From IMG/VR virus record IMGVR_UViG_3300001849_000026, positions 1-27,242 of that record: DNA of 27,242 nt; one strand, 5' to 3'. The position numbers and the translations under genes were made by a program. This document shows, piece by piece, positions 1 through 27,242 of the stretch (positions are counted from its first letter, which is position 1; every line of letters starts with the position of its first letter). This DNA comes from a virus. Under the pieces are notes generated by a model. It had not been told where the DNA came from. It saw only the letters and a list, made by a program, of their open reading frames with translations, and searched no databases.

Positions 1-2
1 GA

Positions 3-365
3 TCTATTAACCGCAGGATGGAAAGATCTGGCACCATGCTTGGTAATAAGGAGGCCATTGCGTATCAGATACTGGCCATGCTTAATACCAAGCTGTCGGA
101 TATTGTTAGCTGGGATGAGAGTGGCAATGTTACGGTCAAGGCAAGTCACCAGATACCTGAACACGCACTGCAGAGCATAAAGAGCATCAAGGTCAGGACT
201 GACCGGGATGGCAACAGCACTCTGGAGGTGGAGTTGTTTGATAAGGTAGGTGTCTTGCGTTTGGCGGCCAAGGCCAGTGGCTTGCTGGACAATCCAGATG
301 ACAATGACAAGCCCAGTGTGATCGATGTTAATGTGGTGGCGCCGCCGGTGCAGACAAGGGAGTAG
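3..365 (+). CDS. terS: Terminase small subunit, 5' end cut by the window edge
   Basis: Likely the C-terminal part of the terminase small subunit, which recognises phage DNA and hands it to the large subunit for packaging. The frame is open to the left edge: codons from position 3 precede the first ATG at 18, no Shine-Dalgarno sits before that ATG, and the visible 115-120 residues are shorter than usual for the family (about 140-180). The visible part has the pattern typical of Terminase_2-like small subunits: an LSDIVSWDESGNV stretch, a helix with IKSIKV, a charged strand, then a 'DK-x-LxLAAKASGLL' helix and an acidic tail. It is followed one base later by the transglycosylase-like gene, and terminase large lies further down the same chain, which supports the call. 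The family assignment is by pattern recognition, not by search. Confidence 0.72.
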   Translation, partial: SINRRMERSGTMLGNKEAIAYQILAMLNTKLSDIVSWDESGNVTVKASHQIPEHALQSIKSIKVRTDRDGNSTLEVELFDKVGVLRLAAKASGLLDNPDDNDKPSVIDVNVVAPPVQTRE

Positions 366-366
366 G

Positions 367-1047
367 ATGATTCACTATCACGGCACACCAATCACACCCA
401 ATTCTGCGCTGATGACAATGGCAGGCAAGAACTTTTGCATATCATATGTGCGCCCAGACAATCTGAAAGTGTGCCAGAAGATTGGGCAATCTTTGATGTT
501 TGATAATGGCGCCTTTTCTGCCAAGACAAGAGGATTTGAATTTGATCCCTATGGATTCTATGAATGGCTCGATCCAATCCTGGCACATCCCCATTGGGGT
601 GTCGTGCCAGATGTCATTGATGGCACGGTGGAACAGCAACGCAAGATGGTGAAGGATTGGCCTTTCCCAAAAGCATTTGGTGTTCCTGTTTGGCATCTGG
701 GTCTGCCAATCAGCTACCTGCTTGAACTCATTGACGATTGGGGCAAGGCGTGTCTCGGATCGTCTGGTGAGTATTGGCAGGTGGGAAGTTTTAAGTGGTC
801 TGGGCGCATGGATGAGGTATTTAATCAGCTTGCCAAGACTTTCGGACGCATACCTTGGTTGCACGGCATGAGGATGCTGGGCCAGGGTGATGGCCCTTGG
901 CCTTTGGCGAGCGCTGATTCAACCAATGTTGCCCTGAATCATGCAGAACAAATTGAATGTGCGGGGTGCATGGCAAAACGCATTGATTCACAAAACCCGG
1001 CATCAAAGTGGCATCACAAGGCAACTCAAGAAGGACTTTTCGCATGA
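367..1047 (+). CDS. TGT/DpdA-like transglycosylase (putative 7-deazaguanine DNA modification)
   Basis: A 226-residue protein starting at ATG 367, behind AGGGAG (357-362) and one base after the terS stop. It resembles a group of small phage proteins related to tRNA-guanine transglycosylase and the DNA-acting DpdA family. Visible motifs in order: DNGAFSA at residues 46-52, comparable to the DSGGF/DSGAF substrate-site motif of TGT; VVPDVIDG at 79-86; VPVWHLG at 106-112; LGSSGEYWQVG at 130-140; WLHGMRMLG at 164-172; and SADSTNVALNH at 182-192, where D184 is the candidate nucleophile, as in archaeal TGT. DpdA enzymes exchange guanine in DNA for preQ0 or a related 7-deazaguanine. The next gene, overlapping by four bases, encodes a VUT-family transporter of such bases, which strengthens the assignment. 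At 226 residues it is much shorter than canonical TGT. C198 and C201 form one CxxC, but a full TGT zinc site is not visible. It could instead act on tRNA, or be a catalytically divergent TIM-barrel protein. Confidence 0.6.
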   Translation: MIHYHGTPITPNSALMTMAGKNFCISYVRPDNLKVCQKIGQSLMFDNGAFSAKTRGFEFDPYGFYEWLDPILAHPHWGVVPDVIDGTVEQQRKMVKDWPFPKAFGVPVWHLGLPISYLLELIDDWGKACLGSSGEYWQVGSFKWSGRMDEVFNQLAKTFGRIPWLHGMRMLGQGDGPWPLASADSTNVALNHAEQIECAGCMAKRIDSQNPASKWHHKATQEGLFA

Positions 1048-1517
1048 AATTAGCAATTGCAATCTATCTGCTGGCAATGACTGCTGCAAATATCTCTGTA
1101 TCTACATTTGGCCCGTGGATAAGTCCCATCAATTCATTCCTGTTCATTGGGTTGGATTTGACTCTGCGCGATTGGCTTCATGTCAAACTGAAGATGAGTC
1201 AGATGTTATTACTGATTCTTGCAGGGGGTGTAATTACTTACATTCTGAACCCGACTGCTGGGATCATTGCGATTGCTTCCGCATCTGCATTCACGGCATC
1301 TGCCATAATTGATTGGGTGGTGTTCACAAAAATAACCGGATCGTGGCTGAAACGTGCCAATGCCAGCAATGTGGCGGGTGCTGCGGTTGATTCAATAGCG
1401 TTCCCCACCATTGCTTTTGGTGTACTTCTTCCACACATCATTGCGTTGCAGTTTGCGGCAAAGATTGCTGGCGGTGCGGTGTGGGCCGTGCTTATCAACA
1501 AAATAAATAAAAAATGA
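1044..1517 (+). CDS. VUT family (YhhQ-type) queuosine-precursor transporter
   Basis: A 157-residue hydrophobic protein, start ATG 1044 overlapping the previous stop (ATGA), with AGAAGGA about eight bases upstream. It carries the signature of the VUT/YhhQ family (COG1738), whose E. coli member YhhQ imports preQ0: LTLRDWLH at residues 39-46, an acidic residue in a membrane helix (AIIDWVVFTKI, 87-97), and the strongly characteristic stretch at 104-126 with RANASN, GAAVDS and FPTIAFG. Five or six membrane segments are visible at roughly 3-20, 28-40, 51-68, 71-92, 108-130 and 133-152. It is shorter than E. coli YhhQ (about 220 residues) and matches the compact versions of the family. Predicted location is the host inner membrane, feeding 7-deazaguanine bases to the upstream transglycosylase-like enzyme. 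The exact substrate is inferred. Confidence 0.78.
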   Translation: MKLAIAIYLLAMTAANISVSTFGPWISPINSFLFIGLDLTLRDWLHVKLKMSQMLLLILAGGVITYILNPTAGIIAIASASAFTASAIIDWVVFTKITGSWLKRANASNVAGAAVDSIAFPTIAFGVLLPHIIALQFAAKIAGGAVWAVLINKINKK

Positions 1518-3070
1518 AAACCAAAGAAACAAGCACCAAAGAGGTTTCTGCTGGTGGGCTGAGATTTGATTTCAGCGAGTCGCCCGTAATATTTGACTTC
1601 TTCCAAAGCAATGCATTTGTACAAGGCATCATGGGGCCGGTGGGGTCTGGCAAGTCTTATGGGTGTGCTGCCAAGATATTCAAGAAAGCTATTCAGCAGA
1701 AACCCAGCCCCCATGACAATATCCGCTATACCAGGTGGGCGGTGGTCAGAAACAGCTATCCCATGCTGAAGACCACCACCATCAAGACCTGGCTGGATCT
1801 GTTTCCAGAGGCCACCTTTGGCCCCATGCTTTGGACGCCACCCATTACTCACCACATCCGGCTGCCCGCCAGGGACGGGGCTGCAGGCATTGATTGCGAG
1901 GTCATATTCCTGGCCCTTGATCAGCCCAAGGATGTCAGGAAACTGCTTTCGCTGGAACTGACCGGCGCCTGGGTGAATGAGGCCAGGGAATTGCCCAAGG
2001 CAGTGATTGATGGGCTGACTCACCGGGTTGGCCGGTATCCCACAAAGAGGGATGGCGGGGCCACTTGGCACGGGATCTGGATGGACACCAACCCGATGGA
2101 CGATGACCATTGGTGGCATAACATGGCCGAGAAGGAGAAGATGTCTGGCCCGTATGCCTGGAAGTTCTGGAAGCAGCCGGCGGGTATTCTGGAGGTGGCG
2201 TCTGATGATTTGCCGGAAAATCCAGAGGCACAAGACCATGTGTTTGCGTCCGGCAAGTGGTGGAAGATCAATCCCAATGCCGAGAATATCAACAATCTGC
2301 CCACAGGCTATTACCAGCAGATGTTGCTAGGCAAGAATCTGGACTGGATTCGCTGCTATGCCGGAGGTATGTACACCTATGTGCAGGAGGGCAGGCCGGT
2401 ATGGCCAGAGTATGACGATGGCATCATGTCTGCCGAACTGGAAGCAGACCCTACCTTGCCGATTCAGGTTGGTCTGGACTTCGGATTGACACCTGCGGCC
2501 GTCTTTGGCCAGCGGCATCCCTCCGGCCAGTGGCGTGTGCTGCATGAGATCGTCACCTTTGACATGGGGCTGGAGCGATTTGGACAGCAATTGCTCAGTG
2601 AACTGCAGGTCAGGTTTCCAAAGTACGAGTGCCGGATCTGGGGTGACCCTGCAGGCCTGCAGCGTGATGCCATTTATGAGACTACGGCCTTCGAGTACCT
2701 GAAAAGCCTGGGCCTGAAGGCCGAGCCTACGGCCACCAACGACTTCAAGGCCAGGCGGGAAGCGGCTGCAGCCCCCATGAACCGCATGGTCATGGGCAAG
2801 CCAGGCCTGCTGGTACACAAGCAATGCAAATTGCTACGCAAATCACTGTCTGGCGGCTACCATTTCAAGCGGATTGCGGTGGGTGCCGGTCAGGAACGGT
2901 TCAAAGATGCGCCCAGCAAGAACGAACACTCCCATGTGGGCGATGCATTTGGCTATTTGCTCACTGGCGGCGGCGAATATCGCCAGCTTACCCGCGGCAC
3001 CAACCGCACTGCAGGCCAAACCTTCCTGGCAACCACGATTGTGACTGACGAATTCGATGTCTTTGCCTGA
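1514..3070 (+). CDS. terL: Terminase large subunit (packaging ATPase and nuclease)
   Basis: This 518-residue motor protein pumps DNA into the prohead and cuts it. Walker A is GPVGSGKS at residues 41-48. The Walker B/catalytic region is LTGAWVNEARE at 149-159, and a coupling-type motif WMDTNPMDDDHWW follows at 189-201. The C-terminal RNase-H-like nuclease shows three acidic sites: VGLDFGLTP (D322), RIWGDPAG (D378) and HSHVGDAFGYLL (D477). The length is normal for podoviral large terminases. The start at 1514 overlaps the transporter stop by ATGA. The bases before it are A-rich (1499-1513) with no recognisable Shine-Dalgarno, so translation probably depends on ribosomes that finish the transporter gene. 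The 3' end overlaps the next gene by 14 bases. Confidence 0.96.
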   Translation: MKTKETSTKEVSAGGLRFDFSESPVIFDFFQSNAFVQGIMGPVGSGKSYGCAAKIFKKAIQQKPSPHDNIRYTRWAVVRNSYPMLKTTTIKTWLDLFPEATFGPMLWTPPITHHIRLPARDGAAGIDCEVIFLALDQPKDVRKLLSLELTGAWVNEARELPKAVIDGLTHRVGRYPTKRDGGATWHGIWMDTNPMDDDHWWHNMAEKEKMSGPYAWKFWKQPAGILEVASDDLPENPEAQDHVFASGKWWKINPNAENINNLPTGYYQQMLLGKNLDWIRCYAGGMYTYVQEGRPVWPEYDDGIMSAELEADPTLPIQVGLDFGLTPAAVFGQRHPSGQWRVLHEIVTFDMGLERFGQQLLSELQVRFPKYECRIWGDPAGLQRDAIYETTAFEYLKSLGLKAEPTATNDFKARREAAAAPMNRMVMGKPGLLVHKQCKLLRKSLSGGYHFKRIAVGAGQERFKDAPSKNEHSHVGDAFGYLLTGGGEYRQLTRGTNRTAGQTFLATTIVTDEFDVFA

Positions 3071-3527
3071 ATTGCCCACCATGCCGGGTGTCACCTGGGT
3101 GCCATTCAACCCAGGCCATGTGGCAGTCATGGACATCAAGGCACAAAACTACCAGGCCATCAGCAAGGCACTCGATATTGGCAAGATGCTGGAGATTCAG
3201 GCCAGGTCTGGCCACGCTATCACTGCGATACTGCACGGCAAACCCGTTGCCTGCTTCGGATCGGTCAAGATCTGGACAGGCGTGGAGGAGATGTGGTGCT
3301 TTATGGAGGAGAGGGCCAGGAAATTCCCGGTGATTATGACCAAGGCCGCCATTGGGTATCGTGATTTCAGAGTGATATCCAACAATTTACATCGAATTCA
3401 AATAACTGTAAGATGCAGGGACACTCGCGCTGTCAGGTGGGGCCAGGCAATTGGGTTTGAGATAGAAGGCCTGATGAAAAAGTATGGCCCTGATATGGCA
3501 GATTTTTACATGATGTCTAGGAGTTAA
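3057..3527 (+). CDS. GNAT-fold phage protein, T7 gp13-like
   Basis: A 156-residue protein that starts inside the end of terL. It looks like the acetyltransferase-fold (GNAT) proteins found in T7-like structural modules, the group that includes T7 gp13. Residues 53-83 give consecutive strands (HAITAILHGKPVACFG, then EEMWCFM). The C-terminal half has the typical 'neighbour' pattern HRIQITVRCRD, AVRWGQAIGFEIEG and a final YGPDMADFYMMSR. In GNAT enzymes the equivalent region is a helix that stacks on acetyl-CoA before the GF turn. A canonical acetyl-CoA pyrophosphate loop (Q/RxxGxG/A) is not obvious, so it may be non-catalytic. It could modify or chaperone head proteins. ATG 3057 is the first start; ATG 3081 is a possible alternative. 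Confidence 0.6.
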   Translation: MSLPELPTMPGVTWVPFNPGHVAVMDIKAQNYQAISKALDIGKMLEIQARSGHAITAILHGKPVACFGSVKIWTGVEEMWCFMEERARKFPVIMTKAAIGYRDFRVISNNLHRIQITVRCRDTRAVRWGQAIGFEIEGLMKKYGPDMADFYMMSRS

Positions 3528-3529
3528 AC

Positions 3530-3781
3530 ATGGGTGGACTATTTGGTGGTGGTGGCGGTGGTGGGTCTTCTGCTGCTGCAGAGAAACAACTCGACCTGCA
3601 AAGGCAGCAGATTGCACAGCAAGAAACCCAGCTTGCAAAACAAGAATCAGACTATGCAAAGAAAACCCAGGCTGGCATGAAGGCCAGGCGTGGCGGCGGT
3701 CTGAGGTCTTTGTTGTCTGCAGAACGCAAGGACTCCGAGTTGGGCATTGGCAATGACACCAAACTTGGTGGGACTGCATGA
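3530..3781 (+). CDS. Small glycine-rich/coiled-coil phage protein
   Basis: An 83-residue protein with a strong Shine-Dalgarno (TAGGAG) before ATG 3530. The N-terminus is MGGLFGGGGGGG, followed by a Gln/Glu-rich helix (residues about 17-48) with coiled-coil character (QQIAQQETQLAKQE), then an RRGGGLRSLL basic turn and a polar tail. Proteins of this make-up are common next to portal genes in podoviruses, often unnamed. The role is unknown; the gene order suggests a virion or assembly factor. The stop is shared with the next start (ATGATGGCC around 3778). Confidence 0.7.
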   Translation: MGGLFGGGGGGGSSAAAEKQLDLQRQQIAQQETQLAKQESDYAKKTQAGMKARRGGGLRSLLSAERKDSELGIGNDTKLGGTA

Positions 3782-3942
3782 TGGCCGACATGAAGGCCAA
3801 GATGCAGGAAAAGGTTCACAAGGTGATGAAGGAGTATGCCGCCGGCAAACTCAAGTCATCTAGTGGACAGAAGGTCAAGTCCCGTGAGCAAGCAATTGCA
3901 ATCGGAATGAGTGAGGCCAGGCAGGCAGTCAAGAAGAAATAA
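3778..3942 (+). CDS. Small basic protein, DUF6496-like
   Basis: A 54-residue gene that fills the gap between its neighbours exactly. It starts at ATG 3778 or 3781, overlapping the preceding TGA, and its TAA at 3940-3942 shares a base with the next ATG. The protein is Lys-rich with a helical N-terminus, then GKLKSSSGQKVKSREQAIAI and MSEARQAVKKK. This matches the DUF6496 pattern (GKL-SSSG-KV-s-QAIAIA-SEAR), a short domain frequent in phage and bacterial small proteins of unknown function. Its basic nature and place in the head module suggest nucleic acid or capsid contact, which is inference only. Confidence 0.75.
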   Translation: MMADMKAKMQEKVHKVMKEYAAGKLKSSSGQKVKSREQAIAIGMSEARQAVKKK

Positions 3943-4529
3943 TGGCCATCATCTATGTTCAAAGAGAGTCAGAGAATCAGAAGACACAACTTGTCGCCCT
4001 AACCCAGAAAGATAAGGACGGCAATCAACTTCTGAATGGATCTGATGCGCCCGTTATTGTTGTTGATGTAAACCATCAGCGACTGCATGAGGGCCGGGCA
4101 TTCTTTGCATCGCACATCATCAACAATGGAAGCACCCTGCCAAATGGGTCTTCCATTGATTTTGTGTTTGCAGCCGGGCCAGGCACAACAATGCACCTGA
4201 CCTATGGTGGCGCGTGTGGTGGCGATGCTGAAATCTTGCTGTATGAAGGAACCACATCCACAGGTGGAACCTCATACACACCTCTAAAAAGAAATCGGAC
4301 ATCAAGCACCATCAGCAATGTTGCCATGGTGCTGAATCCAACTGTAAACACCACCGGCACACTGATCTATTCAGATTTGATCATTGGTGGTGGCAAAACA
4401 AAAACAGGTGGTGGTGACACAACATCCCTTGAATTTGTCTTGCTACCTCTTACAAATTACATGGTCAGACTAACCAACACATCTGGATCAAACCAGGTAG
4501 CCGTTTTAACGCTTGAGTGGTACGAATAA
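3942..4529 (+). CDS. Predicted virion structural protein (beta-rich, decoration-like)
   Basis: A 195-residue protein without membrane or catalytic motifs. It has the regular Gly/Thr/Asn-rich beta-strand pattern of a family widespread in phage head modules: HEGRAFFASHIINNGS (residues about 49-64), TTMHLTYGG, an ILLYEGTTST strand, the conserved PLKRNRTSS segment and a final VLTLEWYE. Such proteins often sit beside portal or capsid genes and may be head decoration or fibre-like components; the exact role is not established here. Start TAATG overlaps the previous stop. A five-codon minicistron overlaps its own stop (4529-4546) before the portal gene. Confidence 0.68.
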   Translation: MAIIYVQRESENQKTQLVALTQKDKDGNQLLNGSDAPVIVVDVNHQRLHEGRAFFASHIINNGSTLPNGSSIDFVFAAGPGTTMHLTYGGACGGDAEILLYEGTTSTGGTSYTPLKRNRTSSTISNVAMVLNPTVNTTGTLIYSDLIIGGGKTKTGGGDTTSLEFVLLPLTNYMVRLTNTSGSNQVAVLTLEWYE

Positions 4530-4563
4530 TGGCAACAAGCAGGTAAAACATAAGAGGACTAAT

Positions 4564-6132
4564 ATGGCAAAGATGACGGTTGAGCAAATACTGCAGCGTC
4601 ACAAGATAGCGCAGACCAAGAAGGACGATTTCCGCAGTCTGTATGAAGACGCGATGGAATTTGCCCTGCCCCAGCGCAATCTGTACGGTGGCGAGTACGA
4701 GGGCAAGGTGGGCGGCAAGCGCAAGATGACCAGGGTCTTTGACTCCACGGCCATCAACAGCACCCAGCGGTTTGCCAACAGGCTGCAGTCTGGCATATTC
4801 CCGCCCCAGCGCAAGTGGTGCCGCCTCGAACCCGGCTCAGACATCCCATTGGATCGGCGCAGCCAGGTTCAAATGATGCTGGATATGTATGCAGACAAGA
4901 TGTTTGCGGTACTAAAGCAGTCCAATTTTGACATTGCCATGGGCGAGTTCCTGCTGGATCTGTCTGTTGGCACCGCGGTCATGCTGGTTCAGAAGGGTGA
5001 TGCGGTCAACCCCATCAACTTCATTCCGGTGCCACAGTACCTGGTCAGCTTCGAGGAAGGCGCCAATGGCCAGGTGGACAATGTGTACCGCAAGATGCGG
5101 CTCAAGGGCGAATCCATCCAGATGCAGTGGAAGGATGCCAACATCCCGCCAGACCTGCAGAAACTGATCTCCGACAAGCCCACCGAGGAGGTGGATCTGA
5201 TCGAGGCAACGGTGCTGAACCTGGATCGGGGCGACTATTGCTACCATGTGGTACATGAGAAGTCCAAGTCAGAGATTGTTTACCGCAAGCTGAAGTCTAG
5301 CCCATGGGTGGTCAGCAGGTACATGAAGGTGGCCGGCGAGATCTACGGCCGTGGCCCGGTACTAACCGCACTGCCGGACATCAAGACGCTGAACAAGGTC
5401 AAGGAACTGCTGCTTAAGAATGCAAGCCTGGCCATCACTGGCGTGTACACCGCGGCCGATGATGGTGTGCTGAATCCTGCCAATGTCAAGATCACTCCCG
5501 GCGCCATCATACCGGTGGCCAGGAATGGCGGCCCACAGGGCGAGGCACTAAAGCCACTGCCCCGTGCCGGTGACTTCAATGTCAGCCAGATTGTGATCAA
5601 CGATTTGGTGGCATCCATCAAGCGCACACTGCTGGACGAGAGTCTGCCCCCAGACAATATGTCTGCCAGGTCTGCCACCGAGGTGGTGGAGCGCATGAAG
5701 GAATTGGCCCAGAACCTGGGTTCAGCCTTTGGCCGGTTGATCAACGAAACCATGATCCCACTGGTCACCAAGATTCTGGAGGTCATGGATCAGGACGGCA
5801 TGATCGTGCTGCCAATCCAGGTCAATGGCCTGGAGGTCAAGGTAAGCCCCGTGTCTCCGCTGGCCATGGCTCAGAACATGGACGAAATCAACAACATTCT
5901 GCAGTTCATGCAGATTGCTGCCGGCATGGGGCCAGAGGGCCAAATGGCCATCAAGGCAGGCACCGCCATCGACTACATTGCCGACAAGCTGGGCGTGCCG
6001 ATCCAGGTGCGTACCACCGGAGAGGAGCGCCGCGGTCTGATGCAGCAAATGGCGCAAGCAGCGGCCATGGCACAGCAACAGCAGCAGGCATTGCCGGCGC
6101 CTGAAGCCGCGCCTGCAGGGGCCATGGCATGA
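4564..6132 (+). CDS. Portal protein (head-tail connector)
   Basis: A 522-residue portal, the dodecameric ring at the packaging vertex that binds terminase and later the tail. ATG 4564 is preferred because GAGG (4554-4557) sits six bases upstream; a 17-codon upstream extension to 4513 lacks such a site and overlaps the previous gene. The sequence has the typical head-tail connector opening: 'FRSLYEDAMEFALPQRN', 'TRVFDSTAINSTQRFANRLQSGIFPP' split by short turns, then RKWCRLEPG. The middle has YMKVAGEIYGRGP. The C-terminal helical region has RSATEVVERMKE and a Gln-rich end (MAQQQQQALPAPEAAP). It overlaps the next gene by ATGA. Confidence 0.93.
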   Translation: MAKMTVEQILQRHKIAQTKKDDFRSLYEDAMEFALPQRNLYGGEYEGKVGGKRKMTRVFDSTAINSTQRFANRLQSGIFPPQRKWCRLEPGSDIPLDRRSQVQMMLDMYADKMFAVLKQSNFDIAMGEFLLDLSVGTAVMLVQKGDAVNPINFIPVPQYLVSFEEGANGQVDNVYRKMRLKGESIQMQWKDANIPPDLQKLISDKPTEEVDLIEATVLNLDRGDYCYHVVHEKSKSEIVYRKLKSSPWVVSRYMKVAGEIYGRGPVLTALPDIKTLNKVKELLLKNASLAITGVYTAADDGVLNPANVKITPGAIIPVARNGGPQGEALKPLPRAGDFNVSQIVINDLVASIKRTLLDESLPPDNMSARSATEVVERMKELAQNLGSAFGRLINETMIPLVTKILEVMDQDGMIVLPIQVNGLEVKVSPVSPLAMAQNMDEINNILQFMQIAAGMGPEGQMAIKAGTAIDYIADKLGVPIQVRTTGEERRGLMQQMAQAAAMAQQQQQALPAPEAAPAGAMA

Positions 6133-6386
6133 GTGGGTGGGAAGACCTAGAACAAGACCCCTTTACCTTTGAGCCTGGGCAAGAGGGAGTCGATTTGAAC
6201 TTTCAGATGGCCAAGACATTTGGCACAGATGAGGGTCAAAAAGTGTTAGCGTGGCTGCGACAGTTTTATCTGGAGCAACCGTGCTGGCAACCAGGCGCGG
6301 ACAGTTCAATGGGAATGTTCCGAGAGGGACAGAACAGCGTCATCCGCGATATTGAAAACCGTATCAGAAAGGCTAAACAACGATGA
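6129..6386 (+). CDS. Bbp19-like small phage protein
   Basis: An 85-residue protein lying between portal and scaffold, overlapping both by ATGA. The pattern 'FQMAKTFGTDEGQKVLAWLR' followed by 'MFREGQNSVIRDIENRI' matches a small family seen at this location in many podoviruses, typified by Bordetella phage Bbp19. The function is unknown. Conserved synteny suggests an assembly or connector accessory. No membrane segment or catalytic motif is visible. Confidence 0.72.
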   Translation: MSGWEDLEQDPFTFEPGQEGVDLNFQMAKTFGTDEGQKVLAWLRQFYLEQPCWQPGADSSMGMFREGQNSVIRDIENRIRKAKQR

Positions 6387-7150
6387 GTGATGCAAATGAC
6401 AACCCTGGCCTGCTGGCCGCTGCAGCCGATGAGGATGCACCTGCCGAGCAGACAACCGAGGGCCAAGAGCAATCAATCAGTCATGTTCAAGGAACAGCAG
6501 AACAGGATGATGCCCCTCTTGAGCGCCCGGACTTCTGGCCAGAGAAATTCTGGAAAAAGGAAGAGGCTGCCCCAGACCTGGAAGGCATATCCAAATCCTA
6601 CATAGAGTTGGAGAAACGGTTCCGGGCTGGAGGCCACAAGCCCCCAGAAAATGGGGAATACGATATCGCTTCGCTAGGCCTGAGTTCCGATGACCCGGTA
6701 GTCAAAAGCTATGTTGGGTGGGCGCAACGGTATGGCATTAGCCAGACCGCCTTCGAGGAACTGGCCAAGGAAGTGAGCGGCATAGGCGCAAACACCGTGG
6801 CCGAGGCCAAGCAAAGTGTGCAGCAGGAACTCGAAGCACTTGGCCCCAATGCCAAGGCCATAGTCACAGACATGGCCAGGTGGGGCAGGGGCATGGTTCA
6901 GAAGGGCATCTGGGGCCAGGAAGAGTTCAACGAGTTCACCCGCTGGGGAGACACCGCCAAGGGCATTAAAGCGCTGCAAAAGCTGCGGGAAACCTACGAG
7001 GGCAGGGTGCCCACAGAAACACTCAGGCAGGATCCTGACGGGGTTATGAGCAAGGATGAACTGGACGCCATGGTGGCCAATCCTGAGTACCGCAAAAACC
7101 CGGCCTACCGAGCCAAGGTAGAGAAGTTGTTTGAGAAGATGTATGGTTAG
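6383..7150 (+). CDS. Capsid assembly scaffolding protein
   Basis: A 255-residue scaffold placed between portal and capsid genes, as in T7-like phages. The N-terminal 60 residues are acidic and low-complexity (Asp/Glu/Gln/Ala). Then come RPDFWPEKFWKKE and ISKSYIELEKRFRAGG, a motif pair usual in podoviral scaffolds, followed by helical segments (residues about 100-215). The C-terminus is charged (PAYRAKVEKLFEKMYG), the part that normally binds the capsid shell. It would guide capsid subunits into a prohead and leave before DNA entry. The gene ends 40 bases before a terminator pair. Confidence 0.88.
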   Translation: MSDANDNPGLLAAAADEDAPAEQTTEGQEQSISHVQGTAEQDDAPLERPDFWPEKFWKKEEAAPDLEGISKSYIELEKRFRAGGHKPPENGEYDIASLGLSSDDPVVKSYVGWAQRYGISQTAFEELAKEVSGIGANTVAEAKQSVQQELEALGPNAKAIVTDMARWGRGMVQKGIWGQEEFNEFTRWGDTAKGIKALQKLRETYEGRVPTETLRQDPDGVMSKDELDAMVANPEYRKNPAYRAKVEKLFEKMYG

Positions 7151-7171
7151 GGGGCAGTTGCTATTCTCCAT

Positions 7172-7220
7172 CTAAGGGTAAACCCTTAGTTAAGCCAGGA
7201 CTTGTGCCTGGCTTTTTTTT
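7172..7220 (+). terminator. Intrinsic terminator after the scaffold gene, with an adjacent hairpin
   Basis: Two perfect hairpins lie in tandem. The first pairs CTAAGGG (7172-7178) with CCCTTAG (7183-7189) around a TAAA loop. The second pairs AGCCAGG (7193-7199) with CCTGGCT (7207-7213) around a 7-nt loop and runs directly into eight Ts (7213-7220), the standard form of a rho-independent terminator. It would end or attenuate transcripts from the packaging/portal block before the capsid gene. Confidence 0.88.
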
Positions 7221-7231
7221 GTGTTTATAAT
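7202..7231 (+). promoter_or_regulatory. Possible weak sigma-70 promoter
   Basis: TATAAT at 7226-7231 is a perfect -10 box. The best -35 is TTGTGC at 7202-7207 with an 18-base spacer, matching the consensus only in TTG. It overlaps the terminator stem. If active, transcription would start near 7238 and run into the hairpin terminator ending at about 7336, making an RNA of about 100 nt. An AT-rich chance match is the alternative. Confidence 0.3.
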
Positions 7232-7237
7232 GTTTGC

Positions 7238-7337
7238 GTTGTCGTTGCACACAACAAAGTGAAGCCGCTTACTCATGCATTTGGCCTCCGGTACTACGGG
7301 GGGTGCAACCCGAATGCAGTAGTAAGTGGCTTTTTTG
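7238..7337 (+). ncRNA. Candidate small structured RNA of about 100 nt
   Basis: The stretch begins about seven bases after a perfect TATAAT. It holds a hairpin GTTGT/ACAAC (7238-7242 with 7251-7255) and then a long compound hairpin that ends in a T-tract at 7330-7336. No reading frame here has a ribosome-binding site or protein-like composition. It may be an independent small RNA or just the leader of a terminator. No Rfam family was recognised by eye. Confidence 0.3.
7262..7337 (+). terminator. Long compound hairpin terminator
   Basis: A 12-bp outer stem pairs 7262-7273 (AAGCCGCTTACT) with 7321-7332 (AGTAAGTGGCTT), with one G-U pair. After a 2x2 internal loop, TGCATT (7276-7281) pairs AATGCA (7313-7318), and an inner stem pairs CCTCCG (7285-7290) with CGGGGG (7297-7302). 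Six Ts follow the stem. It is far larger than a usual intrinsic terminator, so it may also have an RNA-processing or regulatory role. Confidence 0.7.
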
Positions 7338-7605
7338 TTTCTATGGCAACCGTCAGGGCGCGTCAGCTAATGGGCCTGCATGGGCTGCACCCAAGAAACA
7401 CCGGGACTGGTTACACCCCCAGACACTCGACTAGCCTGTTAGCGAGGGACTAGGGTAGACATTGGTACATGGGTGGTAGACAAGACCGATGTCGGATGAA
7501 TCGCTACCTCATGGGTACTCTGGATGGGACTACAGATCAGTCCCTTCGGGAGGGGCGGGATACCAGGCTATCCACCCTTGGGTAACCTATGGCTAAAAAA
7601 AGTAC
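7338..7605. other. Non-coding, hairpin-rich stretch before the capsid promoter
   Basis: About 270 bases with no convincing gene on either strand. Visible structures: CTCG/CGAG extended by CTA/TAG at 7426-7446; an 8-bp stem GACATTGG (7458-7465) with CCGATGTC (7486-7493); GGTAG (7475-7479) with CTACC (7504-7508) as an alternative fold; GGGAC (7526-7530) with GTCCC (7540-7544), next to a TCCC-TTC-GGGA hairpin (7541-7551). The strand is G-rich. It is not a tRNA: no T-arm motif or acceptor pairing was found. It may be a structured RNA, a regulatory region, or remains of a lost gene. Confidence 0.5.
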
Positions 7606-7632
7606 TTGACACATCACGAATTTGCCTATAAT
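7606..7632 (+). promoter_or_regulatory. Sigma-70 promoter for the major capsid gene
   Basis: A perfect -35 TTGACA (7606-7611) and a perfect -10 TATAAT (7627-7632) are separated by 15 bases, slightly shorter than the preferred 17. Transcription would begin near 7639 and give a 5' leader of about 130 nt before the capsid ATG. A strong separate promoter after two terminators fits the high demand for capsid protein, and indicates use of host RNA polymerase at this site. Confidence 0.78.
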
Positions 7633-7707
7633 GGGGGCATGGACAACCGCAAGGCCCATGAAGGTTGTAGCCAACCCAGGGGTGCACTGTAAGGCACAAG
7701 TCTAGGC

Positions 7708-7754
7708 CCAGAGTATTCTGGATAACCGTTGACGAAAAAACTTTTTCTATCAAC
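7708..7754 (+). promoter_or_regulatory. Hairpins in the capsid mRNA leader
   Basis: CCAGA (7708-7712) pairs TCTGG (7717-7721) around GTAT. GTTGA (7728-7732) pairs TCAAC (7750-7754), enclosing an A-run/T-run pairing (7734-7739 with 7742-7747). The second hairpin ends eight bases before the AGGAG ribosome-binding site (7762-7766). Such leader hairpins commonly protect a highly expressed mRNA or are processed by RNase III; neither is shown here. Confidence 0.45.
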
Positions 7755-7772
7755 TGTTTCTAGGAGAAACAA

Positions 7773-8615
7773 ATGGCTATTTCGATTTCGAATGCCTTTG
7801 TCACCCTGTTCGACACCGAGGTGAAGCAAGCCTATCAAGCTGATGCGGTCTTGCGTAACACCGTCCGGTTGCGTACTGGTGTCACGGCATCTACTCATAA
7901 GTTCCCCAAGATCGGCGCTGGCGTTGCCCAGGTTCGCGTTCCGCAAACCGATGTGACCCCGCTGAATGTCACCTATTCGCAAGCTACCGTCACCCTCAGT
8001 GACTGGATTGCTGCTGAATATAGCGACATCTTCAACCAGGCCAAAGTCAACTTTGACGAGCGTCAAGAACTGGTGCAAGTGGTTTCTAAAGCCATTGGCC
8101 GCCGTGCTGACCAGCTTGTTATTGATGCGCTTGCTGCTTCCAGCACTAGCCTGACTGTGAGCAACGACATTGGTGGCACTGACACCAACATGAATGTGGC
8201 CAAACTTCGCGAAGCCCAGCGTCTGCTCAATGCAGGCAATGTGCCGATGGAAGACCGCTACATCCTGATCCATGCTTCCAACCTGTCCAACCTGCTGTCC
8301 GAGACTTCGGTCACCTCTAGCGACTTCAATACCGTGAAGGCACTGGTGCAGGGCGAACTGGACACCTTCCTCGGATTCAAGTTCATCACCATTGGTGACC
8401 GTTCTGAGGGTGGTTTGACTGGTGGTGGCTCTGGCCAGGATCGCGTTGTGTACGCTTACCACAAGAATGCTATTGGCATGGCCGAGGGCATGGGCATCCG
8501 CAGTGAAATCAACTACATCCCCGAGAAGACCTCTTGGTTGGTGTCATCGATGTTCTCTGCTGGCGCAACTGCAATCGACGCCGGTGGCGTTGTTGCTATC
8601 ACCTGCCGCGAATAA
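7773..8615 (+). CDS. Major capsid protein (HK97-fold)
   Basis: A 280-residue shell protein with AGGAG six bases before the ATG. It looks like the compact podoviral capsid family: N-terminal helix 'FVTLFDTEVKQAYQ', the E-loop-like region with THKFPKIGAG and a TLSDWIAAEYSD segment, a spine helix ERQELVQVVSKAIGRRADQL, then KLREAQRLLNAGNVP and the P-domain sheet DRYILIHASNLSNLL. The A-domain region has TFLGFKFITIGD, and the protein ends in a Gly/Ala-rich strand pair. There is no N-terminal delta domain, which fits the separate scaffold gene upstream. Its own promoter and the flanking terminators imply very high expression. Codon use is also more T-ending than in its neighbours. Confidence 0.92.
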   Translation: MAISISNAFVTLFDTEVKQAYQADAVLRNTVRLRTGVTASTHKFPKIGAGVAQVRVPQTDVTPLNVTYSQATVTLSDWIAAEYSDIFNQAKVNFDERQELVQVVSKAIGRRADQLVIDALAASSTSLTVSNDIGGTDTNMNVAKLREAQRLLNAGNVPMEDRYILIHASNLSNLLSETSVTSSDFNTVKALVQGELDTFLGFKFITIGDRSEGGLTGGGSGQDRVVYAYHKNAIGMAEGMGIRSEINYIPEKTSWLVSSMFSAGATAIDAGGVVAITCRE

Positions 8616-8627
8616 GGAGTAACCATC

Positions 8628-8906
8628 ATGGCTTTTTCAACAACTGGATGGGCAACTGTTGGTGCTTCCAAATCTGGAAATGCTCCCAGCATTTATGCTT
8701 ACTCAACCACTGACACCATTGCAACCGTCAATACTCAGGGTTATTTCGACGCCTTGGCTGCAACGCTCAAGGTTGGCGATCTGATCTACTGCGTGACCAG
8801 CACTGGTTCTACCGCCGTTTGCACTCTGACCCAGGTTCTGTCGAACACAGGATCTGTGGTTGATGTGGCCGATGGCACGACACTATCTGCAACCGATAGC
8901 GATTGA
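8628..8906 (+). CDS. Small capsid-associated protein (decoration candidate)
   Basis: A 92-residue protein 12 bases after the capsid gene, with GGAG before its ATG, on the same transcript and closed by a terminator. It is beta-rich, with no signal peptide or membrane segment. The pattern 'APSIYAYSTTDTIATVNTQG' then 'YFDALAATLKVGDLIYCV' is shared by small proteins next to capsid genes in many phages. Co-expression with the capsid suggests a decoration or head-stabilising role (inference). Confidence 0.7.
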   Translation: MAFSTTGWATVGASKSGNAPSIYAYSTTDTIATVNTQGYFDALAATLKVGDLIYCVTSTGSTAVCTLTQVLSNTGSVVDVADGTTLSATDSD

Positions 8907-8922
8907 TAGGTAGTCAACAAAT

Positions 8923-8957
8923 GGGCCAACTCTTAGGTTTCTAGGGGTTGGCCTTTC
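8923..8957 (+). terminator. Intrinsic terminator after the capsid operon
   Basis: GGCCAACTC (8924-8932) pairs with GGGTTGGCC (8945-8953), nine base pairs counting one G-U, followed by TTTCT. The T-tract is short, so it may act as a leaky attenuator that keeps capsid transcripts abundant and lets some polymerase continue into the tail genes. Confidence 0.72.
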
Positions 8958-8975
8958 TCACATTTGGAGCGCCCA

Positions 8976-9590
8976 ATGGCCAGCGGTGATACAGATCTCA
9001 AAGTTTGCTCAGATGCGCTACTGATGCTGGGCGCAAAGTCGATCACCTCATTCAATGAGGGAACCGATGCATCCAACATTTGTGACCGTATCTACCCAGA
9101 CCTGAAGAAGGCCACACTCCAGGCATACCCCTGGACATTTACATTCAAGAAAGTTGCACTGGCTCAGACCATCAATACGCCGGTCAACCAGTACAGATAC
9201 GAATACCAACTCCCGTCAGACCGGCTGGGTGCCATACGCCGAGCCTACAACAGCACTGCTGTCGGCGCCAGGACATTTTCCGACTGGACAATCCAGGGCG
9301 ACAAGTTGCTGACCAATGAGGAAACGGTGGTCATTGACTACCAATATCAGCCCACTGAGGCTGAGATGCCTAGCTACTTTGTGCAATTGCTCAAGTACAT
9401 GATGGCATGGCACCTGGCAGACCCGATCACCGACCAGGTCACCAAGACCCAGTATTGGCAAGGCGTGGCCGTTGGGGCGCCTTCCGAGAACAACCGCGGT
9501 GGTTATTTCCGCACGGCCATGGTCATTGATGGGCAGGGCAATGTGACCCACAGTTTTGAAGACTTCAGCCTGGTGGCAGTGAGGAACTGA
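8976..9590 (+). CDS. Tail tubular protein A (T7 gp11-like)
   Basis: A 204-residue adaptor that forms the ring between portal and nozzle in short-tailed phages. The start at ATG 8976 has GGAG at 8966-8969; a TTG four codons earlier is in frame but has no spaced site. Typical family pattern: 'VCSDALLMLGAKSITSF', 'NICDRIYPDLKKATLQAYPW', then 'YRYEYQLPSDRLGAIRRAY' and TVVIDYQYQPTEAEMP near the C-terminal third. It overlaps tail tubular protein B by one base (TGATG). Confidence 0.92.
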   Translation: MASGDTDLKVCSDALLMLGAKSITSFNEGTDASNICDRIYPDLKKATLQAYPWTFTFKKVALAQTINTPVNQYRYEYQLPSDRLGAIRRAYNSTAVGARTFSDWTIQGDKLLTNEETVVIDYQYQPTEAEMPSYFVQLLKYMMAWHLADPITDQVTKTQYWQGVAVGAPSENNRGGYFRTAMVIDGQGNVTHSFEDFSLVAVRN

Positions 9591-11572
9591 TGACCAGGCT
9601 TGTTTCGTTCCAGACCAACTTTAGCAGTGGGGAATTGGATCCCCTGCTCCGAGCCAGGATTGATCTAGATCAGTATAAGAACGGGGCAGAAACACTTACC
9701 AATGTGGTGGTGCAGCCCCAGGGTGGGGTGCGCCGGCGAGGCGGCCTCAAGCACCTGTATGAGTTGCCAAGTGCGGCTAACCCGCAGAATGGCACCCGGT
9801 GTGTCCCTTTCGAGTTCTCGGTGGATGACAGTTATATGCTGATCTTCACAAATCAGCGGATGTATGTGTTCAAGGACAAAGTCCAGATCACCAACATCAA
9901 TGGTAGTGGAAACCCTTACCTGGCAGTGTCTGCGGTAACCAGTTCTATCCTGTCCACCATGTGCTGGACTCAGAGCGCGGATACCCTGATCATCACTCAC
10001 AAGGACATCAACCCGATCAAGATTGTGCGCGGTGGCACAGACGCAAGCTGGACAGTCAGCAACATATCGTTTGTCAGCGTACCAAAGTATGCATTCACCA
10101 TTTCATTGTCCAATCCTGCAGGCACCCTGACACCCAGTGCAAAGTCTGGCGAGGTCACACTGACGGCCAGTTCTGGCGTATTCAGTGCCGGGTCTGTCGG
10201 CCAGTACATCAATGCCAACCCACAGGGCAGGGCTAGGATCGTGGCCTACACAAGCAGCACAGTGGTCAGTGCGGTGACCGAGATACCATTTTTTGATACC
10301 ACCGCCATTGCCAATGGCAACTGGGAACTGGAGTCTGGGTACGAGGATGTGTGGTCTTCCGGCAGAGGCTGGCCCAGGACGGCAACATTCCATGAAGGCA
10401 GGCTGTACTTTGGTGGCAGCAAGAGCAGGCCAAGCACGGTGTGGGGCAGCAAGGTTGCCCAATTCTTTGACTTCATGCCTGACCAGGCATATGACGATGA
10501 TGCTGTCGAGGCCACCCTGGACACCAACAGTCTGAATGTGATCATTGACATCATCAGCGGCCGGGATCTGCAAGTCTTCACTAGCGGAGGTGAGTTCTAT
10601 GTTCCGCAGTCAGGCCTCGATCCGATCACCCCCACAAACTTTTTCGTGAAGGCAGTGAGTCGCAATGGCAGTCGGGAAGGCATCCGGGTGCAGATCCTGC
10701 AGTCCGGCACACTGTATGTGCAGCGCCAGGGCAAGGCACTCAATGAGTTCCAGTTCAGTGACACCACACTGTCTTATGTGAGCCAGTCCATCAGCCTGCT
10801 GTCCAGCCACCTGATCAATACTCCGGCTGAATTGGCACTCAGGAAGGCCACCAGCACCGAGGAAACAGACACTCTGTTCATGCTGAATGGCGATGGCACC
10901 ATTGCCAACTACTCCATCCTGCGCCAGCAGAATGTGGTGGCGCCCAGCAAATTGACCACAGACGGCCAGTTCAAAGACATTGGCGTGGACATTGAGGACA
11001 TCTATGTGGTGGTCAAGCGCACATTTAACTCGGTAGAACGATACTTTGTCGAAATCTTTGATCAGACCGTGTTTACCGATTGCGCCTTCACTGGTGGTGT
11101 GGCCACCACCATTTCGAGCCTGCCACACATTGGCAAGACTCTGAATGTCAAGGCTGATGGCTCGGTGCTGTCTGATGAGGTGGTCAGTGGTGGTGGATCC
11201 ATCACCATGGACAGGGCCAGCACCACAAGCTACGAGGTAGGACTGCCATTCACGGTGAGCATTACTACCCTGCCAATTGAGCCGCGGTTCCAGGCCGGGC
11301 CGCGTACTGGGTTTGTCAAGCGCATCATTGAGGTCAATGCAATCCTGTACCAGACCCAGCACATTGTGGTCAACGACAACCTGGTGCCGATCAGAACCCT
11401 GGACACCGGTGGAATACTGGACAACGATGTGCCAGAGTTCACTGGCACCAAGCAGATCAGTGGCATCAGCGGGTATGACCGGGATGCACAGATTTCGATC
11501 ACACAGACCCTGCCGCTAAAGCTGAACTTGCTGGGCATGGAATACAAACTCAGTGTGTATGGAGGTTCATAA
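9590..11572 (+). CDS. Tail tubular protein B (T7 gp12-like nozzle)
   Basis: A 660-residue tail nozzle protein. The opening 'QTNFSSGELDPLLRARIDLD', then YKNGAETLTNVVVQPQGGVRRRGG, written here as adjacent motifs, is the hallmark of this family. Further signatures: MLIFTNQRMYVF, a GRLYFGGSKSRPSTVWGSK segment around residue 270-288, and FTSGGEFYVP. The rest is a beta-propeller-like, Ser/Thr-rich fold. It follows tail tubular protein A without a gap and precedes the internal virion proteins, as in T7. Its length is somewhat less than T7 gp12 (about 790), within the range of other podoviruses. Confidence 0.92.
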   Translation: MTRLVSFQTNFSSGELDPLLRARIDLDQYKNGAETLTNVVVQPQGGVRRRGGLKHLYELPSAANPQNGTRCVPFEFSVDDSYMLIFTNQRMYVFKDKVQITNINGSGNPYLAVSAVTSSILSTMCWTQSADTLIITHKDINPIKIVRGGTDASWTVSNISFVSVPKYAFTISLSNPAGTLTPSAKSGEVTLTASSGVFSAGSVGQYINANPQGRARIVAYTSSTVVSAVTEIPFFDTTAIANGNWELESGYEDVWSSGRGWPRTATFHEGRLYFGGSKSRPSTVWGSKVAQFFDFMPDQAYDDDAVEATLDTNSLNVIIDIISGRDLQVFTSGGEFYVPQSGLDPITPTNFFVKAVSRNGSREGIRVQILQSGTLYVQRQGKALNEFQFSDTTLSYVSQSISLLSSHLINTPAELALRKATSTEETDTLFMLNGDGTIANYSILRQQNVVAPSKLTTDGQFKDIGVDIEDIYVVVKRTFNSVERYFVEIFDQTVFTDCAFTGGVATTISSLPHIGKTLNVKADGSVLSDEVVSGGGSITMDRASTTSYEVGLPFTVSITTLPIEPRFQAGPRTGFVKRIIEVNAILYQTQHIVVNDNLVPIRTLDTGGILDNDVPEFTGTKQISGISGYDRDAQISITQTLPLKLNLLGMEYKLSVYGGS

Positions 11573-12171
11573 TGGAAGCAGTTGCACTTTGGTTTGCTGA
11601 AGCTGCAGGAGTAGATTTTGCGGCCACCGCAATGGCTTCGGGTGGAGTCATCGAGGCAGGATCTATTGCTGCGGGTGCGCCAGTTGTCACGGCCGCTGCG
11701 CCCACCCTATTCACCGCGGCCAATATGCAGCTTGCTGGCAATGCGATTAGTGCATTCAGTAGCTTTGCACAAGGCAGCGCACAGGCAGACTACTACCGGC
11801 TGCAGGCTGGCCAGGCAGAACTGCAGGGCCGTCAGAATGCGTTGAACTACAACCGGCAGGCATACCAACTGCTGGAGCGGCAGGAACGCATGAGGGGAAC
11901 CCTGATTGCCAGGGCCGTGGCCGGTGGCGTGGATCCCATGTCAGGCAGCCCCATGACTGTCGCCCAGTCCAATGCATACCGTGCCGGCAATGAAATGCAG
12001 ATCCTAGAAGAGAATGCCCAACTGGCCATGTCTGGTGGCCTGGCGCAGTCCCAATCCTTGAGGGCGGCCGCGGCAACCAGTGAGGAGATGGGCTGGCTTA
12101 CAGGGGCCGGCAAGGGTCTTCTTGCGGGTGCTGCGTACAAAGGCGTCAAGATTCCAAGCATGATGGCATAA
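11572..12171 (+). CDS. Internal virion protein, T7 gp14-like
   Basis: A 199-residue Ala/Gly-rich helical protein, TAATG-coupled to the nozzle gene. Hydrophobic stretches at residues 1-57 could cross a membrane. The middle is a long amphipathic helix (YYRLQAGQAELQGRQNALNYNRQ and following), and the family-like motif 'ARAVAGGVDPMSGSPMTV' sits near residue 112-129. In T7 the equivalent core protein is ejected first and helps form the channel through the outer membrane. The assignment rests on this motif, size and order. Confidence 0.78.
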   Translation: MEAVALWFAEAAGVDFAATAMASGGVIEAGSIAAGAPVVTAAAPTLFTAANMQLAGNAISAFSSFAQGSAQADYYRLQAGQAELQGRQNALNYNRQAYQLLERQERMRGTLIARAVAGGVDPMSGSPMTVAQSNAYRAGNEMQILEENAQLAMSGGLAQSQSLRAAAATSEEMGWLTGAGKGLLAGAAYKGVKIPSMMA

Positions 12172-12172
12172 C

Positions 12173-13861
12173 ATGGCAACCCTACCCACATACGAATACG
12201 CTGGCGCACAGTACGCTGATTTGCCAAAGATCAGTGCGGCGCCACAGCAGGCGGCCGCATCCGGCTGGAGTATGCTTGGCCAGCAGTTGGACAAGATGGC
12301 CACATTCTTCTATGGCGAGGCCGCCAGCGAGGCGCAGAAGGCCGGGGCCAAGTTTGCCATTGAGATGCCGCCAACTCCACAGCAGTTGGAGATTGCCAAA
12401 AAAACTGGGCAGATGCCAGTGGTTGAGGGTGCTGGAAGATATTTTCAGGAGTCTTACAACAAGACTTCAGCCCACCTGCTAGGCACAAACATACTGGCTG
12501 ATTTCCAGAATAGGCAGACAGACCGACTCAAGCGCATTGAGTCTGGTGAGCCAGTCAACTTAGACCAACTGAGGCGGGATATTCGGGATGACATTGATGG
12601 CAGCACTAGCGTACTGTCCACAATGGATCCTGCTACTGCAATCAGCTTCCGGGCGCAAATGTCAACTGTTGGCCATGCTGCATATAAGCAGGCACTTACA
12701 TTTGATGAGAAAGCAAGGCAGGCTGCCTATCAGGTAGACATGGCTGCCGGATTGTCCAAGCTGACGCCGGTCATGGAAAATGTGATAGTTGAGTATGCCA
12801 AGTCTGGAGCAATGTCTGACGAACAGATCGAAATGGTCTTGACTGGCATGATTGAGCCGTATACCAATGGTGCATCTATCAGGATGGCTGGCGGCAACAA
12901 GTTTGCTCTTGAGGCCTGGAAGATCAAGGAAGAGGCCAAGAAAAATGCAATCATTGGCAAGTTAACAGACCGTGAATTTGCACCCACTGCAGGCGATGCA
13001 TTCAAGAAACTGATGGCCGGTGATGCCGGTGAGTTGTCTGGCATCTACAAAAGTCTGAGCATTGATGACAAGAAGTCTATCCGCGAGACAATGATTAAGT
13101 CATACGCCGATGAGGAACAGGTGCGGAGAATCACTGAGGCAAATGAAAAGCATGAGAAAGATCAAAAGAAACATAAACTATCTCTTGAGTATTTGACCGC
13201 ACCAGGCAAGAGAAAAAAAGAAATCGTCAATACATTGGTGGAAGATGGATCCATAACCTTGCAGATGGCAGAAGATCTGCTCAAGCCCAAGGATCCACCA
13301 TCCAATCCAAGACTGTTTGGTGATTTGTTCTTCCAGATTCAGCGTGGCCAGATTGCCACCTTTGATCAGCTATTGCCATATGCAAGCAATATGAGCAAAT
13401 CTGAATTTGAGTCATTGGTAAGAGCAACAGCAGATGACCAATCTCGCAAAGCAGTTCAACGCATTGACCGTGAGGCAGGCATCACTAGCGCGTACATAGA
13501 TCCAGGCCCGGTTCGCACAGGAGTCAAAATCAAGTTGACTGACAAGTGGCTTGATGTAATGAAGCGTAAGGTTCAGGATCCAGAGACTGGGGTCATGGCT
13601 TACCCATCTGCTACACAGGCAGTCGAAATTGCCATTAAGGAATACAAAGGCGATGCTGCCGAGCAGAAAAAGGTATCAGGCAGAGAGTCAGCAGAAAAGC
13701 AAATCAAGGACACATTCAATACTGATGACTTTAGACGGCGCGGTATTGCTTTACCAAATATGCCAATTGAGAATATCGATTTCAATCAGATCAAAGGTCT
13801 GAGCAATTCTGAAAAAGATAGGCTCAAAAAAGTGCAAAAACAGTACACGGACAACATATGA
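12173..13861 (+). CDS. Internal virion protein, T7 gp15-like
   Basis: A 562-residue, mostly helical protein without catalytic motifs. It begins with a tyrosine-rich N-terminus (ATLPTYEYAGAQYADLP), then long Ala/Lys/Glu/Gln helices, and has a repeated internal style in which 'DR', 'EE' and 'KK' segments alternate. Its place directly after the gp14-like gene and before two giant virion proteins corresponds to T7 gp15, a part of the inner core that passes into the periplasm during genome entry. From about 13130 onward the sequence becomes richer in A. It overlaps the next gene by four bases (ATGA). Confidence 0.72.
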   Translation: MATLPTYEYAGAQYADLPKISAAPQQAAASGWSMLGQQLDKMATFFYGEAASEAQKAGAKFAIEMPPTPQQLEIAKKTGQMPVVEGAGRYFQESYNKTSAHLLGTNILADFQNRQTDRLKRIESGEPVNLDQLRRDIRDDIDGSTSVLSTMDPATAISFRAQMSTVGHAAYKQALTFDEKARQAAYQVDMAAGLSKLTPVMENVIVEYAKSGAMSDEQIEMVLTGMIEPYTNGASIRMAGGNKFALEAWKIKEEAKKNAIIGKLTDREFAPTAGDAFKKLMAGDAGELSGIYKSLSIDDKKSIRETMIKSYADEEQVRRITEANEKHEKDQKKHKLSLEYLTAPGKRKKEIVNTLVEDGSITLQMAEDLLKPKDPPSNPRLFGDLFFQIQRGQIATFDQLLPYASNMSKSEFESLVRATADDQSRKAVQRIDREAGITSAYIDPGPVRTGVKIKLTDKWLDVMKRKVQDPETGVMAYPSATQAVEIAIKEYKGDAAEQKKVSGRESAEKQIKDTFNTDDFRRRGIALPNMPIENIDFNQIKGLSNSEKDRLKKVQKQYTDNI

Positions 13862-16728
13862 GCATCGAGCGCGAACTACGAGCAAACTGGGATAGCACCT
13901 ACTATCCAGAACCGGAGCCGGACATCCAGCTTGCTGCTGGGCCTAGTGACACGGTGAGCGATGCCGGTGCTGCATTCGGCATCTACCCAGGTATGGGAAA
14001 GCGCACACAGAAAAGCGATATTGGCGAGAAGATGATTCTTGGTGCGCCTGACTTTGCTGCCGGTGCGGCAAGAGGCGCAGTGTCTGCTGGTCTTGGCCTG
14101 GGTGGTGATATACAAAAGTTGGGGCGATTCATTGGCGCCTTGGCCAGCGATAACGAGGGCGGCACATTTGCTGACAAGCTAGGCCGTGCTGCGGCCACCA
14201 TGGAAGACAAGACATTCCTGCCCAGTACTGAGGATGTCAGCAAGCACGGTTACACCATCCCAGGCACAAGCATCACCATCCCGCCCATGGCGCCTGCAGT
14301 CCCTGCTGGAACGAGTGCATTTGGTCTGACACCAGAAGAGCGACAGAAGTCTGCAGAGGCTGGCCAGTTCACCGGGGAATTGGTGGGCGACCCATTTATG
14401 TTGGTCAAAGGCGCATCACTTGCTGGCAAGGGCATTGCCAAAGGCGCAGAGTACCTTGGCCCCAAAGCTGCAGAGATGGCCCAGCAAGGCATTGAGAAAG
14501 CCATGGCGCCGATGATGCCGAGGATTGTGGAGAAGGGGCCATCTATCGATGATGCTGCAACTGTCTATGAGTTGACCCGTGGCGAGCGCAGTGCAGTCAC
14601 CAATGCTGCCGGCAGAAAACCGGCAATGAGACAAGAGGCGACTCAGATAATTCAAGACACCCATTTGAATTATCCTGAGCAAGAGGGGTGGGCGCCAATT
14701 GAGATCAAGGGATTCAACCCGAAAAAGCTGGCTAAGGGTGAACTGGAGCCAGAGGCACAAAAGATACCGTATAACTTCCATTTGCCACCAGAAGGTGTTC
14801 CTGAAGATGCATGGAGATCTACCCTGGCGGCCAGGATATCTGAGGAAGTTACTGCTGTTGTTGATCGAGCAAAGGCCGGTGACCAGGCTGCAATTGATAT
14901 CATCAAGCAAGCTAGTTGGTATAGGTCAATGCGCGACAGACTCCGCGCAGAGTTTGGTGGGATAGGTGATGTATTCGCCGATGTACTTGGAACCACTTCG
15001 GCACAGACCAATGTTGAGCAGAATTTTGCCAATGCGACAGAGATCTTGCGGAGATTTTCCCGCGGCGAATATGATGCCGAAATTCGTGCTTATGAGAATC
15101 GCGTTAAGTCAGGTGAGCCGGTAGATGCCAAGACTTTGACGGCCATGCACAAGGCCGGTGAATTTCCGCTGATCACCAAGGCTGGCGGCGAACTCTTTAA
15201 CACAAACAGCCCGGCATCCATGGGCGCACTGCTGGATATGTTCCGAGCAGTCAAAGCTGGCGATTCTCCGAAGACGCCCAACTTCACCGGCAACCTGATT
15301 GGCCTGACCAATGAGGCCACCATTGATGTGTGGGCAGCCAGGATGTTGCGGAGGGTGGCAGATCTGCCGCGCATACCTCCTATAGCCGAGAAGGGTGTGG
15401 CAGGCAAACATCTGGTTGGATCAACCCTATACGAACCCAAAGTTGGTAGCGAATTTGGATTTGGTCAGGATGTCTTCCGCGAGGCGGCGCAAGAGATCAA
15501 TGCAAGCAATATTGTTAAGCAATATGATCCTACCATTGGAGATCTTGGGCCAGACGATCTGCAAGCTGTCGCCTGGTTTATTGAGAAGGAAAACTGGACA
15601 AAGAATGGCTGGACAAGCAAGGCCGGAGAAGGTGGCAGTTTGGACTATGAGATGTCGCTGGCCGGCGCCGCAGATTCTGAAGCGGTGCGCGGCTTGCGCC
15701 GAGAGATCAATCAGGGATTCAAGATGCCTGGCAGAAGGAAGACAGAAACCGATGAGCAGTACGCTGATCGAGTTGCCACTGCCAAGTCTGCATTTGATGC
15801 GGAACGCACCACCAAGCAGCAGACCCTTGAAGGCATGAAAGCGGATGTTGACCGCTACACATTAGGCGTGTCCGGTGAGAGGCCCAACAAGCCCATGAGC
15901 AACTATGCCCAGGCAGAACTGGCGGCCGAGTTCGATGATGTTGTACGCAATGATCCCTCGGTTGTTGGCTATAACCTGGCGAACACTTACGGGTCATTCA
16001 TGGCCCAGACAGAACGCGCACTGAATGCCGAGTTTGTGGCCAAGCAGAACTTTAATCCGGCTCCACTGGAAAGGCGCCTGGTTGAACAGGGCAAACACTA
16101 TGACCAGGACGCCGTGTTCATCAGCAAGGTGCTGCGCGACTCAAGCAGTCCCAATGCTCGGCCAGGAGTGGAGATCTATTTCAAGCAGAAGATTACCCCA
16201 CAGCAGATGGAGCAAGTCACTGCCAAGCTGCGGGAATACGGGGTGGACGGGTTTACATATGTCACCGATATGCGTTTTGGCGACAAAGTCAATGTCCAGG
16301 CCGGCGCTGGAGGGGCAGATACCGCCGGGCTAAACGGCATCCGATTCCAGTACATCCCGGAATTTGATGATGGCTACAACGCGGCCAACCGGGCGGCAAT
16401 CATGAAACAAAAAGAAGATTTGTTTGATGACATTGTTGAAGATATAATGAAGGAGGGCAATGTGTCTGATGCGCGTGTTATGCATTACGATACAAAAGTC
16501 TTCTTTAGGAGTGACTATGACAAGTACCTTGCAAGAACATCTGGACAGGCTGATCGAGCGCAAGGGGGAGTCCAGCCCTCTGGTGCAAATGCTCCGCAAC
16601 CAGATAGCGGCGCAGGAGTCGGGCAAGACTTTTCAAGATCTGTATCTGACCGGCTCCGTAAAGAAGCAAAAACAAGAAAGTCAAAAGCCGCAGTAAGTGG
16701 CGGTGCGTCAAGCGGGAGTGCTGAATAA
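13858..16728 (+). CDS. Large internal virion protein, 956 residues (ejection protein candidate)
   Basis: A 956-residue protein in the internal-protein cluster. Residues 1-230 are Gly/Ala-rich with amphipathic helices (GAARGAVSAGLGLGG; SLAGKGIAKGAEYLG), reminiscent of membrane-contacting ejection proteins. Residues about 300-600 form a distinct conserved globular domain: YNFHLPPEGVPEDAWR, then SWYRSMRDRLRAEFGGIGD, 'DVLGTTSAQTNVEQNFANA' and GNLIGLTNEATIDVWAARML. It resembles the DUF7178-type domain seen in large phage proteins; its activity is unknown. Residues about 740-830 form another conserved unit (ARPGVEIYFKQKITPQQ; YGVDGFTYVTDMRFGDKVNV). The last 75 residues are low-complexity and overlap a second gene in another frame. 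It is probably a virion core protein or effector delivered with DNA (inference). Confidence 0.72.
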   Translation: MSIERELRANWDSTYYPEPEPDIQLAAGPSDTVSDAGAAFGIYPGMGKRTQKSDIGEKMILGAPDFAAGAARGAVSAGLGLGGDIQKLGRFIGALASDNEGGTFADKLGRAAATMEDKTFLPSTEDVSKHGYTIPGTSITIPPMAPAVPAGTSAFGLTPEERQKSAEAGQFTGELVGDPFMLVKGASLAGKGIAKGAEYLGPKAAEMAQQGIEKAMAPMMPRIVEKGPSIDDAATVYELTRGERSAVTNAAGRKPAMRQEATQIIQDTHLNYPEQEGWAPIEIKGFNPKKLAKGELEPEAQKIPYNFHLPPEGVPEDAWRSTLAARISEEVTAVVDRAKAGDQAAIDIIKQASWYRSMRDRLRAEFGGIGDVFADVLGTTSAQTNVEQNFANATEILRRFSRGEYDAEIRAYENRVKSGEPVDAKTLTAMHKAGEFPLITKAGGELFNTNSPASMGALLDMFRAVKAGDSPKTPNFTGNLIGLTNEATIDVWAARMLRRVADLPRIPPIAEKGVAGKHLVGSTLYEPKVGSEFGFGQDVFREAAQEINASNIVKQYDPTIGDLGPDDLQAVAWFIEKENWTKNGWTSKAGEGGSLDYEMSLAGAADSEAVRGLRREINQGFKMPGRRKTETDEQYADRVATAKSAFDAERTTKQQTLEGMKADVDRYTLGVSGERPNKPMSNYAQAELAAEFDDVVRNDPSVVGYNLANTYGSFMAQTERALNAEFVAKQNFNPAPLERRLVEQGKHYDQDAVFISKVLRDSSSPNARPGVEIYFKQKITPQQMEQVTAKLREYGVDGFTYVTDMRFGDKVNVQAGAGGADTAGLNGIRFQYIPEFDDGYNAANRAAIMKQKEDLFDDIVEDIMKEGNVSDARVMHYDTKVFFRSDYDKYLARTSGQADRAQGGVQPSGANAPQPDSGAGVGQDFSRSVSDRLRKEAKTRKSKAAVSGGASSGSAE
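16517..16696 (+). CDS. Small nested gene inside the 956-residue CDS, different frame
   Basis: A 59-residue protein encoded one frame forward of the surrounding gene. ATG 16517 has a perfect AGGAG (16507-16511) five bases upstream, better than most genes here. The product opens with TSTLQEHLDRLIERKGESSP and continues VQMLRNQIAAQESGKT, then YLTGSVKK: a compact amphipathic helix protein with ordinary codon use for this genome. Over the same bases the host frame reads as Gly/Ser/Ala/Gln low-complexity sequence, as expected when it is constrained by a second gene. Similar short helical proteins occur beside internal virion genes in other phages. The function is unknown. Confidence 0.68.
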   Translation: MTSTLQEHLDRLIERKGESSPLVQMLRNQIAAQESGKTFQDLYLTGSVKKQKQESQKPQ

Positions 16729-19718
16729 TGGCTATTCAACCGCTTGACCTTAGACTTGATAAACTTAACCAGCAACTGGTTGAGAATGATCAGCTTGCTG
16801 ACATCGTATCCCAGCCGCGGGTAGACCCCGGCATTGATGCCACCATTCCGCAGACCAGGCCAGATGCCATAGATCCCGATGAAAAGGATATTCAGGTTGC
16901 TGGCCTAGTAGATGTGGTTGGTATGGTTGCCCGGAAGCTAAAGGGCGTTGAGATCCGCAAGCCACCATCTGCGCCTGTTTCTCCAGAGGCCAAGGCCGCG
17001 GCAGAGGCCGAAGACACGGCCAAGGCGGCCATTGCTACTGGCACCACCACTAGCCCGACAGAGGCAAAGATTGCCGGCAAGGTTGAGGCGTCCAAGAAAC
17101 CAGGCCTGACGCCAGAGGCCTTTGCCACCCAGCGCAAGGATGTCCAGGATCTAAGGGCAACCACCCCACCGGAGTTGGAAAAGCCACCGCTAACGGCATT
17201 CAATCTTCCGAGAATTGATGGCCCAGAGGATCTGAAGTCAACCGTAGAGGCCATCAATCGGGCCGCCGGAATTAAGACAGAACACATCACATTTGATGAT
17301 GTTGTTGAATCTGCAAAGGCCGCGGGTGCCGGGCCAAAATTTATCAATGATTTGATAAATGGGAAATTAGAAGTCAATCCCAAAAATACCCATTTGGCAT
17401 TCCAGGCTCAAATTGCTAGTGCAAAAAAATTAGATGAACTAACAGCAAAAGTTGCCAACGGTTCGGCCACTCCGACAGAGGTTGCTGAAGCGGGACAACT
17501 AATTCATTTCCACAGTGTGCTGCAGCAAAGCGTTAAAGGATACCAAACCAATGTGGCGCAGTCTTTGGCTGTAATGCGTATTCCACGCGATGGTGCAATT
17601 GATATTTCTAATATATTGCAAACCATGGGAGCCGAAACAGATCTTGTCCGGTTTGCCCAGGCTTATCAGGATCTCAAGACGCCAGAGGCCAAGGCAGATC
17701 TCATTCGCTCCATGGCCCAAGGCAACCCATGGGAAAAGCTATTTACCGTGTATGTCAATGGTCTGCTGTCCCGCCCTGGTACGCAGATCAAGAACGCACT
17801 AAGCAATACCATCTTCCTTCCACTGCGAATGGCTGAACGCGCTGGCGCCGCAGCAGTTGGCAGCCTTCGGTCAGCAGTTGGCCTGGGAGGGGATACGGCA
17901 TATGAATTTGCCGAGATCCCGGCCATGCTGGCATCTACCCCTACCGCTATCAACAATGGCTGGCAATTGCTGTCTCATGCCTTTGTGAATGGTGTGCCAA
18001 AGGGGTGGGTGGATCCGGTCAAGATCGGCCGCCAGCAGGCCAGGATGGAACTGTTTAATTACAAGGCAGATGGCTCCCTCTTATCTACTGGATTGAAGGC
18101 CATCAACTACACGGTCACCATGCCTGGCAGGTTGCTGATGTCTGCAGATGAGTTCTTTAAGGGCGTGAACTACACACAGGAATTGGCGGCCGAGGCAGCC
18201 AGGCTAAAGATCAATGCCTATGATGAGGCGCTGGCCACCAATGCAGCCTACCTGAAGAAGCACCCCGGCGGCAAAGATCTGCTCGATCCTGAGAAGTTCG
18301 CACAGGACAAGGTTGATCAATTCCTGCTTGAGCCACCAGACTATGTGGCCAACCTGGCAGAGGTAGGCACCTTCACTCAAAAGCTGGAGGGCATGGCCGG
18401 CAAGCTGCAGGCAAGCATGACGCCAAACACCGGCACCGGCTTTGCCTTGCGTACACAAATGCCATTCATTGGCACCCCTGTGAACATCTTGGGTGAGGTG
18501 GTATCTCGCACCCCCCTGGCGCCATTCACCAAAACCTACTGGGCAGCAATGAAGGCGGGCGGCAAAGAGGCCGACATGGCCAATGTCAAGCTGGGGTTGA
18601 GTTCTGCCTGGATGTACAGTGCCTCACAGATGGCCACCAATGGCACCATCACCGGGGCTGGGCCAGGAGACAAAGGAACCCGGCAGGCAATGGAGCGCCA
18701 GGGGTGGCAGCCATACAGCATTGTGTTTGATGTGTCCAACATCAAGGAGGATGTGCGGGATGTCTTCTCGCAATTCCCAGGCACTCGGTTCGGATCCGGC
18801 GACTACAGTGGCAAGGTGTTTGTCAGCTACCAGGGCATGGAGCCGGTGGGTGCCTTGTTGAGTATCCCGGCAGACTATGCCGACTATGTGCGTTATGAGC
18901 AGGATGACAGCAGGGTAAATGCCTATGTGGGTGGCGCCGTGTTCGGCCTGGCCAACTATATGCTAGAGCATCCTTTCCTGACGGGAGTGTCCAACATAGC
19001 CACCCTGATTGGCGGCAATGTTCCAAACACCCGGCAGCACTTGGTCAATATGGTCAATGGCATAGCAAAGATGGGAACCACTGCTGTGCTGAAGTCTGTC
19101 GAGCCACTTAGCGGATTCGTCACCGGCGTCAAAGAAAAGATCGATCCCTATCGCCGGGATTACCAGGCAGACCCGAATCTGCCAGCCGGTGTGAAGGGAT
19201 TGATGGATGCGCTTAACAAGTGGAGGTCTGAGACACCAGGCTTGTCAGAAGAACTGCCGCCAATGCTCAACATCTGGTCTGAACCAGTGGAGCATGAATA
19301 TGCCTGGGCGCCATTCAGGATGCGCGAGGGCAAGATGCGCGAGGTTGACCAGGCACTCATTCAACTGAATGCAAATGTGTCCATGCCAACCAGGACGGCC
19401 AGCAGAATGAGTGAGACATTAGGCAAGTCTGTGGACACCAAGTTGACAGCAGAAGAGTACAACGAAATGCTGCGTATTGCGAATGACAAGCTGGGGCTGG
19501 AGTCCCATGTCATGGCCGCGATTAAGGGCTTCAAGGAAGACGGCATGGAGGAGGACAAATTGGTCTTCTACCAGGACGCTGTCAAGAAAGTTTTCGGAGA
19601 TGTGTTCACTTCAGCCAAGAAGTTGCTGGTGGAAGAAAGCATCTATTCCAGTGATATCAAGAAGCGCATTGAAGACAAGGGTGCGCGTCTTAAAGAGTTT
19701 GGCAGAGGAGCAAAGTAA
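16728..19718 (+). CDS. Largest internal virion protein, 996 residues (T7 gp16-position)
   Basis: A 996-residue protein in the position of T7 gp16, last in the internal-core group. It shows no clear lytic transglycosylase motif, unlike T7 gp16. Residues 1-170 are a disordered Pro/Ala/Glu-rich leader. From about residue 334 comes the conserved NPWEKLFTVYVNGLLSRPG followed by QIKNALSN, a pattern common to giant internal proteins of environmental podoviruses. A hydrophobic helix region (365-410), MPGRLLMSADEFFKGVNY near residue 465, and an MPFIGTPVNILGEVV segment near 580 suggest membrane-active helices. It probably forms the inner-membrane part of the ejection channel (inference). TAATG coupling to the previous gene. 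Confidence 0.78.
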   Translation: MAIQPLDLRLDKLNQQLVENDQLADIVSQPRVDPGIDATIPQTRPDAIDPDEKDIQVAGLVDVVGMVARKLKGVEIRKPPSAPVSPEAKAAAEAEDTAKAAIATGTTTSPTEAKIAGKVEASKKPGLTPEAFATQRKDVQDLRATTPPELEKPPLTAFNLPRIDGPEDLKSTVEAINRAAGIKTEHITFDDVVESAKAAGAGPKFINDLINGKLEVNPKNTHLAFQAQIASAKKLDELTAKVANGSATPTEVAEAGQLIHFHSVLQQSVKGYQTNVAQSLAVMRIPRDGAIDISNILQTMGAETDLVRFAQAYQDLKTPEAKADLIRSMAQGNPWEKLFTVYVNGLLSRPGTQIKNALSNTIFLPLRMAERAGAAAVGSLRSAVGLGGDTAYEFAEIPAMLASTPTAINNGWQLLSHAFVNGVPKGWVDPVKIGRQQARMELFNYKADGSLLSTGLKAINYTVTMPGRLLMSADEFFKGVNYTQELAAEAARLKINAYDEALATNAAYLKKHPGGKDLLDPEKFAQDKVDQFLLEPPDYVANLAEVGTFTQKLEGMAGKLQASMTPNTGTGFALRTQMPFIGTPVNILGEVVSRTPLAPFTKTYWAAMKAGGKEADMANVKLGLSSAWMYSASQMATNGTITGAGPGDKGTRQAMERQGWQPYSIVFDVSNIKEDVRDVFSQFPGTRFGSGDYSGKVFVSYQGMEPVGALLSIPADYADYVRYEQDDSRVNAYVGGAVFGLANYMLEHPFLTGVSNIATLIGGNVPNTRQHLVNMVNGIAKMGTTAVLKSVEPLSGFVTGVKEKIDPYRRDYQADPNLPAGVKGLMDALNKWRSETPGLSEELPPMLNIWSEPVEHEYAWAPFRMREGKMREVDQALIQLNANVSMPTRTASRMSETLGKSVDTKLTAEEYNEMLRIANDKLGLESHVMAAIKGFKEDGMEEDKLVFYQDAVKKVFGDVFTSAKKLLVEESIYSSDIKKRIEDKGARLKEFGRGAK

Positions 19719-21173
19719 ATGGCATACCCAATATCAGATGTAACCAGGCGAGTGGTCTATACCGGCAGTGCCGGTGTCGGCCCGTATTCGTTCAGCTTCG
19801 AGGTGCTGGCTAACACCGACATTGAGGTGTACAAAAACACCACACTGCTGACACTGACCACAGATTACTCGGTCACCATCAACGCCAATGGCACCGGGTC
19901 TGTGACCCTAGTAAGCGCAGCAACAGGGTCTGACAACATCACCCTGGTTGGCGCCAGGGCCATCGAGCGCACTACAGACTTTGTGACTGGGGGTGACCTG
20001 TTTGCCAATACCTTGAATGATGAGTTTGACAGTCTGGTTATCTTTGCCCAGCAGATCAGCGAGAAAGCAGACCGCGGCCTCAAGGCACCAGTCACTGACC
20101 CGACAGATGTGAACATGGTGCTGCCCATCAAGGCCAGCCGCAAGGGCAAGGTGCTGGCATTTGATGAGACAACAGGCGATCCTGTGAACGGGCCTGCGCT
20201 CGATAGCATGACTACTGTGATTGCACAGTCTGCCAACATCAATACGGTTGCAGACAACATTGCTGATGTCAATACAGTTGCTGCAGACATCCCGGTCATT
20301 GACACTGTTGCAGGGATATCAGCCAATGTGACTACAGTTGCAGGCATAGCCTCTCAGGTGGTTACGGTTGCATCAAACATTGCAGACATTCAAAATGCCG
20401 AAGAAAATGCAGATGCTGCAATTGCCGCAAAGGTTGCTGCCGAGGCTGCCCAGTCTGCTGCAGAGTCCGCTAGAGATTCAACCCTGGCCGCATACGATAG
20501 CTTTGATGATAGATACCTTGGCACCAAAACATCAGACCCAGCATTAGACAATGATGGCAATGCGCTGGTTGCTGGGGCGCTTTACTTTAACAGCACAGCA
20601 GGTGTCATGAGACTGTATACCGGGTCTGCCTGGGTGGCAGCCTATGTGTCTGGCACGGCATCAGGCATCAGCTTTAGCCCAACTGGTAATGTGGCTGCAG
20701 CAGATGTGCAGGCGGCTATTGCAGAGGTTGATAGTGAAAAGCTGGCCAAGGCAAGCAATCTGTCTGACCTATCAAATACGGCCACTGCCAGGACAAACCT
20801 TGGCCTGGTGATCGGCACAGATGTACAAGCCTACGATGTAGACACTGCCAAGACTGATGTGCTGCAAACCTACACATTATCACAGCGCGGCACAGTGACG
20901 ACAGACAATGATTTGTCTTTCAACATGAACGCCACCAACAACTTCAAATGCACCCCAACAGCCGGAGGAGCGCTCACCTTCACCAACATCACCGCAGGGC
21001 AGAGCGGGTATGTCCTCTTAGTAAATTCTGGTGGCTATGCCATCACCGCAGCGGCAACCACAAAGGTGGGAGCAACATTCCTGTCCACAGTTAGCGCAGC
21101 GGGTACATATTTGATTTCGTACATGACAGACGGCACGAATGTCTATTGCACCGCATCAGGAGCCTTGTCTTGA
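19719..21173 (+). CDS. Tail fibre with T7 gp17-like N-terminus
   Basis: A 484-residue fibre. The first 150 residues match the T7 tail-fibre anchoring domain: 'PISDVTRRVVYTGSAGVGPY', SFEVLANTDIEVYKN, an ITLVGARAIERTTDF strand and LNDEFDSLVIFAQQI. Residues 174-223 form five 10-residue repeats, then an Ala-rich helix (AAIAAKVAAEAAQSAAESAR), then beta-rich stalk units (residues about 260-480) with GALYFNSTAGVMRLYTGSAW. It attaches to the nozzle via the N-terminus. The distal tip is small, so receptor recognition is probably shared with the following adhesin. It abuts the previous gene directly. Confidence 0.93.
   Translation: MAYPISDVTRRVVYTGSAGVGPYSFSFEVLANTDIEVYKNTTLLTLTTDYSVTINANGTGSVTLVSAATGSDNITLVGARAIERTTDFVTGGDLFANTLNDEFDSLVIFAQQISEKADRGLKAPVTDPTDVNMVLPIKASRKGKVLAFDETTGDPVNGPALDSMTTVIAQSANINTVADNIADVNTVAADIPVIDTVAGISANVTTVAGIASQVVTVASNIADIQNAEENADAAIAAKVAAEAAQSAAESARDSTLAAYDSFDDRYLGTKTSDPALDNDGNALVAGALYFNSTAGVMRLYTGSAWVAAYVSGTASGISFSPTGNVAAADVQAAIAEVDSEKLAKASNLSDLSNTATARTNLGLVIGTDVQAYDVDTAKTDVLQTYTLSQRGTVTTDNDLSFNMNATNNFKCTPTAGGALTFTNITAGQSGYVLLVNSGGYAITAAATTKVGATFLSTVSAAGTYLISYMTDGTNVYCTASGALS
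20238..20387 (+). repeat. Five tandem 30-bp (10-residue) repeats in the tail fibre
   Basis: Residues 174-223 read as INTVADNIAD, VNTVAADIPV, IDTVAGISAN, VTTVAGIASQ and VVTVASNIAD. The invariant TVA core recurs every ten residues and hydrophobic residues keep their register, as in a trimeric fibre stalk. The nucleotide repeats have diverged at third positions, so this is old and maintained at protein level. Confidence 0.85.
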
Positions 21174-23572
21174 GCCTATTAGCCAACTCCAACGCTATTG
21201 AGACAGGCGGCTACCAGATTAGCCGTAGTGTGCGTCTGCGTGCAAGCGCAACGCCTTATTTTGACAGAACACCGGCAAGCATTTCTGGAAATAACACTTG
21301 GACATTTTCTTGCTGGGTAAAGCGTGGAAGTGATATAGGTAGCACAAGCACTCAAGAGAGCATTATGGGTGCTGGCGATGGCGGTGGCGCACCAGCTAGA
21401 TATGATGTTTTTGGTTTTTATAACGATACTATTCAATTTGCTACTTTTAACGGTTCAGTAGCATCAATTTATACAACAGCGGTTTATCGTGACCCTAGTG
21501 CATGGTATCACCTAGTCTGTCGTTATGACGACACGCAGTCAACAGCAAGCAATAGAGTTCGCATTTATGTTAATGGGGTTTTGCAAACTTTAAATAGTCC
21601 AACCTATCCAAATCAAAACTACGGAAGCAACTTTAATACTACCTATCTTCAGCGTATTGCCGCTAATACTATTGCAACAAATCGTGGCATTGATGGATAC
21701 CTTGCCGAAGTTATTATGGTGAGTGGACAGTCGTTAGACCCATCTTCATTCGGACAAACTGACGCAAACACAGGTGTCTGGGTAGCTAAGAAATATGTAG
21801 GAAGCTATGGCACGAATGGGTTCTACCTGAACTTCAGCGACAACAGCGCAGCAACATCCACCACCATTGGCAAAGACTATTCGGGCAACGGGAATAACTG
21901 GACACCCAATAACATCAGCGTAACTGCTGGCTCCACCTACGACTCCATGCTAGATGTCCCTGCTGGCAATGGCTATGCAGATGGCGGGAATGGGCGGGGG
22001 AATTACTGTGTGATGAACCCATTAAAGTTGCACTCAGATATGCGACTTACAAATGGAAATTTAGATGTAAGTTGTATAGGTGGTTCAGCCTATTGTGTTT
22101 TTGGTTCTATTGTTATGAATAGTGGCTCTTGGTACGCTGAATACACGATAAATACATCGAGCGGAAATTACCCACAAGCAGGCATTGGAGATTTAGTTAT
22201 AAGTCCAAGTTCAAACCAAGGACTAGGCGATGCAAATGGAACTGCATATCAAAGGGATGGTCGCGTCATTGTTAATGGCTCAACAATAGGAACATTTGCA
22301 ACCTTTACAAATGGTGATGTGATTGGCGTTGCCTACGATGCAACAAACAACAGAATCTATTTTGCCAAGAACAACACTTGGATTAACTCTGGAAATCCGT
22401 CTGGCGGTACAGGTTACTTTAGTCCTGCTTCACCAACACAGGGTTATGTTTTCGGAACTTCAACATATTCTGTTGGATCATGCTCAATCAACCTTGGTCA
22501 ACGCCCCTTCACCTACACCCCACCCACAGGCTTCAAGGCGCTGAACACAACCAACCTGCCTGATCCGACTGTTAAGAAGGGAAGCAGTTATTTTGATATA
22601 AATTTAAGAACAGGAAATGGGTCAACAACCACCGTTACAGGCATACCATTTGCCCCTGATTTGGTTTGGGTGAAAGCCAGAAACAATGTAATGTCACATA
22701 ACCTGTTTGATAGAGTAAGAGGCGCACAAAACGCTTTGTATTCAAATCTGACAGATGCCGAAACAAGTACCACAAACTTAACAGCGTTTACTGGTGATGG
22801 TTATACAGTAGGTAATTCGCTTGTTTTAAACACATACACTTTTGTCGATTGGCTCTGGAAAGCCAACGGCACAGGCGTAAGCAACACCGCAGGCTCCATC
22901 ACCAGCACGGTGTCAGCGAATACAACGAGTGGGTTCTCGATCGCAACAACAACTGGCACAGGCGGTACAGGCACAATTGGTCATGGTCTTGGAGCAGTTC
23001 CTCAATTCATTATGTGTTTCCGTAGAAATACTGCGGCTGACCACTATTGTTACCATCAAGCAATTGGTAATACTAACTTTTTAATATTAAACTCAACTGC
23101 TGCTAGTGCTGCGTCAGCAAATCTGTGGAACAACACAACGCCGACATCTACGGTGTTTTCTGTTGGCAATACCAACAATAATAGCGGCGATACCTATGTG
23201 CATTACATTTTCGCCGCCATCCCCGGCTATTCAGCCTTTGGCAAGTACACGGGCAATGGAAGCACGGATGGGCCATTTGTGTACTGTGGGTTTAGACCGA
23301 AGTGGGTGCTAATAAAACAAACAACTGTTTCTTCAAGGGATTGGATTATTTTAGATACCTCAAGAAATACATACAATGTTGCCGACCTGCAATTACTTCC
23401 CAATACGGCAGAGGCAGAAAGCACAACATTTTATGGTTCAACTGCTTACCTTGATATTTTATCTAATGGTTTTAAGATAAGAAGCGCCTCGGGTCGTAAC
23501 AACGAAAGTACGGCAATTTACATCTACGCCGCCTTCGCCGAAAATCCGACGAAATATGCGAATGCGAGGTGA
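21170..23572 (+). CDS. Receptor-binding adhesin with LamG- and SPRY-like domains, TTG start
   Basis: An 800-residue adhesin. The start is TTG 21170: AGGAG at 21158-21162 lies seven bases upstream, it overlaps the fibre stop as TTGA, and the product then begins SLLANSNAIETGGYQISRSV, a known opening for this protein type. Residues about 20-230 look like a LamG/concanavalin-like domain (NTWTFSCWVKRG, WYHLVCRYDD, RVRIYVNGVLQ, GIDGYLAEVIMVSGQ). Residues about 300-440 look like a SPRY/B30.2-type unit (WYAEYTINTSSG, VIGVAYDATNNRIYFAKNN). The remainder has two tandem related beta domains, each with a PDLVWVKARN or PKWVLIKQTT-type strand and a final WLWKANG or YIYAAFAENP. Likely carbohydrate binding on the host surface. 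Base composition alternates between blocks (see findings). Confidence 0.85.
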   Translation: MSLLANSNAIETGGYQISRSVRLRASATPYFDRTPASISGNNTWTFSCWVKRGSDIGSTSTQESIMGAGDGGGAPARYDVFGFYNDTIQFATFNGSVASIYTTAVYRDPSAWYHLVCRYDDTQSTASNRVRIYVNGVLQTLNSPTYPNQNYGSNFNTTYLQRIAANTIATNRGIDGYLAEVIMVSGQSLDPSSFGQTDANTGVWVAKKYVGSYGTNGFYLNFSDNSAATSTTIGKDYSGNGNNWTPNNISVTAGSTYDSMLDVPAGNGYADGGNGRGNYCVMNPLKLHSDMRLTNGNLDVSCIGGSAYCVFGSIVMNSGSWYAEYTINTSSGNYPQAGIGDLVISPSSNQGLGDANGTAYQRDGRVIVNGSTIGTFATFTNGDVIGVAYDATNNRIYFAKNNTWINSGNPSGGTGYFSPASPTQGYVFGTSTYSVGSCSINLGQRPFTYTPPTGFKALNTTNLPDPTVKKGSSYFDINLRTGNGSTTTVTGIPFAPDLVWVKARNNVMSHNLFDRVRGAQNALYSNLTDAETSTTNLTAFTGDGYTVGNSLVLNTYTFVDWLWKANGTGVSNTAGSITSTVSANTTSGFSIATTTGTGGTGTIGHGLGAVPQFIMCFRRNTAADHYCYHQAIGNTNFLILNSTAASAASANLWNNTTPTSTVFSVGNTNNNSGDTYVHYIFAAIPGYSAFGKYTGNGSTDGPFVYCGFRPKWVLIKQTTVSSRDWIILDTSRNTYNVADLQLLPNTAEAESTTFYGSTAYLDILSNGFKIRSASGRNNESTAIYIYAAFAENPTKYANAR

Positions 23573-23576
23573 TGAT

Positions 23577-24047
23577 ATGGGACGAAAAAAAATCAATGTT
23601 ATTGAGAAGTTTTGGGCAAAAGTTGATAAGCGTTCTGACAATGAATGCTGGCTTTGGCTTGGTGCTTTAGACAAAGATGGATATGGACAGATTTGGGATG
23701 GATACGCTGGGAAGATGAAACGCTCACACAAGGTATCAGCACAAATACATCATGGAGATTCCGATGGACGCATCGTAATGCACTCATGCGACAACCCATC
23801 ATGTTGCAATCCAAACCACCTCAGTTATGGAACAAATGCAGACAATGTTGCCGATAAAATGAAAAAAAGTCGTCAAGCGAAAGGTGAACGACAAGGACAC
23901 AGTAAGCTGACAGAAGCGCAAGTCTCAGATATTCGCAATCGCGCAGCAGAAGGTTATCGGAAACTGTGTGATGAATTTAAACTAGCGCCGTCTACCGTGT
24001 ACAGAATATGGCACAGACAGGCTTGGCAACATATCAACGCCCGTTAA
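23577..24047 (+). CDS. HNH homing endonuclease
   Basis: A 156-residue free-standing endonuclease inserted between the adhesin and a tail gene. ATG 23577 is preferred because AGGTGAT lies just upstream; ATGs at 23556 and 23562 are in frame but overlap the adhesin. The HNH_3-type core is VMHSCDNPSCCNPNHLSYGT (residues 67-86), containing H69, C71, C76, C77 and H81. An N-terminal CWLWLGALDKDGYGQIW strand unit is typical of the family. Residues 111-150 form a helix-turn-helix (LTEAQVSDIRNRAAEG, then LAPSTVYRIWHRQAW) that would give DNA specificity. It is richer in A/T than the structural genes, consistent with mobile origin. Confidence 0.92.
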   Translation: MGRKKINVIEKFWAKVDKRSDNECWLWLGALDKDGYGQIWDGYAGKMKRSHKVSAQIHHGDSDGRIVMHSCDNPSCCNPNHLSYGTNADNVADKMKKSRQAKGERQGHSKLTEAQVSDIRNRAAEGYRKLCDEFKLAPSTVYRIWHRQAWQHINAR

Positions 24048-24056
24048 GGAGCAACT

Positions 24057-24644
24057 ATGTATTACTCACAAACAGAAAACAAACACATTTCCGAATACAC
24101 CCAATTTACCTTGGGTGGCATCACATACCCACAGCAATGGCTGGTTCAAGCAACTCCTGAGCAGAAGGCAGCTATTGGGCTAGAAGAAGTGGTGGTTACA
24201 GGCAGCAGAGCAGATGACAGGTTCTACTGGGTGAGCGAGAACTTGGTTGGCGCATCCCTGACTTACACCAACACACCTAAGCTGTTGGATGACAGGGAAG
24301 AGGTGGATGAGAATGGTCAGCCCATGTATGTCAAGGTGCTGGACAACTCAGACCCTGCCAATCCTGTGATGGTTGACAGCGCAGAACTCCTAGTCACCAA
24401 GGGTCTTAAATCAACCCACAAGGCAATGATTGACCAGCAGGTGTATTCCACCCTGCAACCGTCTGATTGGATGGCAGTAAGAGCGTTTGAGACAGGCACA
24501 GAGATGAACGCCGCATGGAAAACATGGCGAGCATCTGTGCGCTCAACAGCCACAGCAGTGAAGGCAGACATTGATGCTTGCACTACTGTTGAGCAGTTGA
24601 TGGATGTGGTGAAGAATTGGCAGATGCCAGAGGCTCCTAAATGA
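24057..24644 (+). CDS. Tail-associated protein, fibre-assembly-like
   Basis: A 195-residue soluble protein with AAGGAG before its ATG. The C-terminal third has the pattern LQPSDWMAVRAFETGTEMNA, then WRASVRSTATAVKADIDAC and TTVEQLMDVV, common to phage tail-fibre assembly/DUF4376-like proteins that follow fibre genes. The N-terminal part starts with YYSQTENKHISEYTQFTLGG and is specific to this kind of aquatic phage tail module. It may be a chaperone or a minor tail component. It overlaps the first lysis-region gene by ATGA. Confidence 0.65.
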   Translation: MYYSQTENKHISEYTQFTLGGITYPQQWLVQATPEQKAAIGLEEVVVTGSRADDRFYWVSENLVGASLTYTNTPKLLDDREEVDENGQPMYVKVLDNSDPANPVMVDSAELLVTKGLKSTHKAMIDQQVYSTLQPSDWMAVRAFETGTEMNAAWKTWRASVRSTATAVKADIDACTTVEQLMDVVKNWQMPEAPK

Positions 24645-24841
24645 GTGATGAATCCCTAGACACAAAGTTCTCTGTGCATGAGGCGGTCTGCGCCAAGCGC
24701 TATGAGGCAATCGAGAAGCGGCTTGATGATGGCAGCAAGCGCATGACACGCATTGAGATACTGCTCTACATCACCATTGCAGCGGTGTTTCTTGGCCCTG
24801 GAGTGGCGGCAATGTTCGTCAAGAAAGTGATCGGAATATGA
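24641..24841 (+). CDS. Small membrane protein, XhlA-like
   Basis: A 66-residue protein with a charged helical N-terminus (EAVCAKRYEAIEKRLDDGSK) and one membrane helix at residues about 41-61 (LLYITIAAVFLGPGVAAMFV). This design, a coiled helix then one C-terminal membrane segment, resembles hemolysin XhlA-type phage proteins associated with lysis. It is coupled by ATGA on both sides. A holin accessory role is plausible; identity is not certain. Confidence 0.7.
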   Translation: MSDESLDTKFSVHEAVCAKRYEAIEKRLDDGSKRMTRIEILLYITIAAVFLGPGVAAMFVKKVIGI

Positions 24842-25329
24842 TCGATCCGGTCAGCGCCCTAGCAGCAGTCCAATCCGCAGTTGCTTTAATTAAGAAGGCA
24901 AGTAAGACCGTGGACGATGTTGCCAGCTTGGGGCCGATGATCGGAAAGTATTTTGATGCCAAGGCCACGGCTACCAAAGCAGTCAGAGAAGCAAAGCGCA
25001 AAGGCGGCTCTAACATGGGCAAGGCAATTGAACTAGAACTTGCCATTAAAGCACAAGCTGACTTTGAGCGTGAACTGCAAGGTCTGTTCTTTGCCAGCAA
25101 CAACATGGACATCTGGCAAAACATCATGAAGCGGGTGGCAGAGATGAACGCTGCCGATGCTGAAGGCGCAAAGCAAGATGCCATTGCCGAGGCAAGGCGC
25201 AAACGGCGAGAGGAAGAACTCAACCAGATCATTCTTGCGGTTGGCATTGTGATTGTGGCTGGCATCTTCATATCGTGGGCGGCGTATGAGGCCATCACCT
25301 TTTGTAGCAACGCGGTATGTGGGCGATGA
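24838..25329 (+). CDS. C-terminally anchored membrane protein of the lysis region
   Basis: A 163-residue protein. The N-terminus (MIDPVSALAAVQSAVALIKK) is followed by long charged Ala/Lys/Glu helices (residues 40-125), a basic RRKRREEE stretch and one membrane helix at 130-152 (IILAVGIVIVAGIFISWAAY). Similar 'DPxSA' proteins occur in lysis regions of many environmental phages, but their role is unproven. The basic stretch just before the membrane helix predicts the bulk in the cytoplasm. It could be a regulator of holin timing. Confidence 0.68.
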   Translation: MIDPVSALAAVQSAVALIKKASKTVDDVASLGPMIGKYFDAKATATKAVREAKRKGGSNMGKAIELELAIKAQADFERELQGLFFASNNMDIWQNIMKRVAEMNAADAEGAKQDAIAEARRKRREEELNQIILAVGIVIVAGIFISWAAYEAITFCSNAVCGR

Positions 25330-25427
25330 ACAAGATCATCATTGCAGTCGGCATTGTGGTGATGGTTTTGTTCTTGCTGATTCTGGGCGTGATTGATTCT
25401 ATGCTCTACATCTTTGGTAAGCGATGA
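25326..25427 (+). CDS. Very small membrane protein, 33 residues
   Basis: Starts ATG 25326 (ATGA overlap with the previous stop) and ends with TGA 25425-25427, which overlaps the next ATG. The product is one hydrophobic helix (KIIIAVGIVVMVLFLLILGV) with a basic end (YIFGKR). The exact overlaps on both sides argue that it is translated. Its size and build fit a minimal pinholin or holin accessory, which is inference. Confidence 0.6.
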   Translation: MNKIIIAVGIVVMVLFLLILGVIDSMLYIFGKR

Positions 25428-25585
25428 GCAAATGGCTGTGCAAAGAAATAACGGACGGTTTTTCTAAATGGTTCAAATTCTTCTGTTATGGCTGTGCGTT
25501 GATCTGGTTATTAGATTTGCTTCCTAGACTTCCAGATGAACTTGCAGCCCCAATCGCTGAGAGAATTGTTGGCCTTGTAAAATGA
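25424..25585 (+). CDS. Small membrane protein, 53 residues
   Basis: Starts ATG 25424 and ends with TGA 25583-25585, again overlapping both neighbours by ATGA. An aromatic and basic N-terminus (SKWLCKEITDGFSKWFKFF) leads into a membrane helix (CYGCALIWLLDLLPRL), followed by an amphipathic tail (PDELAAPIAERIVGLV). Codon use is more A/T-ending than upstream. Unknown function; a lysis-related membrane peptide by context. Confidence 0.58.
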   Translation: MSKWLCKEITDGFSKWFKFFCYGCALIWLLDLLPRLPDELAAPIAERIVGLVK

Positions 25586-25782
25586 GATTCTTACTGATTG
25601 CAACTATCCTGATCCTTGCCGGATGCGAGGACAGATACCGCTACCCATGTCAGAATCCCAAGAACTTTTACAAACCGGATTGCCAAAAGCCAGCCTGTTT
25701 GTTTAGCCAGCAATGTCCTGAGTACCTAGTTGCACCCATTTTGGAGAAGCAAGTTGGACAACAACCCGCCGAAAATAAATAA
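25582..25782 (+). CDS. Cysteine-rich lipoprotein
   Basis: A 66-residue protein with a lipoprotein signal: MRFLLIATILILAGC, lipobox LAGC with C15. The short mature part (EDRYRYPCQNPKNFYKPDCQ and following) holds four further Cys (C23, C34, C38, C44). Proteins with this 'YRYPCQ-P-N' pattern recur in unrelated aquatic phages and are unnamed. It should reside in the periplasm or outer membrane and might affect lysis or superinfection. It is followed by, and overlaps by 29 bases, the next gene. Confidence 0.75.
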   Translation: MRFLLIATILILAGCEDRYRYPCQNPKNFYKPDCQKPACLFSQQCPEYLVAPILEKQVGQQPAENK

Positions 25783-26266
25783 AGACTACCTCTCGCCTGA
25801 CCAAATCGAGGTCAGGGTCTGGGCATTTGTGGTGGTCATGGTCACACTTGTGCTTGTGTTCATCGTGGCAATGCTGCTCTACTCAGTCACCTTTGTGACT
25901 CAGCCAATCAAATCAATGGCCCCGATTGACCAAGCCTACACCAAGATGCTCAACGACATCGTGCTGCTGATTGTTGGCGGTATCGGCGGCATCATGACCA
26001 AGAGAGCGGTCAAAAGTGTTAGCGATATGATCACACCATCACATCCACCAGTCGCACCTCAGACTGCAAGTTCACCAGCACCAGTTGCAACCGGTCAATC
26101 ATCAGCACCTGCGACACAACCATTTGGCCAGCTACCTGTTTGGGTGAACCCTCCACTCGATGAGTCTTGGACTCCTGGGCCACCGCCAACGACACCTGTT
26201 GATTACTTACCGCCTGAACGCGATGATATTGCACAGGAGAGAGCGGCTGCAAGGAATGAGACATGA
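25754..26266 (+). CDS. Two-helix membrane protein (holin candidate), TTG start, proline-rich tail
   Basis: The start is TTG 25754: GGAGAAG (25743-25749) is well placed, while the upstream TTG at 25730 lacks a site. The 170-residue product begins DNNPPKINKDYLSPDQIEVR, then membrane helices at residues about 22-45 (WAFVVVMVTLVLVFIVAM) and 66-82 (LNDIVLLIVGGIGGIM), joined by a conserved QPIKSMAPIDQAYTK loop. This core is a recurring aquatic phage lysis-region protein. From residue 87 on there is an unusual Pro/Ala/Ser/Thr-rich tail of about 80 residues with PPVAPQTASSPAP and TPGPPPTTP. Two helices and position make it the best holin candidate here. Confidence 0.68.
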   Translation: MDNNPPKINKDYLSPDQIEVRVWAFVVVMVTLVLVFIVAMLLYSVTFVTQPIKSMAPIDQAYTKMLNDIVLLIVGGIGGIMTKRAVKSVSDMITPSHPPVAPQTASSPAPVATGQSSAPATQPFGQLPVWVNPPLDESWTPGPPPTTPVDYLPPERDDIAQERAAARNET

Positions 26267-26733
26267 TTGGACTTCCTAACCCATATCTTATTTTAGGCGC
26301 AGTTGTGGCGGCAGTCACGGTCTATTTTGTTGGCCATCACAAGGGATGGGCGCAACGGGATGCTGAGATGCAAGCTGAGATTGCAATCAAGAATGAGGAA
26401 TCTCGGCAGAAGGAACAGAAACTGACCGAGCAAATCAACCAGACCGCAAGCAAACTATCGGAGGCCAACGATGTCATCACTCAAAAACAGTCTGCTCTTG
26501 ATCGCGCTATCAGTGCTGGCCGGGTGCGCCTCCCCGCCTCCAGTTGCGTACAAGCCGCCACAAGTGCCGCCACTGCCAGCGGGAATAACGCCGAAACAAG
26601 CGAATCTGAGCGAGAGACTCTCCGACTTATTGCTCAACTCGCAGCAGAAGGCGACAGGGCAATCAACGAACTCAACGCCTGCATTGCCGCCTACAACCAA
26701 GTAAGGGAGGCTATCAATGGCAGTCAACGCTGA
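26263..26733 (+). CDS. Rz: Rz-like inner-membrane spanin
   Basis: A 156-residue i-spanin. One N-terminal membrane helix (residues 7-24) is followed by a periplasmic coiled coil (residues about 30-85: RQKEQKLTEQINQTASKLSE). A SAGRVRLPAS segment at 84-93, also present in lambda Rz, follows, and then C95 and C140, which could form disulfides. It spans the periplasm with Rz1 and fuses the membranes in the last lysis step. The complete rz1 gene lies inside it in the +1 frame, and the endolysin start overlaps its 3' end. Confidence 0.9.
   Translation: MIGLPNPYLILGAVVAAVTVYFVGHHKGWAQRDAEMQAEIAIKNEESRQKEQKLTEQINQTASKLSEANDVITQKQSALDRAISAGRVRLPASSCVQAATSAATASGNNAETSESERETLRLIAQLAAEGDRAINELNACIAAYNQVREAINGSQR
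26471..26704 (+). CDS. Rz1: Rz1-like outer-membrane spanin lipoprotein, nested in Rz
   Basis: A 77-residue o-spanin wholly inside Rz, one frame forward. The signal peptide ends in the lipobox LAGC with C19 as the lipidated residue. The mature part is proline-rich (ASPPPVAYKPPQVPPLPAG), as is typical for Rz1, followed by a short amphipathic helix (NLSERLSDLLLNSQQ). The nested arrangement is the same as in lambda and supports both calls. It is the clearest evidence for a Gram-negative host. Confidence 0.93.
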   Translation: MSSLKNSLLLIALSVLAGCASPPPVAYKPPQVPPLPAGITPKQANLSERLSDLLLNSQQKATGQSTNSTPALPPTTK

Positions 26734-27242
26734 ACAACTACCAAAGCTACATATTGGTTCACAGTGGGTTGATGCTTTGAATGACACATTCAACCGGTTT
26801 GTCATTGCCACGCCAAAACAACAAGCTGCCTTCATTGGTCAATGTCAGCATGAATGCAATAACTTCAAGACCCTGAAAGAAGGCTTGAGCTATTCTGCTG
26901 AACGCCTGATGAAAGTCTGGCCAAAACGATTCCCAACCATTGAAAGCGCACAGCCCTATGCCCGTAACGAAAAAGCCCTCGCAAATAAGGTTTACGCTAA
27001 CCGCATGGGCAATCGTGACGAGTCTAGCGGTGACGGGGCTCGTTTTTGTGGCCGTGGTCTTATTCAGCTCACTGGCTCTACCGCTTATTACCAAGCTGGC
27101 AAAGCTCTCGGAGTGGATCTTTGGGCTAACCCAAAGATTGTCGCAACGCCTGAATACGCTGCACTCACAGCCGGATGGTTCTGGTCCACCCACAAATGCA
27201 ACGAACTAGCCGAAGCCGGTGACTGGGTGAAGCTCACAAAGG
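26717..27242 (+). CDS. Endolysin, glycoside hydrolase family 19 (3' end cut by window)
   Basis: Starts at ATG 26717 with GGGAGG (26704-26709) seven bases upstream and overlaps the Rz stop. The 175 visible residues are open to the right edge. The GH19 (chitinase/lysozyme-like) fold is clear: QCQHECNNFKTLKEGLSYS with the candidate catalytic pair E46 and E55, YANRMGN at 93-99, and the conserved GDGARFCGRGLIQLTG at 105-120. It cleaves peptidoglycan. There is no signal peptide or SAR helix, so release needs a holin from the upstream small membrane proteins. Only a short C-terminal part should be missing. Confidence 0.95.
   Translation, partial: MAVNAEQLPKLHIGSQWVDALNDTFNRFVIATPKQQAAFIGQCQHECNNFKTLKEGLSYSAERLMKVWPKRFPTIESAQPYARNEKALANKVYANRMGNRDESSGDGARFCGRGLIQLTGSTAYYQAGKALGVDLWANPKIVATPEYAALTAGWFWSTHKCNELAEAGDWVKLTK

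Follow-up and report, generated by a model that had tools for sequence, protein, structure and literature searches.

The left end of the DNA analysed here (the window: an entire IMG/VR virus record of 27,242 bases, linear, without end repeats and probably a fragment) carries a gene for a DpdA-like base-exchange enzyme followed by one for a short membrane protein of the YhhQ/Vut_1 type. The two form a real, recurrent and partner-swapping module, whose pairing is far beyond chance. The best reading of dpdA plus yhhQ, and one that we hold to be fairly probable, is a salvage-fed cassette for DNA hypermodification. An initial annotation made from the sequence alone had proposed such a system; its observation is confirmed, and its interpretation is partly supported.

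All four genes of this region lie on the plus strand in the order terS, dpdA, yhhQ, terL. The small terminase gene (18 to 365), whose start possibly lies upstream of the contig edge, gives a weak match to Pfam Terminase_2 (E 0.004) and shares 57% identity with the terS of Methylophilales phage MEP301. It is followed by dpdA (367 to 1047; 226 predicted amino acids), yhhQ (1044 to 1517; 157 amino acids) and the large terminase gene (1514 to 3070; PHROG_2, 2.5e-19), which is 70.5% identical to its MEP301 counterpart. The position of the two genes between terS and terL, and their four-base overlap, are as originally described: the stop of dpdA and the start of yhhQ share the ATGA at 1044 to 1047, and the start of terL overlaps the stop of yhhQ in the same manner. 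The first of these overlaps suggests that dpdA and yhhQ may be translationally coupled. In MEP301 the gap between terS and terL contains three small ORFs only and the pair is absent; in another viral locus (L015), with a terS 64% identical to that of the window, a DpdA and a YhhQ that are respectively 35% and 55% identical to those of the window stand ahead of terL. The dpdA-yhhQ pair is thus accessory cargo at the terS-terL site.

Elsewhere in the window, a 956-residue ORF in the virion-protein region (13858 to 16728) has weak PHROG matches to families of unknown function only. An HNH-type endonuclease-like ORF, recognized by eye from its histidine- and cysteine-rich core, is found among the tail-region genes (23556 to 24047), and a GH19 chitinase-like endolysin gene (26717 to 27241) is interrupted by the end of the contig.

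On sequence grounds the window enzyme belongs with the DpdA of phage 9g. It matches PHROG_887 ("queuine tRNA-ribosyltransferase") at 3.8e-37, a family that also contains the proven DpdA of 9g and that of MED16; hhalign matches 9g DpdA to a profile built from 57 relatives (E 4.7e-10), and blastp pairs the window and 9g proteins directly at 4e-5. The motifs named in the initial annotation are in place in the translation (DNGAF at 46-50, PDVIDG at 81-86 and SADST at 182-186), and the predicted catalytic pair, Asp46 (DNGAF) and Asp184 (SADST), aligns with Asp72 and Asp215 of 9g. That annotation had made its TGT/DpdA-like assignment depend on retention of this pair across homologues, and the residues are indeed kept in 98% and 100%, respectively, of the 57 sequences. 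His166 is likewise present in 100% of them, and His110 is also conserved. Since His166 aligns with His196 of 9g (in the motif HGF), a residue missing from DpdA2 (PMC6884629), the window enzyme is of the 9g type and not a DpdA2.

Structural comparison was less distinctive. The AlphaFold2 model of the enzyme is weak (pLDDT 63). VIA-align matched it to TIM barrels, among which Cap10 (Z 11.7) and TGTs (Z about 10) scored level with unrelated barrels; Foldseek ranked transaldolases first with non-significant E-values, and no TGT was among the best 50 matches listed. Against 26 bacterial TGTs the DpdA profile reached E 0.2 (hhalign), which is not significant, and only the DNGAF/DSGGF motif was aligned. 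The poor model, the non-distinctive TGT matches and the non-significant TGT profile count against the salvage reading. The protein has no match in Pfam, NCBIfam or PADLOC, and a direct sequence search of the PDB gave no useful match. Its MED16 homologue has been assigned to TGT by HHpred at 99% (PMC8306585). One related viral locus (L194, 3995 to 5092) encodes a DpdA of 365 residues with a C-terminal extension that may reflect fusion to a further domain. Further DpdA subfamilies were reportedly described in a 2023 paper.

The partner carries the motifs LTLRDW, RANASN and GAAVDS, again as first annotated. Pfam Vut_1 (PF02592) matches it at 1.1e-8 (36.1 bits against a gathering score of 27.2), and PHROG_4899, which the PHROGs resource lists as "unknown function," matches at 3e-33. 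The AlphaFold2 model has six helices and a pLDDT of 92.7; among solved structures it most resembles the S-components of ECF transporters (Z 9-11), although scores of this kind are no more than suggestive for helical bundles. A profile of the partner aligns with E. coli YhhQ (COG1738), a transporter of preQ0 and preQ1 (PMC5372724), at 2.2e-6. Membership of the Vut_1 family, six helices and the motif S...D(S/T)..F..(I)AF are common to both proteins, whereas the phage protein is shorter (157 against 221 residues), has lost loops and scores under the curated YhhQ equivalog cut-offs (16.4 against 50.95 bits for TIGR00697 and 18.5 against 252 bits for NF008406). Because of these scores we file it as a Vut_1 relative and not as YhhQ itself, so that the proposed YhhQ-type transporter stands at the level of family and helix number and falls short of the equivalog. 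The partner is predicted to import a 7-deazaguanine base; its transport activity, the direction of transport and the substrate (preQ0, preQ1 or another base) are putative.

Short YhhQ proteins also occur without DpdA, on bacterial chromosomes and in mEp021-like phages, and this counts against the salvage reading. Lone bacterial genes of this kind were seen on contigs of Burkholderiales metagenome-assembled genomes and of Desulfosporosinus (L199, 4941 to 5468; L202, 1538 to 2020; L201 and L203), and DpdA was not found in the genomes of these four loci. The phage gene may have come from cellular genes such as these. In Enterobacteria phage mEp021 (L032, 2980 to 4238) the YhhQ-like gene overlaps a gene for a DNA methyltransferase-like protein (PHROG_757), and related mEp phages have the same YhhQ type. 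A divergent DpdA concealed beside the mEp021 gene was considered and rejected, the neighbour being this methyltransferase-like protein.

The survey of co-occurrence called for by the initial annotation gave a near-obligate association among close relatives. An adjacent dpdA was present at all of the retrieved yhhQ-anchored viral loci (24/24 and 80/80, or 104/104, the larger set being the best 80 of 376 or more yhhQ relatives in viral contigs), and yhhQ was present at 68 of the 78 close dpdA-anchored loci with enough flanking sequence; these sets overlap and consist of the best-scoring relatives of the window genes, and the rates are valid for close kin. When the overlapping viral sets and the GenBank loci were collapsed at <95% identity, 91 distinct pairs remained, 76 with dpdA first and 15 with yhhQ first, and in 50 of the 91 the overlap is exactly four bases. 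DpdA divides mainly into two groups whose mutual identity is roughly 35-40%; YhhQ likewise has two principal groups, though with a soft border, and all four combinations of a DpdA with a YhhQ group occur (38, 12, 19 and 4 pairs). Upstream neighbours of the pairs belong to 60 families and downstream neighbours to 58, so the pair is not confined to one lineage. Within families, dpdA has a median dN/dS of 0.054 and yhhQ one of 0.082; both are real genes under strong purifying selection.

GenBank phages provide a less biased sample. A short YhhQ is present in 21 records, in about 14 of which dpdA is its neighbour, the exceptions being the mEp021-like group. Pair-bearing laboratory phages include Escherichia phage LHE71 (host K-12) and Lg3 (host C1a). 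Most of the 104 GenBank DpdA records gave no short-YhhQ match. In RHph_X2_30, Pam5 and N3_2 a longer DUF165/VUT protein is encoded no more than three genes away from dpdA, and no Vut_1 protein was found in the records whose DpdA has no partner.

It had been suggested that the phage manages without biosynthetic genes of its own, and the searches agree with this for the enzymes sought. No FolE, QueD or QueC was found in the 27 kb window or in the complete GenBank phages that carry the pair. QueC and QueD were likewise not found in 24 large dpdA-bearing viral records (a few of them without yhhQ), in seven yhhQ-bearing GenBank phages or in five further pair-bearing GenBank phages; FolE was not found in the subset of records tested for it, which includes the window. 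The 9g control was positive. At one locus without yhhQ (L176, 3588 to 5262) a DpdA 56% identical to that of the window lies between QueD and QueE, the latter exceeding its curated cut-off; neither QueC nor yhhQ was found on this 7.5 kb contig, and the three-gene arrangement might make carboxy-7-deazaguanine rather than preQ0. In Caulobacter phage DMCA, whose dpdA locus also has no yhhQ, a weak QueD match overlaps dpdA. From these yhhQ-less loci, with dpdA beside Que genes, the transporter and the biosynthesis genes look like alternative partners of DpdA. The L176 arrangement points to a 7-deazaguanine substrate and is the best indirect support for it.

We therefore favour, as fairly probable, the following scheme. 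A free 7-deazaguanine, either preQ0 or a closely related base, would be set loose by other bacteria or by tRNA turnover and be brought into the infected cell by the Vut_1/YhhQ-type protein. There the DpdA-type transglycosylase would put it in the place of selected guanines of the phage DNA. The importer would replace the four-gene preQ0 pathway, or supplement a host supply that is small and scaled to tRNA, and the benefit would be protection of phage DNA from host nucleases; such an anti-restriction role is plausible, though the DNA of MED16, whose enzyme is the one homologue measured, was still cut by most enzymes tested. This salvage reading draws on the DpdA homology with its kept catalytic residues, the Vut_1 assignment, the near-obligate pairing in close relatives and the exchange of partners, and further on the failure to find FolE, QueD and QueC, on the DpdA of L176 between QueD and QueE, and on the MED16 homologue, whose phage has dADG. 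Counted against it are the YhhQ scores under the curated cut-offs, the literature search, which found no nucleoside analysis of any pair-bearing phage, and QueC, which is encoded in all five (5/5) bacterial genomes with this YhhQ type, the one that has the phage pair among them, so that import is not obviously needed. In such hosts import may instead top up a pool scaled to tRNA. More speculatively, widespread phages may depend on a base scavenged from the community, possibly an unexpected one (preQ1, queuine or a carboxy form), with modification and protection dependent on the environment; we regard this extension as doubtful but worth stating.

Among the other explanations the one that survives best, which we nevertheless think unlikely, is that DpdA uses host-made preQ0 and that the YhhQ-like protein, carried along with dpdA, exports or retains the base or acts in superinfection or in the timing of lysis. 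The ubiquity of QueC in the bacterial genomes with this YhhQ type, the existence of DpdA-only phages, one with modified DNA, and the YhhQ scores under the curated cut-offs would all suit such a role. It accounts poorly for a pairing that persists through reversal of gene order and exchange of partners, for the membership of the partner in a known family of Q-precursor transporters, and for the longer members of the YhhQ family that also lie near dpdA. A second explanation, that the pair modifies host or phage tRNA with an imported precursor and so aids translation of phage genes, is quite improbable. TGT and YhhQ are indeed tRNA queuosine genes in bacteria, and both PHROG and RefSeq label the enzyme "queuine tRNA-ribosyltransferase"; the window protein, however, groups with 9g DpdA, the DNA enzyme, the phage of the MED16 homologue has 7-deazaguanine in its DNA, and TGT is already present in bacteria (26/26 genomes). 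Base exchange is thus more likely to take place in DNA than in tRNA. Co-inheritance within one phage lineage without any functional link is very improbable and largely refuted. In its favour, the viral-contig sets are biased to close kin (the best-scoring relatives of the window), and most distant GenBank DpdA phages gave no short-YhhQ match (104 DpdA against 21 YhhQ records). Against it, the neighbours of the pair make up about 60 families on the upstream side and 58 on the downstream side, both gene orders occur, the similar terS neighbourhood of L015 holds a 35%-identical DpdA with a different YhhQ, and the pair is missing from the same gap in MEP301.

If the salvage reading is true, a two-gene unit of import and exchange would explain how small phages obtain modified DNA, and it would assign a function to PHROG_4899. 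It could also explain the trace modification of DpdA-only phages as possibly limited by supply.

Hypermodification of phage DNA with 7-deazaguanines is usually linked to a multi-gene biosynthetic cluster. Phages 9g and CAjan (PMC6884629) have a homologous DpdA in which the Asp pair and the His are likewise present, that of 9g in the same PHROG, although the window enzyme is shorter than 9g DpdA (226 against 317 residues). They make their own preQ0 (folE, queD, queE, queC), whereas the searches of pair-bearing genomes turned up none of FolE, QueD and QueC. Closer in gene content are the DpdA-only phages MED16 (PMC8306585), Salmonella 7-11 and Mycobacterium Orion (PMC6884629), which like the window have dpdA but not the biosynthesis genes. 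The enzyme of MED16 is a homologue with 39% identity; unlike the window, MED16 gave no Vut_1 match. MED16 DNA contains a trace of dADG (0.13% of G) and is cut by most enzymes tested, with no detectable protection (PMC8306585); modification is 0.02% in 7-11 and none in Orion, against 28-32% of G in the own-pathway phages Rosebush and CAjan (PMC6884629). Such low levels in DpdA-only phages, and high levels where the pathway is encoded, fit a limit of supply.

A yhhQ gene is known inside the complete preQ0 clusters of CAjan and EC151 (PMC10002423, PMC8310023) and also in HCTV-1 and HCTV-16 (PMC8651126). These phages resemble the window in having a transporter gene with dpdA or preQ0 genes, and differ in that their yhhQ supplements a complete pathway, whereas in the window it is the sole supply gene found. 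That DpdA-only phages rely on a precursor made by the host or taken up from outside was already proposed in 2019, in a paper that also noted YhhQ in some phages and said that it correlates with no phage group (PMC6884629); the pairing described above revises that remark. Outside two likely sources, the papers on Nanopore mapping of CAjan and a 2024 MMBR review, the literature search found no description of the stripped pair as a unit. The initial annotation had called the system possibly under-described, and this is borne out in part: uptake of the precursor is not a wholly new idea, and yhhQ by dpdA was known from CAjan and EC151, but the two genes as a stripped, recurrent, partner-swapping unit appear to be new.
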